NCBI GenBank assembly: GCA_937863385.1
Contig: CALMBW010000018.1
Coordinates: forward strand, 248,001 to 312,000
Length of the DNA stretch: 64,000 nt
From: an uncultured Actinomycetes bacterium
GTDB taxonomy: Bacteria > Actinomycetota > CADDZG01 > WHSQ01
Direction of reading: 5' to 3'
Position numbers and translations under genes: made by a program. Numbering within the stretch: the stretch's first letter is position 1; each line of letters opens with the position of its first letter. This document shows, in pieces, positions 1 to 64,000 of the stretch. Below the pieces are notes generated by a model. It was given only the letters and a program-made list of their open reading frames with translations. It did not search any database and had not been told where the DNA came from.

Positions 1-380
1 TCAGCGTCAGTGTTGCCCGCATAGGGGATGCAGCACGCGATCACGTCCCCATCCACCTCGCCGGCCGCCAACAGTGCCCCCACAACACCGTGATCGATCT
101 CGTCGTCCAGGAGGGGCCTCGCCCATCTCTCTGCCAATTCCCCTGCGACATCCGCGTCGCTCGCGATGCATACCTCCAGATCGAGCCCGAAACCCCGAAG
201 ATCACCCGAGCTGGCCCCGTAAACGCCCGAACGCTCCCCGTGAGTGCCACAAACGACCACGAGCTCGGCCGTCAGATCAACAGATCGCGCGGCAGAAGCG
301 ATGAGTGGACTCGGGTGAGACAGGCGGCCCTCAAGCTCCAGCAACAGGGGTGCGTGTGGAAGTACACAACCGCGGATCAT
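1..380 (-). CDS. LigB-like (class III extradiol dioxygenase-type) protein, partial
   Basis: An open frame reads from an ATG at 380 off the left edge; only the N-terminal 126 residues or so are present. The start (MIRGCVLPHAPLLL) and the segment VVVCGTHGERSGVYG resemble the N-terminus of the actinobacterial LigB-like proteins (Rv2728c type) usually found between miaB and miaA/dapF. Position supports this: it lies 10 nt beyond the miaB stop, on the same strand, with a GGGG run before the ATG. The biochemical role of this family is not established; the dioxygenase name is by fold similarity only. The C-terminal part lies outside the window. Confidence 0.65.
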   Translation of the reverse strand, partial: MIRGCVLPHAPLLLELEGRLSHPSPLIASAARSVDLTAELVVVCGTHGERSGVYGASSGDLRGFGLDLEVCIASDADVAGELAERWARPLLDDEIDHGVVGALLAAGEVDGDVIACCIPYAGNTDA

Positions 381-390
381 CGATCCCCGA

Positions 391-1791
391 TCAGCAGCTG
401 CAGCCCGGACCCGAACTCGCTAGTAACGGGAGTCCCATCGGCGATCGGTGGGCACGATCGACGCCTCCATCCATCAGTTCGCCGTCCAGGTGATTCCTGT
501 GAGCCGACAGGACCCTGACCTTGCGGAAAGACCCCGGTGTCGCACCGTCATCGGGAAAGTGGATCAGCTTGTTGGTGCGGGTCCGCCCCGTCAACCTGCC
601 TGCATCTTTCCTAGAAACCCCTTCCACGATCACGCTGAAGGTTTTCCCTTCCATCCCCAGGTTGCGCTCGATCGAGATGCGGTCCTGGAGCTCGACGAGC
701 CTCTCGAATCTCTCCTGCACGACTTCCTTGGGGAGTTGGTCGGGAAGGTCTGCAGCCTCGGTCATGGGCCGCGGCGAGTACTGGAACGTATAGGCCGCGT
801 CGTAGCCGACGTACTCGACGAGGTCCAGGGTTTCTTGGAAGTCCTTCTCGGTCTCTCCGGGGAAGCCAACGATGATGTCAGTCGTGATCGCCACATCTGG
901 GATCGCCGTTCGGATCATCGCGATCTTCTGCAGATACTTGTCCCGGGTGTAAGCCCGCTTCATCCGCTTGAGCACGTCACTGGAGCCCGACTGCACCGGC
1001 AGATGGATGTGCTCGCAAACGACACCCGCCCCGGCCATCGCATCTACCGTGTCCTGCTTGAAGTCTTTGGGATGTGGGCTGGTGAAGCGCACCCGCTCCA
1101 GCCCAGGCACCTCGTCCAACGCCCAGAGCAATCTGCTGAACATCGGCGTCCCATCAAGGTCACGTCCGTATGAGTTCACGTTCTGGCCGAGCAGGGTTAC
1201 TTCCACAACGCCCTCGGAGACTAGGCGCTGAACCTCGTCGATGATGTCGCCCATCCGACGAGAGACTTCGACGCCGCGGACGGCCGGAACGATGCAGAAG
1301 GTGCACGAGTTGTTGCACCCGATCGAGATCGACACCCACGCGTGCCACCATGACTCGCGGCGGCTAGGAAGGGCCGAAGGAAACACTTCGGTCTGTTCGA
1401 GGATCTCGAAGCTAGGCCCCTTCTTCGATTCGGCAAGCAGCCGTGGAAGGCTCGCAAGGTTGTGCGTTCCAAGAACCACGTCGACATACGGCGCCCTGCG
1501 TTGGATCAGGTCCTTGTCCTTCTGCGCCAAGCAACCGCCCACGACGATGCGCTTATCCGGATCGGCATCGCGCAGTGGCTTGATGTGCCCCAGGTTCCCG
1601 TACAGGCGGTTGTCGGCGTTCTCTCGGATGCAGCAGGTGTTGAACACCACTACGGTCGCCGCTTCGGCGCTGTCTACGCGCTCGTACCCCTCAGCCTCGA
1701 GCATCCCGGCCATCCGCTCGGAGTCATGTTCGTTCATCTGACACCCGAACGTCCGGATGAAATATGTAGGCGCCGAAGTCGACTCAGTCAT
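391..1791 (-). CDS. miaB: tRNA-2-methylthio-N6-dimethylallyladenosine synthase MiaB
   Basis: Radical-SAM methylthiotransferase that adds the 2-methylthio group to i6A37 of tRNAs reading UNN codons. The N-terminal UPF0004 domain carries FGCQMNEHDSE and NTCC, whose cysteines ligate the first 4Fe-4S cluster; the radical-SAM core has GCNNSCTFCIVP. A C-terminal TRAM domain follows (VEGVSRKDAGRLTGRTRTN). About 466 residues, normal for MiaB, but the last 25 residues after the TRAM strand HLDGELM look non-conserved. GTG at 1794 and ATG at 1791 are adjacent possible starts; neither has a clear Shine-Dalgarno. It precedes the LigB-like gene, as in mycobacteria. Confidence 0.95.
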   Translation of the reverse strand: MTESTSAPTYFIRTFGCQMNEHDSERMAGMLEAEGYERVDSAEAATVVVFNTCCIRENADNRLYGNLGHIKPLRDADPDKRIVVGGCLAQKDKDLIQRRAPYVDVVLGTHNLASLPRLLAESKKGPSFEILEQTEVFPSALPSRRESWWHAWVSISIGCNNSCTFCIVPAVRGVEVSRRMGDIIDEVQRLVSEGVVEVTLLGQNVNSYGRDLDGTPMFSRLLWALDEVPGLERVRFTSPHPKDFKQDTVDAMAGAGVVCEHIHLPVQSGSSDVLKRMKRAYTRDKYLQKIAMIRTAIPDVAITTDIIVGFPGETEKDFQETLDLVEYVGYDAAYTFQYSPRPMTEAADLPDQLPKEVVQERFERLVELQDRISIERNLGMEGKTFSVIVEGVSRKDAGRLTGRTRTNKLIHFPDDGATPGSFRKVRVLSAHRNHLDGELMDGGVDRAHRSPMGLPLLASSGPGCSC

Positions 1792-1812
1792 CACCAGACA
1801 ACACTAAGGGCA

Positions 1813-1933
1813 GGGAGGTCGCCGCAGCCCGGCACCCCGCCTCCGTCACTTAGCCGGTCTTCCGGCGCTGTGGTCGGCGCTTTTGGGTGGGTTGGGAGGT
1901 CGCCACAGCCCGGCACCCCGCTTTTCGTCACTT
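1813..1933. repeat. Imperfect direct repeat of about 40 bp around the rny 3' end
   Basis: Two copies, 1813-1851 and 1894-1933, begin gggaggtcgcc and end cgtcactt. They differ at one internal base and by a small change near ctccg/ttttcg. The second copy contains the rny stop codon; the first lies in the rny-miaB gap. This looks like a tandem duplication of the end of rny with about 42 bp of intervening sequence. No hairpin with a T-tract is evident. Confidence 0.8.
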
Positions 1934-3460
1934 CGCATACGCGCTGCTCCGTATTTCGCGGATGGCCATGATCTTGATCTGACCTGGGTATTGGAGCTCT
2001 TCTTCGATCTTCTTGGCGATGTCACGGGCGATGATCTCGGCCTGGATGTCGTCGACCTCGGTCGGTTTAACCATGACGCGCACTTCACGCCCGGCCTGCA
2101 TGGCGTAAACCTTCTCGACGCCCGCAAATTCCATGGCGATGGCTTCAAGACGCTCGAGACGTTTGATGTATGCCTCGACAGTCTCACGGCGAGCACCCGG
2201 ACGGGCACCTGAGATCGCATCTGCTGTCTGGGTTAAAACAGCCTCGATCGTGCGCTGCTCGACCTCGCCGTGGTGAGCTTCGATAGCGTGACAGACCTCT
2301 GGCTTCTCCTTGAGGCGACGGGCGATCTCGGCCCCGATCAGGGCATGCGAGCCCTCGACCTCGTGGGTAACGGCCTTGCCGATGTCGTGAAGCAAGGTGC
2401 AGCGCATAGCCAGCTGCACATCGGTGCCGATCTCGCCGGCGAGCATCCCGGCGATGTGGGATGCCTCGACGGAGTGCTTGAGAACGTTCTGACCGTAAGA
2501 GGTCCTGAACTTCAGACGGCCCAGCACGCGAACCAGTTCGGGGTGCATATCGGTTATCCCAGTCTCCAGGATCGCCCACTCCCCTGCCTCACGGATCTCA
2601 CGCTCGACCTCGGCTCTGCTCTTCTCATGGATCTCCTCGATCCGAGCCGGCTGGATGCGTCCGTCCGAGATCAACTTCTCTAGGGTCAAGCGGGCCATCT
2701 CTCGGCGGATCGGATCGAAGCACGAAAGCACCACGGCCTCGGGCGTGTCGTCAACGATCAGGTTCGTCCCGGTGGCAGCCTCGAAGGCACGGATGTTGCG
2801 GCCCTCGCGGCCGATGATGCGGCCCTTCATGTCTTCGTTCGGGAGCATGACCGTGGTGACGGTGGCCTCCGTAGTCAGTTCGGAGGCGATGCGCTGCATG
2901 GCGATCGAGATGATCTTGCGAGCGCGGCGGTCGGCTTCCTCGCGCGCCTGAGATTCGAGCTCGCGCACGATCGCCATCGCATCTCGCTTGGCTTCCTCCT
3001 CGATCTCCTCGATAAGGCCCTGCTTGGCATCCTGAGCCGTCATCCCCGCCACCCGTTCAAGCTCACTTCGGGCCCGGGTCGCGATCGCTTCGATCTCCGA
3101 ACGGGCGTGCTGAAGCTCGTTCTCCTTCTGCTCGATCGATTGCTCCTTGCGATCGAGCGAGGCGGACCTGGCATCGAGATTGGATTCCCGCTGCGCGATC
3201 CTGTCTTCCTTCTTGTCGATCTCGCCGGCCCGGCGTTTCAAGTCCGCTTCCGCATCCGCGCGCATCTGGAAGATCTCGTCTTTGGCTTCGAGCAGTGCTT
3301 CCTTCTTCTTGGCTTCTGCCTGCCTCTGAGCGTCTTCCAGCAGAGTCTTCGCGCGCATCTCGGCAGAGGTTGCTTCTTTCTCTGCCTGGTTCTTGCGAAC
3401 CACGTAACCGATCCCAACGCCTGCCAGGAGACCGAGGATGAGTCCGATAACGATCTCCAT
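1928..3460 (-). CDS. rny: Ribonuclease Y
   Basis: Membrane-anchored endoribonuclease that starts mRNA decay. Residues 1-25 form a transmembrane anchor (EIVIGLILGLLAGVGIGYVV). A long charged coiled coil (about 30-200) follows, then a KH domain with GRIIGREGRNIRAFE and an HD domain with LLHDIGKAV supplying metal ligands. About 510 residues, the usual length. ATG at 3460 is preferred over GTG at 3463 because GAGGAG sits 7 nt before the ATG. RNase Y is common in Firmicutes and found in some deeper actinobacterial groups but not in mycobacteria, so it is informative about lineage. Here it sits between recX and miaB. Confidence 0.95.
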   Translation of the reverse strand: MEIVIGLILGLLAGVGIGYVVRKNQAEKEATSAEMRAKTLLEDAQRQAEAKKKEALLEAKDEIFQMRADAEADLKRRAGEIDKKEDRIAQRESNLDARSASLDRKEQSIEQKENELQHARSEIEAIATRARSELERVAGMTAQDAKQGLIEEIEEEAKRDAMAIVRELESQAREEADRRARKIISIAMQRIASELTTEATVTTVMLPNEDMKGRIIGREGRNIRAFEAATGTNLIVDDTPEAVVLSCFDPIRREMARLTLEKLISDGRIQPARIEEIHEKSRAEVEREIREAGEWAILETGITDMHPELVRVLGRLKFRTSYGQNVLKHSVEASHIAGMLAGEIGTDVQLAMRCTLLHDIGKAVTHEVEGSHALIGAEIARRLKEKPEVCHAIEAHHGEVEQRTIEAVLTQTADAISGARPGARRETVEAYIKRLERLEAIAMEFAGVEKVYAMQAGREVRVMVKPTEVDDIQAEIIARDIAKKIEEELQYPGQIKIMAIREIRSSAYAK

Positions 3461-3798
3461 CACCCGCTCCTCTCTTCGTTCGTCGCCCCCCGGGCGCGAT
3501 TGTCATCGGCCCGCTCGGAACTCAGGCACGAAGAAAGAGAGTCACTCAATGGGCAGGGGCCATCCCCCTGCGTCGGATCAGCGTCGTAACGCTGTCAGAG
3601 CACCGAAGCCGGTGCTTTGATGTTCCGCCTGTCCCAATGATCGGTTTCGCAAAAGTGTCAGATCCCGTTTTCTCTAATCGTGCGTTTCGTCCCGGAAGGG
3701 TGTTGCTTTCATTGATATACGGGTCAATGGTACGCCTGCACGAGCGCACATGGCGACATCTGGGCTGGTCACGGGCCTGTCTTGGTGGAACCCGGGGG
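3461..3798. other. Noncoding gap between recX and rny
   Basis: About 340 bp with no convincing gene. It is more AT-rich than its surroundings, as expected for the rny promoter region. Visible structure: a 7-bp hairpin at 3599-3616 (AGCACCG/CGGTGCT) and a separate inverted repeat at 3710-3729. No tRNA or known small-RNA pattern was recognised. Confidence 0.5.
3710..3729. promoter_or_regulatory. Inverted repeat CATTGA-N8-TCAATG upstream of rny
   Basis: Perfect 6-bp half sites separated by 8 bp in an AT-rich stretch 250 bp upstream of rny and 70 bp beyond recX. The spacing is typical of a dimeric-repressor site, and a TTGACC hexamer on the minus strand overlaps one half. No matching -10 was found at good spacing. 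Function unproven. Confidence 0.3.
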
Positions 3799-4329
3799 TC
3801 AATCCCAGCCCTCAGGCGGCAGAACGGCCGCCACGGCGCTACGGATGACCTCATAGGAGTAACCCCGGCGCAACAACATCGCTTGTATCGCTGCCGCTTG
3901 GGCCTTAGGCGGTTTCGAAGCCACTCGCCTTAGGTAGCGAGCAGCAAGGTCCGTCGCCCCGGCTTGCTCATCGATCCCTGCCGCCTCCACAGCAGCTTCT
4001 GCCGTTTCCCGGTCGATCCCCTTCGAATGAAGCTCGTGCAGGAGTGCCCGGCGACCCCGCCTGCTGGAGCGTTCCTGCACCCAGCGGCGAGCGAAATCGA
4101 CGTCATCGATCAGCCCCAGCTCGCTCAAGCGGTCGAGCACGCCATCGGTCTGGGTCGAGTCCCCAAGCTTGGTTGCGACCTCGGCACGGGAATGAGGTCG
4201 GCGGGCCAAGACACGGCCCGCCTTGCTCATCAGTCTCTTGTAACTCTCGTCCTCGGCTTCGAGCTGCTCGGTCGTCTCTGCGGCAACCACCATCGCCCGC
4301 AGCTCGTCGAAGAATGTCTGGTCGGCCAT
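3799..4329 (-). CDS. recX: RecX regulatory protein
   Basis: Modulator that binds the RecA filament and restrains RecA. The 176-residue protein has the repeated three-helix pattern of RecX, including KAGRVLARRPHSRAEVATKL, LGLIDDVDFARRWVQER and a C-terminal YLRRVASKPP...LLRRGYSYEVI repeat. Its ATG lies directly after the recA stop codon, so the two are almost certainly cotranscribed under the LexA box upstream of recA, as in mycobacteria and streptomycetes. The first 30 residues (ADQTFFDELRAMVVAAETTE) are acidic and poorly conserved. Confidence 0.92.
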   Translation of the reverse strand: MADQTFFDELRAMVVAAETTEQLEAEDESYKRLMSKAGRVLARRPHSRAEVATKLGDSTQTDGVLDRLSELGLIDDVDFARRWVQERSSRRGRRALLHELHSKGIDRETAEAAVEAAGIDEQAGATDLAARYLRRVASKPPKAQAAAIQAMLLRRGYSYEVIRSAVAAVLPPEGWD

Positions 4330-5457
4330 CTAGCTGTCGATCTCGGCCTCCGCCAGAACCTCGACTTCGGGAACCGCACCGTCAGGTTCAAGAGCGGCTA
4401 TCTCGTCGTCTTCATCGGTGCCGAGAAGCCCGAGCTTGTCTTTGATCTTGAGCTCGATCTCGGTGGCGATGTCTGGGTTGCCGGCTAAGAAGGTCTTAGC
4501 GTTCTCACGGCCTTGCCCGAGTTGGTCGTCGCCATAGATGAACCATGCCCCCGACTTACGCACGATCCCGTGATCGATCGCCACGTCGAGCAAGCTGCCT
4601 TCCTTGGAGATACCAGTGCCATACTGGATATCGAACTCGGCGATCTTGAACGGAGCACTCACCTTGTTCTTGACGACCTTGACCTTTACCCGTGAGCCCA
4701 CGATCTCGGCCCCGTCCTTAAGCGAATCGATCCGGCGGACGTCTAAGCGCACAGAGGAGTAGAACTTGAGCGCTCGCCCGCCCGGCGTCGTTTCCGGCGA
4801 ACCGAACATGACGCCAACCTTTTCACGGAGCTGGTTGATGAAGACGAGGATCGTCTTGGAACGATTCACGCTACCGGCGAGCTTTCGAAGTGCCTGGCTC
4901 ATCAATCGAGCCTGCAGCCCGACGTGTGAGTCCCCCATCTCACCCTCGATCTCGGCCCGGGGAACGAGTGCCGCTACCGAGTCCACGACGATGACGTCCA
5001 TCGCCCCCGACCGCACCAGGGTGTCGGCGATCTCAAGCGCCTGCTCCCCCGTATCGGGTTGCGACACGAGAAGGTCATCGATGTTGACACCGAGAGCTTT
5101 CGCATAGGCCGGGTCAAGCGCGTGCTCCGCGTCGATGAAAGCCACGAGCCCACCACTTTTTTGAGCCTCGGCGATCACGTGCAGTGAAACGGTTGTCTTG
5201 CCGGAACCCTCCGGACCGAATATCTCGACGATGCGGCCACGGGGAAGGCCACCGACACCGAGTGCCAGATCCATCGCCAGCGAGCCGGTGGGGATGACGT
5301 CGAAACCGATCCGAGCGTCCTCGCCGAGGCGCATGATGGCGCCCTTACCGTGAGCCTTCTCGATCTGAGCCATAGCAAGATCGAGAGCCTGAGAACGGCC
5401 CTTGCCCTCCTCGCGTCGATCGGTTACCGCTTCCCTTACGTGTCTGGCGTTCGCCAC
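4330..5457 (-). CDS. recA: Recombinase RecA
   Basis: DNA-strand-exchange ATPase and co-protease of the SOS response. Walker A is [28 protein letters not shown], the IVVDSVAAL Walker B and [14 protein letters not shown]...[19 protein letters not shown] are all typical. About 375 residues. The start is the GTG at 5457, with AAGGAGG 6 nt upstream. An in-frame upstream extension would run through the LexA operator and is rejected. The C-terminus is acidic ([19 protein letters not shown]), as is usual for RecA. It is followed without gap by recX. Confidence 0.98.
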
Positions 5458-5539
5458 CTTGTCCTCCTTGGTCCAGGTCTCTTTCTCAACAGACCCAGAA
5501 GCTAGCGAGCAGGTACGACAACTTTCGGGACACCCTATC

Positions 5540-5553
5540 CGAACATACGTTCG
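5540..5553. promoter_or_regulatory. LexA (SOS) box of recA
   Basis: CGAACATACGTTCG is a perfect match to the Gram-positive/mycobacterial LexA consensus CGAAC-N4-GTTCG. It lies 83 bp upstream of the recA start, in the gap between the divergent recA and arsC-like genes. Confidence 0.9.
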
Positions 5554-5671
5554 AGTAAGCGGCAATCCGACGGATAACCCACTTGTAGTTACCTGACTGT
5601 GATTCTAGGCCCCACGGCCTCCCCAGCGCCAGACATCGATCTAGGCAAAGTGGCGCTCGGGGGTTACCAGG

Positions 5672-5689
5672 TGGGGCAGACTTGCCCCA
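5672..5689. promoter_or_regulatory. 7-bp hairpin abutting the arsC-like start codon
   Basis: TGGGGCA-GACT-TGCCCCA is a perfect inverted repeat whose last base is the A of the ATG at 5689. It could be an operator, or an RNA hairpin occupying the ribosome-binding region; no separate Shine-Dalgarno is visible. Confidence 0.4.
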
Positions 5690-6165
5690 TGCACAGACAG
5701 GCGAAGGTCGAAAACAGCCAGTTGGTCTCTCGCCAGGTCGCCGGTGATCAGCACCGGCCCACGGTCCTTTTCGTGTGCGTGCACAACGCGGGCAGATCAC
5801 GCATGGCCGAAGCCTTCTTCAACCAGATCGCCGGCAACCGTTACCGCGGCGTGTCGGCAGGCACCATCCCCGCGCAACACCCACACCCGGAGGTCGTCGC
5901 CGCTATGGCCGAGGTCGGGATCGAGATCGAGAACCGGCCCGGCACCATGCTGACGCAGGAGATGACCGACGAAGCCGTCGCCGTCATCGGCATGGGCTGT
6001 GCAGTCGAAGAAGCCTGTCCGGCCCTGCGGGTTCCCTTAGAGGATTGGGAGCTGGAAGATCCCAAGGGTCGCTCTCCCGAAGAGGTCGCAGAGATACGCG
6101 ACACGATCGAGATCCGGGTACGCAACCTCGTCGCGAAGATGGACCGCGAAGCAGCCCAGCCGTGA
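5689..6165 (+). CDS. Arsenate reductase / low-molecular-weight phosphatase-fold protein
   Basis: Cytoplasmic protein of about 158 residues. The P-loop VLFVCVHNAGRSRMAEAFF contains the CX5R active site (Cys-Val-His-Asn-Ala-Gly-Arg) of ArsC and LMW protein-tyrosine phosphatases. The downstream MGC...EACP pair and DWELEDPKG...IRDTIEIRV match thiol-linked ArsC enzymes that reduce arsenate through a cysteine relay. No ArsR regulator or arsenite pump is beside it, so arsenic resistance is inferred from family only. The start at 5689 is uncertain because a hairpin replaces the usual ribosome-binding site; an upstream in-frame ATG at 5599 also exists. Confidence 0.8.
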   Translation: MHRQAKVENSQLVSRQVAGDQHRPTVLFVCVHNAGRSRMAEAFFNQIAGNRYRGVSAGTIPAQHPHPEVVAAMAEVGIEIENRPGTMLTQEMTDEAVAVIGMGCAVEEACPALRVPLEDWELEDPKGRSPEEVAEIRDTIEIRVRNLVAKMDREAAQP

Positions 6166-6196
6166 CCCCGCCGCCCCGGCGATCTTCGGAGTACCG

Positions 6197-6988
6197 ATGG
6201 AGCTAGAGGGGAAGATCTGTGTCCTCACCGGAGCTAGCTCTGGCATCGGGCGAACCGCTGCCGTAGACCTCGCTTCACACGGGATGACCGTCTGTGTCGT
6301 GGCAAGAAGGAAAGACCTGCTCCAGCAACTCGTTGAAGAGCTGCCGGGGAACGGACATAGCTACGTCGTGGCCGATGTCTCTGACGTCGAGCAGGTGCGC
6401 TCCGTCGAACGACACGTCCGCGCGACGTATGGCAGCTTGCACGCTTTGGTCAACAACGCTGGTTTCACCCGCGGTGGGGAGTTCACCGGGGAAGACTCAC
6501 TGGATGCGGTTCGTGCGGTTATCGAAACCAACTACCTCGGGACAGTGAATGCATGTGCCGTCTTCCTGCCCTTGCTCGAAGCTTCGGCCCCGTCGCGCAT
6601 CGTCAACGTTGCCTCGATGGCCGGACGCCTAGCTTTTCCCCGATCCTCCGCCTACGTGGCGTCGAAATTCGCGGTGGTCGGTTGGAGCGAGTCCGCTGCT
6701 TTCGATCTCAGCCCAAGGGGCATCAGTGTCTGTCTCATCGAACCCGGGCCCATCCCGACCGAGGGTTTCCCACAAGAGTCGTTGGTGGGACATCCCTTAC
6801 TCGCCCGGGCGCTTGGCTCGCAGCAAGATGTTGCCGATGCCATCCGGTCGGCCATCATCAAGGGGACGCCTACCCGAGCAGTACCGCGCTGGTACCGCCC
6901 GTTGCAATTGCCGAGATTGATAGCTCCACCGCTCTACCGGTTCCTGGCCGGCCGCTTGACCCGCGGCCACACCGTAGAAAGGGACTGA
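6197..6988 (+). CDS. Short-chain dehydrogenase/reductase
   Basis: NAD(P)-dependent oxidoreductase of the classical SDR family, 263 residues. It has the cofactor motif TGASSGIGR near the N-terminus, NNAG at about residue 88, and the catalytic Ser plus YVASK (Tyr-x3-Lys) in SSAYVASKFAVVGWSES. The C-terminus (PRWYRPLQLPRLIAPPLYRFLAGRL) is amphipathic and may touch the membrane, as in SDRs acting on lipids. The substrate cannot be told from sequence. It starts 31 nt after the arsC-like gene on the same strand, so the two may share a transcript. Confidence 0.85.
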   Translation: MELEGKICVLTGASSGIGRTAAVDLASHGMTVCVVARRKDLLQQLVEELPGNGHSYVVADVSDVEQVRSVERHVRATYGSLHALVNNAGFTRGGEFTGEDSLDAVRAVIETNYLGTVNACAVFLPLLEASAPSRIVNVASMAGRLAFPRSSAYVASKFAVVGWSESAAFDLSPRGISVCLIEPGPIPTEGFPQESLVGHPLLARALGSQQDVADAIRSAIIKGTPTRAVPRWYRPLQLPRLIAPPLYRFLAGRLTRGHTVERD

Positions 6989-7115
6989 TCGCAAGAACCT
7001 AGGGGATGCCGTAGCTCGACTCCGTCGCTCATCGTGTCGGCATAAGTCGGGAGGCGTGATGGACGTAGAGGTCGGCATGTTCCTGCCCATGCCCGACGTT
7101 CCAGCGCGTTGGCAC

Positions 7116-7697
7116 TCATCCCTGCGCGCGGAACTCCAACGGGTCCAGGACCATCCGGGGATCGCTTTCGAGGAGACCGTAGGAGTAGGTGTCCAAGAAC
7201 CCGGAGCGCCCCATCGTCGCATCCCGGTGCTCCCCCTCTTTCGAGAAGCCGACCTTCTCGGCGACCCGGTGTGACGCGGAGTTGCCCGGAGAAGCGTGGA
7301 GCTCGAGGCGATGCAGCCCCAGCACCCTGAATCCGAACTCGACTACGGCGGCCGCGGCTTCGGTGGTCAAACCCCTGCCTGCGGCCTCGGTACGGATCCA
7401 GTACCCGAGCTCCGCCCGACGGAGGTAAGCCATCCCGTGCCTGTTCAACCCTACGCCGCCGATCAGGCGCTCGTCTTGCCAGAAGGTGAAGGCCCACATC
7501 ACCCCCTGATCCCACCCGGTCACAGCCGAATCAACGAACGCGACCTCGTCTTCATAGGTGATGCCGTCCGCCCACGCCATCCAACGCGAGATGTCGTCGG
7601 CCGACGAAACAACGGCGGCGAAGATGTCCGGCGCCATCTCTTGCGAGATCGGCCGTATCACTAACCGTTCGGTGACGATATCGACGCGCTCGACCAC
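7116..7697 (-). CDS. GNAT acetyltransferase, RimJ/RimL type
   Basis: A 193-residue GCN5-related N-acetyltransferase. The N-terminal TERLVIRP strand is diagnostic of the RimJ/RimL subgroup; the acetyl-CoA-binding segment is ELGYWIRTEAAGRGLTTEA, followed by LHRLELHASPGNSASHRVAEKVGF. Likely substrates are N-terminal or small-molecule amines; none can be assigned. GTG start at 7697 with GAAGGG 7 nt upstream. It is convergent with the SDR gene and separated from the LPXTG gene by a strong hairpin. Confidence 0.88.
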   Translation of the reverse strand: MVERVDIVTERLVIRPISQEMAPDIFAAVVSSADDISRWMAWADGITYEDEVAFVDSAVTGWDQGVMWAFTFWQDERLIGGVGLNRHGMAYLRRAELGYWIRTEAAGRGLTTEAAAAVVEFGFRVLGLHRLELHASPGNSASHRVAEKVGFSKEGEHRDATMGRSGFLDTYSYGLLESDPRMVLDPLEFRAQG

Positions 7698-7719
7698 AGA
7701 TCGACCCTTCTCGTACGCG

Positions 7720-7750
7720 CATGGAGGCGGGCTCAGTACCCGCCTCCATG
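7720..7750 (-). terminator. Strong 12-bp hairpin terminator
   Basis: CATGGAGGCGGG-N7-CCCGCCTCCATG is a perfect 12-bp stem, 25 nt after the LPXTG gene stop and before the GNAT start. No T-tract follows, so it would be an actinobacterial I-type terminator. Confidence 0.7.
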
Positions 7751-7775
7751 CCTAGAACGGATGCTGCGGTCAGTC

Positions 7776-8921
7776 TTACCGGGCGCGGCGCTCCGCTGCA
7801 ACGATCGCAGTGCCACCAAGTGCCACCGCTGCGAGGCCGAGCATCAGGAACACAGCAAGTCCTGCGCCGGTGAACGGAAGAGCTCCACCAGGGGCGGCCT
7901 TAACCCGCGGGGCACGAGCCGCAGGATCACCTTCATCGTTCGCTTTGACGTCTTTATCGGAAACCTCGCCGGGCTCCCCAGACGAGGCTGAGGTCGAGCC
8001 ATCGAATGCTTGGCCTTGCCCAGCGGCATCATCTTCTCCCGGAAGGATCTCTACCCCAGCTAGGGTTTGCTGGTTCGAGCCCGCCTCCGAACTGCCTTGG
8101 TTCAAGGCTAGACAGACGACCGAGGCGCCCTCGGGACAGCCGGGGGGAACATCGACATGCACCTCTTCCGAGCCGATGGTGGTCTCGTCGCCACCTTGCT
8201 CGATCCCAAGCAGATAGGAACCGCCTTCAGACTCTCCTTTGGAAGAGGCCGAGGACTCAGAGTGAAGCGCTCTCACACCGAGACCGGAACACGCACCCTC
8301 ATCGTCGTGTCCGCCAACGCAGGCGGCCACTCCGTTGGACGATTCTGACGCCGCGGCCCCTTCGTCATCAGAGCTCGCGTCGGCATGGCTGTCGAGGATG
8401 CTCAGCCAGAGCAGTCCAGCGCAACTCTCGGTCGAACGCCGTTCCGCGTCATCTCCACCTATACAGGCATCGAGAACGGCCGAGTCAGAGCTTGCCGACC
8501 CGCCGCCTGCCGTTGCATACGCATAGATCAGACCGAGGCAGACGAACCCATCCGTCATGCCACACAGCTCCAGGAGCAAGCCCGTCTCGTCGGTCTCGCC
8601 ATCTTCGGCATGGGCACCGGCGATCTCTTGCCCTGCGATGCCGATCACGGTTGAGTCGGCACCGTCCCCATCACTCGATGACGACGAAGCCGACGAGTGG
8701 CCAACGTCCAACACGTCGTTCCCACCCACGTCAAGATTGAGCACTTGAGCGTAGGAAGCCGCGCTCGAACCTCCGCTCGAGCCGCTGGAACCATCCACAT
8801 CTTTGGTCAGGTTGACCCCGCCAAGGTCGGGGATCGGGTCTGCCAAGGCGGCCGGCGAGATCATCACGACCGCCATCAGGGCACTCAGCACGACCCCTGC
8901 GGTTCGCGTTCTCGGGGACAT
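7776..8921 (-). CDS. LPXTG-anchored Ser-rich surface protein with repeated Cys pairs
   Basis: Predicted cell-wall protein of 381 residues. An N-terminal signal peptide (TAGVVLSALMAVVMISPAALA) and a C-terminal sorting signal, LPFTG plus hydrophobic stretch plus AERRAR, indicate sortase anchoring. The mature part is rich in Ser, Ala, Gly and acidic residues and holds four spaced cysteine pairs (CGMTDGFVC, CIGG...ESC, CVGGHDDEGAC, CPEGASVVC), suggesting repeated disulfide-closed units. ATG at 8921 is chosen because GGGAGG lies 8 nt upstream; a TTG at 8927 is too close to it. I recognise no named family, and no sortase gene is in the window. A terminator follows the stop. Confidence 0.75.
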   Translation of the reverse strand: MSPRTRTAGVVLSALMAVVMISPAALADPIPDLGGVNLTKDVDGSSGSSGGSSAASYAQVLNLDVGGNDVLDVGHSSASSSSSDGDGADSTVIGIAGQEIAGAHAEDGETDETGLLLELCGMTDGFVCLGLIYAYATAGGGSASSDSAVLDACIGGDDAERRSTESCAGLLWLSILDSHADASSDDEGAAASESSNGVAACVGGHDDEGACSGLGVRALHSESSASSKGESEGGSYLLGIEQGGDETTIGSEEVHVDVPPGCPEGASVVCLALNQGSSEAGSNQQTLAGVEILPGEDDAAGQGQAFDGSTSASSGEPGEVSDKDVKANDEGDPAARAPRVKAAPGGALPFTGAGLAVFLMLGLAAVALGGTAIVAAERRAR

Positions 8922-9046
8922 ATCCAATTCCTCCCTTCAAGATCCAACGGCGCGTCCGCCCGTTGGAAGCTCTTTAAGAAGGTTTTTCCAGATATGCCCT
9001 AGGTCAAACGTCGCATATCGCCTAGGTCTTTAGGTTGCCTCGATGC

Positions 9047-9568
9047 CTATTCGGCAGTGATAGTTACCGCGGTTTGGACCGGAGGGGCGAACGACGTGTG
9101 ATTGGCCTGGGTGAACTCAACGATCACCTCGTGCTCACCGGGCGGAAGACTCCTAGCGGGCACGATGGTCTCCGACAGACTGCTGGGCATCGCCACCACC
9201 CGGCCGTCCACATAGATGTGGATATGGCCCTCGCTGGGGTCTGTCGACGTGGTCCCCGATACCAGTGAGCCGTTAACGATCTCGACCTCGATCATGAGGT
9301 CCTCGTCTGCTGGGACGGTGGAGCCATCCACCGGTGATGTGATCGAAACCGTTACGTCGCTAGAGACCGGATCGCCTTGAGTCTCGTCGCCGGAGAAAGC
9401 GAAGGCCCCTACCGTCATCGCTAGCGACAGGACCACCAGGATGACGGGCACTTGCGGTTTCGTCGTCTTCTGGAAGAAGAAGATGATGCCCAGCACCAGT
9501 AAGCCTACGGCCAGCATCAGGACCTCGATCTCGGGACCCCCTCCGCCCAGCGCGTGTGCCAGCGTCAA
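9047..9568 (-). CDS. Membrane-anchored protein with extracellular beta-sandwich domain
   Basis: Protein of 173 residues with two N-terminal transmembrane segments (IEVLMLAVGLLVLGIIFFF and VPVILVVLSLAMTVGAFAF). An external domain follows with SPVDGSTV...EGHIHIYVDG...LPPGEHEVIVEF, reminiscent of Ig-like or CopC-like folds that display His residues. TTG start at 9568 with AGGAGA about 6 nt upstream. It is the last gene of a tight three-gene run with the 434-residue membrane protein and the CopC-like protein, which suggests copper-related or periplasmic redox work; that is inference from context only. Confidence 0.6.
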   Translation of the reverse strand: MTLAHALGGGGPEIEVLMLAVGLLVLGIIFFFQKTTKPQVPVILVVLSLAMTVGAFAFSGDETQGDPVSSDVTVSITSPVDGSTVPADEDLMIEVEIVNGSLVSGTTSTDPSEGHIHIYVDGRVVAMPSSLSETIVPARSLPPGEHEVIVEFTQANHTSFAPPVQTAVTITAE

Positions 9569-9581
9569 CGCGATTCTCCTC

Positions 9582-10886
9582 TCATGCGACCAGCGGTTGA
9601 GACAGCAGCCACAGGGTCGCGATCGTATAAACGGACATCAACATCGTCAGCGCGTACTGGCTCTTGGCCGCATCGGAACGAGTTGCTGCTAGACGAACGG
9701 CAGTGTGATGCGCAGCGAGAACCCCGATGATGTGGCCACTAACGATGAACACGATCTCCAAGAACCACACCAATTGCGGGCTCGGGGAGAAGCCTTCGAA
9801 CAACGAAGCCGTCCCCAGCAGGTTCCATCCCATACCGAACGGATCTGACATAGCCCTCAACAGCTGAGGCAGCCCTGTCATGAGCAGAGGTGAATTGTGC
9901 GCAAGCACGTAGGCCACCCCGATGGGCACTAACGACCACCCGAAGATGCGAGCCACATCCGCGAAAGGACGCTCGGTAGCGATCCAACGTTGCGCCACCC
10001 AGATCGCCGCCGAGAACGTAACCAAGAAAGGAACCGTGAATGTGAGCAGTGCCACGCTGTCGACGAGTATGTCTGACACGCCTGCGATACCAAGGTCGGA
10101 ACGAAGGGTGGTCCAAGCGACGGTTTCGGTGACGTTGTCTAGCGTGGTCGACGCGAGCAGAACCAAGATCGATGCGAATAGGGACTTCGGCATCGGCGAC
10201 ATAGCGAGTAGATCCCGCACTGGCCCCTTGTAGAACACCCCCTCGGCCGAGACCCTAAGGGGGGCACACCGAGAAGCGAAACCGAAGAGGATGGACAAGG
10301 GATCGACCTCGCGCCAACTATCGCCGAGCTGGGAACGCATCGCAAAAACGAAGATGCTGTAGGACAACACGACGGTGAACACCCAGCGGTCCTGGAATCC
10401 CGCATCGGAAACGAGCTCGAACCAGAAAAGCCCGTACAACAGAAGCGGGCCCACCCACCATGGGACCCGAGTGCTGCCGGCCTGGGCCTCCTCGAGGCGG
10501 TAGAAGCGCTCGATGCGAGCCCAAGGATCGGCCAACTCCCACAGCCCGCCGATCAGAGCACAGAGCGCCGTAACCCCCACGATCAAGCCGACCCAGAAGG
10601 CCAACGTCGTAAAAGTGAATCCCTCACTCGAGACCACCAGGCCGGCGACCAGGCCGGCGATCAGCAGCAGTAGCGCAACACCACCGAGGGCTACCCCCCC
10701 GATGCGAGCGACACGAGCGCCCGCGATCTGCCGTTCACCCCTTGCTAGGACGTCACCCGTCCGCAGGGAAGCCACCGCGAAAGACACGAGCACGGTGGCA
10801 GCGGCACCTAAGAGGTAGGCACTCAGCGGTATCGGCGATTCATAGACCCGGCCGACGCCGTGAGCCAACACGACGTTGGGGCTCAT
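9582..10886 (-). CDS. Multi-pass membrane protein of the CopC-linked cluster
   Basis: A 434-residue integral membrane protein with about ten hydrophobic segments. The N-terminus VLAHGVGRVYESPIPL followed by a membrane span resembles actinobacterial proteins often labelled 'fenitrothion hydrolase'; nothing here supports that enzymatic name. Several membrane-embedded His and Trp residues (AHNSPLL, IVSGHIIGVLAAHHTAVR) could bind metal. Its ATG overlaps the CopC-like stop by ATGA, so the two are translationally coupled, and the anchored domain protein starts 13 nt after its stop. Function unknown. Confidence 0.6.
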   Translation of the reverse strand: MSPNVVLAHGVGRVYESPIPLSAYLLGAAATVLVSFAVASLRTGDVLARGERQIAGARVARIGGVALGGVALLLLIAGLVAGLVVSSEGFTFTTLAFWVGLIVGVTALCALIGGLWELADPWARIERFYRLEEAQAGSTRVPWWVGPLLLYGLFWFELVSDAGFQDRWVFTVVLSYSIFVFAMRSQLGDSWREVDPLSILFGFASRCAPLRVSAEGVFYKGPVRDLLAMSPMPKSLFASILVLLASTTLDNVTETVAWTTLRSDLGIAGVSDILVDSVALLTFTVPFLVTFSAAIWVAQRWIATERPFADVARIFGWSLVPIGVAYVLAHNSPLLMTGLPQLLRAMSDPFGMGWNLLGTASLFEGFSPSPQLVWFLEIVFIVSGHIIGVLAAHHTAVRLAATRSDAAKSQYALTMLMSVYTIATLWLLSQPLVA

Positions 10887-11437
10887 AGACCAGATCGCAT
10901 CCTGACCAAGGCTGCGATACCGATCAATGCCGCCCCCCCGATGACGAGCGGGAAGATGGGAAGACCCCCCGACTCGTCCGAATCAGGATCCCGATCACCC
11001 GCGTCGACGTCGCCGTCAGCGCCCTCTGACTGGGTCGGTTCGGGCTCTGGCGTTTGAGCGGGATCAGGATCCGAGCAGTCGGCTGCACCCTTGACCTTGA
11101 ACGCGAACTCCCCGGTGGTCTTGTGGCCGTCCTCAGCCGAGATGATCCGGTAGGACACATTCCAGCTCCCCGGTTGCCCGTCTTTCAGCAAGATATGGAG
11201 TTGCTTGTCGGTGACGAAGATCTCGTCCGACAGGTCGACGTTGCATCCGTCGGTAACTTGCACCGACGCATTCGCCTGGGGGGTCTCGGTCAGTTCGATG
11301 ATGACGTGGTCGACGGGCTCGTTGAGCTTCTCGCCATCGACAGGGACGGTACTGACCAGATCGCCGTGCGCAGCCGCCGGGCCGGCGATCACCATGGCCG
11401 CGCACGCTGTCATGAGGACAAACCGAAGTCTTTCCAT
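10883..11437 (-). CDS. CopC-domain copper-binding protein, membrane-anchored
   Basis: Secreted protein of 184 residues. The signal peptide ends at AAAHG, giving the mature His start typical of CopC copper sites; the second ligand region is SAEDGHKTTGEFAFKVKG. A linker rich in Pro, Glu and Asp and a C-terminal transmembrane helix (IFPLVIGGAALIGIAALV) tether it outside the membrane. CopC proteins carry copper in the periplasm or cell-wall zone, usually to CopD. No CopD is recognised here; the coupled 434-residue membrane protein may fill that place. Confidence 0.82.
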   Translation of the reverse strand: MERLRFVLMTACAAMVIAGPAAAHGDLVSTVPVDGEKLNEPVDHVIIELTETPQANASVQVTDGCNVDLSDEIFVTDKQLHILLKDGQPGSWNVSYRIISAEDGHKTTGEFAFKVKGAADCSDPDPAQTPEPEPTQSEGADGDVDAGDRDPDSDESGGLPIFPLVIGGAALIGIAALVRMRSGL

Positions 11438-11468
11438 GGGGGAAGTTCTACCAGAGATAGCTCGCTAT

Positions 11469-12017
11469 TCATCCGGCCAGTGGGAAACGTTCGATCGCCT
11501 CATACCGAGCGCCCGTTGAAGAAAGATGGCTGCGGTACAGCACCAACTCGGCAACCTCGAAGGTGGGTTCTTCAAGGGTCAAGGGTGGCAGTTCGGCTAT
11601 CCGAAAGGGGGGTTTGAAGCGAGCCAGGGTTAGGTGTGGGGTAGGCGCCCTGGTTTCACGTTCGAAACCGAGCGCAGCCGAACCTACATCCAATGCACCC
11701 GCAAGAGTTGCGCACGCTCCAGAGTCCTCGATACCCGCCCATAGCACCGCGGCTCGCTTGGACGACCCGAAAACACCAAGGCCAGACATTCGGGCCGAGA
11801 AAGGTGCCCCAGCAGCAGCAACCGACCCCACCATCTCACGGATGGGAGTCAGAAGCTCTGAGTCACACCACCCGAGGAATTTCAAGGTGATGTGTTGGCC
11901 CGCAAGTTGTGTCCACCGGGCAGTCGGGAAAGCACCGCGGTCGATGGCCCTAGACAGTTCCTTTCGGAGCTCCAACGGAACATCGACAGCGATGAAGAGC
12001 CTGAGGTCAGTCCGCAT
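11469..12017 (-). CDS. thpR: RNA 2',3'-cyclic phosphodiesterase (2H family, ThpR/LigT)
   Basis: A 182-residue 2H phosphoesterase. The two catalytic HxT motifs are visible as GQHITLKFLG and PTPHLTLARF, set in the two-lobed fold that begins DLRLFIAVDVP. Enzymes of this family hydrolyse 2',3'-cyclic phosphates or join tRNA halves in vitro; the physiological substrate is uncertain. ATG at 12017 lies just inside the cinA 3' end (11-nt overlap), so it is probably cotranscribed with pgsA-cinA. Confidence 0.9.
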   Translation of the reverse strand: MRTDLRLFIAVDVPLELRKELSRAIDRGAFPTARWTQLAGQHITLKFLGWCDSELLTPIREMVGSVAAAGAPFSARMSGLGVFGSSKRAAVLWAGIEDSGACATLAGALDVGSAALGFERETRAPTPHLTLARFKPPFRIAELPPLTLEEPTFEVAELVLYRSHLSSTGARYEAIERFPLAG

Positions 12018-13248
12018 CGGATCCGAGGACGAGCCTGCGCCCGAGGTCCATGGCGGCGGAAACGGCGATCGCTCGGATGTTGCCCCGGTTGCCGTAACCG
12101 CGTACATGACGGGTGCGCGTTGACCCTTCGAAAGCTGCCCCCACGAAGATCGTTCCGACCGGTTTACCTTCCTGCTCCGAAGGGCCGGCGACTCCCGTGG
12201 TCGAAAGCCCAAGCTCGGTCTCGAAACGCACCGCCACCGCTTGGGCCATCGCGGCCGCAGCTTCTTCGCTCACGGCTCCCGGCCCGAGCAACACAGATTC
12301 GTCGACGCCAAGCACGTCACGCTTGGTTTCGGTCCAGTAGGAGACGATCCCACCCTTGAAGAAGTCGCTCGAACCTCCCGCTCCGGACAACTCTGCCCCG
12401 AGCAAACCACCGGTCAGTGACTCCGCCGATGCCACTGTGATCTTCTTCTCGCGGAGGATCTCGCCCAGTGCTTGCGCAAGATCCGATGTGGTCCCCTGCA
12501 CCGCGTGCTTACCGAGACGCTCGCGGATCTCAGCCTCGACAGGTTCGATCAAGGCAAGTGCCTCGGCCTCGCTGCCCGCCTTGGCCGTCAGGCGGACCCG
12601 GACCCTCCCGCTTCCGGCGAGGTATGCGATGGTCGGCTGGGTCTGACGCTCGACGATGTCGGCGATCCGCTCGTGCGTATGAGACTCCCCCAGTCCCATC
12701 ACGAGGATCTCGCGCGACGCGATCGTTGAATCTCCTCCGGCCCGGCGCAGGTATTCAAGGACGTCCTTTCGAAGCATCGCCTCCATCTCCCAAGGGACGC
12801 CGGGCAACGCGAAGAAGGTGCAGCCGTCGATGTCGATCCGGAAGCCTGGAGCAGTGCCTTGCAGATCGATAGCTTCGGCCCCCTCCGGCAGGTCCGCTTG
12901 TCGCAGGTTGTCAAGGGGCATCTCGCGGCCGAGCTTCTCGAATACGTCTTGGATCCGAGCAACCAGGTCGTCACGGCGAACGAGCTTCACCCCCGCCAAT
13001 CCCGCGATCGCCTCTCGCGTGATGTCGTCCGGCGTGGGGCCGAGCCCACCGGTGACGATCACTACGTCTGCACGACGAGATGCGATCTCGAACGCTTCGC
13101 GCATGCGCTCGGGGTTGTCTCCAACCGCTTGATGAAAGTGAACGTCCACGCCGATCGTTGCGAGAGCCTGCGAGATCGTCTGAGCGTTGGTGTTTGCGAT
13201 CTGACCGAGCAATAGCTCGGTTCCGACCCCGACTATCTCGGCCCTCAC
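12007..13248 (-). CDS. cinA: CinA: MoCF-like domain plus C-terminal amidohydrolase-type domain
   Basis: A 413-residue protein with an N-terminal MoCF/MogA-like domain (GVGTELLLGQIANTNAQ, VTGGLGPTPDDITREA) and a C-terminal CinA domain (SAESLTGGLLGAELSGAGGSS, GGIVSYW, TTGVAGPS). CinA proteins include NMN deamidases and ADP-ribose pyrophosphatases and are linked to competence genes. The GTG start at 13248 overlaps the pgsA stop. The usual neighbour recA lies farther down, separated by accessory genes, so the classical pgsA-cinA-recA run has been interrupted here. Confidence 0.93.
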   Translation of the reverse strand: MRAEIVGVGTELLLGQIANTNAQTISQALATIGVDVHFHQAVGDNPERMREAFEIASRRADVVIVTGGLGPTPDDITREAIAGLAGVKLVRRDDLVARIQDVFEKLGREMPLDNLRQADLPEGAEAIDLQGTAPGFRIDIDGCTFFALPGVPWEMEAMLRKDVLEYLRRAGGDSTIASREILVMGLGESHTHERIADIVERQTQPTIAYLAGSGRVRVRLTAKAGSEAEALALIEPVEAEIRERLGKHAVQGTTSDLAQALGEILREKKITVASAESLTGGLLGAELSGAGGSSDFFKGGIVSYWTETKRDVLGVDESVLLGPGAVSEEAAAAMAQAVAVRFETELGLSTTGVAGPSEQEGKPVGTIFVGAAFEGSTRTRHVRGYGNRGNIRAIAVSAAMDLGRRLVLGSDAD

Positions 13249-13778
13249 AAAGCGACTCCCTCATGACGTGCTTCGTGACGGCGGAAGTATTGGGCCCCGG
13301 ACCAAACGGTTGCCACTAACGCGGCCCCCATGAGGACCCAGTGCCCAAGGTTGTGCTCGGACCACGGCAAGAGCCACCACCCGATCATCGAGATCTGCAA
13401 CACGGTCTTGGTCTTCCCTGCTGCCGAGGCCGGAAGGGCACCCCCCGTCGTCACGATGCGCGTGCGCAACATCTGCACCGCAACCTCGCGTACGGCGATG
13501 ATCACTGCCGCCCATAGTGGGAACCCGCGCGTATCGACCAGAACCACCAGAGCGGCGCCGACCAACAACTTGTCCGCCAGGGGATCTAGGAACTCACCTA
13601 CCGCCGTGGTCGTGCCCGCACGACGCGCGAGGTAGCCGTCTAACGAGTCCGAAAGGGATGCCACCAAGAAAGTGAGGAAGGCGATGACTGCCGAGGCGTC
13701 GGTATCGCCGTACGAAGCAAGAACGAACACCGGGATCAACAAGATCCTGATGACGGTGATCGCGTTAGGCAGATTCAT
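13245..13778 (-). CDS. pgsA: CDP-diacylglycerol-glycerol-3-phosphate 3-phosphatidyltransferase
   Basis: Membrane enzyme making phosphatidylglycerophosphate from CDP-diacylglycerol, or a closely related CDP-alcohol phosphatidyltransferase. Of 177 residues, it opens with MNLPNAITVIRILLIPVF and carries the complete CDP-OH-P motif DGYLARRAG...GEFLDPLADK (DGx2ARx8Gx3Dx3D). About five membrane spans. ATG at 13778; a GTG lies directly before it. Longer upstream frames would cross the divergent ZIP promoter and are rejected. Its substrate CDP-DAG would come from CdsA encoded 31 kb away. Confidence 0.92.
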   Translation of the reverse strand: MNLPNAITVIRILLIPVFVLASYGDTDASAVIAFLTFLVASLSDSLDGYLARRAGTTTAVGEFLDPLADKLLVGAALVVLVDTRGFPLWAAVIIAVREVAVQMLRTRIVTTGGALPASAAGKTKTVLQISMIGWWLLPWSEHNLGHWVLMGAALVATVWSGAQYFRRHEARHEGVAL

Positions 13779-13853
13779 CACGCTGGAGCGTATCCGGCGT
13801 TGCCGTTCTAGGAACCTGTACGAGCACCCCGTGCCAACGACCGCGATGTAAGC

Positions 13854-13868
13854 GATAATCATTCTCAT
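13854..13868. promoter_or_regulatory. Fur/Zur-family operator before ZIP-fur
   Basis: The minus strand reads ATGAGAATGATTATC, a near-perfect 7-1-7 Fur-family box (TGAGAAT-G-ATTATC). It sits 17-31 bp upstream of the ZIP ATG at 13885, in the divergent pgsA/ZIP gap, and suggests the adjacent Fur-type protein represses its own operon. Confidence 0.75.
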
Positions 13869-13884
13869 CTGATAGGTTGCGCCG

Positions 13885-14634
13885 ATGGAAGCGTCGGTGT
13901 GGGCCTCGAGCCTCGTGGCGGTGGCCGGCGTGAGCAGCCTTTCAGGTATCGGGGCACTAACGCTGTTCCTCAAGCGAGATCTCCTCTCGCGCTTCTTGTT
14001 GACGCTGGTGTCGTTCGCCGCAGGCGCGTTGTTGGGAGACACCTTCATCCACCTTCTGCCCCAGATAGCAGAGTCGGGAAAAGGCTTCGACCTGTTCGCC
14101 TCTTACTCCATCCTCGGTGGGATCCTTGCCTTCTTCATCCTTGAGAAGGTCCTTCACTGGCACCACGCTCACATGCCCCACGAAGATGTGATCCACCCCG
14201 TCGCCGTCTCCAACCTGGTCGGCGACGGCCTGCACAATTTCCTCGACGGCGCCATCGTGGCAGGCGCGTTCGTCGCCGACCCGGCCCTCGGTGTCGCCAC
14301 GGCGATCGCCGTCGCTCTCCACGAGATCCCCCAGGAGCTCGGGGACTTCAGCATCCTTCTGCACAGTGGGGTGGCACCGAAGCGCGCTCTCCTTCTGAAT
14401 CTCGCCAGCAGCCTCGTGTCGATCGCCGGAGCCATCGTCACGCTGACGATCGCGTCTTCGGCAGATCTCGAGCGTTTGCTGATCCCCTTCTCGGCTGGAG
14501 CCTTCATCTACATCGCCAGCACCGACCTGATCCCCGAGCTTCACAAGGAACCCGAGCCCAAGAAGTCACTGATGCAGGCCGCGGCCATGATCGCCGGTGT
14601 CGCGACCATGGCCGCGCTGTTGTGGCTCGAATGA
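13885..14634 (+). CDS. ZIP family divalent metal transporter
   Basis: A 249-residue inner-membrane metal importer with about eight membrane spans. The binuclear metal-site motifs are clear: GDGLHNFLDGAIVAGAF (HNxxDG) in span 4 and ALHEIPQELGDF (HExxxE) in span 5, with a His-rich stretch (LHWHHAHMPHED) in the cytoplasmic loop. Substrate is probably Zn2+, possibly Fe2+ or Mn2+. It overlaps the next gene, a Fur-family regulator, by ATGA, and a Fur-type box lies just upstream, giving a self-contained metal-uptake unit. Confidence 0.92.
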   Translation: MEASVWASSLVAVAGVSSLSGIGALTLFLKRDLLSRFLLTLVSFAAGALLGDTFIHLLPQIAESGKGFDLFASYSILGGILAFFILEKVLHWHHAHMPHEDVIHPVAVSNLVGDGLHNFLDGAIVAGAFVADPALGVATAIAVALHEIPQELGDFSILLHSGVAPKRALLLNLASSLVSIAGAIVTLTIASSADLERLLIPFSAGAFIYIASTDLIPELHKEPEPKKSLMQAAAMIAGVATMAALLWLE

Positions 14635-15008
14635 AGAACACAAGGCAACGCTCAGCGATATCGGAGGCGCTCGAGAAGGCCGGGGGCTTCCGCAGCGCGC
14701 AACAGATCCACGCTTCATTGCGAGCCGAGGACATCAAGATCGGTCTGGCAACCGTTTACCGGACCTTGCAAGCCTTCAGCGATGGAGGCGAGGTCGATTC
14801 GCTACGGCGCGAGGACGGCGAGACCGTCTATCGCCGGTGCAGTACCGACAAGCACCACCACCATCTCATCTGCCGGGAGTGCGGCTACTCGGTCGAGATC
14901 GACAACGACGAGGTCGAGAGATGGGCTGCTCGCTCGGCTCGCAAGCACGGCTTCACGGCCATCACCCACGACCTAGAGATCTTCGGAACCTGCAAGGCCT
15001 GCACCTAG
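14631..15008 (+). CDS. Fur-family metalloregulator (Zur-like)
   Basis: A 125-residue repressor. The N-terminal winged helix includes FRSAQQIHASLRAEDIKIGLATVYRTLQAF; the dimerisation domain carries the His-rich metal site DKHHHHLICRECGYSVEID and a second C-x-x-C pair (CKAC) that holds the structural zinc. The ATG at 14631 overlaps the ZIP stop codon, so the two proteins are made together. Coupling to a ZIP importer and the upstream box argue for Zur or a zinc/iron sensor rather than PerR; the exact metal is not certain. Confidence 0.88.
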   Translation: MKNTRQRSAISEALEKAGGFRSAQQIHASLRAEDIKIGLATVYRTLQAFSDGGEVDSLRREDGETVYRRCSTDKHHHHLICRECGYSVEIDNDEVERWAARSARKHGFTAITHDLEIFGTCKACT

Positions 15009-15046
15009 CCGCAAGGGTCGCTCCCATGCTGCGCTGAACTTTGCAT

Positions 15047-16231
15047 TCAGTCTCTATCTCCCACATCGAGCCACCGTCGTAGTCGGATCATCGCAACGAT
15101 GCCCAGCGCCGGACCGATAGCGAGCAGGGAAAAGGCCCAGCGCCAGGTCCACAGGTCCTCGGCCACCGGGATCAGCCAGATCGTTGCGACCGTGAGTGTG
15201 AAACCAACCGCTAACTGAAGCGTGACTGCGGTTCCCACGTAGGACTGATGAGACACCTCTGTCACGAGAGCACTGAACTGACCCGAGTCGGCCACAACCG
15301 AGAAGCCCCATACAAGCGCAACTACGATCACACTCCACGACGGTGCGTCCAGAAGGAACCCGATGGTTACGGCACAGAAGCCCGAGATGAGCATCATCAG
15401 CGCTGCGGCTTGCGGTTTGCCGAGCCGGTCCCCCACCACCCCGCCCACGTAACATCCGATAGCTCCGACCCCGATGGTGGCGAACGTTGCGAGAGGCGCT
15501 GCCGCGCCCGACTCGCCGAACACGACCCGGAAGAACACCACCATCCAGGCCCACATCGCGTACAGCTCCCACATGTGGCCGAAGTACCCGAGGGAAGCCA
15601 GCAGGACCCCGCGATTCCGGAACACGCGCCCGATCATGCGGGGTTCAAACACCCCCCGGGGGAACGGGAATGGTCCCTCGGGGATGCTTAGTGCAATCAG
15701 GCCCCCCAGGGCAGTTAGAACAGAGGTCACGGTAACGACCCTCTCCCATTCGAGTCCGCCGGCAGCGTTCACGAGATGCGGCATCGCCGAACCCAGCGTC
15801 AAGGCTCCGATCAAGATCCCGATGGCGGTCCCGCGCCGCTCCTGGAACCAGGTGGCGATCAACTTGAGCGCGGGCGGATATACGGCGGCCAGGGATGCAC
15901 CGGTGGCCGCACGAAGGGCGATCGCCGGTCCTGCGGATCCGCAAGCCAGCAGGCCGAGGTTCGCAGCGGCCGCGCCGAAGGAACCCACGAGGATCAGTTG
16001 GTGCGGCGCTATCAGATCCGCGAGATTGAAGGTGCTCGATAACACCGCCCCCGCCACGAAACCCAGTTGCACCGCGATCGTCAGCCATGCCCCAGTTCCG
16101 TCCGTAAGCGCCCACTCGACGCGCAACTGGGGGATCACCGCCGACGCAGAGAACCACGTCGTCATCGAAAGGACCAAAGCGACGGCGAGACTCCAGAGAG
16201 CCATCCGGCGGCTGCGCACGGAGGTCTGCAC
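15047..16231 (-). CDS. MFS transporter
   Basis: Major facilitator superfamily protein of 394 residues with about twelve membrane spans. It has the intracellular loop signature region after span 2 (FNLADLIAPHQLILVGSFG) and a central charged loop near residue 195 (FPRGVFEPRMIGRVFRN). It looks like the nitrate/nitrite or sugar-phosphate-type antiporter branch but substrate cannot be named. GTG start at 16231, 4 nt after the stop of a 27-codon membrane peptide gene. It is convergent with the ZIP-fur pair. Confidence 0.8.
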   Translation of the reverse strand: MQTSVRSRRMALWSLAVALVLSMTTWFSASAVIPQLRVEWALTDGTGAWLTIAVQLGFVAGAVLSSTFNLADLIAPHQLILVGSFGAAAANLGLLACGSAGPAIALRAATGASLAAVYPPALKLIATWFQERRGTAIGILIGALTLGSAMPHLVNAAGGLEWERVVTVTSVLTALGGLIALSIPEGPFPFPRGVFEPRMIGRVFRNRGVLLASLGYFGHMWELYAMWAWMVVFFRVVFGESGAAAPLATFATIGVGAIGCYVGGVVGDRLGKPQAAALMMLISGFCAVTIGFLLDAPSWSVIVVALVWGFSVVADSGQFSALVTEVSHQSYVGTAVTLQLAVGFTLTVATIWLIPVAEDLWTWRWAFSLLAIGPALGIVAMIRLRRWLDVGDRD

Positions 16232-16235
16232 CTAT

Positions 16236-16319
16236 CTAACCGGGGTTGGCCAAGCCACGGCCCCCCCAGATGGTCGCGACCAAAACGAAGAGAAAGAAGA
16301 CCATCGAGAGCAGCGTCAT
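16236..16319 (-). CDS. Putative 27-residue single-span membrane peptide
   Basis: ATG at 16319 preceded by AGAGG at good spacing, reading 27 codons to TAG at 16236, 4 nt before the MFS start. Most of the peptide is one hydrophobic helix (VFFLFVLVATIWGG). The shape and the final WGG recall the small subunits (MetS type) that partner sodium symporters, but here the neighbour is an MFS transporter. Too short for composition statistics; the evidence is the ribosome-binding site, the coupling and the uninterrupted hydrophobicity. Confidence 0.5.
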   Translation of the reverse strand: MTLLSMVFFLFVLVATIWGGRGLANPG

Positions 16320-16391
16320 CACTGAACCTCTGTCCAGACATCCGCGCGATGCGATCCCGGGCACCGGCCTCCAGATGCTCCGAGGCTCACC

Positions 16392-17450
16392 TCAGTAGAC
16401 CTCGATCTGGGTGGCTTTGACCGATGCCCATACCTGGGTGCCCGCTCGCAGTCCCAGTTCGTCTACCGCAGATGGCGTGACCTCGGCGGTAAGCGATCCC
16501 AGATCGATGCGAACGCGGCCCCCCATCGCGTACACGGCGACAACCTCAAGCGGAAACACGTTGCGGGCCGACGAGGCGGGAGGCCCGATACCAAGGGTGA
16601 CGGCATTGGGATGGAAGACACAGGCTACTTCGGACCCTTCGTCTATCGCCGGATCGGCGACGTACAGGGGGCCCAGCTCGGTTTTCACCTCGGCATGGTC
16701 ACCCGCAAGAGAAAGCTGCCCGCGAAGCAGGTTCAGCCCGACGAAAGAGGCCGCATATCTGGAGTGTGGCCTTCGGGCGATCTCCTCTATCGGCCCATTC
16801 TCTCCGCTTCTACCCCCCTCGACGACGATGACCCTGTCTGCGAGATTTAGGGCGTCGACCGGCTCGTGGGTGACGATCAGATTCGCCCTGCTCTGATCGG
16901 CGAGAACATCGCGCAGTATCCTGCGCACCTTCGGGCGCATGCTGTTGTCTAGAGACGCCGTCGGTTCGTCCAGCAGCAAGAGGCTTGGGCGACATACGAC
17001 CGCCCGAGCCAAGGCAACGAGCTGCTGCTCACCCCCCGACAACTCCTTGGGGCGGCTCCGTCCCTTGCTGATGAGCTCGAAGCGTTCGAGCACCTCATCC
17101 ACTTGCGACGAGATGTCCTGTTCGAGGCGACCTCGCGCCCTGAGCCCGAAGGCGATGTTGTCGCGAACGTTTAGATGCGGGAACAGTCGCAGATCCTGGA
17201 ACAAGACAGCAAGGTCACGGCGATGAGTTGGGATGTGGACGTCTTTGGGTGCATCGTCCCAGAAGACGCTGTCCATCATCACGGACCCGCTCGAGATGGG
17301 AACCAGACCCGTCAAGACGTGAAGGATCGAGGACTTGCCGGCGCCGTTCGGCCCCACGAGAGCGACCGTCTCGCCCCGTTGGACGGTCAGCGAAGCCTCC
17401 AGCACCAGATCTCCACGGGGAGCGGTGAAGTCAGCTTCGAGCACGTTCAT
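16392..17450 (-). CDS. Molybdate/tungstate-type ABC transporter ATPase (ModC-like)
   Basis: A 352-residue nucleotide-binding subunit. Walker A GPNGAGKSS, Q-loop LFQDLRLFPHLNV, signature LSGGEQQLVALARA, Walker B LLLLDEPTASLD and switch His VTHEP are all present. The C-terminal 90 residues (VFPLEVVAVYAMGGRVRIDLGSL) form a TOBE-like regulatory domain, as in ModC. It overlaps the permease gene upstream. No periplasmic binding protein is nearby, so the assignment to molybdate rather than tungstate or sulfate is tentative. Confidence 0.8.
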   Translation of the reverse strand: MNVLEADFTAPRGDLVLEASLTVQRGETVALVGPNGAGKSSILHVLTGLVPISSGSVMMDSVFWDDAPKDVHIPTHRRDLAVLFQDLRLFPHLNVRDNIAFGLRARGRLEQDISSQVDEVLERFELISKGRSRPKELSGGEQQLVALARAVVCRPSLLLLDEPTASLDNSMRPKVRRILRDVLADQSRANLIVTHEPVDALNLADRVIVVEGGRSGENGPIEEIARRPHSRYAASFVGLNLLRGQLSLAGDHAEVKTELGPLYVADPAIDEGSEVACVFHPNAVTLGIGPPASSARNVFPLEVVAVYAMGGRVRIDLGSLTAEVTPSAVDELGLRAGTQVWASVKATQIEVY

Positions 17451-18228
17451 CGGGCCACAGGTAGGTGCGAACGAACAGTAAGGACGTCACGGTCACGACC
17501 AACATGATGAGGCTAAGAACGGTGGCGCCGGGATCGTTGCCGGCGCGCAAGAGCGCGTAGATAGACAGAGATGCCGTGCGCGTGGCATCGGTGTCCCCGG
17601 CGAAGGTAACGGTCGCCCCGAACTCGCCGATAGCGCGCACCCAACACAAGGTAGCGCCCGCGGCCACGAAAGGGGCCGCTGAGGGCCAGGTCACCCGCCT
17701 GAACGTGGCCGGCGGGGAAGCGCCCAGGCTCGACGCCGCATCCTCGAGATCCCTGTCAACAGATCGGAAGCCAGCTTCGGCCGCGATCACCAGGAACGGC
17801 ATGCCGACGAAGGCCGACGCAAGGCATGCAGCAAATGTGGTGGAAGGCAAGGTGATCCCGATCGCATCAAGAGCACCACCCACCAGCCCTTCTGGTCCGA
17901 AAGCTGCCAACAGCCCCACCCCAGCCACAACGGGCGGGATGATCATCGGGATCAGCACGAGCATGCGCAAGAGGAAGCGGCCAGCGAAGGATCCGCGTGC
18001 AAGCGCCCACGCCAATGGCAGTCCGAACACCGACGCGATAGCAAGCGCTCCGAATGAAACGATCAACGACAGCCCAAGCGCGGAACGGGTCGAGGATCTC
18101 GCGATCACGTCGACCGTTGAAGAGAGCGGAGCATCCAGCAAGAGGCCCAACAAGGGGAACACCAGGAAGGTAGCTCCAACGACTGCAGCGGCCGTTGCGA
18201 ACCTGCCTAGGGTGCGCCCCCTCCTCAT
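17431..18228 (-). CDS. ABC transporter permease, ModB/WtpB type
   Basis: Inner-membrane permease of 265 residues with about six spans. The binding-protein-dependent permease EAA loop reads DLEDAASSLGASPPATFRRVTWPSA, and IPMIIPPVVAGVGLLAAFG is typical of molybdate/tungstate permeases. Its ATG at 18228 overlaps the rimO stop (ATGA) and its end overlaps the ATPase gene, so rimO-permease-ATPase form a coupled series. A solute-binding protein (ModA) would be expected and is absent here. Confidence 0.8.
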   Translation of the reverse strand: MRRGRTLGRFATAAAVVGATFLVFPLLGLLLDAPLSSTVDVIARSSTRSALGLSLIVSFGALAIASVFGLPLAWALARGSFAGRFLLRMLVLIPMIIPPVVAGVGLLAAFGPEGLVGGALDAIGITLPSTTFAACLASAFVGMPFLVIAAEAGFRSVDRDLEDAASSLGASPPATFRRVTWPSAAPFVAAGATLCWVRAIGEFGATVTFAGDTDATRTASLSIYALLRAGNDPGATVLSLIMLVVTVTSLLFVRTYLWPDERARS

Positions 18229-19580
18229 CCTTGAACCAGCGCTCCGATCAGGTCGGCCCCATCCGAGGATGTGATCTCGACTTCGACAAACTCCCCAACA
18301 CGAAGGTCTCGCGGGCCGGTGAAAGTTATCTCGCCATCCACTTCGGGAGCTTCCCGGTGCGAGCGACCCGTCCACATCTCGTCTTGGAGATCAAGGCGCT
18401 CGACCAGAACATCCAATCGGGTGCCGATCAGCGATCCTGCACGCCGCGCCATCGTTTCCTCTGCCGCCCGCGTCACGACGTCGGTTCGCTCACGTGCAAC
18501 GTTGGCCGGAACCTGACCGTCTAGGTCGTGACTGCGGGTTCCCTCTTCGCGCGAGTACTGGAAGACGCCCACCCAATCGAGATCGTTCTCGGAGACGAAA
18601 GCGGCCACCTCATCGGCATCGTCATCGGTCTCGCCGGGAAACCCCAGGATGAAGGTCGATCGCACGGCAGCAAGCGGGTCGATGCCTCGTATCTTGTCGA
18701 TGATCGCCTCGAAACGGGCACGCCCACCCCACCGTCCCATCGCCTTCAATACCGAGGGGCTCACATGCTGAAGGGAAAGATCCAGATAGCTCGCGATCTT
18801 GTCGGAGCCGGCGATCTTCTCGACAAACTCGTTGGTAACGCCTTGTGGGTGCAGGTACATCAGACGCATCCTTTGGAGTCCATCGACCTTCTCGAGCGCG
18901 TCCAAGAGGGTCACGAAGTCACCCTCATCGGTATCGCGCCCCCACATCACCGAATCCTGGCTGACAAGAGAGAGTTCAGCTACCCCCGACATCACGAGTT
19001 GGCGAGCTTCGGCCACGATGTGGTCCAGTGAGCGAGAACGGAACTTGCCGCGCATCAAAGGGATGGCACAGAAAGTGCAACCTCGGTCACACCCTTCGGC
19101 GATCTTGAGATAAGCCCACGGCGCCCTGCCGAAACGGACCCGCGGCGCGGCAGCGATCGTGGCGTCCCAGTAAGCGGGGTCGAACCTCGTCCCAGGATCT
19201 CCGAAGATCCGCTCGGTAAGCGAGCCCTCGGCGGCGCCGGCAACGATCTCGGCGATACGCGGGTAGGCAGCGAAATCGACCAGCGCATCGACCTCCGGAA
19301 GAGCATCGCTTAGTTCATCTGCCGACCTAGCGACCAGACACCCGGTCATGATCAACGCGTTCAGTGGCCCCGACCCTTTGAGCTCGGCCAGGTCCAGGAC
19401 CTCGTCAACGGTCTCCCGGCGAGCCGGGTCGATGAACCCGCAGGTATTGACGAGCACGACCTCCGCCCCCGCAGGATCCTCCGTGACCTCGTGGCCTGCA
19501 GCCGCAAGCATCCCGCCCAGGCCCTCAGAGTCGATGGCGTTCTTCGGGCAGCCCAAGGTAACGATGGAAACCTTCGGCAT
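18225..19580 (-). CDS. rimO: Ribosomal protein S12 methylthiotransferase RimO
   Basis: Radical-SAM enzyme that methylthiolates an Asp of ribosomal protein S12. Of 451 residues, it has VTLGCPKNAIDSEGL and VNTCGFIDPARRE in the UPF0004 domain, the radical-SAM CDRGCTFCAIP motif, and a C-terminal TRAM domain. It is a paralogue of MiaB encoded at the left end; CPKNAIDSE and CGFID are the RimO-type variants that separate the two. ATG at 19580 with AAGGAG upstream. Confidence 0.95.
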   Translation of the reverse strand: MPKVSIVTLGCPKNAIDSEGLGGMLAAAGHEVTEDPAGAEVVLVNTCGFIDPARRETVDEVLDLAELKGSGPLNALIMTGCLVARSADELSDALPEVDALVDFAAYPRIAEIVAGAAEGSLTERIFGDPGTRFDPAYWDATIAAAPRVRFGRAPWAYLKIAEGCDRGCTFCAIPLMRGKFRSRSLDHIVAEARQLVMSGVAELSLVSQDSVMWGRDTDEGDFVTLLDALEKVDGLQRMRLMYLHPQGVTNEFVEKIAGSDKIASYLDLSLQHVSPSVLKAMGRWGGRARFEAIIDKIRGIDPLAAVRSTFILGFPGETDDDADEVAAFVSENDLDWVGVFQYSREEGTRSHDLDGQVPANVARERTDVVTRAAEETMARRAGSLIGTRLDVLVERLDLQDEMWTGRSHREAPEVDGEITFTGPRDLRVGEFVEVEITSSDGADLIGALVQG

Positions 19581-19589
19581 AGGAACTCC

Positions 19590-20366
19590 TTACGAAGCTG
19601 GTAGATCGTCGGGGAAGGTCAGATTAACCGGCTCGTCTCCACCGGGGCTTCCGATGTTCGTGCCGTTCACGATGAGCTCGACGGATGAAGGCGCACCGAG
19701 TCGCAAGAAAACCTTGGTGTCCCCCTGAAGGGACAACGTCTCCCCCTGGGCAAGTACCTGGCCACCGGTCGGTGTTGCTTCCTTGCCATCTTCGGTTGCA
19801 AATATCCAGCAGTCACCATCTGTCGCCACGACTTCGACCGTCACCCCATCCAGCTCTGCGACCGTCGGTGCGCTGGGTGACTGTGATGGCGTAGCCGTCG
19901 CTTCTGGTTCGGATGAAGGGCTCGAAGAAGGAGCGACCTCGGCCACTTCTTCGGCCGGCGTCGAACCATCCCCGCCGGCGATCACTCCGATGACACCAAG
20001 CAACACCAGGACGCATGCCGCCATGACGGCTGCTACGGCCCAACTGTTCATCTTCTTCCGAGGCGTCGCAGCGTGGCGCCGACCATGCCGCTCGAGTGCA
20101 CCGATCTGCTGCACCTCGGCCCGAGCCACACCGAAGCGGGAGTCGAACTCGTCCAGCAACGGGGTGGGGTCGACCCGAAGGTATCGGGCGTAGGTCTTGA
20201 GGAAGCCACGGACGTAGGTGGGCGCGAGGAAGTCGAACTCATCCGATTCCATCCGCATGAGGAAGTCCGAACGTATGCGGGTCTCTTCGGCCGCTCTCTC
20301 GATCCCGATCCGGCGGCGGCGCCGAACCGACCGGAGGTAGGCCCCCATGGTCGTTGGTTCGTTCAA
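19590..20366 (-). CDS. RodZ-like helix-turn-helix membrane protein
   Basis: A 258-residue single-span protein: N-terminal Xre-like HTH (MGAYLRSVRRRRRIGIERAAEETRIRSDFL), YVRGFLKTYARYLRVDP, a transmembrane helix near 115-135 (VAAVMAACVLVLLGVIGVI), a Ser/Glu/Pro linker and an external DUF4115-type domain (VEVVATDGDCWIF...KVFLRLGAPSSVELIVNG). RodZ links MreB to the cell-wall machinery in rods; in actinobacteria the role is less clear. TTG at 20366 with AAGGAG upstream, or ATG at 20348. It sits between ftsK and rimO, its usual actinobacterial place. Confidence 0.85.
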   Translation of the reverse strand: MNEPTTMGAYLRSVRRRRRIGIERAAEETRIRSDFLMRMESDEFDFLAPTYVRGFLKTYARYLRVDPTPLLDEFDSRFGVARAEVQQIGALERHGRRHAATPRKKMNSWAVAAVMAACVLVLLGVIGVIAGGDGSTPAEEVAEVAPSSSPSSEPEATATPSQSPSAPTVAELDGVTVEVVATDGDCWIFATEDGKEATPTGGQVLAQGETLSLQGDTKVFLRLGAPSSVELIVNGTNIGSPGGDEPVNLTFPDDLPAS

Positions 20367-20442
20367 GGCGCTCCTTTTCTACCGTCCAAGTATAAGAAGG
20401 GCTCTCCACGCACCGTCACGAGCCGCCCACGGGGGGTTTCTA

Positions 20443-20458
20443 TAGGCCTTTCGGCCTA
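20443..20458. terminator. Hairpin TAGGCC-loop-GGCCTA after ftsK
   Basis: A perfect 6-bp stem with a GAAA tetraloop on the minus strand, 26 nt beyond the ftsK stop. No T-tract follows, so termination strength is uncertain. Confidence 0.45.
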
Positions 20459-20483
20459 CAGCAGAGGGTGGCGTGTCTAAGGG

Positions 20484-22853
20484 TCAGGGTCCGTCCCGCT
20501 CATCGCGGGCGTCGAGCTCCTCGACAGTCATCAGCACGTCACGTGGCTTGGACCCCTGCGAGGGGCCGACGACCCCACGTTGTTCCAACAGATCCATCAG
20601 GCGTCCGGCACGTGCGAAGCCCACCTTGAGCTTGCGCTGAAGCATCGAGGTCGACCCAAGTTGCGAGCGCACCACGAGTTGCAAGGCTTCCTGCAGCAGG
20701 TCGTCGTCATCACCGGTGCTGGACGAACCTCCCATGCCTGAAGACGATGCCTCTTCGGTGATGACGCCCTCGACATATCGAGGATCCCCTTGGCGCCGGG
20801 CATGCCCCACGACCGAAGCGATCTCACGCTCGGTGACCCAGGCGCCTTGGATACGACGCGGTTTGGAGGAGTTGGCATGTAGGTAAAGCATGTCTCCGTG
20901 ACCGATCAGTTTGTCCGCGCCACCCTGATCGAGGATCACCCGTGAGTCTTGCTGGCTGGCGACCGAAAAAGCCATCCTTGACGGGATGTTCGCTTTGATG
21001 ACACCAGTAACGACATCGACGCTTGGACGTTGAGTGGCGATGATCAGGTGGATACCAACCGCTCGAGCCATCTGAGCGATCCGGCAGATCGCTGCTTCCA
21101 CATCGCGCGGCGCTACCATCATCAGATCCGCAAGCTCGTCGACAACCACCACGATGTAGGGAAGAGGTGCCGGTTCCGGGTCGTCCTCGTTCGATCTCTG
21201 GACCTCCCCGCGAGCAGCCGCCTCGTTATAGAACTCGAGGTTCCTCTGTCCAGAGGCGGCCAACATCTCGTAACGCATCTCCATCTCGCGGACAACCCAG
21301 TTGAGGGCACTGGCAGCCTTCTTCGGGTTGGTCACGACCGGAGTGAGCAGGTGTGGAACGCCGGCGTAGTGAGTCAGCTCGACACGCTTGGGGTCGATAA
21401 GGATCAGGCGCACCTGATCTGGTCGTGCTCTGGCGATCATGGAAGTGATGATGGCGTTGATGCAAGAGGACTTCCCCGAATTCGTAGCACCTGCGATCAG
21501 GACGTGAGGCATCTCGGTGATGTTCGCCATCACCGTCTCGCCCGAGATGTCCTGGCCCAGCCCAACAGACAACGGGTGTTTGTCGCTCTGCGATGTCTTC
21601 GCACGAAGCACGTCCCCTAGCGTCACTAGTTGGCGGGAACGGTTGGGAACCTCGACGCCGATCGCAGACTTCCCTGGGATCGGAGCAAGGAACCGCAACT
21701 CACCGGATGCCAGGGCGTACTTGATCTCGTTGCTAAGGCTGAGCACCCGGTTGACCTTGACCCCAGGGCCAAGCTCGATCTCGAAGCGCGTGACGGTAGG
21801 TCCAGCGGTGTATCCGGTGACCGAGGCATCAACGTTGAACTGCTCCAAGGTTGCTTCCAGAAGAGCTGTCGTGTTCTCGATCGTGTTGGCGCTTACTTCC
21901 ACCTCGCCGCCGCGCGATAGGAGATCCAGTGGCGGAAGCTTGTAGGTGCTCGAATCGCCAACGGGCATCGAAAGCTGCTTCGGTTTGGTTGGGAGTGCCT
22001 GCACGGCGTCATGTGGCCCGGAGGCATCGGGCACGGCTACCGGGCGCAGGCGTTTCGCCACCGGCTCGTCGTCGTCATCGTCGATGACGATCTCGTCATC
22101 GCCCTCGACCTCTTCGTCGTCGACATCTGCCAGACCCTCAGATTCGAGGTCGATCTTGGCTGCAAGGCCTTTCCCGAACGCCGCTGCGGTTGCCGCGCCG
22201 AACTTCATCCATGAGCCGACCGTTCCGACCGAGGTACGCGTAAGGATCATGAGACCGGTTCCGAGCACGAGCAACAACAATGCCCAGGTGACAAAACCCC
22301 CGACGAAACCCGATATCGGCCGGGCCACCAATGCGCCGAAGATCCCACCGATGTCCTGGAGTTTCTCGATCGGGGCCCCCACGCGCTTGTTGCCGTTGGC
22401 GAGGTGAACCATGCCTGCAAGCGCCAGACTGAGCACCGTCGCTCCGGCTGCCATCCGGAGGACCTGAGGACGGATCGAGGGGACGATCATCAAGATCCCG
22501 GCACCGATCACGGCGACGGGAAAGAGGATCGCGATACCCCCGAACAGCACCCGGGCGAGATGATCCAGCATCCCCCCTAGGGGGCCCCCGCCTTCACGGT
22601 AGATACCCATACCCGCCAGCACCCCCGCGACTGCGACCACCAGGCCCCACACCTCCACGGGAGCCGTGCGGATGTGGACGAAGACGAATCGAAAGACCCT
22701 TAAGGCAACCGGTTCCTTACGCGCCTTGGAACGCTTGCGGGCTGCCGGTCTACGGGCAGGAGGCCGTTTGACGGGTTTGCGGGCGGATCTTGGCGCGGGG
22801 CGCCGGGCCCTGGTGGACCTGGGTGGGACGTGACGGCGGGTGCGCGTTGCCAC
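20484..22853 (-). CDS. ftsK: DNA translocase FtsK/SpoIIIE
   Basis: A 789-residue septal DNA pump. The N-terminus is very basic (runs of Arg/Lys/Pro, residues 1-45). Four or so membrane spans reach to about 200, an acidic linker (ADVDDEEVEGDDEIVIDDDDDE) follows, then the motor: Walker A GATNSGKSS, IDPKRVELTHYAGVPHLL, Walker B VVVDELADLM, IATQRPSVDVVTGVIKANIP. The C-terminal winged-helix gamma domain (STSMLQRKLKVGFARAGRLMDLLE) reads KOPS-type polarity sequences. GTG start at 22853, with GGGAGG somewhat far upstream (13 nt). It acts with XerC-type recombinases in dimer resolution. Confidence 0.96.
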   Translation of the reverse strand: MATRTRRHVPPRSTRARRPAPRSARKPVKRPPARRPAARKRSKARKEPVALRVFRFVFVHIRTAPVEVWGLVVAVAGVLAGMGIYREGGGPLGGMLDHLARVLFGGIAILFPVAVIGAGILMIVPSIRPQVLRMAAGATVLSLALAGMVHLANGNKRVGAPIEKLQDIGGIFGALVARPISGFVGGFVTWALLLLVLGTGLMILTRTSVGTVGSWMKFGAATAAAFGKGLAAKIDLESEGLADVDDEEVEGDDEIVIDDDDDEPVAKRLRPVAVPDASGPHDAVQALPTKPKQLSMPVGDSSTYKLPPLDLLSRGGEVEVSANTIENTTALLEATLEQFNVDASVTGYTAGPTVTRFEIELGPGVKVNRVLSLSNEIKYALASGELRFLAPIPGKSAIGVEVPNRSRQLVTLGDVLRAKTSQSDKHPLSVGLGQDISGETVMANITEMPHVLIAGATNSGKSSCINAIITSMIARARPDQVRLILIDPKRVELTHYAGVPHLLTPVVTNPKKAASALNWVVREMEMRYEMLAASGQRNLEFYNEAAARGEVQRSNEDDPEPAPLPYIVVVVDELADLMMVAPRDVEAAICRIAQMARAVGIHLIIATQRPSVDVVTGVIKANIPSRMAFSVASQQDSRVILDQGGADKLIGHGDMLYLHANSSKPRRIQGAWVTEREIASVVGHARRQGDPRYVEGVITEEASSSGMGGSSSTGDDDDLLQEALQLVVRSQLGSTSMLQRKLKVGFARAGRLMDLLEQRGVVGPSQGSKPRDVLMTVEELDARDERDGP

Positions 22854-22937
22854 CTGAGACGGCTCCTCCCTGTGAGCTGGGCATCAACAGTAACAGTAGT
22901 TAACACCAGCCACAGGAATTTGTCTCCAGTTGGTGGC

Positions 22938-24590
22938 TCAGATCTCCATTATCACCGGCAGGATCATCGGCCGCCGGCGGGTCTGCTCCCAGACGTATTG
23001 CCCCAAGGCCCTGCGGATGACCTTCTTCAAAGCAGACCAATCGGTGATGTCCTCGCCCTCCATGTCCTCCAGAGCGTCTAGCACCAGATCGGCTGCTTCA
23101 TCGAGCAGGTCCCTGGATCCATCCTCGTGCACGAACCCCCTGGTGATCAGGTCGGGGCCGGCCAAGATGTCACCGTTGCGAGGATCGATGGTGACCACAC
23201 ACATGATCACTCCGTCCTGGGCCAAAAGGCGCCGGTCGCGCAACACTATGGGTCCGACGTCTCCGACGCCGAGACCATCCACCAGAACCATCCCGGCTTG
23301 GACCCTATCGCCGCGCGTGATCTTGCCCGCCTTCAACTCGATGACATCGCCGTCCTCGACGATCTCGATCTTCTCGGCAGGGATGCCTTCCTCTAGAGCG
23401 AGGTTCCGGTGCAGCGCTAGCTGGCGGTACTCGCCATGCACCGGAATGAAATACGAAGGCCGCGCCAACGCGATCATGAACGCAAGTTCCTCCGACGCCG
23501 CATGTCCTGAAACGTGGACGGGTGAGGTCTCGGAGTGATACACGTCCGCTCCAGCCTTGTAGAGGCCGTTGATCACGCGATGCACGGCCGGCTCGTTGCC
23601 GGGGATGGGGCTGGCGGAAAGGATCACGGTGTCCCCTGCCGTAACCGACACCGACTTGTGATCTCCGGCTGCGATCAAGGAAAGGGCGGCAAGCGGTTCG
23701 CCTTGAGAACCCGTACAGCAGATGACCACCTCGTCGCGCTTGTAGCGTTCGATGTCACCTATCTCGATCAGAGAGTCGTCACGCACGCGCAGATGACCTA
23801 GGTCGCGCCCAACCTCGACGTTGTTCACCATCGAGCGGCCCACGAAAGCGACCTTGCGATCGAGTTCTTCGGCAACCTCACACACCTGCTGCACGCGATG
23901 AAGGTTCGATGCGAAGCACGCAACGATGATCCTCCCGTGTGACCGATGGAAGATGTCTCGGAGGGTGTCGCCGACTATCCGTTCCGACGGCGTGCGTCCG
24001 GGCCGTTCCGCATTGGTCGAGTCGGACAACAACAGATCGATGCCTTCCTCAGCCAACTCCCTGATAGCCGCTTCATCGGTCTTTCGCCCGTCTATCGGAG
24101 ACGAATCCAACTTGAAGTCGGCTGTGTAGTAGACGGTCCCGTCAGGGGTGATCGCTGCAACGGACAGAGCATCCGGGATCGAGTGCGAGACGGCGATGAA
24201 TCGGAACTTGCATCGACCGATCTCCAACTCGCCCGGAGCCTGGATCGCTCGCAGGTCCGCCTTCACACCGAACTCGTCCAAGCGTCGTCTGGCTATCCCG
24301 AGCGTCAGAGGGGTCCCGTAAACAGGTACATCGATGTCTCGCAGGAACCACGACAGAGCACCAACATGATCCTCGTGGCCGTGCGTGAGGATCACTGCGC
24401 GCACGCGGTCCGAGCGCTCGCGGAGGTAGCTCCAGTCAGGGAGAACGAGATCGACCCCCAGCATCTCTTCGTTGGGGAACGACAGCCCGCAATCGATCAC
24501 GACTATCTCGCCGTCACACTCGAGGGCCAACATGTTGCGCCCTACCTCCCCCAGCCCTCCGAGGAAGATGATGCGGGTCGGGCCGGCCAT
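22938..24590 (-). CDS. rnj: Ribonuclease J
   Basis: Beta-CASP metallo-beta-lactamase nuclease with 5'-exo and endonuclease activities on mRNA and rRNA. Of 550 residues. Zinc ligands: LTHGHEDHVGAL (HxHxDH), AVSHSIPD, YTADFKLD; beta-CASP motifs: LLSDSTNAERPGRTPSE, HVSGHAASEE and IPVHGEYR. A C-terminal dimerisation domain ends in WEQTRRRPMILPVIMEI. ATG at 24590 overlaps the dapA stop, the usual actinobacterial dapA-rnj pairing. With RNase Y and PNPase it supplies much of the RNA-decay machinery in this window. Confidence 0.96.
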   Translation of the reverse strand: MAGPTRIIFLGGLGEVGRNMLALECDGEIVVIDCGLSFPNEEMLGVDLVLPDWSYLRERSDRVRAVILTHGHEDHVGALSWFLRDIDVPVYGTPLTLGIARRRLDEFGVKADLRAIQAPGELEIGRCKFRFIAVSHSIPDALSVAAITPDGTVYYTADFKLDSSPIDGRKTDEAAIRELAEEGIDLLLSDSTNAERPGRTPSERIVGDTLRDIFHRSHGRIIVACFASNLHRVQQVCEVAEELDRKVAFVGRSMVNNVEVGRDLGHLRVRDDSLIEIGDIERYKRDEVVICCTGSQGEPLAALSLIAAGDHKSVSVTAGDTVILSASPIPGNEPAVHRVINGLYKAGADVYHSETSPVHVSGHAASEELAFMIALARPSYFIPVHGEYRQLALHRNLALEEGIPAEKIEIVEDGDVIELKAGKITRGDRVQAGMVLVDGLGVGDVGPIVLRDRRLLAQDGVIMCVVTIDPRNGDILAGPDLITRGFVHEDGSRDLLDEAADLVLDALEDMEGEDITDWSALKKVIRRALGQYVWEQTRRRPMILPVIMEI

Positions 24591-25495
24591 CAGAGCAGCC
24601 CGGCGTCCTCCAACGCCTTACGGATCGCTCCCGCTTCGTCCTCGGTAGGAGGTACGAGTGGCAGCCGAGCGTTGCCGGCCGGATACCCAAGCAAGCCCAC
24701 CGCATACTTGACCGGTATCGGAGACGAGGTAACCCCCATGATCACCGACATCAGCGGCAGATATCTCAGGTACAAAGACTTCGCTTCGTCTACCTTGCCG
24801 TCCGCCCACGCGCTGCAGATCTGCTTGATCTGAGGCCCGATCAAGTGCGAGCAGACCGAAACGATCCCGACCGCGCCCGATGACAGATGCGGCATCAACA
24901 AGACATCGTCTCCCGAATAGATCTCGAAGTCATGAGATCCGGAATCATCGAGCTCGCGCCGAAGCTTTGCCGTTTCGATCGGGTCCCCTACGGCGTCCTT
25001 CACCGCAACGATCTGTTCATGCTTGGCAAGTGTCAACATCGTGGGACGCTCGACCCGGCGTGCGGTTCTGCCGGGGATGTCGTAGATCATCAACGGGACG
25101 GAAGACTCGTCTGCTATATGGCTGAAGTGAGCGAGCAGGCCGTTCTGGGGGGGCCGGGAGTAGTAAGGCGTGACGATCAAGCAGGCGTGAGCGCCGAGGG
25201 CACCCGCCTCTTTGGTGAGTTCGATCGTCTCGGCGGTGTCGTAGGTACCCGTTCCAGCGATCACCGATGCCTTGTCCCCCACGGCGTCCAAGACGGCTTC
25301 GAACAGCTTCAGCTTCTCGGCTTTCGTCAGTGTGGGCGCCTCGCCTGTGGTGCCACAGACAACCAGCCCGTCGGAGCCGTGCTCGATCAGGTAGGTGGCC
25401 ATCTTGCGGGCGGCTGCGATGTCGAGGGATCCATCGGGATCGAACGGCGTCACCATCGCCGTTATCACTTCACCGAATCTTGGCCTGGTGCTCAT
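24590..25495 (-). CDS. dapA: 4-hydroxy-tetrahydrodipicolinate synthase
   Basis: Condenses pyruvate with aspartate semialdehyde, the first committed step to diaminopimelate and lysine. A 301-residue TIM barrel with GTTGEAPTL, YDIPGRTA (active-site Tyr) and VAVKDAVGD (Schiff-base Lys). ATG at 25495. The pathway's next gene, dapB, lies upstream but separated by a lipoprotein gene. Confidence 0.96.
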   Translation of the reverse strand: MSTRPRFGEVITAMVTPFDPDGSLDIAAARKMATYLIEHGSDGLVVCGTTGEAPTLTKAEKLKLFEAVLDAVGDKASVIAGTGTYDTAETIELTKEAGALGAHACLIVTPYYSRPPQNGLLAHFSHIADESSVPLMIYDIPGRTARRVERPTMLTLAKHEQIVAVKDAVGDPIETAKLRRELDDSGSHDFEIYSGDDVLLMPHLSSGAVGIVSVCSHLIGPQIKQICSAWADGKVDEAKSLYLRYLPLMSVIMGVTSSPIPVKYAVGLLGYPAGNARLPLVPPTEDEAGAIRKALEDAGLL

Positions 25496-25529
25496 CTCTG
25501 TCCTATCTCTCGCTCATTCCCTATGGAGG

Positions 25530-26048
25530 TTACCGTCCTACGCTCGTCTGGAGCCGGACACCGGACGCTCGATCGATCTCTTGTCCGTCATAGACCTGCA
25601 CCGATGCCCCTGCAACCCCTGCTGTGACGGGGACCCTGATCGAGAACCTGATCTCGATGGACTCGCCTTGTGGCAAGCGGGGAGCACCGTCGATCTCTCG
25701 GAAGGTGAAGACGACCGCATCCGTGGACACTCCACTCGGTTCGGGTTGGATCGAGACGATCGAGGGGTTCGTCTCGTTGCGTCCGGGACCGATCAAGGGC
25801 AATGGCATCTCTCGAGCTCCCGGAGTGGGTGCGATGGTTGCGAAGGCAACGGCGATGGTGTTCATATCGCCTGGACCCGGATTCGAGATCGTCAGAACGG
25901 CGTCGTACACCTCGCCGGGCTCCGTCTGTTGGGGAAACTCAACCGAGACCTGCGGTCTCCCTTTGCCGGTTTCGGTGACGCTCGGACCTCCGCCGGCGCA
26001 CGCTCCGAGAAGGAAGGTGACGGCCAACGCCGCGGTTAGGTACCTCAC
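25530..26048 (-). CDS. Predicted lipoprotein between dapB and dapA
   Basis: A 172-residue exported protein. The signal peptide ends in the lipobox LLGAC, placing the lipid on Cys17. The mature part is one beta-rich domain (VSVEFPQQTEPGEVYDAVLTISNPGPGDM..., IEIRFSIRVPVTAGVAG) resembling bacterial Ig-like or CARDB/DUF11-type modules that carry conserved NPGPGDM loops. The GTG start at 26048 overlaps the dapB stop, so it is translationally coupled to dapB. I do not recognise a specific family and no function is claimed. Confidence 0.7.
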   Translation of the reverse strand: MRYLTAALAVTFLLGACAGGGPSVTETGKGRPQVSVEFPQQTEPGEVYDAVLTISNPGPGDMNTIAVAFATIAPTPGAREMPLPLIGPGRNETNPSIVSIQPEPSGVSTDAVVFTFREIDGAPRLPQGESIEIRFSIRVPVTAGVAGASVQVYDGQEIDRASGVRLQTSVGR

Positions 26049-26770
26049 CGATCCAGGATGTTCTCCAACCCGACAGTGAGGCCCCTCAGAGAACCAACCT
26101 TTCGGATAGCGAGCAGGACGCCGGGCATGAACGACACCCTGTCAAGGGAGTCGTGCCGTATCGAGAGAGTCTCTCCCGGTGCTCCCAGGATCACCTCTTG
26201 ATGGGCAACCGAGCCGGGCACGCGCAGGGAGTGGATGCGGATCCCGTCATGATCCTCCCCCGTTGCCGCGGACCCACGGTCGTCCAGCGGCGCCCAAGGT
26301 TGGCTGCGTGCTGCATTCATGAGGGAAGCCGTTCGAAGCGAGGTTCCCGAGGGGGCATCGATCTTGCCTTCGTGATGTCGTTCGACGATCTCGGCGCGTG
26401 GGAAGTAGGGAGCGGCCTCTGCCGCGAAGCGCATCATCAAGACTGCCCCAAGAGCGAAGTTCGGAGCTACGAACAGTCCAACGTCAGCCGACTTTGCGTC
26501 TTGGTCGAGTTGGGTGAGCTGTTCGTCGCTCAATCCGGTTGCCCCGACAACCAGGTGCATGCCGGCGCCGATCGCCGCAAGGCAGTTCTCGAACACGCTT
26601 GATGGGGTCGAGAATTCGACAGCCACGTCCGCTTCGGTCCGCGCGATCCCTTTCGCACCGTCGGCCGAGGTGATCATCGCAGACAGATCCATATCTGATG
26701 CTGCTTGGATCGCACGGCACGTCTCAGCGCCCATTCGGCCGCGAGCACCGATCACGCAGACCTTTATCAT
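26045..26770 (-). CDS. dapB: 4-hydroxy-tetrahydrodipicolinate reductase
   Basis: NAD(P)H-dependent reductase, the second step of the diaminopimelate branch. Of 241 residues, with the nucleotide motif VIGARGRMG, GATG, and the catalytic segment VERHHEGKIDAPSGTSLRTA. The C-terminal part (DGIRIHSLRVPGSVAHQEVILG) matches the substrate domain. ATG at 26770 overlaps the stop of the M16 peptidase gene. Confidence 0.95.
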   Translation of the reverse strand: MIKVCVIGARGRMGAETCRAIQAASDMDLSAMITSADGAKGIARTEADVAVEFSTPSSVFENCLAAIGAGMHLVVGATGLSDEQLTQLDQDAKSADVGLFVAPNFALGAVLMMRFAAEAAPYFPRAEIVERHHEGKIDAPSGTSLRTASLMNAARSQPWAPLDDRGSAATGEDHDGIRIHSLRVPGSVAHQEVILGAPGETLSIRHDSLDRVSFMPGVLLAIRKVGSLRGLTVGLENILDR

Positions 26771-28035
26771 CAGGCTGCGTGACGGTCGAAAGCATCTTCG
26801 TCGAACGGGCCGACCACCGTCACGGTGTGGCTGCGGGGGCCGAGGACCGTTTCGACAACCCGAGTGACGTCGTCCATGGTGAGAGCCTCAACCTTCGCGA
26901 TCAGTTCGTCGATCGACATGATCTCGCCGGTGGTGAGCTGCTGCTTGCCGAGGCGGGTCATCCGGGAACCAGGATCTTCTGCTGAGAGAACCAGCGAACC
27001 TCTCAGGTGCCCCTTGGCCCGGGCGAACTCTGCCTCGGTGATACCCGAGCTCAAGATCGAATCGAACTCATCGCGCACGAGGTCCAGGACGGTGTCCGCA
27101 TTCTGGGGAGTCGTGCCGACGTAGACGGAGAACGTTCCCGCATCGGCGAACATCGAGCGGTAGCTGAATACCGAGTACGCAAGTCCCCGCTTCTCGCGGA
27201 TCTCCTGGAACAACCTCGACGACATCCCGCCGCCCAAGATCGTGTCCAGAAGAGCAAGGGCGTGACGGTCCTCGTGGCCCCGATGCAGAGCCGGCATACC
27301 GAGGATCATGTGGGCTTGCTCGGTAGGGCGCTTGTGCACGCGCACCCCGGTCGTTCCCGTCGGAGCTTCGTCCGCGCGCAGGGTCCTGCGGCCGAAGGAC
27401 TCAGAGAACACCTGACCGACGGTCTCCACCAGCCATTCGTGATCGACGTTGCCGGCCGCCGCGACGACGCAATTGGATGGCGAATATCTCTCGTGCCAGT
27501 ACCCGGCGATCTCATCACGCTCGACCACGGAGATGGTCGAGTTGAACCCAAGCACCGGACGACCCAGGGGGTGCTCTTGCCACATCGACCTGTAAAAAAG
27601 ATCGTGAACGAGTTCATCCGGAGCATCCTCGTGCATCGCGATCTCTTCCAGGATCACCTTTCGCTCCGACTCCAGCTCGGAAGGGTCGATCAACGATTCG
27701 GTGATCATCTCCGACAGCACGTCGACCGCCATCGGCAGATCCTGATCGAGCACCCGGGAGTAATAACAGGTGTACTCCTTGCCCGTGAAAGCATTCACGT
27801 CCCCGCCCACGGCATCGAATGCATCCGCTATGTCTTTGGCCGATCTGGATGGGGTTCCCTTGAACAAGAGGTGCTCGAGGAAGTGCGACGTTCCCGCCAG
27901 GTTGTCTGGCTCGTCACGCGAGCCGACGTCGAACCAGAACCCACACGACACCGAGCGCACCTCCGCCATCTTCTCGGTGACGATGGTCACGCCGGAGTCG
28001 AGTGTGGTCCTTTCGAAACGGTTACCTAGAAGCAC
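26770..28035 (-). CDS. M16 family zinc peptidase
   Basis: A 421-residue pitrilysin/processing-peptidase type protein. The inverted zinc motif HFLEH (in TSHFLEHLLFKGTPSR) and the distal Glu in VILEEIAMHEDAPDELVHD are intact; the second, non-catalytic domain includes HMILGMPALHRGHEDRHALALLDTILGGG, and the family loop RGLAYSVFSYRS is present. GTG at 28035, 4 nt after pnp. This pnp-M16-dapB order is common in actinobacteria, where the protein's substrate is unknown. No signal peptide, so cytosolic. Confidence 0.93.
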   Translation of the reverse strand: MLLGNRFERTTLDSGVTIVTEKMAEVRSVSCGFWFDVGSRDEPDNLAGTSHFLEHLLFKGTPSRSAKDIADAFDAVGGDVNAFTGKEYTCYYSRVLDQDLPMAVDVLSEMITESLIDPSELESERKVILEEIAMHEDAPDELVHDLFYRSMWQEHPLGRPVLGFNSTISVVERDEIAGYWHERYSPSNCVVAAAGNVDHEWLVETVGQVFSESFGRRTLRADEAPTGTTGVRVHKRPTEQAHMILGMPALHRGHEDRHALALLDTILGGGMSSRLFQEIREKRGLAYSVFSYRSMFADAGTFSVYVGTTPQNADTVLDLVRDEFDSILSSGITEAEFARAKGHLRGSLVLSAEDPGSRMTRLGKQQLTTGEIMSIDELIAKVEALTMDDVTRVVETVLGPRSHTVTVVGPFDEDAFDRHAA

Positions 28036-28039
28036 TTAC

Positions 28040-30385
28040 TTAGAAGTCCTGCCTCGGTGCACGCTCGCGACGAGATCCGCCACGGTCACCACCCCGACCA
28101 CCTCGGTCGCCGCCGCGGTCACGTCCGCCGCGGCCCCCACGATCTCCACCACGGTCGCGGCTTCCGCCGCCCTTAGCCATCTCTCGCGCTTCCTCGATCG
28201 TCTTGCCGCCTTCAACCTGTCGCTCTAACCATGCAACGGGGGTGAGAGAGATGCGGCCCTGTCGATCGACGTCTGTTACCTCGACCTCGATGGCATCGCC
28301 AGCATTCACGGCGTCCTCAACACGCTCGATCCGGCCTTCACCCAGCTTGCTGATGTGAACGAGCCCATCTCGGTTGGGGGCGATGTTGACGAACGCTCCG
28401 AAGGTCGTGGTCTTGACCACGGTCCCCAATGTGCGCTCGCCAACTTCCGGCATGCGGGGGTTGGCGGTTTCTTCGATCATCTGACGAGCCCGCTCGGCCG
28501 ATGCTTGGTCGGTCGACCCGATGCGGATCGTGCCGTCATCGTCGATGTCGATCTCGACGCCAGTCTCTTGCGTGATCATGTTGATGTTCTTGCCCTTGGG
28601 TCCGATGACCTCACCGATCTTGTCCACCGGGACCTTGGTCGAGATAACCCGCGGGGCGTGCTCTGCAACATCCGCCCTGGGCTGCGGCAGAGCCTCGTTC
28701 ATGATGCCCAAGATGTGAAGGCGAGCCTTCTTAGCCGCCATCAGAGCTTCACGCAGGACGTCGGCCGGAACCCCCGAAATCTTGGTATCGAGCTGGAGTG
28801 CGGTCACGACTTCGTCCGTTCCTGCGACCTTGAAATCCATGTCACCGAAAGCATCTTCGTCACCAAGGATGTCGGTGAGCGGCACGTACTTGTCCCCTTC
28901 AGCGATCAAGCCCATGGCGACACCACTGACGTGTTTGCCGCCGCGCATAGGCACACCGGCATCCATCAAAGCAAGCGAGGAACCACAAACGGAAGCCATC
29001 GACGTGGAACCGTTCGAACTCATTATCTCCGTCACGACGCGCAAGGCGTAGGGGAAGTCCTCGGGGTTGGGAACCACCGGCAAGATCGCCTTCTCGGCGA
29101 GGGCACCGTGACCGATCTCGCGGCGCTTGGGTCCTCGCATGAACCCGGCCTCACCAGTGGAGTACGGGGGGAAGTTGTAGTGGTGCATGTAACGCTTGCG
29201 ATCCTCGAGGGACAGGTCGTCGATCATCTGTTCCATCCGTTGCATGCCGAGGGTCACCACGGTCAGCGCCTGGGTCTCGCCACGGGTGAAAACGGCAGAG
29301 CCGTGAACCCGGGGAAGAACCGAAGTCTCGATCCAGATGGGGCGAACCTGGTCGGTCGGGCGGCCGTCGAGCCGCTTGTTCTCTTCGATGATGCGCTTGC
29401 GCACGATCTTCTTGGTCAGTGAGCGAACCGCATTCGAGATCTGCTTGGCATCATCCGGATACTCTTCGACCAGGGCGTTCATCACTTCGGCTGAGATCTC
29501 CGAAAGAGCGGCTCGCCTTTCGGTCTTGGATGTGATCGAGGTGGCCTCGGACAACTTGGCCCCGGCCACCTGCTCGACCTTGCTCATGATCTCATCGGAG
29601 TAGTCGACGAAGATCGGGAACTCGGTCCCCTCGCCCATCGCGCTCTTCGGCTTGCCTGCGATCGCGACCAACTCGTTCTGAAGGGCGATCACTTCAGCGA
29701 TATAGGCCTTGGACTCCTCGATGCCTCCCGCGAGTGTCTCCTCGTCCGGCTTGGGAGCGCCCTCTTCGATCAGCTCGAACATATGCTCGGACCCGCCGGC
29801 CTCGATCATCATGATGTCGACCTCACCGGAATCGTTCAAGCGGCCGGCGACGACGAGCTCGATGGTCGAGTCATCCTGCTCTTCGTAAGTGGGATTGGGA
29901 CGCCACTGCCCGTCGATCTGGGCCATGCGAACGCAGCCGATGGGACCATCGAACGGGATGTCCGAGATCGCCAGGGCCGCCGACGCTGCGTTGACGGCGA
30001 TGATGTCCATCGGGTTGGAGTTGTCCACCGCCAAGATCGTCCCCACCACGTGGACCTCGTTGCGGAAACCGTCCGGGAACGCTGGGCGCAAAGGCCTGTC
30101 GATCAGACGGCAGAGCAGGGTCGCCTTCTCAGACGCTTTGCCCTCGCGGCGGAAGAACCCGCCGGGGATCTTGCCCGCTGCGTACATCCGCTCTTCGATG
30201 TCCACCGTCAGTGGGAAGAAATCGGCATCGCCACGCGGAGCGGAAGATGTGCCGGTTGCCAGGACTGTGGTTTCACCGGTGGATGCAAGTACTGCGCCGT
30301 TAGCGAGTCCGGCAAGCCTGCCGGTCTCGAAACGGAATACGACGTCACCGATCTTTCGTTCGACGACTTTCGGTTCTGGTTTCAA
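28040..30385 (-). CDS. pnp: Polyribonucleotide nucleotidyltransferase (PNPase)
   Basis: Phosphorolytic 3'-5' exoribonuclease and polymerase, 781 residues: two RNase PH domains (FFPLTVDIEERMYAAGKIPGGFFRREG and the second around YNFPPYSTGEAGFMRGPKRREIGHG), a KH domain (IGEVIGPKGKNINMI) and an S1 domain. The tail is an RGG/RDRGG-rich repeat likely to bind RNA. The start is a TTG at 30385, with AAGGAGG 6 nt before it. That Shine-Dalgarno is one arm of a perfect inverted repeat, suggesting translational control (separate entry). It follows rpsO, as in most bacteria. Confidence 0.97.
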   Translation of the reverse strand: MKPEPKVVERKIGDVVFRFETGRLAGLANGAVLASTGETTVLATGTSSAPRGDADFFPLTVDIEERMYAAGKIPGGFFRREGKASEKATLLCRLIDRPLRPAFPDGFRNEVHVVGTILAVDNSNPMDIIAVNAASAALAISDIPFDGPIGCVRMAQIDGQWRPNPTYEEQDDSTIELVVAGRLNDSGEVDIMMIEAGGSEHMFELIEEGAPKPDEETLAGGIEESKAYIAEVIALQNELVAIAGKPKSAMGEGTEFPIFVDYSDEIMSKVEQVAGAKLSEATSITSKTERRAALSEISAEVMNALVEEYPDDAKQISNAVRSLTKKIVRKRIIEENKRLDGRPTDQVRPIWIETSVLPRVHGSAVFTRGETQALTVVTLGMQRMEQMIDDLSLEDRKRYMHHYNFPPYSTGEAGFMRGPKRREIGHGALAEKAILPVVPNPEDFPYALRVVTEIMSSNGSTSMASVCGSSLALMDAGVPMRGGKHVSGVAMGLIAEGDKYVPLTDILGDEDAFGDMDFKVAGTDEVVTALQLDTKISGVPADVLREALMAAKKARLHILGIMNEALPQPRADVAEHAPRVISTKVPVDKIGEVIGPKGKNINMITQETGVEIDIDDDGTIRIGSTDQASAERARQMIEETANPRMPEVGERTLGTVVKTTTFGAFVNIAPNRDGLVHISKLGEGRIERVEDAVNAGDAIEVEVTDVDRQGRISLTPVAWLERQVEGGKTIEEAREMAKGGGSRDRGGDRGGRGGRDRGGDRGGRGGDRGGSRRERAPRQDF

Positions 30386-30392
30386 ACTATGC

Positions 30393-30446
30393 CTCCTTAT
30401 AGGAACTTGCAGACGCTGAAGGCGCGCTGCGTACGTCTATAAGGAG
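30393..30446 (-). promoter_or_regulatory. pnp leader: stem sequestering the ribosome-binding site
   Basis: Perfect 10-bp arms CTCCTTATAG and CTATAAGGAG (30437-30446 and 30393-30402 on the plus strand) flank a 34-nt loop. On the pnp mRNA the second arm contains the AAGGAG Shine-Dalgarno. The loop can form an inner GCAGCGC/GCG-U-CTGC stem. A hairpin of this kind in the pnp leader is the known site of PNPase autocontrol in enterobacteria; here the sequence is unrelated but the layout is similar. Confidence 0.65.
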
Positions 30447-30600
30447 AGAGCCAGCCGGGCCGATCATCAGTGGGAAGACCACCGACGGCATGCAACGCCG
30501 ATGATGGACTTGCGACTGAGAACCGGCCTACCGAGCCGGCGCTCCCCTTCAGGTCTTACTTCTTTGGGATCGTGGGCGGCTCCTTTCCAGATCCGGATCG

Positions 30601-30870
30601 CTACCTGCGCAGCCCGAGCTTCGCGATCAGGTCGCGGTAGCGGTTGATGTCCTCGCGCTTTAGGTACTCGAGCAAGCGGCGGCGGCGGCCGACCATCCGA
30701 AGCAGGCCGCGGCGGGAGTGATGGTCCTTGGGATGGGTCTTGAGGTGCTCGGTAAGCTCGGCGATCTTCTTGGAGAGCAGGGCAACTTGGACCTCAGGTG
30801 AACCAGTGTCGCCGTCGCTACGAGCGTGTTCGGTGATGAGTTCGGTCTTTTGTTCCTTGAGCAGTGCCAT
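30601..30870 (-). CDS. rpsO: 30S ribosomal protein S15
   Basis: An 89-residue primary 16S rRNA-binding protein. The conserved S15 core [36 protein letters not shown] and [17 protein letters not shown] are complete. ATG at 30870. It precedes pnp by 215 nt. Confidence 0.97.
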
Positions 30871-30909
30871 ACGCGTTTTTCACGAATCCCTTCTGGTTGA
30901 GCGCGGAAC

Positions 30910-30935
30910 TCCCCACGGGATCGTGCAGGGGCTCC
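30910..30935 (-). promoter_or_regulatory. Candidate structured rpsO leader
   Basis: The rpsO 5' leader can fold CCC-(TG)-CACG-ATCC-CGTG-GGG, about 40-65 nt before the start codon. S15 commonly represses its own mRNA through such leaders, but no specific known S15 leader class is matched. Confidence 0.3.
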
Positions 30936-30946
30936 CTTGAAGATGC

Positions 30947-30960
30947 CGGGCGAAAGCCCG
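30947..30960. terminator. Small GC hairpin between luxR-type gene and rpsO
   Basis: CGGGC-GAAA-GCCCG, 30 nt after the stop of the upstream minus-strand LuxR-type gene. It is short and lacks a T-tract; a weak terminator or part of the rpsO leader. Confidence 0.35.
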
Positions 30961-30990
30961 AACGGCTCCCCATGGTAGCAGAAGCGAGCT

Positions 30991-31251
30991 TTAGCCCCCT
31001 CTGCCGACCTCCCGTACGACCAAGGCCGTCAGCTCGGTCCGGCTACTAACCTTCAGCTTGCGAAAGACGTTCTTCATGTGGGTCTTGACGGTCTGGGGAG
31101 AAACGAACAGCCGAGAGGCGATCTGGGGGTTGGTGAGCCCTTCTGCCACCAGGAGGACGACGCGTCGTTCGCTTTCGGTTAGCAGGTCAAGGACCGCAGG
31201 AGCTTGCATGTCAGACAAGATACCGCCGTTCTGCGGTACGTACCAGCACAT
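30991..31251 (-). CDS. LuxR-type HTH regulator, single-domain
   Basis: An 86-residue protein that is essentially a LuxR/FixJ DNA-binding domain: LTESERRVVLLVAEGLTNPQIA, LFVSPQTVKTHMKNVFRKLKVSSRTEL. There is no receiver or ligand domain, only about 25 leading residues (CWYVPQNGGILSD). ATG at 31251 is chosen for AGGAAAGG upstream; an ATG at 31209 would give just the HTH. GerE-like stand-alone regulators of this sort are common in actinobacteria. Target genes unknown; it is divergent from the MOSC gene, with 14-bp repeats nearby. Confidence 0.85.
   Translation of the reverse strand: MCWYVPQNGGILSDMQAPAVLDLLTESERRVVLLVAEGLTNPQIASRLFVSPQTVKTHMKNVFRKLKVSSRTELTALVVREVGRGG
31222..31235. repeat. ACCGCCGTTCTGCG repeat, copy 1
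   Basis: A 14-bp exact repeat inside the 5' coding part of the LuxR-type gene. With flanking bases it forms the palindrome TACCGC-N6-GCGGTA. The second copy is 96 bp away. Confidence 0.4.
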
Positions 31252-31317
31252 CTTTGCCTTTCCTGAGACCACGAGCACAGGGGGCCGCTACTACAGCAGT
31301 AGGAGCCTAGCGCATCA

Positions 31318-31331
31318 ACCGCCGTTCTGCG
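31318..31331. repeat. ACCGCCGTTCTGCG repeat, copy 2
   Basis: Second exact copy, in the divergent gap between the LuxR-type and MOSC genes, 38 bp before the MOSC ATG. A separate palindrome CTACT-N5-AGTAG lies between the copies. Possible operator sites. Confidence 0.4.
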
Positions 31332-31368
31332 CTAGACCCGCCCGTGCGGAACCCGCGAGGATGGGGTG

Positions 31369-31842
31369 ATGGATGCAAGCTCTCCGATCCCAAGCGTGGT
31401 CTCCCTCTTCATCGGCCCCCAAGAGCAGGGCCCGGTTAGAGAGGTCGATGAGGTCGAGGCGGTGGCCGGCGCGGGGCTCGTTGGCGATCGCTATTTCAAG
31501 GGCGTCTACCCGGTCGACCGCTGGGAGCCCAAGGTCGAGATCACTCTCTTCTCCTCCGAGAAGCTCGCCGAAGCCCGGCAGAGCACCGGGATCGACATCA
31601 CCCCCGAAGACATGCGCCGCAACGTGTACACCCAGGGGGTCGACCTCGATTCACTGATCGGGCGCCGCTTCACGGTCGGCGAAGTCACCCTCGAAGGGAT
31701 CAAGGCCAATCCACCTTGCCGGCACCTCCAAGAGATGGCGGGCAAGAAACTGCTGGTGAAGCCCTTGATGACCGGCGGGGGCATCCGCGCCCGCATCATC
31801 GTTTCGGGAACGATCAGAGCGGGCGACCCGATAAAGGGGTAG
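31369..31842 (+). CDS. MOSC domain protein
   Basis: A 157-residue stand-alone MOSC (molybdenum-cofactor sulfurase C-terminal) domain. Typical features are FIGPQEQGPVREV, the GLVGDRYF turn, NVYTQGVDL and the conserved cysteine segment NPPCRHLQEMAG. MOSC domains bind molybdopterin or handle sulfur/N-hydroxylated substrates; this small form's reaction is unknown. ATG at 31369 with GAGG 8 nt upstream; a GTG directly precedes. The presence of a ModBC-type transporter elsewhere in the window fits molybdenum use but does not prove a link. Confidence 0.88.
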   Translation: MDASSPIPSVVSLFIGPQEQGPVREVDEVEAVAGAGLVGDRYFKGVYPVDRWEPKVEITLFSSEKLAEARQSTGIDITPEDMRRNVYTQGVDLDSLIGRRFTVGEVTLEGIKANPPCRHLQEMAGKKLLVKPLMTGGGIRARIIVSGTIRAGDPIKG

Positions 31843-32020
31843 CCGCCCGCGCCCTTTCGATGGTCCCGCGGGTGATTTTTCGGCTTACGGCTGACATCCC
31901 GCCCACCTCCGAAGTATCGTGTTGGTCATGTTGTCGCTCCGCCGTTAGACGTCGCCGTTCGGGCCGCGCGGCCCCCCGTGCTAGCGCGCCATCTCTCCCC
32001 ACCTAACGAATGGAGCACCC

Positions 32021-32869
32021 TTGTTTGATAACGAAGTCTTAGTCAACGATGTCCCGCCCTTAGGGTCCGCCCCCAGGTCCGCGGTCATCGTCAAGGATCT
32101 GCGCAAAGAGTTCCGGAAGAAACGCAAGCTCGGCAAGCCAGCCCGGAGATCGATAGCGCTGCACGACGTCTCCTTCACGATCGCTCGAGGCGAGTGCGTC
32201 GCCATCTTGGGTCAGAACGGATCGGGAAAGTCGACCCTGATCCGGCTGCTTTCGACGTTACTGCTCAACGACGGCGGCAGTGCCACCGTCTTCGGCTACG
32301 ACGTGTTCTCCGAAACCAAGCCGGTGCGCCGCTTGGTGAACCGCGTGTCGGTCGAAGCATCATTCTTCAAGAAGATGTCGGCAGGCGAGAACCTGAGCTA
32401 CGCGGCACGCTTCTATGGGATGACGGCTCGTATAACCCGCAGGGAGATACCCGAGATTCTCGCCAAGGTCGGCTTCCCTGCCGATCGTCGGAACGAGGCG
32501 ATGGAGAATCTCAGCCGGGGGATGCAGCAGAAGGTTGCTTTGGCGCGCGCCTTACTCACTTCGCCCGTCTTGCTGCTGCTGGACGAGCCGACCACGGGTT
32601 TGGACCCTCGCTCCAAGCTCGAGGTCCAAGATTTCATCCGCGAGGTGAGGAAGGAACACGACGCCACGATCCTTCTCTGCACGCACGATCTCGCCGAAGC
32701 CGAGGTCCTCTCCGACCGCATCGGGATCCTGGATGCCGGGCGCCTGCTGGTGCTGGAACCCGCAGAGGATCTGAAACGCCGATACAACGCGCAGACTCTG
32801 GAAGAGGCCTTCTTCGCTGCGACCGGTAAAGAGTTCGAGCACGAAGAGGAGGCAGATGTCGATGAGTAG
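32021..32869 (+). CDS. ABC-2 type exporter ATPase
   Basis: A 282-residue nucleotide-binding subunit of the DrrA/NodI kind. Walker A GQNGSGKST, signature LSRGMQQKVALARAL, Walker B LLLLDEPTTGLDPRS and the His in CTHDLAEAE are present. The N-terminal 40 residues include a basic stretch (KEFRKKRKLGKPARR). TTG at 32021 with GGAG 6 nt upstream. Its stop overlaps the permease gene, so the two form one exporter of unknown cargo (drug, lipid or polysaccharide). Confidence 0.9.
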   Translation: MFDNEVLVNDVPPLGSAPRSAVIVKDLRKEFRKKRKLGKPARRSIALHDVSFTIARGECVAILGQNGSGKSTLIRLLSTLLLNDGGSATVFGYDVFSETKPVRRLVNRVSVEASFFKKMSAGENLSYAARFYGMTARITRREIPEILAKVGFPADRRNEAMENLSRGMQQKVALARALLTSPVLLLLDEPTTGLDPRSKLEVQDFIREVRKEHDATILLCTHDLAEAEVLSDRIGILDAGRLLVLEPAEDLKRRYNAQTLEEAFFAATGKEFEHEEEADVDE

Positions 32870-33698
32870 AGCACCGGCCGCGACACTTCGGGCCGAGTTG
32901 ATCGGTCTGACCGGAGTAGTCGAGCGAAACCTCTACCTCACGAAGCGCTACTTCCTATGGGAGGTCGCGTTCTTCTTCTGGACGGTCGCGAACACGTTAA
33001 CCATCGTCTTCATCGCCAAAGGCGTCGAGGCGTCGGGTGGGCAGATCGATGTGAACCGCCAAGCCACCATCCTGCTGGTGGGCGGCGTCATCTGGTCCTT
33101 CCTCGGGATCATCTTCGAGATATTGACCGAAACTGTTGCTTGGGAGCGATGGGAAGGCACGATCGAGTACACGTTCATGGCCCCTCTTTCGCGCATCGTT
33201 CATCTAGGCGGGATGGGTGTTTTCGCCGTCCTGTACGGAGTCATCCGCTCGGCGTTGCTCTTCGGCGTGATCGCGTTCTTCTTCGATCTAGAGATGCCTA
33301 GTGCCGATTTCGTGTCCGCGCTCGTCGTCCTTGGGGTGGCATCGATCAGTTTCATCGGCCTGGGCATGATGACCGCCGTCCTGCCCTTGATCTCTCCCGA
33401 GAAAGGGTCGCAGCTGGGCTTCATCGGCCAGGGGATGCTGCTGGTCGTGTCCGGCATCTACTACCCGGTCGATGTGTTGCCTGCAGCGATGCAGTGGTTA
33501 GCGAAGATCTCCCCCGCGACATACGCGCTAGATGGGATACGCAACGCGATCTTGGAAGGTGACGGTCTATCCAAGATGGGTGACGAGATCCTGCCGCTGG
33601 CCATCATCGGCCTCGTCTCGATCCCAGCCGGGATGCTGGTCTTTAGATGGGGTGAGCGCTATGCCAAGCGTCACGGGAAACTCAAGCGTTCGGGTTGA
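32856..33698 (+). CDS. ABC-2 type exporter permease
   Basis: A 280-residue membrane protein with six spans in the ABC-2 pattern, including VAFFFWTVANTLTIVFIAKG, a reentrant segment GMMTAVLPLISPEKGSQLGFIGQGMLLVVSGIYYPVDVLP and a late ISPATYALDGIRNAIL element characteristic of ABC2 permeases. It overlaps the ATPase gene by 14 nt and has AGGAGG before the first ATG; an ATG two codons later is also possible. It ends convergent with ribF, overlapping it by 17 nt. Confidence 0.9.
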   Translation: MSMSRAPAATLRAELIGLTGVVERNLYLTKRYFLWEVAFFFWTVANTLTIVFIAKGVEASGGQIDVNRQATILLVGGVIWSFLGIIFEILTETVAWERWEGTIEYTFMAPLSRIVHLGGMGVFAVLYGVIRSALLFGVIAFFFDLEMPSADFVSALVVLGVASISFIGLGMMTAVLPLISPEKGSQLGFIGQGMLLVVSGIYYPVDVLPAAMQWLAKISPATYALDGIRNAILEGDGLSKMGDEILPLAIIGLVSIPAGMLVFRWGERYAKRHGKLKRSG

Positions 33699-34659
33699 TC
33701 GAGGCAGCACGGCCTTGTCCAAGCTGGATCGTGCCAACGGTTGCCCGCGTGTCCTCTACGTCTTGTCGCATCTGTTCGATCAGCGACTCGACCGACTCGA
33801 AGCGCAGCTCGTCGCGCAAGCGTTTCCAGAACTCCAGACGAACCGTCTCGCCATAGATCTCGGTCGAGAAGTCGAGCAAGAAGGCCTCGATGGTGACCGG
33901 GCTCTTACCCACCTCGCCCCCGAAGGTGGGATTGACCCCCACCGAGATGGCGGCAGCTCGGCGCGCGTCACCCACACGAGCCACTCCTGCATAGACGCCT
34001 AGAGGGGGCCGGGCCAGCGACGCCTCGACCTCGAGGTTGGCGGTGGGGAAACCGAGCTCCTTTCCCCGCGCTGCCCCCCGCACCACCATGCCGTCCACGT
34101 CGTACGGGCGCCCCAACAGAACCCGTGCCAGTTCCATGTCGCCGTCACCGATGGCAGCGCGCACCCGGCTAGACGAAACGGGTGCACCTGCGACCTGTTG
34201 CAACTCGACCCCATGCACGGTGAATCCCGCTTTCTCCCCATGCTCGGCGAGCAGAGCGACGCTGCCGGCCGCCTTGTGGCCGAAACGCCAGTCATGGCCC
34301 ACGTAGACGGCCCTTGCTCCAAGGTCTCGTACCAGAGTGTCCTCGATGAACTCTTCGGGAGAACGCTGCGAGAAACTCTGGTCGAAAGCGAGGATCGCCG
34401 CAACATCGATGCCCGTTTCCGACAGCAGCTCGATCTTGCGCTCGGAGCTAGAGAGCAGAGGCGGTGTCTTATCGGGTCGAAGGGTCGCGGCTGGATGCCG
34501 GTCCCAGGTGAGCGCCACTGAAGTAGCAGACAGCTCGCGCGCTCTCTCTATTGATCGCATGATCAGACCGCGATGCCCCAGGTGTACACCATCGAATGTC
34601 CCGATCGTTACCACGCTTCCACCATCGGGGGGTTCTAGGTGTTCGACCATCGTTCTCAT
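33682..34659 (-). CDS. ribF: Bifunctional riboflavin kinase / FAD synthetase
   Basis: Makes FMN and then FAD. Of 325 residues, the N-terminal adenylyltransferase domain has TIGTFDGVHLGHRGLI, VGHDWRFGHKAAGSV and SSSRVRAAI; the C-terminal flavokinase domain has GRPYDVDGMVVRGAARGKELGFPTANLE, GVYAG and NPTFGG. ATG at 34659 overlaps the truB stop by ATGA. It is the last gene of the rimP-to-ribF series. Confidence 0.96.
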   Translation of the reverse strand: MRTMVEHLEPPDGGSVVTIGTFDGVHLGHRGLIMRSIERARELSATSVALTWDRHPAATLRPDKTPPLLSSSERKIELLSETGIDVAAILAFDQSFSQRSPEEFIEDTLVRDLGARAVYVGHDWRFGHKAAGSVALLAEHGEKAGFTVHGVELQQVAGAPVSSSRVRAAIGDGDMELARVLLGRPYDVDGMVVRGAARGKELGFPTANLEVEASLARPPLGVYAGVARVGDARRAAAISVGVNPTFGGEVGKSPVTIEAFLLDFSTEIYGETVRLEFWKRLRDELRFESVESLIEQMRQDVEDTRATVGTIQLGQGRAASINPNA

Positions 34660-35513
34660 CTTCCAACGACCCTTTCGGCAACCAGTCTGTTGCCCTCGGA
34701 TCTGTAAACACCGAGCAGCACGCCTTCGTTGACTACCGCCGCAACCGTCCCCTTCGACAACGGCTCTTCAACGAACAAGGGCCTGCCATTAGCGACGAGC
34801 GCCGCCATCTCCGCATCGATATCCAGTCTCGGCAACTCGTGGACCACGTCCACCAGCGGTCGCAAGGTCTCTTCGGACACATCATCGATCGCGATGGCTT
34901 CGTCGAGCGTGAACCCCGCCGCCTCCGTTCGCCTCAAAGAAACCAGATGTCCTCCACAACCGAGGGCCTCTCCGAGGTCGTGGGCGAGGGTCCGTACGTA
35001 GGTCCCCCCCGAGCAACGGACATCCAACGTGGCACGGCTCGAAGTTTCGAGGTCCACATCGATCAATCGCAACTCGTAGATCGTCACGTCACGTGGCTGC
35101 CGCTCGACCTCCTGGCCCGCACGTGCCAACTCATGGAGCCGCTTGCCTCCGACCCGAACCGCCGACACCATGGGGGGGATCTGTTGGATCGGGCCACGGA
35201 ATCGCTCCAACGCTTTCGTCAGATGCTCGACATCGCAGGTAACGGGCCGCTGGTACAGGACATCCCCGGAAGCGTCTTGAGTGGAAGTAGCACTTCCGAG
35301 TTGGACAACTGCCTCGTAACGCTTGGGTGAAGCTTGGGCGTAGGAAAGGAACCTCGTCGCCTTGCCGACCCCGATCAAGAGGATGCCGGTAGCGTCCGGA
35401 TCCAAGGTGCCCCCGTGACCGACTCGCTTGGTGCGCAATCTCTTTCGAACCTCGTCCACCACATCGTGCGAGGTCATCCCCGAAGCCTTGTCGATAACGA
35501 GTGCACCATTCAT
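34656..35513 (-). CDS. truB: tRNA pseudouridine(55) synthase TruB
   Basis: Converts U55 of the tRNA T-loop to pseudouridine. Of 285 residues: LVIDKASGMTSHDVVDEVRK, the catalytic VGHGGTLDPDATGILLIGVGKATR with its Asp, and a C-terminal PUA-like domain. ATG at 35513 overlaps the nrnA-like stop. Confidence 0.96.
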   Translation of the reverse strand: MNGALVIDKASGMTSHDVVDEVRKRLRTKRVGHGGTLDPDATGILLIGVGKATRFLSYAQASPKRYEAVVQLGSATSTQDASGDVLYQRPVTCDVEHLTKALERFRGPIQQIPPMVSAVRVGGKRLHELARAGQEVERQPRDVTIYELRLIDVDLETSSRATLDVRCSGGTYVRTLAHDLGEALGCGGHLVSLRRTEAAGFTLDEAIAIDDVSEETLRPLVDVVHELPRLDIDAEMAALVANGRPLFVEEPLSKGTVAAVVNEGVLLGVYRSEGNRLVAERVVGR

Positions 35514-36481
35514 GGCTCCAGCTCGGCCACGATCCCGGCCACGCTCTCTTCGATCGAGTCCACAGTGAAGCCGGCCGCGAGCTCGTGCCCTCCCCCGCCC
35601 CTTTCACGGGCGATCTTGCCCACCGACACCGGACCCTTGGACCGCATGCTTGCCCGGAATCTCCCATCTTCTTGTTCCTTGAAGATCGCCGCCACGTCGG
35701 CATCCCGGGTGGCCCTGATCAGTTCGATCAGCTTGTCGGTCTCCTCCATCGGCACCGAGGTCTGGCGGAGGTCCTCGAGCTTCACGAAGGAGTAGATGAA
35801 GCGTTCCTCGGGGAACAAGCGCGCTCTCGAAAGCACCAAGGCCACGAGTTGGAGGTAGCCGAACGGAGCGGTCTCGTAAACCGATCGAGCGATCTCGGTC
35901 TTGTCGACACCAAGATCGAGCAGCTCGGCTGCGATCCGCAGGGTCTCGGAGGTGGAGTTCGAATACTGGAAGCTTCCAGTGTCCGTCACGATGCCCGTGT
36001 ACAGGCACGTTGCAATGTCACGGTCGAGCTCAACGCCGGCGTCCACCAACAGTCTGGTGACGAGCTCGGCGGTGGACGATGCCGTCGTGACCACGACGTT
36101 CAGATGTCCGAAGTCTTCGTTGCCGGGATGGTGATCGATGTTGATCAAGGTCCCGGCACGCATAGCAACGGGCTCGACGAGTGCCCCGAGGCGGTCCCGT
36201 GCTCCACAATCGAGCGCCAGAAAGACCGGGGCGTCGACGAGGTCGCCCGGTGCTACCAATCCGTCACCCCCAGGCAGGAAGCTGTAACCGAACGGCAGAA
36301 CGGGAGCTGTGTCGTTGAAGGTCGGCTGTACCCGCTTGCCCAAGCTCCGAAGGCCTAGGGTTGCCCCTAGCAGCGAACCCAGGGCATCGCCGTCGGGGTT
36401 CACGTGGCAAGCGACGGTGATCTCGGTCGCGTTGCGCAGCACCTCGACCACGGCATCCCAGTCCTTGGCCTCATATCTCAC
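35510..36481 (-). CDS. DHH-family phosphoesterase (NrnA-like oligoribonuclease/pAp phosphatase)
   Basis: A 323-residue protein with DHH and DHHA1 domains: CHVNPDGDALGS, ALDCGARDRLG, IDHHPGNEDFG and, at the C-terminus, SKGPVSVGKIARERGGGGHELAAGFT. NrnA degrades short RNAs and dephosphorylates pAp. The start is the GTG at 36481 (reading VRYEAKDWDAV), inside the rbfA 3' end; upstream frames are not conserved. Between rbfA and truB is its usual place in actinobacteria and Firmicutes. Confidence 0.9.
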   Translation of the reverse strand: MRYEAKDWDAVVEVLRNATEITVACHVNPDGDALGSLLGATLGLRSLGKRVQPTFNDTAPVLPFGYSFLPGGDGLVAPGDLVDAPVFLALDCGARDRLGALVEPVAMRAGTLINIDHHPGNEDFGHLNVVVTTASSTAELVTRLLVDAGVELDRDIATCLYTGIVTDTGSFQYSNSTSETLRIAAELLDLGVDKTEIARSVYETAPFGYLQLVALVLSRARLFPEERFIYSFVKLEDLRQTSVPMEETDKLIELIRATRDADVAAIFKEQEDGRFRASMRSKGPVSVGKIARERGGGGHELAAGFTVDSIEESVAGIVAELEP

Positions 36482-36833
36482 TGTTGTTGCCCTCTTCTTG
36501 TTCGTGGATCCTCTGGAACAGCTCTTCGATGCGATTAACGTTCTCCATGACGTTGTCTTCCATGAAGCGGAGCTCGGGAGTGACCCGGGCATGCATCTGC
36601 TGACCAAGGATCTTGCGCAGATGAGGGGCTGCGCTCGTAAGGCCGGCGAACGTGGCAGCCTTCTCCTCATCGGTGCCCATCACGGTTAGATAGACGTTCG
36701 CATAGCTGAGATCGGCAGACATGCGAACGGTCGTGATGGTCACGAACCCGATGCGTGGGTCCTTCAGGCGGCCGACCTCTTCACCTAGAACGAGCTTCGC
36801 CAGTTTCTGCAGCTTCTCGAGCCGTTGACTCAT
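36471..36833 (-). CDS. rbfA: Ribosome-binding factor A
   Basis: A KH-like protein that assists late 30S maturation. Of 120 residues: QRLEKLQKLAKLVLGEEVGRLKDPRIGFVTITTVRMSADLSYANVYLTVMG. ATG at 36833 overlaps the DUF503 stop (ATGA). The end overlaps the next gene start by 11 nt. Confidence 0.94.
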   Translation of the reverse strand: MSQRLEKLQKLAKLVLGEEVGRLKDPRIGFVTITTVRMSADLSYANVYLTVMGTDEEKAATFAGLTSAAPHLRKILGQQMHARVTPELRFMEDNVMENVNRIEELFQRIHEQEEGNNSEI

Positions 36834-37135
36834 ATGTCCTCCGATGAGACGACATCGATGCTGCGATCGATGATCTCGGCCCCCTCTAGCGCGAAGCGTC
36901 CCAGCGAGCGTTCGATCTCTTGGAGAACCTCGCTGCAATGCTGCTTCGAGTCGGAGACACACGAAACGCCGAGCACGGCGCGCTGCCAGAGATCTTGGTG
37001 ACCCACTTCGGCGATCGCAGCGCCCGCGAACTTCTTCTGAGTGGTTGAGATCATCGACCTGAGCACTTGCCGCTTGTCCTTCAAGGATCTAGAGGCGGGT
37101 ATGAAGACCTCGAACCGTGCGATCCCTATGAACAT
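36830..37135 (-). CDS. DUF503 protein (YlxP-like)
   Basis: A 101-residue protein of the DUF503 family found almost always between infB and rbfA. Typical motifs: FIPASRSLKDKRQVLRSMI, AEVGHQDLWQRAVLGVSCVSDSK. The molecular role is not established; position suggests ribosome assembly. ATG is 6 nt after the infB stop. Confidence 0.92.
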   Translation of the reverse strand: MFIGIARFEVFIPASRSLKDKRQVLRSMISTTQKKFAGAAIAEVGHQDLWQRAVLGVSCVSDSKQHCSEVLQEIERSLGRFALEGAEIIDRSIDVVSSEDI

Positions 37136-37141
37136 GGGCCG

Positions 37142-39445
37142 CTAGCGCTGGACCTCTTGCAGCTCAAAGACCTGGATGATGTCGCCGTTCTTGACGTCCT
37201 GGTAGTTGTCGAGTCCGATACCGCACTCGTATCCGGCGGCAACTTCCCGCACGTCGTCCTTGAATCGGCGTAGCGACCCCACGGTGGTTTCGTAGATGAC
37301 CGTCCCGTCCCGCACCAATCTCGCCGTTGCGTTTCGGCGGATGACTCCGTCCAGCACCATGCAGCCGGCCACCTGGCCGAGGCGTGGGACGCGGAATGTC
37401 TCGCGCACCTCTGCTTGACCCAGCGCGATTTCCTTGTACTCGGGCCCAAGCAAGCCCTTGGCCGCGTTCTCGATGTCCTGCACCGCTTGATAGATCACAC
37501 GGTAGGTTCGGATGTCGACGCCTTCCTCTTCGGCAAGAGGACGGGCTTGCGCGTTGGGCACAACGTTGAATCCGATCACGAGAGCATTGCTCGCCTTCGC
37601 GAGCGTCACGTCGTTCTCGGTGATCCCACCGACACCCTTACGGATGATGTTGATCCGTACGAGCTCCTGGTCCATCTTGGCGAACTGATCGGCGAGTGCC
37701 TCGATCGAGCCCTGGGTGTCTGCCTTCAAGAGGAGGTTCAACTCGGGGATGTCTTCACCGCTGGTCTCGGCCAGCAGGTTCTGCAGCGTCAAAGGACGCT
37801 GGGTCACGAGCTCGGCCTCACGACGCCGGGTTACGCGTTCTCCAGCGAGTGAGCGAGCGTCTTTCTCGTCATCCAACGAGCGGAACTCGTCGCCTGCTTC
37901 GGGAACCGACTGCCACCCCAGAACGAGCACCGGTTGACCCGGCACCGCCTGTTCAACGGTGTCGCCTCGATCGTCGAGCATCGCCCGCACTCGTCCCCAA
38001 GCCGTGCCTGCCACCAAAGAGTCGCCCGAGCGCAATGTCCCGCGATGCACGAGCACGGTGGCAACGGGGCCTCGTCCCTTGTCGAGGTGTGCCTCGATAA
38101 CGATCCCGCGAGCGTTCGTTTCGGGGTTGGCTTGCAGTTCGAGCTCGACGTCTGCAGTCAGAAGGATGACCTCGAGAAGATCGTCGAGATTCGTCCGCTG
38201 CTTGGCCGAAACGTCCACGAAGGCCGTTTCACCACCCCACTCCTCCGGCATCAGACCGTGGTCGGAGAGTTGCTGGCGAACCCGAACCGGGTCGGCTTCG
38301 GGCTTGTCGATCTTGTTGACTGCCACAACGATGGGAACCTCTGCCGCCTTGGCGTGATCGATCGCTTCCACGGTCTGAGGCATGACGCCGTCGTCGGCGG
38401 CTACGACCAGGACCGCGATGTCCGTAACCTTTGCCCCACGTGCACGCATCGCAGTGAAGGCCTCGTGACCGGGTGTGTCGATGAAGGTGATATCGCGATC
38501 GTTGAGGTGGACCTGGTAGGCACCGATGTGCTGGGTGATCCCACCCGCCTCGCCGCCGGCAACGTTCGTGTGCCGCAGAGCATCGAGGATCGCGGTCTTC
38601 CCGTGGTCGACGTGCCCCATCACCGTCACGACGGGAGGACGCGGCACCATGTGCCCTTGGTCTTCTTCAGCCTCATCGGCGAGGACCGCTTGGGCTTCCT
38701 CCTCCATCGGATCCACCACATTGACGTTGGCGCCGACTTCTTCGGCCACCAGCATGACGGCCTCGTCGCTCATCGATTGCGTGACGGTGACCATCTCGCC
38801 CAGGCCGATCAGCACCTTCACGATCTCATTGGGGGCTCGGTCGAGCTTGGCAGCGAAATCTTTGACGGTGATCCCCCGGTGGACCTTGATCACGTCCGGA
38901 GCTGGAGCTGCAACCGGTTCGGGGGCCGGGGCGGGCGTGGGTTCGGGGGCCGGGACGGGCGTGGGTTCGGGAGCCGGGGAAGCCACCACTGGCTCGGGCT
39001 GGACCACGGTCTTTGGAGTCTCGGTCTTTGGAGTCTCGGTCTTGGGTGCGACGGTCTTCGGTGTTTCGGCTTTCTTGGGCGCGGGCTTCGTCTCGCTCGC
39101 AGCTTTCGGAGCGGCAGCTTTCGGAGCGGCAGCTTTCGGAGCGGCAGCTTTCGGAGCGGCAGCTTTCGGAGCGGCAGCTTTCTTGGGCGTGGCAGCCTTA
39201 GCTGGCTCCGCCTTCTTGGCTGTCGGCTTCTTGGGCTCGGCCTTCTTGGGTGCAGCCTTCTTGGGTGCAGCCTTCTTGGGTGCCGGGGCCCCAGACATCT
39301 CGTCACGCACGCGCTGGGCCACTTCGTCGCTGACCGTTGACGAGTGCGACTTGACCGCTTGGCCGATACTTTCCAGGTGGGCTAGGACCTCTTTCGAGGT
39401 CTTTCCTAGCTCCTTTGCGATCTCATGAACCCTTACGTTCGCCAT
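37142..39445 (-). CDS. infB: Translation initiation factor IF-2
   Basis: GTPase that brings initiator tRNA to the 30S subunit. Of 767 residues: an N-terminal IF2_N helical module ([24 protein letters not shown]), a low-complexity Ala-Lys-Pro linker (about 50-170), a second IF2_N module, then the G domain [31 protein letters not shown] and the C-terminal beta-barrel domains. The linker is built on 15-bp tandem repeats (separate entry). ATG at 39445 with GAGAGGG upstream. Confidence 0.97.
39099..39182. repeat. 15-bp tandem repeat in the infB linker
   Basis: Five perfect units of gcagctttcggagcg (39099-39173) plus a partial sixth, encoding AAPKA repeats in the IF-2 linker. Being a multiple of 3, copy-number change would not shift the frame. 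A shorter imperfect array (ttgggtgcagcc) follows near 39245-39275. Confidence 0.9.
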
Positions 39446-39665
39446 GTGTTTCCCTCTCGATCAAGTCCGGGCCGGATGGCCGGCTTGAGGACCTCAGATA
39501 CCTCACGGGTCGATGGATCTGCGGGCGACCCGCCCTTGAAACCCAGGCCCCAGTACCCGATCCCGTCCAGCCTCGGCCGAACACCTCGCTCGGTCGAGCC
39601 GTGGGACCGGCCGGAGCCGGTGGGGCGGAAAGGGGCAAAAATGCCCGTCCACCACCGATCCTAGC

Positions 39666-40730
39666 TCAGGCCTCGCTCCCCTCCGGGCTCGCCTGAGACT
39701 CGGAAGCCTCTTCTTCTTGCGCACTTTCGCTCGGCGCACTCTCCTGCTTCAACTGGGACTCGGACTTGATATCCACCCGCATCCCGGTGAGGCGAGCGGC
39801 GAGCCGTGCGTTCTGACCTTCTTTCCCGATCGCCAGCGACAGCTGGTAGTCGGGCACGATGACAAGAGCGGTCTCGCCATCGTCCTGCAAGACCACCTCT
39901 TTCACCTTCGCGGGCGAAAGAGCGTTGGCCACGAACTCCTGCTTGTCTTCGGTCCACTTGATTATGTCGATCTTCTCGCCCCGCAACTCATTCATGACCA
40001 TGCGAACGCGCGAGCCCTTCGCTCCCACGCACGCCCCCACGGGATCGACGTTGCGGTCGTTGCTGTGAACTGCGATCTTGCTGCGGTGTCCCGGCTCGCG
40101 CGCGACCCCCTTGATCTCGACCACGTTGTCCAATATCTCTGGAACTTCGAGCTCAAAGAGCCGCTTGATGAGACCCGGGTGCGTGCGAGAGACAACGATC
40201 TGAGGCTCACGTGCCGTCTTGCGCACATCCACGATGTAAGCCTTCAGCCGCGCTCCGTGGTCGTAGCGTTCGTGCGGGATCTGCTCATGGGGCGGGAGCC
40301 TGGCCTCGGTCTTACCCAGGTTGAGGATCGTGTAGCGCTGATCCTTCTGTTCGACGATGCCGGTGACGATGTCGCCGACGCGGCCCTCGTACTCCCCGAA
40401 GGTGATGTCCCGCTCTGCCTCGCGCAAGCGCTGCAAGATAACCTGCTTGGCGGTCTGAGCTGCGATGCGCCCGAAATCTTGCGGCGTATCTTCCCACTCC
40501 TTGAGAACGGTGATCTCTTCGGTGTCGGGGTCGACCTCTACCTCTTGCGCGTACACAGTGACGTCACCGGTGTCCGGCTCGATCACGGCCCGAGCCGCCA
40601 TCGACTCGTCCGCGTTGGTGACCTTCAGATATGCGGAGGCCAGGGCCTTCTCGATCGCTTCTACCAACGTATCGAAGGAGATCCCGCGCTCACGCTCCAG
40701 TTCGCGTAGCGAATCCATAGGGATCTTCAT
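39666..40730 (-). CDS. nusA: Transcription termination/antitermination factor NusA
   Basis: RNA-polymerase-binding factor for pausing, termination and antitermination. Of 354 residues: N-terminal domain (DSLRELERERGISFDTLVEAIEKALASAY), S1 domain, KH1 (GSRVRMVMNELRGEKIDIIKW preceded by GACVGAKG) and KH2 (ALVIVPDYQLSLAIGKEGQNARLAARL). It ends in a Glu/Ser tail and lacks the acidic repeats of enterobacteria. ATG at 40730 is 8 nt after the rimP stop. A 220-bp noncoding gap separates it from infB; the usual ylxR gene is not found there. Confidence 0.96.
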   Translation of the reverse strand: MKIPMDSLRELERERGISFDTLVEAIEKALASAYLKVTNADESMAARAVIEPDTGDVTVYAQEVEVDPDTEEITVLKEWEDTPQDFGRIAAQTAKQVILQRLREAERDITFGEYEGRVGDIVTGIVEQKDQRYTILNLGKTEARLPPHEQIPHERYDHGARLKAYIVDVRKTAREPQIVVSRTHPGLIKRLFELEVPEILDNVVEIKGVAREPGHRSKIAVHSNDRNVDPVGACVGAKGSRVRMVMNELRGEKIDIIKWTEDKQEFVANALSPAKVKEVVLQDDGETALVIVPDYQLSLAIGKEGQNARLAARLTGMRVDIKSESQLKQESAPSESAQEEEASESQASPEGSEA

Positions 40731-40737
40731 GTGCGCC

Positions 40738-41196
40738 TCACTTCCATTCGAATACCGTCCTCGCCGACTTGATCGCCTTGTAAGGCACTTCCACCTCGTC
40801 GTGTCCCACGGTGATGCGCACCGCTGACTCGGAGGCGTCGACGACTTCTCCATCTACCCGGTGACTGTTCCCGACCACTACGTCGTGCGTCTTGAGGGTC
40901 ACCGGCTCCCCCACCGATCGGCGCCAGTGCTCGGGCGTCCGAAGCGGTCTCTCGACGCCCGGGGACGACACCTCGAGCGTGTACCGCCCGGCGATAGGGT
41001 CGTTCAGGTCGAGTCCACGGGATATCTCCTCGGAGACCTCGGCGACCGTATCGAGATCGATACCGCCGTCGGCGTCCACGAGGACCCGGACCGTCTGGCG
41101 TCCGGGCTGACCTCCCAACTCGATGTCCCACAGGAGCAGGCTGCGGCGTGCCACGACCGCTTCTGCGAGGTCCCTGACCTCATCCAGAACGCCCAT
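40738..41196 (-). CDS. rimP: Ribosome maturation factor RimP
   Basis: Helps 30S assembly. Of 152 residues, with the family motif region LLLWDIELGGQPGRQTVRVLVDADGGIDLDTVAEVSEEISRGLD and YTLEVSSPGVERPLRTPEHW. It opens the rimP-nusA-infB series. A terminator-like hairpin lies 28-56 nt upstream of its ATG on the same strand. Confidence 0.94.
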   Translation of the reverse strand: MGVLDEVRDLAEAVVARRSLLLWDIELGGQPGRQTVRVLVDADGGIDLDTVAEVSEEISRGLDLNDPIAGRYTLEVSSPGVERPLRTPEHWRRSVGEPVTLKTHDVVVGNSHRVDGEVVDASESAVRITVGHDEVEVPYKAIKSARTVFEWK

Positions 41197-41223
41197 GACT
41201 GCTCCTTTTCCAAGCCGGTTGAG

Positions 41224-41252
41224 GCGTTAATAAAGCCCCTCCGAGAGGGGCT
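41224..41252 (-). terminator. Intrinsic terminator/attenuator in the rimP leader
   Basis: On the minus strand AGCCCCTC-TCG-GAGGGGCT is a perfect 8-bp stem (41234-41252) followed at once by TTTATTAACG. It would stop transcription arriving from ispG before rimP, or act as an attenuator if the rimP promoter is upstream of it. Confidence 0.75.
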
Positions 41253-41431
41253 CAGCTACTTCACGCCTATACCGGCAACTGCTGTGACGAAACTCCCCGC
41301 TGGCAGCGAGGCTTGACCAAGGGTACCACCGCCTGTTGATAAACGCCCCTGAGCAGCGCTTACACCGGGCCGGGCCGGGGCTTGGGGTACCCTGGCCTCC
41401 GCCCAACCCACTACTTGAGGACGTGACTGTC

Positions 41432-41509
41432 ATGGCAAAGAAAGGACGCAAGCGCCGCTCTCGCAAAAAGAGAAAGGCTAACCACGGCAAGCGGCCCAAC
41501 GCCAGCTAG
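41432..41509 (+). CDS. bL37-like small basic ribosomal protein
   Basis: A 25-residue, extremely basic protein: MAKKGRKRRSRKKRKANHG followed by KRPNAS. It closely resembles mycobacterial 50S protein bL37 (MAKRGRKKRDRK... type, ending HGKRPN), discovered in mycobacterial ribosome structures. Plus strand, opposite its ispG and rimP neighbours, with GAGGA upstream of the ATG. It is probably missed by length-limited gene finders. The assignment rests on remembered family sequence and strong composition. Confidence 0.75.
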   Translation: MAKKGRKRRSRKKRKANHGKRPNAS

Positions 41510-41520
41510 CCGCTCTTAGG

Positions 41521-41540
41521 GCCCTCCTTTCTAGGGGGTC
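41521..41540. terminator. Convergent hairpin between bL37-like gene and ispG
   Basis: GCCCTCC-TTTCTA-GGGGGTC can pair (one mismatch and one G-T) just beyond the stops of the converging bL37-like and ispG genes, and overlaps the ispG stop. Possible bidirectional terminator. Confidence 0.35.
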
Positions 41541-42694
41541 TGGCGCATCCCGATGTCCATGAGGGCGTTGCGGCGCCCGGCCCCCTTGAGGACCGTTACC
41601 TCTCCGCTCTGGTCCCCGCCGGCTGCCCGGATCTCCTCGGCTACGTGCTGGGCAGCCTCCAGCAACTCTTCGACCAATCTGTCGTGGGGCACCCAGCCGA
41701 TCTGCTTGCCCTTGGCAAACAGCAGCCCCCGGCCCGGCCCGGCCGCGATACCGATATCGGCGTCCCTCGCCTCGCCTGGCCCGTTCACCTCGCACCCCAT
41801 CACCGCGATCTGCATGGGAGGCAGATCCATGTTCTCTATCGCTGCTTCGACGCGCTGGGCCAGATCGAAAACATCCAACTCGGCGCGGCCGCACGAGGGG
41901 CATGCAACCAGGTCGAAGGTTGAGTCCCGGATACCCAATGTCTGCAGTATCTGTTTGCCGAGCTTCACCTCTTCGACCGGGTCGGCTGTGAGCGAGCACC
42001 TGATCGTGTCACCGATCCCTTCTGCGAGAAGGGTGCCGATACCGATCGCGGTCTTAACCACCCCTTGCTTCGGTGTCCCAGCTTCCGTGACACCGAGATG
42101 CAGAGGTGCATCTGTCTTGCTGGCCAGCTTCCGGTAGGCATCGATCATCTCGGGCACGTTTTGATGCTTGACCGAGATCTTGTAGTCCTTGAACCCGTGC
42201 TCTTCGAGCAAGCCGATCTCGTAGAGGGCGCTCTCAACGAGAGCATCGGCAGTGGGGCGCCCATGCTTCTCGACCAGTTTGCGATCGAGCGATCCCGCGT
42301 TGACACCGATCCGGATCGGGATCCCTCGCTCCTTGCATGCGGTGGCCACCTCTTCTATGTGTTTTGGATTGCGCATGTTGCCTGGGTTGAGCCGCAGGCC
42401 ATGAACCCCAGCTTCGATCGCCATCATCGCGAGTCGAACCGAGAAATGGATGTCGGCGATGATCGGAACGCCCCCCTCGGCAGCGATCGCGGGAAGAGCC
42501 TTGGCATCCCCCTCATGCGGTACGGCCACTCGAACGATGTCGGCACCTTGTGTCGCAAGCTCATGAACCTGGATCAGCGTGGCCTGGACATCATCGGTCT
42601 TCGTCGTGGTCATCGACTGGATAGAAATGGGCGCGTCGCCACCGACCGCGACAGAGCCAACCTTCACCTGACGAGAGATCCTACGTTCGAACAT
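41531..42694 (-). CDS. ispG: 4-hydroxy-3-methylbut-2-en-1-yl diphosphate synthase IspG
   Basis: 4Fe-4S enzyme, penultimate step of the MEP isoprenoid pathway. Of 387 residues: SIQSMTTTKTDDV, the barrel motifs NPGNMRNPKHIEEV, and iron-sulfur cysteines in ACPSCGRAELD plus GCEVNGPGEARDADIG. ATG at 42694 with AAGGGTG upstream is preferred; the longer N-terminal frame runs into the rseP end and is not conserved. It lies in the dxr-rseP-ispG order common in actinobacteria. Confidence 0.95.
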   Translation of the reverse strand: MFERRISRQVKVGSVAVGGDAPISIQSMTTTKTDDVQATLIQVHELATQGADIVRVAVPHEGDAKALPAIAAEGGVPIIADIHFSVRLAMMAIEAGVHGLRLNPGNMRNPKHIEEVATACKERGIPIRIGVNAGSLDRKLVEKHGRPTADALVESALYEIGLLEEHGFKDYKISVKHQNVPEMIDAYRKLASKTDAPLHLGVTEAGTPKQGVVKTAIGIGTLLAEGIGDTIRCSLTADPVEEVKLGKQILQTLGIRDSTFDLVACPSCGRAELDVFDLAQRVEAAIENMDLPPMQIAVMGCEVNGPGEARDADIGIAAGPGRGLLFAKGKQIGWVPHDRLVEELLEAAQHVAEEIRAAGGDQSGEVTVLKGAGRRNALMDIGMRQTP

Positions 42695-42713
42695 CGTTGT
42701 CACCCTTGATCCA

Positions 42714-43901
42714 TCAGAACGGCACCCGGATCGGGCGCGCCAGATCCAGATATAGAACTGCAACGAAGACGATCACGAAGAATGAGATGACCGCGGTGGC
42801 CACGGGGATCAACTTGCGGACATCAACCGCCCTGCCCGTGATCTTCTCCCACGCAAGTACGGCCAGATGGCCGCCGTCGAGCGGTGGAAGGGGAAGGAGG
42901 TTCATCAAACCGACGAACACCGTGAAACCGACGATGAGTGCAACAAGGTCAAGGGCTTGGCCGGTGGAGGCGCTTTCCGACGCTATCCGGCCGGCTCCCA
43001 CGATGCCTAGTGGTCCTTCATCCACCGTGCGCTCACCTTCCCCGCCGAGGGCCTCGAAGAGCTCGCCCCCGAAGACCATGCCGAACATGTCCCCGATCCC
43101 GACGAAAGACAGTTTGGTCACCTGCCACGTCTCGGATCCGGCTCGTCCGACGGCCGAGACCGGTCCTAGGGTCTCGTACAGAGGTTGCGGTTGGATCCCC
43201 AAGAAACCCACCACCTCGGCCCCCGGAGGGGGCGTGCGCACCAGGTCTTCACCGGGCGGCGCGTACTCGATCACTTCACCATCAGAGCCGAAGATCGCCG
43301 AGCCGAGCACCGCCGTCACGTCCCGCCGCTCCCCATCGCGCTCGATCGTGAAGGTCACTTCCTCGCCGGGATGCTGCTGGATGAAACCTCTGACCTCGTC
43401 CCAGGTATCGGTGGGCGTGCCGTTCGCTGCAACGACCTTGTCGTCGGGCAAGATGCCTGCGGCAGTCGCCGGCGATTCACCGCCCGAAACCTGGGTGTCC
43501 ACCACTGCTACCTGATTCGAGGGTTCGCCGGTGGGGAAACCCAAGGTCATCGCAGTGACGAAGAGGGTCAAGAACGCGACAACGAAGTGGGTCGCCGAAC
43601 CGGCCACGATCACGAGCGCTCGCTGCCAGATCGGTTTGTTGGGATACGACCGCGGCTGATCCTCCAAGGGGATCTCCTCGTACGGGTTCATCCCGACGAT
43701 CTTCACGAAGCCGCCAAGCGGAAGTGCCTTCACTCCGTACTCGGTCTCCCCTCGATGGATCGACCACACGGTTGGACCGAATCCGATGAAGTACTTCGTT
43801 GCCTTGAAGTTGAAGAGCTTGGCAACGAAGAAGTGCCCCGACTCATGGATCATCACGACCAAGAGGATGGCCACGATGAATATGATCAGTCCCAGATTCA
43901 T
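42714..43901 (-). CDS. rseP: Site-2 zinc protease RseP (Rip1-like)
   Basis: Intramembrane metalloprotease of 395 residues. Span 1 carries the zinc motif HESGHFF (HExxH), followed by YGVKALPLGGFVKIVGMNP. A PDZ domain occupies the middle (GESPATAAGILPDDKVVAANG), and the third zinc ligand is in NLLPLPPLDGGHLAVL. In mycobacteria the orthologue Rip1 cuts anti-sigma factors. ATG at 43901 overlaps the dxr stop (ATGA). Confidence 0.93.
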   Translation of the reverse strand: MNLGLIIFIVAILLVVMIHESGHFFVAKLFNFKATKYFIGFGPTVWSIHRGETEYGVKALPLGGFVKIVGMNPYEEIPLEDQPRSYPNKPIWQRALVIVAGSATHFVVAFLTLFVTAMTLGFPTGEPSNQVAVVDTQVSGGESPATAAGILPDDKVVAANGTPTDTWDEVRGFIQQHPGEEVTFTIERDGERRDVTAVLGSAIFGSDGEVIEYAPPGEDLVRTPPPGAEVVGFLGIQPQPLYETLGPVSAVGRAGSETWQVTKLSFVGIGDMFGMVFGGELFEALGGEGERTVDEGPLGIVGAGRIASESASTGQALDLVALIVGFTVFVGLMNLLPLPPLDGGHLAVLAWEKITGRAVDVRKLIPVATAVISFFVIVFVAVLYLDLARPIRVPF

Positions 43902-44995
43902 CGGGTGCTCGTCTCTTCGATCAGGCCTTGCGCATGGTCTCGCGCCCAAGCGTCGCTCCGCTCGATGTCTTCGAGCTTCATCGGGTCAAGGGGCCGGTGC
44001 GCCTCGATCGTCGCTTCCACCACCCCGGTTATGTCGGTGAAGCGAAGCTCTTCCTTGAGGAAAGCATGCACCGCGACCTCGTTAGCGGCGTTCAATACGG
44101 CAGGGAATGTCGAGCCGCGGCGACCGGCCTCGTACGCAAGTTCGAGGGCCGGGAAGCGATCATTGTCGACGGCTTCGAACGTAAGCTCGGCAACGTCCTT
44201 CAGGTCGAGGCGGGCGAAGGGCTCAGGATGCTCGACCTCGAGCGCGGCCTGGATCGGGATGCGCATATCGGCCGGCCCTGCCTGGAGCACCTGCGATCCA
44301 TCGATGAACTCAACGATGCCGTGAACGACGGACTGCGGATGCACGATGACATCGATCTGGTCGTAGGAGAACCCGAACAGGTGATGCGCCTCGATCACCT
44401 CCAAACCCTTGTTCATCAGGGTTGCGGAATCGACGGTGATCTTTCGTCCCATGTTCCACGTTGGATGGGCAAGGGCGTCGTCTACGGTCACATCACTAAG
44501 ATCGGTTCGCGTTCTGAAAGGTCCGCCTGAAGCCGTGACAACTATGCGTTTAACCGAGTTCGGGTCAACTGGATCCAAGATCTGAGAGAGTGCCGCGTGC
44601 TCGGAATCCACGGCCGCGATCCGTCCACCGGACCGCTGCATCGTGTCGAGACACAGCTCACCCGCGGCGACAAGGCTCTCTTTGTTGGCGAGGGCGAGCG
44701 TCTTGCCCTCTTCGAGCGCCGCCAGAGACGCTCGCAACCCTGCGGCACCGACCACCGCGTTAACCACGATGTCGGCGTCGGCCCGTCTTGCCACTGCTAC
44801 GGCTGCATCCACCCCAAGGCCGATGTCTGAAACGCCAAGGTCGTCGGCCTGCTTCTCGAGACCGGCGCGATCGGAACCAGCTACAAGCGCCACGACGCGA
44901 AGCTCATCGGGATGAGCTTGGATCACTTCGATGGTCTGGCGGCCGATCGATCCGGTGCTGCCGAGGATCGCTATCGACCTAGGGGTGGTGGTCAC
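43898..44995 (-). CDS. dxr: 1-deoxy-D-xylulose 5-phosphate reductoisomerase
   Basis: NADPH-dependent second step of the MEP pathway, 365 residues. Motifs: ILGSTGSIGRQT, NAVVGAAGL, ANKESLV, VDSEHAALSQ (metal), TWNMGRKITVDSATLMNKGLE and the C-terminal helical domain. GTG start at 44995 with GGGAGG upstream. It forms a coupled pair with rseP. Confidence 0.97.
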   Translation of the reverse strand: MTTTPRSIAILGSTGSIGRQTIEVIQAHPDELRVVALVAGSDRAGLEKQADDLGVSDIGLGVDAAVAVARRADADIVVNAVVGAAGLRASLAALEEGKTLALANKESLVAAGELCLDTMQRSGGRIAAVDSEHAALSQILDPVDPNSVKRIVVTASGGPFRTRTDLSDVTVDDALAHPTWNMGRKITVDSATLMNKGLEVIEAHHLFGFSYDQIDVIVHPQSVVHGIVEFIDGSQVLQAGPADMRIPIQAALEVEHPEPFARLDLKDVAELTFEAVDNDRFPALELAYEAGRRGSTFPAVLNAANEVAVHAFLKEELRFTDITGVVEATIEAHRPLDPMKLEDIERSDAWARDHAQGLIEETSTR

Positions 44996-45057
44996 GGGAC
45001 AATCCTCCCACGGTGACCCGGCTACGAGGTGTGCAGGTTGTGGAGAAAGCGTTGAGG

Positions 45058-45909
45058 TCAGGAGATAGCCAAGCGCAGATACAGACAGGCCGCCGGGGCG
45101 CAGAAGATGATGGCATCAAGCCTGTCCAGGAAGCCACCGTGGCCCGGCAACAAACCCGACGAGTCTTTGATCCCGATCTCGCGTTTGGCCATCGATTCGA
45201 CGAGATCCCCAACCGGCGCAAGCAGTCCGGCGATACCGCCCAGAGCGAGACCATTCGTTACGCCGAGCGCGTCGACGAAGTACCCGAATGCCATGCCGCC
45301 CAGCAATGAGACGACCATCCCACCGGCGAATCCCTCCCAAGATTTCGCAGGCGAAAGGGAAGGCGCCATCTTGTGTTTACCGAACCGGGTTCCCACGAAG
45401 TAGGCACCGATGTCGTCAAGCGCGGTGATGAAAACGAACGAGATCAAGAGTGAGAGTCCCGACGGTTCCATCATCAAGATGAGGACTGCGCCGGCACCGC
45501 CGCCGCCGATCCACGCGACCGATAGCAAGGTCCACGCGACATCGGTCATGGCGCTCACCCCGCGCTGGGGTCTCAGGGCAAGCACGAAAGCACCCACTAG
45601 TGCCCCCGCCAGCACGGCCGACAGCAGGCGCGGCTCCTCGAGATACGCGGTCACGAGCATCCCGAGTCCACAGAGGATCGCGAAGGGCACGACAGGCCGG
45701 TGGTGCGTCTTGATCAGAGCATCGAGCAGCTCGTATTGGGCCAAGAGAACGACCACGACCACAAGCACGAAGAAGGGAGTCGTTCCAGCCAACGCGGTGC
45801 CGATGATCAGCAGTATGAGAGCCACACCGGTCATCACCGCGGTGCGCAGCGACCGTCCCGAAGGTGGGGTTTCGGGGGCCGGAGGAACGGCTACCTGGTT
45901 ATCCGCCAT
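45058..45909 (-). CDS. cdsA: Phosphatidate cytidylyltransferase CdsA
   Basis: Integral membrane enzyme forming CDP-diacylglycerol, the substrate for PgsA. Around 283 residues with about seven spans, and the full CTP-transferase signature SMAKREIGIKDSSGLL plus PGHGGFLDRLD near the C-terminus. Either GTG at 45930 or ATG at 45909 may start; the ATG has GGAGGGAG upstream. It follows frr closely, the usual frr-cdsA-dxr order. Confidence 0.93.
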   Translation of the reverse strand: MADNQVAVPPAPETPPSGRSLRTAVMTGVALILLIIGTALAGTTPFFVLVVVVVLLAQYELLDALIKTHHRPVVPFAILCGLGMLVTAYLEEPRLLSAVLAGALVGAFVLALRPQRGVSAMTDVAWTLLSVAWIGGGGAGAVLILMMEPSGLSLLISFVFITALDDIGAYFVGTRFGKHKMAPSLSPAKSWEGFAGGMVVSLLGGMAFGYFVDALGVTNGLALGGIAGLLAPVGDLVESMAKREIGIKDSSGLLPGHGGFLDRLDAIIFCAPAACLYLRLAIS

Positions 45910-45930
45910 CCGGCGAGCTCCCTCCGCCAC

Positions 45931-46497
45931 TTATACCTCGGAGAGTTCCGCTTCCTTGCGCTTGAGGTTCTCGTCTACCTCTGCGACGTACCGGTCGGTC
46001 AGCTTCTGCAGTTCACCCTCAGCTCCGCGCTCTTCGTCTTCTGACATCAGACCGTCCTTCTTCATACGCTCGAGCTCTTGCTTGGCATGACGGCGGACGC
46101 CTCGAACCGCGACGCGGCCCTCTTCCGCCCTGCTGTGGGCCACCTTCTTGAGCTCGTTGCGGCGGTCCTCGGTGAGATCGGGGAACGCTAAGCGGATCAC
46201 CTGACCGTCGTTGTTAGGCGTGATGCCGAGGTCCGAGCCCAGGATGGCCTTTTCGATCCCTGAGATGGAATTGGGGTCGTAAGGGGCGATCACCATCAAG
46301 CGGGGTTCGGGAACCGAGATGTTTGCAACCTGGTTGAGCGGCGTCTGGGTCCCGTAATAGTCGACCGTGATGCGGTTGAGGATCGCAGGGGTCGCCCGGC
46401 CCGAGCGGATACCGGCAAGCTCCTCCTGGTTATGGAGAACCGCTTGCTTCATCTTGTGTTCCGCTTCCTTCAGGACCTCTTGCTTGGTCTCGGCCAC
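45931..46497 (-). CDS. frr: Ribosome recycling factor
   Basis: Splits post-termination ribosomes with EF-G. Of 188 residues: the coiled-coil bundle SGRATPAILNRITVDYYG, LNQVANISVPEPRLMVIAPYD, ILGSDLGITPNNDGQVIRLAFPDLTEDRR. Complete and ordinary, 8 nt after pyrH. Confidence 0.97.
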   Translation of the reverse strand: MAETKQEVLKEAEHKMKQAVLHNQEELAGIRSGRATPAILNRITVDYYGTQTPLNQVANISVPEPRLMVIAPYDPNSISGIEKAILGSDLGITPNNDGQVIRLAFPDLTEDRRNELKKVAHSRAEEGRVAVRGVRRHAKQELERMKKDGLMSEDEERGAEGELQKLTDRYVAEVDENLKRKEAELSEV

Positions 46498-46505
46498 CGT
46501 GCCTC

Positions 46506-47878
<1,373 letters not shown>

Positions 47879-47920
47879 CGGTTACTACCTTTCTACGTGT
47901 TGCGACAGCTGAAGCTTCGT

Positions 47921-48856
47921 TCAGGCGTCGGTCTTGGGTGACGGGTGCGAGAGGTCGCCTGGCTCGTCGCCCTTGGCATCGGCGACCGCTGCGTCGGACG
48001 TGGCCGCTACAGCAGCACCGGTATCCGGGGACTCGGTCGTTGCAGCCGCTTCTTCGGCCTCGAGCTGGAGCTCCCACTCGGCCTTCGGTTCTGCAGCGGC
48101 CGTCTGCAACACGTCTTCGGCAGGCTTCGCCGGAGCAGGAGCAGCAGGCTGAGGCTTCTCGCCATCGGCGGGACGCAAAGAACGGCCCTCGATCGCCGCA
48201 TCGGCGATGATGCGCGTGAGCAGCGCACCAGAGCGGATCGCGTCGTCGTTGCCCGGGATGCCGAAGTCGGCGTCGTCGGGGTCCGAGTTGGTGTCGAGGA
48301 TCGCGACGACGGGGATACCAAGCTTCTTGGCCTCGCGCACGGCGATCTCTTCCTTCTTGGTGTCGAGGATGAACACGGCGTCCGGCTGCTTGGTCAGGTT
48401 CTTGAGTCCGCCCAGGTTGCGGGCGAGCTTCTCGTACTGACGGGTCAGCTTGAGCTGTTCCTTCTTGGGGAAACTCGAGATCGATCCGGTTTCGATCATC
48501 TCGCCAAGCTCGTTCATGCGCTTGATGCGATCGGCCATCGTCCGGAAATTGGTGAGCATCCCACCGAGCCAGCGGAAGTTCACGTACGGCATCCCGGATC
48601 GGTCGGCCTGTTCGGCCACCGCATCCTGGAGTTGTTTCTTGGTGGCGATGAACAGCACCGTGCCACCGCCGGCGACCAGATCGCGCACGAAGCTGTACGC
48701 CTTCTCGATCCCCTGGACGGTCTGTTGCAGGTCCAGGATATAGATACCGTTGCGTTCGGTGAAGATGAAACGCTTCATCTTCGGGTTCCAACGGCGGGTC
48801 TGGTGTCCGAAGTGGACACCAGCCTCAAGCAACTGCCGCGTTGTTACGACGGGCAT
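47921..48856 (-). CDS. rpsB: 30S ribosomal protein S2
   Basis: A 311-residue S2: [74 protein letters not shown]. The last 80 residues are an Ala/Glu/Asp-rich extension not needed for the S2 fold (usual length 230-270). ATG at 48856 with a structured leader upstream. Confidence 0.96.
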
Positions 48857-48909
48857 GACTAACCAACCTCCTCCGGTTGTTCGCCGGCCTTTAGGCAGAC
48901 CGGACCCTC

Positions 48910-48952
48910 CGCTCGTCGACCCTGCACGCGCAGGGACCGAAGTTGACGAGCG
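48910..48952 (-). promoter_or_regulatory. Nested stem-loop in the rpsB leader
   Basis: Outer arms CGCTCGTC/GACGAGCG (8 bp) enclose an inner CCCTGC-GCGT-GCAGGG hairpin, about 55-95 nt upstream of the rpsB start. S2 represses rpsB-tsf in several bacteria; this is a candidate S2 leader of unassigned class, or a terminator for the upstream sigma-factor gene. Confidence 0.5.
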
Positions 48953-49019
48953 TGCGGAATGTATGACTCTCTAAGGATAACCCGCAGCAGACGGGCCCGA
49001 AGCCCAGCCCGGAACGAGG

Positions 49020-49862
49020 CTAGATGTCCGACGGGGTCGTAGCCTCGGAGATCTTGCCCCGAAGCGCCAACACTGCCTTGGTATGCATCTGACAGATGCG
49101 GGACTCGGTGACTCCTAGGACCTGGCCGATCTCGGCCAGGGTGAGGCCTTCGTAGTAATAGAGCGTGATGACAACCTTCTCGCGCTCGGGGAGCCGGTTG
49201 ATCGAATCCGTGAGGATGTTCTTCATCTCTTCGGACTCGAAAGCCTCCATCGGGCCTGCGGTCTTGGTGTCCTCGAGGGTTTCGACCAGTGAGAGCTTGT
49301 CGCCCTTTTCGCCGTCAACGTTCATGAGCTCATCGAGGGCGATCAAGGAGACCGTGGACAGCTGCGTGTAGATGGCGTTCAGCTCATCGATCGTGATCTC
49401 CATCTCCTCGGCGATCTCGGCGTCGGAGGGAGGACGTTTCAGCTTGTTCTCGAGGGCGGCGTAGGCCTTCTCGACCTGCCGGGCCTTGGAGCGCACGGAC
49501 CTTGGCACCCAGTCGATCGCCCTGAGCTCGTCGATGATCGCCCCGCGTATCCGAGAGATCGCGTAGGTCTCGAACTTGATCCCACGCTCTTGGTCGTACT
49601 TATCGATAGCGTCGATGAGACCGAAGATGCCATAGCTGATCAGGTCCGCTTGGTCGATGTTGGCGGGAAGGCCGACCGCCACCCTGCCCGCCACGTACTT
49701 GACCAGCGGGGAGAAGTGGAGGATCAGACGGTCGCGCGCTGCTGTGTTCCCATCGGCTTTGTACTCGTTCCATGCTTCGCCGACGCTGTCGATGACATCG
49801 TCTCCGAATCCGTCCATCTCGTTGTTGACGTCAGGCACGCGGGTGGCTTCTTTCGTAGACAT
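49020..49862 (-). CDS. WhiG/FliA-family RNA polymerase sigma factor
   Basis: A 280-residue group-3 sigma-28 type factor. Region 2 includes [61 protein letters not shown]; region 3 and region 4 ([41 protein letters not shown]) follow. WhiG directs sporulation in streptomycetes and FliA directs flagellar genes; no flagellar or sporulation genes are in this window. The start overlaps the xerC end by 32 nt. Confidence 0.9.
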
Positions 49863-50733
49863 CCCTCAGGCGTTGCGTGGATACGTGAGTGTAGACCTGT
49901 GTCGTAGCGAGGCTGGCGTGCCCTAGAAGCTCTTGAACGACGCGCAGGTCCGCCCCACCATCGAGCAGGTGGGTGGCGAAAGAATGCCGCAGAGTGTGCG
50001 GACCCACGGGTACCTCGCCCTCGGCCCTCATGTACTTCTCCAGCATGGACCTGACCGAGCGCGGTCCGATCCTGTTGCCCCTAGCCCCGAGAAATACGGC
50101 TGGAGTGGAGGTGCCATTCACCAACCCTGGGCGAGCTTCGCCTAAGTACCGCTCGAGACAAGAAACAGCAGGGGTCGAGAGAGGCACCCTTCTCTGCTTT
50201 CGACCCTTGCCCATCACTGTCATGGCACCAGCTCGGAGATCGAGATCGTCGATGTCCAACCCACAAAGCTCCGAAACGCGGATCCCCGACCCGTAGAGCA
50301 CCTCAAGGATCGCCCTATCGCGGACCCCCAATGGATCGTCTTGGGGTGGCAGTTCGATCAAGGCAGCAACCTTGGGGGCCCTTAGCACCTTGGGCAACGG
50401 CTTATCCAACTTCGGAACCTCGAGGTCGATGGCCGGGTCGGCTTCGATCACCTCATGGAGTACCGCCCACCTGAGCATCGAGCGCAGGGCGCTGACCTTG
50501 CGAGCGATCGTTCGGCGGGCGTAGTGCTGCTCACCCAAGAACGAGACGTAGCGGCGCAGCGTGCGCCGGTCTATCGAGTCCGCGGTCCGGATATGACGAC
50601 GCCCGGCCCAGGAGATGAAGAGATCGAGATCACTTGCATATGCGGCGAGCGTGTGCGACGACATGTTCCTTTCCGCGCTACAGGAGCGCAGGAAGTCGCT
50701 CGCAAGTGCCTCGATGCTGGTGGATCCCGCCAT
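49831..50733 (-). CDS. Tyrosine recombinase XerC/XerD
   Basis: A 300-residue tyrosine recombinase. Core-binding domain 1-95; catalytic domain with [12 protein letters not shown] (Arg), [11 protein letters not shown] (Lys), [39 protein letters not shown] (HxxR, His/Trp position, Tyr nucleophile). All catalytic residues are intact. Its location beside whiG-rpsB, and not in a phage setting, suggests a chromosomal dimer-resolution enzyme acting with FtsK. Confidence 0.9.
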
Positions 50734-50824
50734 CCCAACCTCAGTCTCGTAGATGCCCCATTCAGCCGTGCCAGTTCAAAGGATGAAGTGCCGCAAATAC
50801 AGTGTCAACGACACCCGGCTCTTG

Positions 50825-53422
50825 TCAGTTGTTGGTGGCAGCCGAGAATCCGTGCCAGAAACTGCCGGCGGGCGCCTCGGCCTTCACTGCGCGATGGGCC
50901 AGCATCCAGGCTCCAAGCTTCGGAGCCGGCAGGGGGCGGCTGATTCCGAAACCTTGAGCCACATCGCATCCCATGGCTTTGAGAGCGGCACAAAGTTCGT
51001 CTGTTTCAACTCCTTCGGCGATGACATGCATGCCCAGGTTGCGGCCAAGATCGATGATGGAGCGCACGATGATGGCGTCATTCTCATCGACCTGCATACC
51101 CAACACGAAGGACTTGTCGATCTTGAGGGCGTCGACGGGGAGTCGCTTCAGATAGGACATGGACGAGTAGCCGGTACCGAAGTCGTCGATGGACAACCTG
51201 ATCCCCATCTCGCTCAGTCTCGTTAGGAGCCCGATGGCGCGGACCGGGTCGTCCATGATCGAGCTTTCGGTTATCTCTAGCTCGAGCGAGCGCGGCGGGA
51301 CGTCGTACTCGTCGAGAAGCGCCCCGATCGAGTCACAGATCTCTTCCCCACCCGTGAGAAGACGGACCGAAAGGTTCACGGCGACGTGAAGGTCCGGCTC
51401 CATGCGCCGCCACTGAGACAGTTGTTGGATCGACTTCCGCAGGACGAACATCGTGAGCGGTTTGATCAGACCGGTGTGCTCGGCTAGAGGGATGAACTCG
51501 TTGGGAGGCACCAGACCCTTTCGTGGGTGGTCCCAGCGAACGAGTGCTTCCACGCCCACGACATCTCCGCTGGTAAGAGAGACCTTGGGCTGGAAGAACA
51601 CCACGAGCTGCTCGGTATCGATCGCTTCGCGCAGTTCGCTGACCAGAGCCAGACGGCTTGGGCTGTATTGGTCTCGATCTGCGCCGTAGACCTCGAAACC
51701 GGAGTGAGCCCCCTTGGCCAGATACATCGCTACGTCTGCTCGTTGCATCAAGCCGTCAGCATCTCGGGCGTGCAACGGATAGACGGTCACACCGATCGAT
51801 CCGAAGACATCCAAGGTCGCCCCCGCAAGTCTGATCGGTTCCTTCATCTTCTCGAGGATCAGCTTCGCTTGTTCGGTTGCCCGTGCGATGTCATCAAGCC
51901 CGGTAAGCAAGATAGCGAACTCGTCCCCGCCGACACGGGCCAACGACGCCCCCTCAGGCAACAGCGCCGCTAGGCGCTTGCCCACTTCGACCAAAGCCTG
52001 GTCACCCACGACGTGGCCGAGCGTGTCGTTGATCTCTTTGAACCGGTCAAGGTCCATGAGCAGGACGGCGACGAGATCATCCGAGCGCTTGGCTCGATCG
52101 ATCGCCAGTTTGGCCAAGTAGCCGAACGAGCTTCGGTTGAAGAGGCCGGTGAGCGGATCGTGCTTGGCGAGATACTCGTTGGCTGCAGCTTGTTCCTGAA
52201 GAGTCTCCATCAGTCTGCCCTTCTCGAGCAGCATGCTGGCGTGCGCAGCGAGCGTCTCGAGCATCTTCAGATCAGACTCGTCGAACGCGCCCACGTCACC
52301 CATCCGGTTGGCGACCAGCAACGTTCCCGAGATGCCGTCCTCGCCACGCAGGGGGGCCGCGATCGCATCGGTGAAGTTGTTCTTCTCGAAGTACTCGGCG
52401 ACCTTCTCGTTGTGAAGCGGCGGTACCAAGAGGATGCCTTGACCGTCAGAAGCCACCCGGGCCCAGATCCCTTCGGTGGCATCGAGTAGGGCACGGTCGT
52501 TACGGAGGTCGTCTCCGGGGCCGAGGATCGTGCGGTCCGCTTCGCCGGGACTCTGGGGAGTGAAGACGATGATCTCGGCGATCTCTGCCTGAAGCATGTC
52601 GCGGGCTTGCGCGAGCAGTGCTTCGACCACCGACTGCCGGCCGAGCGAGCTTTGAAGCACGCGCGTCGAGTCATAGAGACGTTCCAGACTTTGGTGCTTC
52701 GAGCGTTGGTGAACATAGGCGCGATAGGCCAGGAACAACAACACCGCTGGGAAGGTCAGCAGCCAACCAGCCTTCACCTTCGACCATAGGATCACCGCAG
52801 TGGTCAATCCGAGGGACGTGTTGGTGAAAGAGGCGATGCTTCCAACCCCAACGAGCTGGCCCAAGGTGTGCAAGCGGCCTTCAGCAAGTGACATCGCGGT
52901 GGTTATGACCAAGCTCGAGAAAACATCCGTGAGCAGGGTCGCAGCGAAGATCGCTGCCAGCCCGCGTATGCCGATCGGATCGCCCGTGCCGAGGATCGTG
53001 TAGAAGACCAGTGCTGCGAGCGCTGCTTGCAAAGCGAAATGACAAAGGTTGAAGACCAACTTCAGAAGACGCTGGCGACGGTGAGCGATCAAGGCGACGC
53101 CCGCACCGATCACGTAGGAAACGATCATCCAATGAGGGGCAACGAAGTACAGCCCCAATACCAACGGAACCTCACTGAGGCTCGCCGAGAAGACCTGACG
53201 CTTGAGCTGGATGTGCACCACCGCGACCTCAGAGAGGAAGAAGAGAACCGTCAAGATCCACCACGGGATCTCGAACGGCCTGTTAGCCAAAACCCGGCTC
53301 TCCAGAGGTCCCGTTGCGATCAGGAATGCGGCGAGACCAAGGAAGGCGGCAAAGACCCAGATGCGCGCGTCGGCGGGGACCGAAGCTTTCGGTCTGTTGC
53401 TGACCCTCGATGTCATCACCAT
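50825..53422 (-). CDS. Membrane GAF-GGDEF-EAL cyclic-di-GMP enzyme
   Basis: An 865-residue protein: about seven to eight membrane spans (20-240), a GAF domain (about 255-405), GGDEF (VGGDEF at 498-502) and EAL (EALVRWDHP at 625-633, with NLSVRLL, ELEITESSIM, SIDDFGTGYSS and KIDKSFV). Both active sites look intact, so it may both make and hydrolyse c-di-GMP. An RxxD inhibitory site is not visible before GGDEF. ATG at 53422 or 53416. The leader is highly structured. Confidence 0.92.
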   Translation of the reverse strand: MVMTSRVSNRPKASVPADARIWVFAAFLGLAAFLIATGPLESRVLANRPFEIPWWILTVLFFLSEVAVVHIQLKRQVFSASLSEVPLVLGLYFVAPHWMIVSYVIGAGVALIAHRRQRLLKLVFNLCHFALQAALAALVFYTILGTGDPIGIRGLAAIFAATLLTDVFSSLVITTAMSLAEGRLHTLGQLVGVGSIASFTNTSLGLTTAVILWSKVKAGWLLTFPAVLLFLAYRAYVHQRSKHQSLERLYDSTRVLQSSLGRQSVVEALLAQARDMLQAEIAEIIVFTPQSPGEADRTILGPGDDLRNDRALLDATEGIWARVASDGQGILLVPPLHNEKVAEYFEKNNFTDAIAAPLRGEDGISGTLLVANRMGDVGAFDESDLKMLETLAAHASMLLEKGRLMETLQEQAAANEYLAKHDPLTGLFNRSSFGYLAKLAIDRAKRSDDLVAVLLMDLDRFKEINDTLGHVVGDQALVEVGKRLAALLPEGASLARVGGDEFAILLTGLDDIARATEQAKLILEKMKEPIRLAGATLDVFGSIGVTVYPLHARDADGLMQRADVAMYLAKGAHSGFEVYGADRDQYSPSRLALVSELREAIDTEQLVVFFQPKVSLTSGDVVGVEALVRWDHPRKGLVPPNEFIPLAEHTGLIKPLTMFVLRKSIQQLSQWRRMEPDLHVAVNLSVRLLTGGEEICDSIGALLDEYDVPPRSLELEITESSIMDDPVRAIGLLTRLSEMGIRLSIDDFGTGYSSMSYLKRLPVDALKIDKSFVLGMQVDENDAIIVRSIIDLGRNLGMHVIAEGVETDELCAALKAMGCDVAQGFGISRPLPAPKLGAWMLAHRAVKAEAPAGSFWHGFSAATNN

Positions 53423-53429
53423 CTCCGCA

Positions 53430-53550
53430 GGCTCCTTAGAGCCACACGCGCGACGACACGCTCAAAGCGTCGCGCAGCCAGAGAGTGAAAGGACCATGAT
53501 GGGTGCCCGACAGCCTTGCCCAGCTTTGCTGGCTAAGCCTCACGGTCGCC
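53430..53550 (-). promoter_or_regulatory. Structured leader of the c-di-GMP enzyme gene
   Basis: Three hairpins lie between the 5' region and the start. At 53430-53443, GGCTC-TAAG-GAGCC places the AAGGAG Shine-Dalgarno in a hairpin. At 53448-53475, GCGCGACG/CGTCGCGC is 8 bp. At 53502-53550 is a 49-nt imperfect hairpin around CCAGC-AAA-GCTGG. No known c-di-GMP riboswitch pattern was matched. Confidence 0.5.
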
Positions 53551-53572
53551 AAGTAAGCGGCCATCTCCCATT

Positions 53573-53593
53573 CCTCCCAATCTCACCCAGAAA
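53573..53593 (-). repeat. Shared leader element, copy A
   Basis: The plus strand reads cctcccaatctcacccagaa and one further a, about 150 nt upstream of the GGDEF-EAL gene. It matches copy B (55000-55020) at 20 of 21 positions with one gap, in the same orientation relative to the downstream gene. Confidence 0.6.
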
Positions 53594-53690
53594 TCGGCGC
53601 GGTTAGCGCCTGAAGCAACAATCGGCGTGGAAGGGCTCGCTATGTATCCACCCCTAGGCGGAAAGCGTTGGGACTAAAGAGACTAGTTCG

Positions 53691-53714
53691 CGAAAAGAAC
53701 GCCCCGGTATGGGG
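53691..53714. terminator. Hairpin after the CDF transporter gene
   Basis: GCCCC-GGTAT-GGGG can form in either direction; on the minus strand it is followed by CGTTCTTTT, about 45 nt after the transporter stop codon. Confidence 0.4.
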
Positions 53715-53759
53715 GATTTTCCCTAGGGGTCGCCAGCGTTGCCGCGCGTCCCCGGACCC

Positions 53760-54830
53760 CTATCGGAGGTTGGCATGGTGAGCCAGCAGCGCGTGGGGGT
53801 CACTACCCTCTCTCACCGATGGGTTCACATGAACCAAGGCACTATCGAGTTTCGGCACGTCGTGCAGAAGGGTGTGGTGGGCTTTCACCGCGATCTCGTG
53901 TGCCGCTTCGACGCTAAGCGCCGCATCTACCTCGACTTCGACCTCGGCCCGCATGCGGTGCCCGATCCATCTCACGCGAACGTCATCGACCTCTTTCACC
54001 CCGTCGATATCCGCAACGCATCGCTCGATCTTCGTCACGATCTCGGGGGATACTGCATCCATCAGACGGTAGTAGATGTCGCGCGCCGCATTTCCCAGGA
54101 CAACCAGGATCGCTACGGTAACCAGTAAACCGGCCAGTGCATCTCCGCGCTCGAACCCAAGAGCCACTCCGATAGCGCCCCCCAGCACAGCCAGCGAGGT
54201 CAGGCCGTCGGTACGGGCATGAAGTCCGTCCGCAACCAGAGCGGCTGAGCCGATCTCACGCCCCACGCGGATCCTGTAGAGGGCAACCAGCTCGTTACCG
54301 AGAAAGCCGATGATCGAGGCGGCGATCACAAGACCCAGATTGCTCAGAGGTTGGGGGTCGAACAGACGCTCTATGGATTCGTAGCCCGCGATCCCGGCTG
54401 AGATCGCGATGGCGAGCACGATGAAGATGCCGGCCACGTCTTCAGCGCGCCCGTAGCCGTAGGTGTAGCGGTTCGTTCGAGGACGCCTCCCAAGAGAGAA
54501 GGCGATCCACAGCGGGATAGCGGTCAGAGCGTCGGCGAAGTTGTGGATGGTGTCACTCAGCAGCGCTACCGACCCGCTAATGACCACGACCACCATCTGG
54601 AGACTCGCCGTGATACTCAGAACGATGAGCGAGATCTTCAGCGCCCGGATCCCTTTCGCGCTCGACTCGAGTGCACTGTCGACCTTGTCGGAGGCATCGT
54701 GGGAGTGGCCCAGGTTGAGGAAGTGCATCAAACGAGCCAGACGGCCACGACCCTTCGCCGCGTGGGCATGATCATGAGGATGATCGTGGTCCTCCACGCC
54801 GTGCGGGTGCTCGTCTCGGCTGTTCGTCAT
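53760..54830 (-). CDS. Cation diffusion facilitator (CzcD/ZitB-type) efflux transporter
   Basis: A 356-residue CDF exporter for Zn2+/Cd2+/Co2+ or similar. The N-terminus is His-rich (DEHPHGVEDHDHPHDHAHAA and GHSHD). Six spans include LLSDTIHNFADAL and VADGLHARTDGL, each with an HxxxD metal site, and a C-terminal cytoplasmic domain (GVKEVDDVRVRWIGHRMRAEVEVEVD). ATG at 54830 is preferred with AGGA upstream; longer frames extend into the intergenic leader. Divergent from the zinc-ribbon gene. Confidence 0.92.
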   Translation of the reverse strand: MTNSRDEHPHGVEDHDHPHDHAHAAKGRGRLARLMHFLNLGHSHDASDKVDSALESSAKGIRALKISLIVLSITASLQMVVVVISGSVALLSDTIHNFADALTAIPLWIAFSLGRRPRTNRYTYGYGRAEDVAGIFIVLAIAISAGIAGYESIERLFDPQPLSNLGLVIAASIIGFLGNELVALYRIRVGREIGSAALVADGLHARTDGLTSLAVLGGAIGVALGFERGDALAGLLVTVAILVVLGNAARDIYYRLMDAVSPEIVTKIERCVADIDGVKEVDDVRVRWIGHRMRAEVEVEVDAALSVEAAHEIAVKAHHTLLHDVPKLDSALVHVNPSVREGSDPHALLAHHANLR

Positions 54831-54954
54831 CGTTCCTGCTCCGTAACCAGTCCCAGGCCCCAGAAGTGTCATCCCGGCCCACTTTCCAGTACGGCAGGCG
54901 ACCATCGAACGGACCACTAGATACCGCCGGACACCACTCGCATAGCGTCGGATA

Positions 54955-54968
54955 CGCTCATCTGAGCG
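54955..54968. promoter_or_regulatory. Palindrome CGCTCA-TC-TGAGCG between CDF and zinc-ribbon genes
   Basis: A perfect 14-bp palindrome 125 bp upstream of the CDF start, within the divergent gap. It may be a repressor site controlling metal efflux; an alternative AGCGT/ACGCT hairpin overlaps. No regulator gene is adjacent. Confidence 0.4.
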
Positions 54969-54999
54969 AGTAGCTACGGTAGCAGAGCGATGTCGGTCC

Positions 55000-55020
55000 C
55001 CTCCCATCTCACCCAGAAAA
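55000..55020 (-). repeat. Shared leader element, copy B
   Basis: Plus strand cctcccatctcacccagaaa and one further a, about 170 nt upstream of the CDF gene. Matches copy A before the GGDEF-EAL gene. Confidence 0.6.
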
Positions 55021-55138
55021 AGGTCTCGTGATGCGTCCTGCCCGAACGTTCCCCAGGAACAAGGACACCCTTCTAGCTGGACATCGGGGCACAGCCGCTG
55101 AATCATGGACCAAGGAAACATCAGGTGAGGAGGAGACC

Positions 55139-55519
55139 ATGACGGCGATGTTCTGTCCCAACTGCCGGCTCAAGCAGCCCACGGCACACCGATACTGTGC
55201 CCGCTGCGGTACCGACCTGCCCTCACAGCTAGTTGCGGCACGCCCCAAAACGGCTCGATTCTTTGCTGGGGTGAAGATCGCCGCTCAGGATCCCACCGGT
55301 GGGTATCTCCGCGTCTCTCATTACAGCGGCACGGAGCGGCTCGAAGAAGCAGGCTCTTCGATCGACGTTGCCACGGAACACGTTCGTTTCAGTATGTGGG
55401 TAAACGACCGGGCCACCTGCGTCATCTCGCTGCCCGCTTCGGAGGCAAGAGCGCTCAGTGAGTTCCTACGGGAAGAGTTCGCGAGTCATCCCGAGTCCCT
55501 AACAGCCGAGCCCATCTAA
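55139..55519 (+). CDS. Zinc-ribbon protein of unknown function
   Basis: A 126-residue protein beginning with a zinc ribbon: Cys at 6, 9, 20 and 23 (FCPNC...YCARCG). The remaining 100 residues (GYLRVSHYSGTERLEEAGSSIDVATEHVRFSMWVNDRATCVISLPASEARALSEFLREE) form an alpha/beta region with no family I can name. ATG at 55139 has GAGGAGGAG immediately upstream, a strong site; longer frames start too early. It is likely paired with the small membrane protein downstream. Confidence 0.7.
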   Translation: MTAMFCPNCRLKQPTAHRYCARCGTDLPSQLVAARPKTARFFAGVKIAAQDPTGGYLRVSHYSGTERLEEAGSSIDVATEHVRFSMWVNDRATCVISLPASEARALSEFLREEFASHPESLTAEPI

Positions 55520-55548
55520 GACCAGGTCTGTCGCGGGCCTAGCTGCAC

Positions 55549-55866
55549 ATGATCTGGGTGGCCGGAGCGCTGTTCGGGATTCAGATCCTGGTACTCGTCT
55601 GGGGGTGGCGAGCGATCGACGACGACCAAAGGATGTCGTTCTCGATAGGCGTGCCGCCATCGATCCAAGGAACCACCAGCAAGAGAACAGGGCTCATGCT
55701 CAGGAGCCTTGTCGCCTTCTTTCTCATAGGAGGGTCGCTATGGGCTCACATGCAAGGTGACTCGATCGTTGTCTTGGTCGGCGCTCTGCTACTCGCGTTC
55801 TTCTCGATGCTCGACGCGCTAACCATCCGCAGAATGACCAGAAACGATCAGCACGGGGCCGCCTAG
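55549..55866 (+). CDS. Small membrane protein
   Basis: A 105-residue protein with three predicted spans (VAGALFGIQILVLVWGW, RSLVAFFLIGGSLWAHM, VVLVGALLLAFFSMLDAL) and a polar loop between. No recognised family. It follows the zinc-ribbon gene by 29 nt on the same strand. No clear Shine-Dalgarno. Confidence 0.55.
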   Translation: MIWVAGALFGIQILVLVWGWRAIDDDQRMSFSIGVPPSIQGTTSKRTGLMLRSLVAFFLIGGSLWAHMQGDSIVVLVGALLLAFFSMLDALTIRRMTRNDQHGAA

Positions 55867-55940
55867 GCAGGTGGAGACGCGACGCGGCGTGGCGAAGTGT
55901 CCGGTATGACCAACTCATCCTCCGCTGCAATCAGCGCATG

Positions 55941-55976
55941 ACGAGTTGGGCCTCGCCGCGGGCGATCAACATGTTG
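55941..55976. repeat. 36-bp exact repeat, copy outside dprA
   Basis: Identical to 56358-56393 inside dprA, which encodes NMLIARGEAQLV of DprA. This copy lies about 57 bp beyond the dprA stop and keeps the same orientation. Neither flank extends the match. One end is the 10-bp palindrome CAACATGTTG. No adjoining gene is restored, so it is a short duplicated remnant. Confidence 0.9.
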
Positions 55977-56032
55977 TACGACGAAGTCGCACACATGCTC
56001 TACATCCCTGATCCGAACCAGCCCACTGTGTG

Positions 56033-56977
56033 TCATGGCAGGGGATCAATCTTATTGCGATGTGGGGCCACCGACGGCTGTCGGGAGATGGCAGCACGGA
56101 TGCGGGCTCCTGAGGTTGATAGGGCGTAGCCGGCGGCGGTGCGTACGGCCCAGCCGCGCACTTCGAGACGAGCGAGCGTGAGCGCAAGCTGACCTGCCTC
56201 CATCGTGCCTGCTCGAAGCAGAGCATCGCTGGTGCTGGGAGAGTCATCGAGTAGATCGAGAACCGCGAGTTCATCCTGCTCGACCTGCGGCGCTTCATCG
56301 GATCGCGACCAGACCATAGACGGCGCTAGGTCGTCACAGATGTCCTTGAAGCTGGTCACGAGTTGGGCCTCGCCGCGGGCGATCAACATGTTGGGTCCTT
56401 GCGACATGGGGTTGCGCAAGCTTCCAGGCACGGCGTAGATGTTGCGGTTGTTCTCCAGCGCGCGGCGAGCGGTGATCAGGGCGCCGCTGCGATAGCTGCC
56501 CTCGACCACGATGACACCGACCGCGAGACCGGCCACGATCCTGTTTCGTTGAGGAAACGTGAACTTGGTCGGCTGGACACCCTCCTCGTACTCGGTGAGG
56601 AGGCACCCACCCTCGACGATGCGGTCGCGAAGTTTCAGGTTGGGCCTGGGATAGAGGACATCGAGCCCACAACCGAGGACCGCGACGGTTGCTCCCCCGG
56701 CATCGAGAGCCGCTTGATGCGCGACGGCATCGATGCCGACCGCCAGGCCCGACACGATCGTGAAGCCTCCCTGCGCGAGACCGCGGGCGAGGCTCTGGGC
56801 GATCTCGACCCCTGCGATGGTCGGCCGCCGCGTGCCGACGATCGCGATCATCGGTCTTGATGTGTCCAGCGGTCGTCCCACTGCGAACAGCCGCTTGGGG
56901 GCACCTGCGATCTCGTCGAGGGCACCCGGCCATTCGGGGTGTCCCGGTTCCAGCGTCCTTGATACAACGGTGTTCAT
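56033..56977 (-). CDS. dprA: DNA processing protein DprA
   Basis: Loads RecA on incoming single-stranded DNA during natural transformation; widespread also in non-transformable bacteria. Of 314 residues: a Rossmann-like DprA core with IVGTRRPTIAG, VSGLAVGIDAVAHQAAL, VLGCGLDVLYPRPN, TFPQRNRIVAGL and YRSGALITARRAL, then a C-terminal winged helix (QDELAVLDLLDDSPSTSDALLRAGTM). It is shorter than many because the N-terminal SAM-like domain is absent. ATG at 56977 overlaps comM. Confidence 0.92.
   Translation of the reverse strand: MNTVVSRTLEPGHPEWPGALDEIAGAPKRLFAVGRPLDTSRPMIAIVGTRRPTIAGVEIAQSLARGLAQGGFTIVSGLAVGIDAVAHQAALDAGGATVAVLGCGLDVLYPRPNLKLRDRIVEGGCLLTEYEEGVQPTKFTFPQRNRIVAGLAVGVIVVEGSYRSGALITARRALENNRNIYAVPGSLRNPMSQGPNMLIARGEAQLVTSFKDICDDLAPSMVWSRSDEAPQVEQDELAVLDLLDDSPSTSDALLRAGTMEAGQLALTLARLEVRGWAVRTAAGYALSTSGARIRAAISRQPSVAPHRNKIDPLP
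56358..56393. repeat. 36-bp exact repeat, copy inside dprA
   Basis: The dprA-internal copy, encoding NMLIARGEAQLV. Distance to the outer copy is 417 bp, start to start. Confidence 0.9.
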
Positions 56978-58497
56978 ACCAACACCTCCTCAGTGACCGA
57001 GGTACGAAAGCCGATCGCCCGGCCCAGGTGATCGTCGGAAACCACGTCGGACCCATCGAGGTCAGCAACAGTTCTAGCCACCCGCATCAACCGATCCAGA
57101 CCGCGCCCCGACAACCGCAACAGGTCGATAGCACTGCCCAAGAACACGTTCGCCGTAGCCGACAGATGCATGTGCATCTCGAGGCTCGACCGAGGGACCG
57201 AGGCGTTGGTCATCACAGCCGACCCATACCGGTGCATCTGGATCGCCCGGCACATCTCGACCCGGGCACGAACCTGTTCTGAGCTCTCGCCCTCGGGTGC
57301 CCCGAGTAGTTGGGACTTGCCGACCCGGCCGACACTGATCTGCATGTCGATCCGGTCGAGCAAGGGGCCGGTCAGCTTGGCCGCGTAGCTACTGAGCTGC
57401 ATCGGCGAACATCGGCAAGCGCGCTGCGGGTCGCCCAGGAAACCGCACGGACACGGGTTCATCGCGGCGATCAGCGAGAACCTGCACGGGAACCGGACGG
57501 CCCCCATGCTGCGAGCGATCACCACCACGCCGTCCTCTAACGGGGCACGCAAACTGTCGAGGATGTGGCGCGAGAAGAGCCCAACCTCGTCGAGGAACAG
57601 CACACCGTGATGCGCCAAACTGACTTCGCCCGGTCGAGGCAAGCCCGATCCCCCACCGATCAGTCCGGCCAGAGAGACATGATGATGCGGCGCACGGAAG
57701 GGCCGCTGCTCGATGAGATCGCACCCATCGGTGAGCATCCCGGACACCGATCTGATGCGCGTCACCTCGAGCGCCTCGTCGAGCGTCATCGATGGAAGGA
57801 TCCCGGGCAACCTTCGAGCCAGCATCGTCTTGCCCGACCCGGGCGGCCCGAACATCAGCAGGTTGTGGCCCCCGGCGGCCGCTACTTCGAGAGCGAACTT
57901 CGCGTCGGGGTGCCCACGGACCTCGCGCAGGTCCTCGATCGGAGTACGTCTAGGCGTTGGTGGAACCTCGATCGGCCTCGGCTTCCATCCGCCCTTGAGG
58001 AAGTCGGCACACTCCTGCAGGTTGGTCACGGGCACGACTTCGACACCCTCGACCATCGCAGCCTCGGCCGCATTGATCCGGGGACAGATGACCCCGCGCA
58101 ATCGAGCATGCTTAGTCGCCAGCGAGGCCGGAAGAGCACCCGGGACGGAGCGAACCGATCCATCGAGCGCCAGCTCGCCGATGATCACCCATCCCTCGAG
58201 AGAGGCGGCGGGCACCTCCTCGTTGGCACTGAGCACACCCATGGCAAGAGCGAGGTCGTAGTGGGTGCCTTCTTTGCGAAGAGCACCAGGGGCAAGATTG
58301 GCGATCACCCTCCGGCCCGGCCAACCGGATCCGACAGAGGTCAAAGCCGCCCGGATACGCTGCTCGGCCTCGCGAACGGGAGCGCTGGGCAAGCCGACGA
58401 TCGAACAACCTGGCAGACCCGAGCCGAGCCCTACCTCGACATCGATGATGAAGGCATCGGCCCCAACCAGAGCGACCGATGCTGTCTTTGCGAGCAA
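56974..58497 (-). CDS. comM: ComM/YifB magnesium-chelatase-like AAA protein
   Basis: A 507-residue AAA+ helicase-like protein implicated in branch migration during transformation. N-terminal Lon-like domain (SVALVGADAFIIDVEVGLGSGLPGCSIVGLP), Walker A GPPGSGKTMLARRLPGILP, Walker B HHGVLFLDEVGLF, and the cysteine-containing MNPCPCGFLGDPQRACRCS. The start is a TTG at 58497 (reading LLAKTAS). It overlaps dprA by ATGA. Confidence 0.93.
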   Translation of the reverse strand: MLAKTASVALVGADAFIIDVEVGLGSGLPGCSIVGLPSAPVREAEQRIRAALTSVGSGWPGRRVIANLAPGALRKEGTHYDLALAMGVLSANEEVPAASLEGWVIIGELALDGSVRSVPGALPASLATKHARLRGVICPRINAAEAAMVEGVEVVPVTNLQECADFLKGGWKPRPIEVPPTPRRTPIEDLREVRGHPDAKFALEVAAAGGHNLLMFGPPGSGKTMLARRLPGILPSMTLDEALEVTRIRSVSGMLTDGCDLIEQRPFRAPHHHVSLAGLIGGGSGLPRPGEVSLAHHGVLFLDEVGLFSRHILDSLRAPLEDGVVVIARSMGAVRFPCRFSLIAAMNPCPCGFLGDPQRACRCSPMQLSSYAAKLTGPLLDRIDMQISVGRVGKSQLLGAPEGESSEQVRARVEMCRAIQMHRYGSAVMTNASVPRSSLEMHMHLSATANVFLGSAIDLLRLSGRGLDRLMRVARTVADLDGSDVVSDDHLGRAIGFRTSVTEEVLV

Positions 58498-58565
58498 GGA
58501 AACGTCCGTTCCCAGCCCCAGATGCGCGGACCCACAACCCTAGCGACGCCCTGCGTCAAAACCCA

Positions 58566-58600
58566 CGAAGAAAGCCCGGCTCGCAGATGGAGCCGGGCTT
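58566..58600 (-). terminator. Intrinsic terminator after the secreted-protein gene
   Basis: Perfect 11-bp stem AAGCCCGGCTC-N7-GAGCCGGGCTT (58572-58600); on the minus strand it is followed by TTTCTTCG. It ends 21 nt after the stop codon at 58622. Confidence 0.88.
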
Positions 58601-58621
58601 GATCGCTCGAACCGAGCGCTT

Positions 58622-59317
58622 CTATTTGGGGATCGTGTAGGTGTCGAGGATGATCAGGTTGTCGGCAGGTAAGGATGCGTTGGTGATGACTGCCGCCGGT
58701 GCGGCATAGATGCTTCCGCCGAACAGACTCACCCCCGGGCCGATCTTGGAACCTGGCTTCGCTTCGAGCACCTCGAGCGGAACGGGGATGGTGATGGTTG
58801 CCGTTGCGGCATCAAAGACCCCGTGGGCCAAGCCGATCTCTTCACAAGGTCCCCCGACCGTGCAGCCGCCTACCCGCAAAAAGAAGGGCGCAGTGCCCGG
58901 GTCACGAGGAGGTGGGCAGATCGTCGGGTTGTAAGTTGGGTTGCAGACGCCCCGGGCGTATTCGGTGAAGCCACCGCTCAACTGGATGGCGCGGCCATCG
59001 ACGGTGAACTCCCATGTGTAGCGAGATGACTCGGGGATCCCGCCGGTGGGAGGAAGTGCATCGAGCTTGATGATGAACTCAAGGGTCTCTTTGTCGGGAA
59101 CGTTGAACGAGGCTTCCAGGAGATCTTGACCGAGCGCAGCGCTTATCGGCGCCAGGCCACAGTCAACATTGCAGCCCCAATCCCCGGCCTCGTCGACGCC
59201 GACGACGACAGGGCCCTTCGGAGCCTTCTTCTTCTTCTTGGCCTGAGCCGCCGGCGCGGCCATGAGGCCCGCGACCAGGGCGATCAGCAGCAGCGAAACG
59301 ATGCTCTTGCTTCTCAT
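58622..59317 (-). CDS. Secreted beta-rich protein of unknown function
   Basis: A 231-residue exported protein: signal peptide SIVSLLLIALVAGLMAAPAAQA followed by a striking Lys run (KKKKKAPKG). The mature domain is beta-rich (LEASFNVPDKETLEFIIKLDALPPTGG, RYTWEFTVDGRAIQLSGG) with several Cys that could pair (CNVDCG, GVCNP..TICPPP, GGCTVGGPC). I recognise no catalytic motif. ATG at 59317 with AAGGGGG upstream. It has its own terminator and stands between comM and an enoyl-CoA hydratase gene. Confidence 0.65.
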   Translation of the reverse strand: MRSKSIVSLLLIALVAGLMAAPAAQAKKKKKAPKGPVVVGVDEAGDWGCNVDCGLAPISAALGQDLLEASFNVPDKETLEFIIKLDALPPTGGIPESSRYTWEFTVDGRAIQLSGGFTEYARGVCNPTYNPTICPPPRDPGTAPFFLRVGGCTVGGPCEEIGLAHGVFDAATATITIPVPLEVLEAKPGSKIGPGVSLFGGSIYAAPAAVITNASLPADNLIILDTYTIPK

Positions 59318-59393
59318 CTCTAGTCCCCCTTGGGATGTCCGATAGGCGAAAGGTTCGCCATCGGCCGCCTCCTTCCCTGCTCCCCTCACGAGC

Positions 59394-59413
59394 AAAGGCC
59401 CGGTTCCCCGGGC
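59394..59413 (-). terminator. Terminator after the enoyl-CoA hydratase gene
   Basis: GCCCGG-GGAA-CCGGGC (59398-59413), then CTTTGC on the minus strand, about 40 nt beyond the stop codon. Confidence 0.6.
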
Positions 59414-59450
59414 TCTGAGGGTGATGCTGAGCGCCGAACCAGCTAGATGG

Positions 59451-60239
59451 TCAGCGGCCGGTGAAGCGGGGTTCTCGCTTCTCGAGAAAGGCGATGACCG
59501 CCTCGCGGGTGTCCTCGCTGGTGAAGATCAACGACTGGGTGTTCTGCTCGTCGGCCAACGTCTCTTCGAGGGACTGATCGGCTGCCGCATTGAGGTTGGC
59601 CTTGATGGCCTGGACCGTCCGCGGGGGCAGAGCCGCGATCCGGTGAGCGAGGTCCTTGGTGACAGCATCTACTTCCTCGGGTGTGCACAAGCGGTTGAGC
59701 AGTCCCAGAGCATCGGCTTGCTCGCCCGAGATCTCGTCCCCGAGCAACGCGAGCTCCTTGGCTTTGTTGAGCGGCAGCAGCCGCGTCAACGTCCAGGAGC
59801 CGCCGAAGTCGACGACCAGACCACGCTTCACGAAGATCTGGATGAAGCGAGCTTCGGTCGAGGCGATGATCAGATCGCAGCCCAAAGCCAGGTTCGCGCC
59901 GGCTCCTGCTGCAACACCGGTCACCTTGGCGATCGTGGGCTTCGGACAATCGATCACTGCACGCACGAGCTCGTTCATGTTGCGCATACGGTCAGAGAAC
60001 TCGAACGAGGTCGAAACCATGTTGCCGGGGTCCGAAAGGTCGGCGCCGGTACAGAACGCCCCACCCGCGCCGGTCACCACCACACACCTAACTTCGTCGT
60101 CGGTTGCGACCTTGTCGAACGCGCTGCGCAGTTCGTCGAACATCTGCTTGGATATCGCGTTCTTCTTCGCGGGCCGGTTCAAGCTGAGGGTGACGACGTT
60201 GCCGGCTTGTTCCCAGAGCAAGGTTTCGTAATCGGACAA
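59451..60239 (-). CDS. Enoyl-CoA hydratase/isomerase family protein
   Basis: A 262-residue crotonase-fold enzyme acting on acyl-CoA thioesters. Oxyanion-hole segments GAGGAFCTGADLSDPGN and VAAGAGANLALGCDLIIAS are clear. The position usually holding one catalytic Glu reads GGSW rather than a typical E pair, so the exact reaction (hydratase or isomerase) is open. TTG start at 60239 with GGAGG upstream. No other beta-oxidation genes are nearby. Confidence 0.85.
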   Translation of the reverse strand: MSDYETLLWEQAGNVVTLSLNRPAKKNAISKQMFDELRSAFDKVATDDEVRCVVVTGAGGAFCTGADLSDPGNMVSTSFEFSDRMRNMNELVRAVIDCPKPTIAKVTGVAAGAGANLALGCDLIIASTEARFIQIFVKRGLVVDFGGSWTLTRLLPLNKAKELALLGDEISGEQADALGLLNRLCTPEEVDAVTKDLAHRIAALPPRTVQAIKANLNAAADQSLEETLADEQNTQSLIFTSEDTREAVIAFLEKREPRFTGR

Positions 60240-60249
60240 CCAGGGCCTC

Positions 60250-60600
60250 CTAGAAAGCCGAGGGGATGTGAGTTAGCTCGCTCCCCCGGTCCGTGACGAT
60301 AACCGAGACCACATCGAACCTGACCTCTACCCGGCCCGGTCTGTGCTCGGCCAGCCAGTGCGCTGCGATGCGCCGCAAGCGTGACTGCTTCGAGTAACCC
60401 ACGGCCTCGGCCGGCATCCCGAAGTACGAGGTCGAGCGGGTCTTGACCTCGCAGAAGACCACGCTGCCGGGTCGCAGCGCGATGAGATCCATCTCGCCAT
60501 AGGTGCAGCGGTAGTTACGGATCACGTCGTAACCCGCATCAAGATACATCCGCGCCGCGAGGTCCTCACCGGATCGGCCGAGTAGCGCCCTTTCGTGCAT
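60250..60600 (-). CDS. UPF0102 endonuclease-like protein YraN
   Basis: A 116-residue protein of the UPF0102 (YraN) family with a restriction-endonuclease-like fold: GRSGEDLAARMYLDAGYDVIRNYRCTYGEMDLIALRPGSVVFCEVKTRS. ATG at 60600; upstream frames are not conserved. Near rnhB-DUF2469, as in other actinobacteria. Its cellular role is not settled. Confidence 0.9.
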   Translation of the reverse strand: MHERALLGRSGEDLAARMYLDAGYDVIRNYRCTYGEMDLIALRPGSVVFCEVKTRSTSYFGMPAEAVGYSKQSRLRRIAAHWLAEHRPGRVEVRFDVVSVIVTDRGSELTHIPSAF

Positions 60601-60668
60601 GAGCCCACCATACGGACGTGCTGTGACACAACCCGTCGGCCACCTCACACTTCAGGGTGTGCAGGATG

Positions 60669-61007
60669 TTATGGCTGGTCCGGGTAGTTGCGCGGGGGGT
60701 CGGGGATCATGTCCCGTTCGGCGAGGCGGGCGAGCTCTTCGACGTTGAGGTCACGGAAGGTCGCCACGCGCACGTGGGTGACGAAACGAGCCGGGCGGTG
60801 CATGTCCCACACCCAGGCGTCACCAAGCTCGATCTCGAACCACACCTTCGATCCAACGTTGCGCGTATCTACTTTCACGTCGTTGGCCAGGTAGAAGCGA
60901 CGTTCTGTTTCCACGACGTACTTGAACATCGGGAGAACGTCCCTGTACTCCTTGTAAAGCTGGAGTTCCATCTCGGCCTCGTACTTCTCGAGGTCCTCGA
61001 CGCTCAT
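60669..61007 (-). CDS. DUF2469 actinobacterial protein
   Basis: A 112-residue acidic protein of the DUF2469 family, nearly restricted to actinobacteria (Rv2901c type): EKYEAEMELQLYKEYRDVLPMFKYVVETERRFYLAN, DAWVWDMHRPARFV. No known function. ATG overlaps the rnhB stop and has AAGGAG upstream. A good taxonomic marker. Confidence 0.92.
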   Translation of the reverse strand: MSVEDLEKYEAEMELQLYKEYRDVLPMFKYVVETERRFYLANDVKVDTRNVGSKVWFEIELGDAWVWDMHRPARFVTHVRVATFRDLNVEELARLAERDMIPDPPRNYPDQP

Positions 61008-61693
61008 ACGTTCTCCTTGGTCGGCTCGTTCGTTGGCTCTTCAAAGTCTCGCGCTACATGGGGCCGGATTACACCATCCTCGTCGGGAAATCCGTAAACC
61101 CCGAAGAAAGAGAGGCGGTGGATCGGCGAGGGCCCGAACCGTTCGAGGGCGTTCCAGTGGTGTCTGGTCCCATAGCCCGAATTGCTGGCGAAGCCATAAC
61201 GGGGGTAGCGGCGGTGATAACGGGTCATGACCTGGTCCCGGTGGACCTTGGCGACGATCGAAGCGGCGGCAACCGCCCGTGAAACGGTGTCCCCTTTCTT
61301 AACCCCCAGGCTGGGGCAGGGCAGGCGTCTCAGCTTGAAGCAGTCCACGATCGCGTAGTCGGGTTCGACCTCGAGGTTGCCCAGGGCTCGGCGTAAAGCC
61401 CGCAGGTTCGCCTTCTGGAGCCCGGTCTTGTCGATGCTGGAGTGAGGGGCATGCACGATGGAAACGGCAACCGCCTTCTCGTGGATCTCGGCGGCCAGTC
61501 TCGAACGCTGCAGCTTGGTCAGCATCTTGGAGTCACGAAGACCTTCGATCTGGACATCGGGAGAAAGGATCACCGCGGCGGCGACGAGCGGCCCCGCTAG
61601 CGACCCGCGCCCGACCTCGTCGGCGCCGGCGATCCTTTCGAAGCCGGCCGAGAACAAGCGAGCCTCCATCAATCCCGAAGCGTCTTGAACCAT
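61004..61693 (-). CDS. rnhB: Ribonuclease HII
   Basis: Cleaves the RNA strand of RNA-DNA hybrids and excises ribonucleotides. About 229 residues: GADEVGRGSLAGPLVAAAV (Asp-Glu), AIVDCFKL (Asp), AVAAASIVAKVHRDQVM and HRRYPRYGFASNSGYGT. Starts at 61693 (ATG), 61702 (GTG) and 61669 (ATG) are all possible; none has a strong Shine-Dalgarno. Confidence 0.93.
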   Translation of the reverse strand: MVQDASGLMEARLFSAGFERIAGADEVGRGSLAGPLVAAAVILSPDVQIEGLRDSKMLTKLQRSRLAAEIHEKAVAVSIVHAPHSSIDKTGLQKANLRALRRALGNLEVEPDYAIVDCFKLRRLPCPSLGVKKGDTVSRAVAAASIVAKVHRDQVMTRYHRRYPRYGFASNSGYGTRHHWNALERFGPSPIHRLSFFGVYGFPDEDGVIRPHVARDFEEPTNEPTKENV

Positions 61694-61746
61694 AGGAACC
61701 ACTCTAGCGAGCCACGGTGACGCAGTGATGGTGATCGAAGAAATGT

Positions 61747-62637
61747 CTACAGGGTGCCGATGTCGCCGGGGGGCCAGATGATGACGAAGGCTTTGCCGAT
61801 GATCTTGTCTTCGGCCACAGGGCCGATCACCCTCGAATCCTCAGAGTTCCCACGGTTATCGCCCATCACGAACACCGTCCCTGCGGGAACCCGGCAGCCC
61901 TTGCCGGAAGACTCCATCTCGAGCCTGCGACAGTCGTCAGATGTCAACGCCGGGCTGCCCGCATCGCGGCCCCCCCGGATGTAGGACTCCTCGATCCGCT
62001 CGCCGTTCACTAACAAACGCCGGGGTTGCCCCGAGTACTGGATCACGTCCCCGCCGATCGCGACGACACGCTTGATGTAGTCCTCTTCGTTGCCCGTCGG
62101 CAATCCCAGTAGCTCGCGCACGAGGTTCCGAGCATCCTGGTACCACGGCAGATCCTGGGTCTGGGCACCGAAGACTTCCTTCTCGAAGACGACAACGTCT
62201 CCCCTGCTTACGTCATCGAAGAGGTACCCGACCTTCTCCACGAGGACGCGATCGCCTACCCGCAACGTGGGCAGCATCGATCCCGACGGGATGTAGAAGG
62301 CCTGAACCAGGAAGGTCTTTATGACCACGGCGATGACGAAGGCCATGATGATCAGGACGGGGATCTCGGTGATCTTGGCCACCGTCGATCGCTGCCCGAA
62401 ACTCTTCTTCTTGCGCTTCTTGGGATCGGGCGGAACGGGTGCGGTGTACGACTTTCGAACCGCCGGGGAAGGAGCAGCGGCTACGGCTGAGCCGTCCTCG
62501 GAACCGCTCGGCTTCGCTTCGGTTGACGTCTCGGCGGGGCCCTCAGACGCTTCCTCGGCGGTCACGGGACTCTCGGACCAAACCGTCGTTTCGTTCGAGG
62601 ACGTGCCGGGGCTGCTCTTGCTCTCGTCCGAGCTCAT
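61747..62637 (-). CDS. lepB: Signal peptidase I (first copy)
   Basis: Membrane serine protease that removes signal peptides. Of 296 residues: a long Ser/Thr/Glu/Pro-rich cytoplasmic N-tail (1-75), one span (IPVLIIMAFVIAVVIKTFLV), the catalytic Ser in IPSGSMLPTL and Lys in EDYIKRVVAIGGD, then GDNRGNSEDSR. ATG at 62637. It lies beside a second lepB. Confidence 0.94.
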   Translation of the reverse strand: MSSDESKSSPGTSSNETTVWSESPVTAEEASEGPAETSTEAKPSGSEDGSAVAAAPSPAVRKSYTAPVPPDPKKRKKKSFGQRSTVAKITEIPVLIIMAFVIAVVIKTFLVQAFYIPSGSMLPTLRVGDRVLVEKVGYLFDDVSRGDVVVFEKEVFGAQTQDLPWYQDARNLVRELLGLPTGNEEDYIKRVVAIGGDVIQYSGQPRRLLVNGERIEESYIRGGRDAGSPALTSDDCRRLEMESSGKGCRVPAGTVFVMGDNRGNSEDSRVIGPVAEDKIIGKAFVIIWPPGDIGTL

Positions 62638-62664
62638 GTTCTCCAGACTATGTGCGGGCGGTTG

Positions 62665-63372
62665 CTACAGAGTGTCGAAGTCCGACGGGGGCCAGATCAA
62701 CAAGAACGCTTTACCCACCACCGTGTCGACGGGAACCGGCCCGAAGGCCCGGGAGTCCTCGGAATTGCCTCGGTTGTCACCCATCACGAAGATCATCCCA
62801 TCCGGCACCTCCACCGGCCCGAACGCCGACGTGACCACACCGTCGGGAAGGTAAGACTCGTCGACACGATCTCCGTTGACGAAGATGGTTCCGTCACGGC
62901 CCTCCACGACATCCCCTTCGGTTCCGATGACTCGCTTGATGTAGTCCTGCGCAGTTCCTGTCGGGAACCCGAACAGACCCCTGAAGGCGTCGCCGATCTT
63001 TTCGAAGACGGACCGATCCTCCTCGATGACATCGCCCCCGAAGTCTTTCTCGAACACGACCACGTCGCCATGATCGGGCTCGCCGAAGCGATAGCTCACC
63101 TTCTCTACCAAGACTCGGTCACCGATCAACAAAGTTGGCTCCATCGATGCCGATGGGATGTAGAACGCCTGCAGGGCGAAGGTTTTCAGGAGCAAGGCCA
63201 CCACGAAAGCCACCACGATGAGAACCGGCAGCTCCTTGTAGAACGGCCGATGGGGCTTGTCGCCTTTGGACTTCTCGCTCGGTGCCGCGGGTGGTGGCGG
63301 TGGAGCACCTGCTTCTGGGCGCGCTGGGGCGACCGGGGGTGGTGGCGGTGGAGCGGCGTGAGTGTCGCTCAC
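62665..63372 (-). CDS. lepB: Signal peptidase I (second copy)
   Basis: A 235-residue homologue of the adjacent lepB, with a Pro-rich N-tail, a transmembrane helix, the catalytic IPSASMEPTL and QDYIKRVIGTEGD, and GDNRGNSEDSR. The start is the GTG at 63372, directly after the rplS stop codon (63374-63376); a longer frame would overlap rplS and is rejected. Two tandem copies point to a local duplication. Confidence 0.93.
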   Translation of the reverse strand: MSDTHAAPPPPPPVAPARPEAGAPPPPPAAPSEKSKGDKPHRPFYKELPVLIVVAFVVALLLKTFALQAFYIPSASMEPTLLIGDRVLVEKVSYRFGEPDHGDVVVFEKDFGGDVIEEDRSVFEKIGDAFRGLFGFPTGTAQDYIKRVIGTEGDVVEGRDGTIFVNGDRVDESYLPDGVVTSAFGPVEVPDGMIFVMGDNRGNSEDSRAFGPVPVDTVVGKAFLLIWPPSDFDTL

Positions 63373-63373
63373 G

Positions 63374-63724
63374 CTACGCCTGGCGGCGTTCCTTGATCTT
63401 GGTGGCCTTCTTACCGACGCGGTCACGCAGGTAGTAGAGCTTGCTGCGGCGCACCGCGCCGCGGGTGACGACCTCGAGCTTGCTGATCATCGGCGAGTGA
63501 ACCGGGAAGGTTCTCTCAACGCCGACCCCGAAGCTGATCTTGCGAACGGTGAAGGTTGCGGAGAGCTGGCTACCGCGGCGACGGATGACGATGCCCTCGA
63601 AGACCTGGACCCGCTCGCGCTCGCCCTCGACCACGCGTACGTGCACCTTGACGGTGTCGCCGGGGCCGAACTCGGGAACGTCGTCCTTCAGATACGGCCG
63701 TTCCACCAGGTCGGTCGGGTTCAT
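63374..63724 (-). CDS. rplS: 50S ribosomal protein L19
   Basis: A 116-residue L19: [50 protein letters not shown], and [21 protein letters not shown] at 63724. The upstream genes here are two tRNAs, not the usual trmD-rimM. Confidence 0.96.
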
Positions 63725-63763
63725 CGCACTGCTCCTTTACCTTCGCTCAACATCTCATCCTCG

Positions 63764-63838
63764 TAGCCCGTACGGGATTCGAACCCGTGGTCTCCGCCTT
63801 GAGAGGGCGGCGTCCTAGGCCAACTAGACTAACGGGCC
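63764..63838 (-). tRNA. tRNA-Glu (CTC)
   Basis: 75-nt cloverleaf. Acceptor GGCCCGT/ACGGGCT, anticodon stem CCGCC/GGCGG with loop CTCTCAA (anticodon CTC) and a TTCGAAT T-loop. CCA is not encoded. Confidence 0.95.
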
Positions 63839-63870
63839 AAGTTGCAGACAGACCTTCCGGTCCACCTCCG

Positions 63871-63942
63871 CTGGGGCACCAGGACTCGAACCTGGACTAA
63901 CGGAACCAGAATCCGTCGGGCTGCCAATTACCCCATGCCCCA
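63871..63942 (-). tRNA. tRNA-Gln (CTG)
   Basis: 72-nt cloverleaf. Acceptor TGGGGCA/TGCCCCA with discriminator G, anticodon stem ACGGA/TCCGT and loop TTCTGGT (anticodon CTG), T-loop TTCGAGT. CCA is not encoded. Confidence 0.95.
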
Positions 63943-64000
63943 CTGGGCTGCGACCTCGGTCGCGTTGTGCCCCTCCAGCGGTAGCCGGGAGCCGCAAAAG

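Follow-up and report, generated by a model that had tools for sequence, protein, structure and literature searches.

The leader of pnp described here is predicted to form two mutually exclusive stems, one of which holds the Shine–Dalgarno sequence (SD) of the gene. We lean slightly toward reading it as a three-strand switch, in which RNase III and PNPase would remove a first strand (A), a second strand (B) would then mask the SD on a third strand (C), and PNPase would in this way control its own synthesis. A PNPase-type autocontrol leader had been proposed as an analogue in the sequence-only reading, and this broader assignment is well supported by the conserved hairpin between rpsO and pnp, the RNase III gene of the genome, and the co-varying arms.

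The two stems of the rpsO–pnp leader

The window, which is the entire stretch of 64,000 nucleotides analyzed, carries pnp behind rpsO with 215 nt of intergenic RNA between them. The elements discussed below are as follows.

30601–30870, minus strand: rpsO (ribosomal protein S15), directly upstream of pnp
30542–30549, minus strand: strand A (AAGGGGAG, SD-like), which pairs with B and forms the 5′ base of the long hairpin
30441–30549, minus strand: complete long hairpin, from A to B; presumably a target of RNase III, judging from cleavage of the homologues in Escherichia coli, Streptomyces, and Propionibacterium acnes
30457–30528, minus strand: core of the long hairpin, GGYCGGUUNUCAGUYG ... CNACUGANNAUCGGCC; model R1, 65 bits, with two conserved 1×1 mismatches
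30437–30446, minus strand: strand B, anti-SD arm CTCCTTATAG (pyrimidines); the six bases at its start double as part of the long-hairpin base, where they pair with A
30393–30402, minus strand: strand C (CTATAAGGAG), the 3′ arm of the stem that masks the SD, contains pnp SD bases
30392–30398, minus strand: SD of pnp (AAGGAGG), 6 nt ahead of the TTG start
28040–30385, minus strand: pnp (polynucleotide phosphorylase), TTG start at 30385, 68–73% identity to relatives
22947–24575, minus strand: RNase J gene (TIGR00649, 573.8 bits), mapped from contig coordinates
1931–3445, minus strand: RNase Y gene (TIGR03319, 698.7 bits), mapped from contig coordinates

The TTG start of pnp is supported because the resulting N terminus (MKPEPKVVERKI) agrees with that of the relatives (MNPEPFSVERKI). 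The genus of the window consists of this one genome, and comparisons were made at the level of the family and above. pnp was matched in 14 of 16 family genomes (own genome included), and rpsO lies upstream at all 14 loci, giving the rpsO–pnp order in all 13 relatives of the family. RNases J and Y are encoded in the window, as the sequence-only reading had stated, and genes for RNase III (234 bits, above the cut-off) and RNase E/G are found in the genome outside the window.

At gathering score, Rfam finds two tRNAs in the window and nothing else. Scanning the leader for promoter and terminator consensus sequences gave no match, which is weak evidence in actinobacteria; a promoter downstream of A, if present, would abolish the ON state. 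An intrinsic terminator or attenuator was rejected, as no hairpin in the leader precedes a run of T. The leader also contains an SD-like AAAGGAG (around 30577–30583, minus strand), about 20 nt past the rpsO stop and with no start codon behind it, that is kept in most of the family (L084–L095).

On the minus strand, CTCCTTATAG (30446–30437) and CTATAAGGAG (30402–30393) show perfect complementarity over 10 bp that includes the pnp SD, and an inner stem folds inside them, both as described in the sequence-only reading. Although a 10-bp stem can turn up when many genes are inspected, it is very improbable that this one is a chance palindrome of the genome. A perfect SD stem of at least 9 bp is found at pnp alone among 100 SD-led ORFs (at least 150 amino acids, from 304 kb comprising 240 kb of genome stretches and the window), in none of the 99 other genes, and in none of 500 shuffles of the upstream sequence. 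Furthermore, independent SD stems of 9–11 bp with other sequences occur in L091, L093, L155, and L158. Folded alone, the 81 nt of the SD stem are only moderately special (z = −1.9).

The intergenic region as a whole folds with −102.1 kcal/mol, compared with −81.5 kcal/mol in shuffles (z = −4.45; 0 of 200 shuffles as good), and this strength comes mainly from the long hairpin (30441–30549). The sequence-only reading had left out this element upstream of the SD stem. Because the 3′ base of the hairpin (CUCUCUCCUU) and the 5′ arm of the SD stem, which is B, have six bases in common (the first six of B), the long hairpin and the SD stem compete.

The cost of opening the SD was calculated for the two situations with an energy model, which represents the RNA free of proteins, ribosomes, and kinetics. 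In the window, this cost is ∼3.5 kcal/mol with A present, 11–13 kcal/mol without A but with B kept, and again 3.5 kcal/mol once B is also removed. The earlier proposal that the stem hides the SD therefore needs a qualification: in the intact leader A is predicted to hold B, and masking is predicted only after A is gone.

A static SD-hiding hairpin, opened by some further factor (S1, a cold-shock protein, temperature, or a metabolite) and separate from the long hairpin, is what the sequence-only reading implied, and it would account for a perfect 10-bp stem that includes the SD. However, the intact RNA is predicted to have B taken by A and a low SD opening cost, and B is common to both stems. 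Moreover, A is transcribed before B and C, and the A:B stem should form first. We therefore consider a static hairpin improbable.

Conservation and co-variation within the class

The same long hairpin is present at all 14 pnp loci of the family. R1, a covariance model built on the core of the hairpin, gives a single match per genome in 21 of the 24 class genomes (18 of the 18 complete ones) and matches 57 of 397 genomes sampled across the actinobacterial phylum. All loci lie before pnp, both the 21 placed in class members and the 36 of 36 opened outside the class. The pairs of the core co-vary; position 5, for instance, is G-C in 27, A-U in 21, and G-U in 8 of the 57 genomes. The long hairpin is a pnp-only RNA element and appears to be a new family.

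Two single mismatches of the 16-bp core, at positions 9 and 15, are kept in the 57 genomes. They sit in a nearly invariant UCAGU/ACUGA stem and are possibly determinants for RNase III or for the binding of a protein.

The predicted on/off/on response is shared by most of the class. Over 21 class genomes, the mean opening cost is 4.4 kcal/mol with A present, 9.2 kcal/mol with A removed, and 4.2 kcal/mol with B also removed, and it rises on removal of A in 20 of the 21 (Wilcoxon p = 1e-6). The idea of a switch was formed on the family of the window (f1); genomes of families f2 and f3 were fetched afterwards, to map the hairpin, and all seven show the rise. The SDs of their leaders differ (GUGGAGG, GGGAGG), and so do the arms (CUCCACCUCCC, CCUCCUCCC). 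Among individual leaders, L085, L091, and L093 respond to the 5′ deletion like that of the window and L130 does so more weakly, whereas the switch is slight or absent in L087 and L088.

The same treatment leaves the opening cost of the E. coli K-12 pnp leader at 1.6–4.0 kcal/mol. When the 5′ strand of the hairpin is removed, 24 leaders of the Actino-pnp type (see below) shift by only 0.8 kcal/mol and seven leaders of the Acidimicrobiia type by −0.3 kcal/mol, with less certain SD picks in both sets. We therefore rejected the switch as a general rule for actinobacterial pnp leaders.

Strand-swap tests point to B being matched to both of its partners. Exchanging strands between genera of the class weakens B:C (p < 5e-5) and A:B (p = 0.004), whereas the control exchange, A:C, has no effect (p = 0.63); the species in these tests are related and the samples small. 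The arms thus co-vary among relatives, the property on which the sequence-only reading had made its proposal depend. In family f1 alone, the B:C swap gives p = 0.003, or p = 0.0045 with one genome per genus. Across the class, replacing B by a shuffled version (p = 1.5e-4) or by that of another genus (p = 4e-4) makes the masking of the SD poorer. Within its own leader, B also ranks at or near the top of all stretches for pairing with the SD (median rank fraction 0.014); a fixed-window rank test gives a Fisher value of 8e-12, which is descriptive only, as its windows overlap.

Extensions of the stem change on both sides, being UAUAG/CUAUA in the window, UGGAA/UUCCA in L084 and L091, and CAUC/GAUG in L093, and the SD complementarity goes down to 4–6 bp in L092, L094, and L096. 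Within the class, the SD stem is kept by compensatory changes; outside it, the signal is weaker.

The same results bear on the view that only the long hairpin matters. RNase III would then cut it, as it does in E. coli and Streptomyces, to separate rpsO from pnp and to start decay, the SD stem would have no role, and the SD complementarity of the 3′ base would be a by-product of a purine/pyrimidine stem. Indeed, a strong SD stem is much less widely kept than the hairpin, B:C pairing is weak in some relatives, and neither the Actino-pnp leaders nor E. coli show such a shift. Yet B suits its own SD better than it does the SDs of other genera, with no such effect for A:C, and it ranks first or nearly so in the leader. 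The co-varying extensions UAUAG/CUAUA and UGGAA/UUCCA, moreover, fall outside the hairpin. We regard a role of the hairpin alone as unlikely, if still a serious contender.

The hairpin outside the class and the Actino-pnp family

In R1-bearing leaders of 29 further genera, removal of A raises the opening cost from 4.1 to 6.6 kcal/mol (p = 4e-7), a smaller shift than in the class. Cognate A:B pairing is retained in these genera (p < 5e-5). Two leaders possess SD stems of their own, one of 11 bp in L155 (CTCCTCGAACG/CGTTCGAGGAG) and one of 10 bp in L158 (CTCCTCGAAC/GTTCGAGGAG). The duplex swap test gives p = 0.02–0.05 outside the class, and the difference between own and foreign B in opening cost is not significant there (p = 0.10). 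Because the own B is not clearly better than a foreign one, we regard the occurrence of the switch in these genera as patchy at most.

Several leaders of family f9 (L145–L166), and a few others, contain, after the rpsO stop and ahead of the hairpin, a tiny SD-led ORF of 3–6 codons. These ORFs read MRTTH*, MPRTH*, MPASA*, and MRTDR*, and could couple ribosomes to the formation of the hairpin.

A hairpin in the 5′ UTR of actinobacterial pnp is likewise known from Rfam family RF01688, Actino-pnp (Weinberg et al. 2010, PMC2864571). RF01688 has no match to the leader of the window even at E ≤ 1. At its gathering score (47.7 bits), RF01688 matches none of the 13 family relatives and none of 20 further R1 loci. 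Its matches, in 29 of the 397 genomes, do not overlap the 57 genomes with R1. At the thresholds used, most of the 397 sampled genomes have neither R1 nor RF01688.

In L035, L039, and L040, the pnp leader gives a weak R1 match (E about 1e-4 to 7e-4). The R1 and Actino-pnp hairpins stand at corresponding sites in different lineages and may be very distant homologues.

Related hairpins (GGTCAGTTRCCAGTYG...CNACTGGGAACTGGCC) also precede pnp in other Acidimicrobiia (L004–L036), and these are outside Rfam as well; several of these leaders have small local hairpins of their own around the SD. A literature search on pnp leaders in Acidimicrobiia found none.

Proposed mechanism and known pnp leaders

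Autocontrol of PNPase is a textbook case of a self-regulating RNase. In the mechanism that we propose for the leader of the window, the SD-like purines of A would hold B in the intact transcript, leaving the SD free and pnp translated. RNase III would then cut the long hairpin, and PNPase would digest the A-bearing upstream fragment from its new 3′ end. Once freed, B would fold onto C and cover the SD, translation of pnp would stop, and PNPase would so repress its own synthesis. The two stems, their mutual exclusion, conservation, and co-variation, and the on/off/on response were computed, and onto these we place three steps that we infer: the cut (from E. coli, Streptomyces, and P. acnes), the digestion (from E. 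coli), and the effect on translation. Among leaders with alternative structures on which RNase III acts, that of phage lambda cIII also has two exclusive forms, one of which hides the start site. There, binding of RNase III is thought to favor the open form, whereas for the window we propose that the start site closes when a strand is lost.

In the rpsO–pnp leader of E. coli, cutting of the hairpin is described to give PNPase a 3′ end and to lower pnp expression (PMC8708148, PMC3848588). Works by Portier and Robert-Le Meur and by Jarrige et al., by their titles as cited in PMC3848588, report that the leader duplex is degraded by PNPase and that PNPase blocks translation of the processed mRNA. 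The E. coli leader resembles that of the window in its rpsO–pnp order, its long intergenic hairpin, and the presence of RNase III, but its hairpin has another sequence, and the cost of opening its SD is unmoved by the loss of the 5′ hairpin strand.

Cleaved pnp leaders are already known in actinobacteria. In Streptomyces coelicolor, RNase III cuts the rpsO–pnp hairpin, and an rnc null strain is reported to have 2–4-fold more PNPase (PMC10126417). The sections of that paper on this leader present regulation as a matter of message stability and, unlike what is predicted for the window, describe no SD-masking partner. In P. acnes, which has RNases E, Y, III, and J, staggered cuts are reported in a base-paired pnp leader, and the account of this cleaved actinobacterial leader in PMC3848588 includes no SD switch of the kind predicted here. 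P. acnes thereby also sets a precedent, in that the cleaved pnp leader of an actinobacterium encoding RNases J and Y is not the new instance that the sequence-only reading had expected. What appears to be new, by prediction, is the SD switch and the hairpin family.

It is also conceivable that B:C acts as a 5′ stabilizer that shields the processed pnp mRNA from RNase J or single-strand-specific RNases. The genome encodes RNases J, Y, and E/G, and B is close to the expected processed 5′ end. However, stabilization alone would not require the SD to be part of the stem, whereas the co-variation tracks the SD, and the rise of PNPase on loss of RNase III in S. coelicolor suggests that processing destabilizes the message there. 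We hold a stabilizer to be quite improbable.

Returning to the switch, we see about an even chance that the leader represents an undescribed family of actinobacterial pnp leaders in which, after the cut and the digestion of A, a freed anti-SD strand closes the ribosome-binding site. If this is true, the amount of the enzyme would be read directly as the loss of one RNA strand. Cleavage that swaps the partner of the anti-SD strand would offer a concrete route from RNA processing to stopped translation. It is predicted that losing 8 nt far upstream silences pnp and that changing two strands together restores it. Different actinobacterial lineages use different hairpins before pnp.
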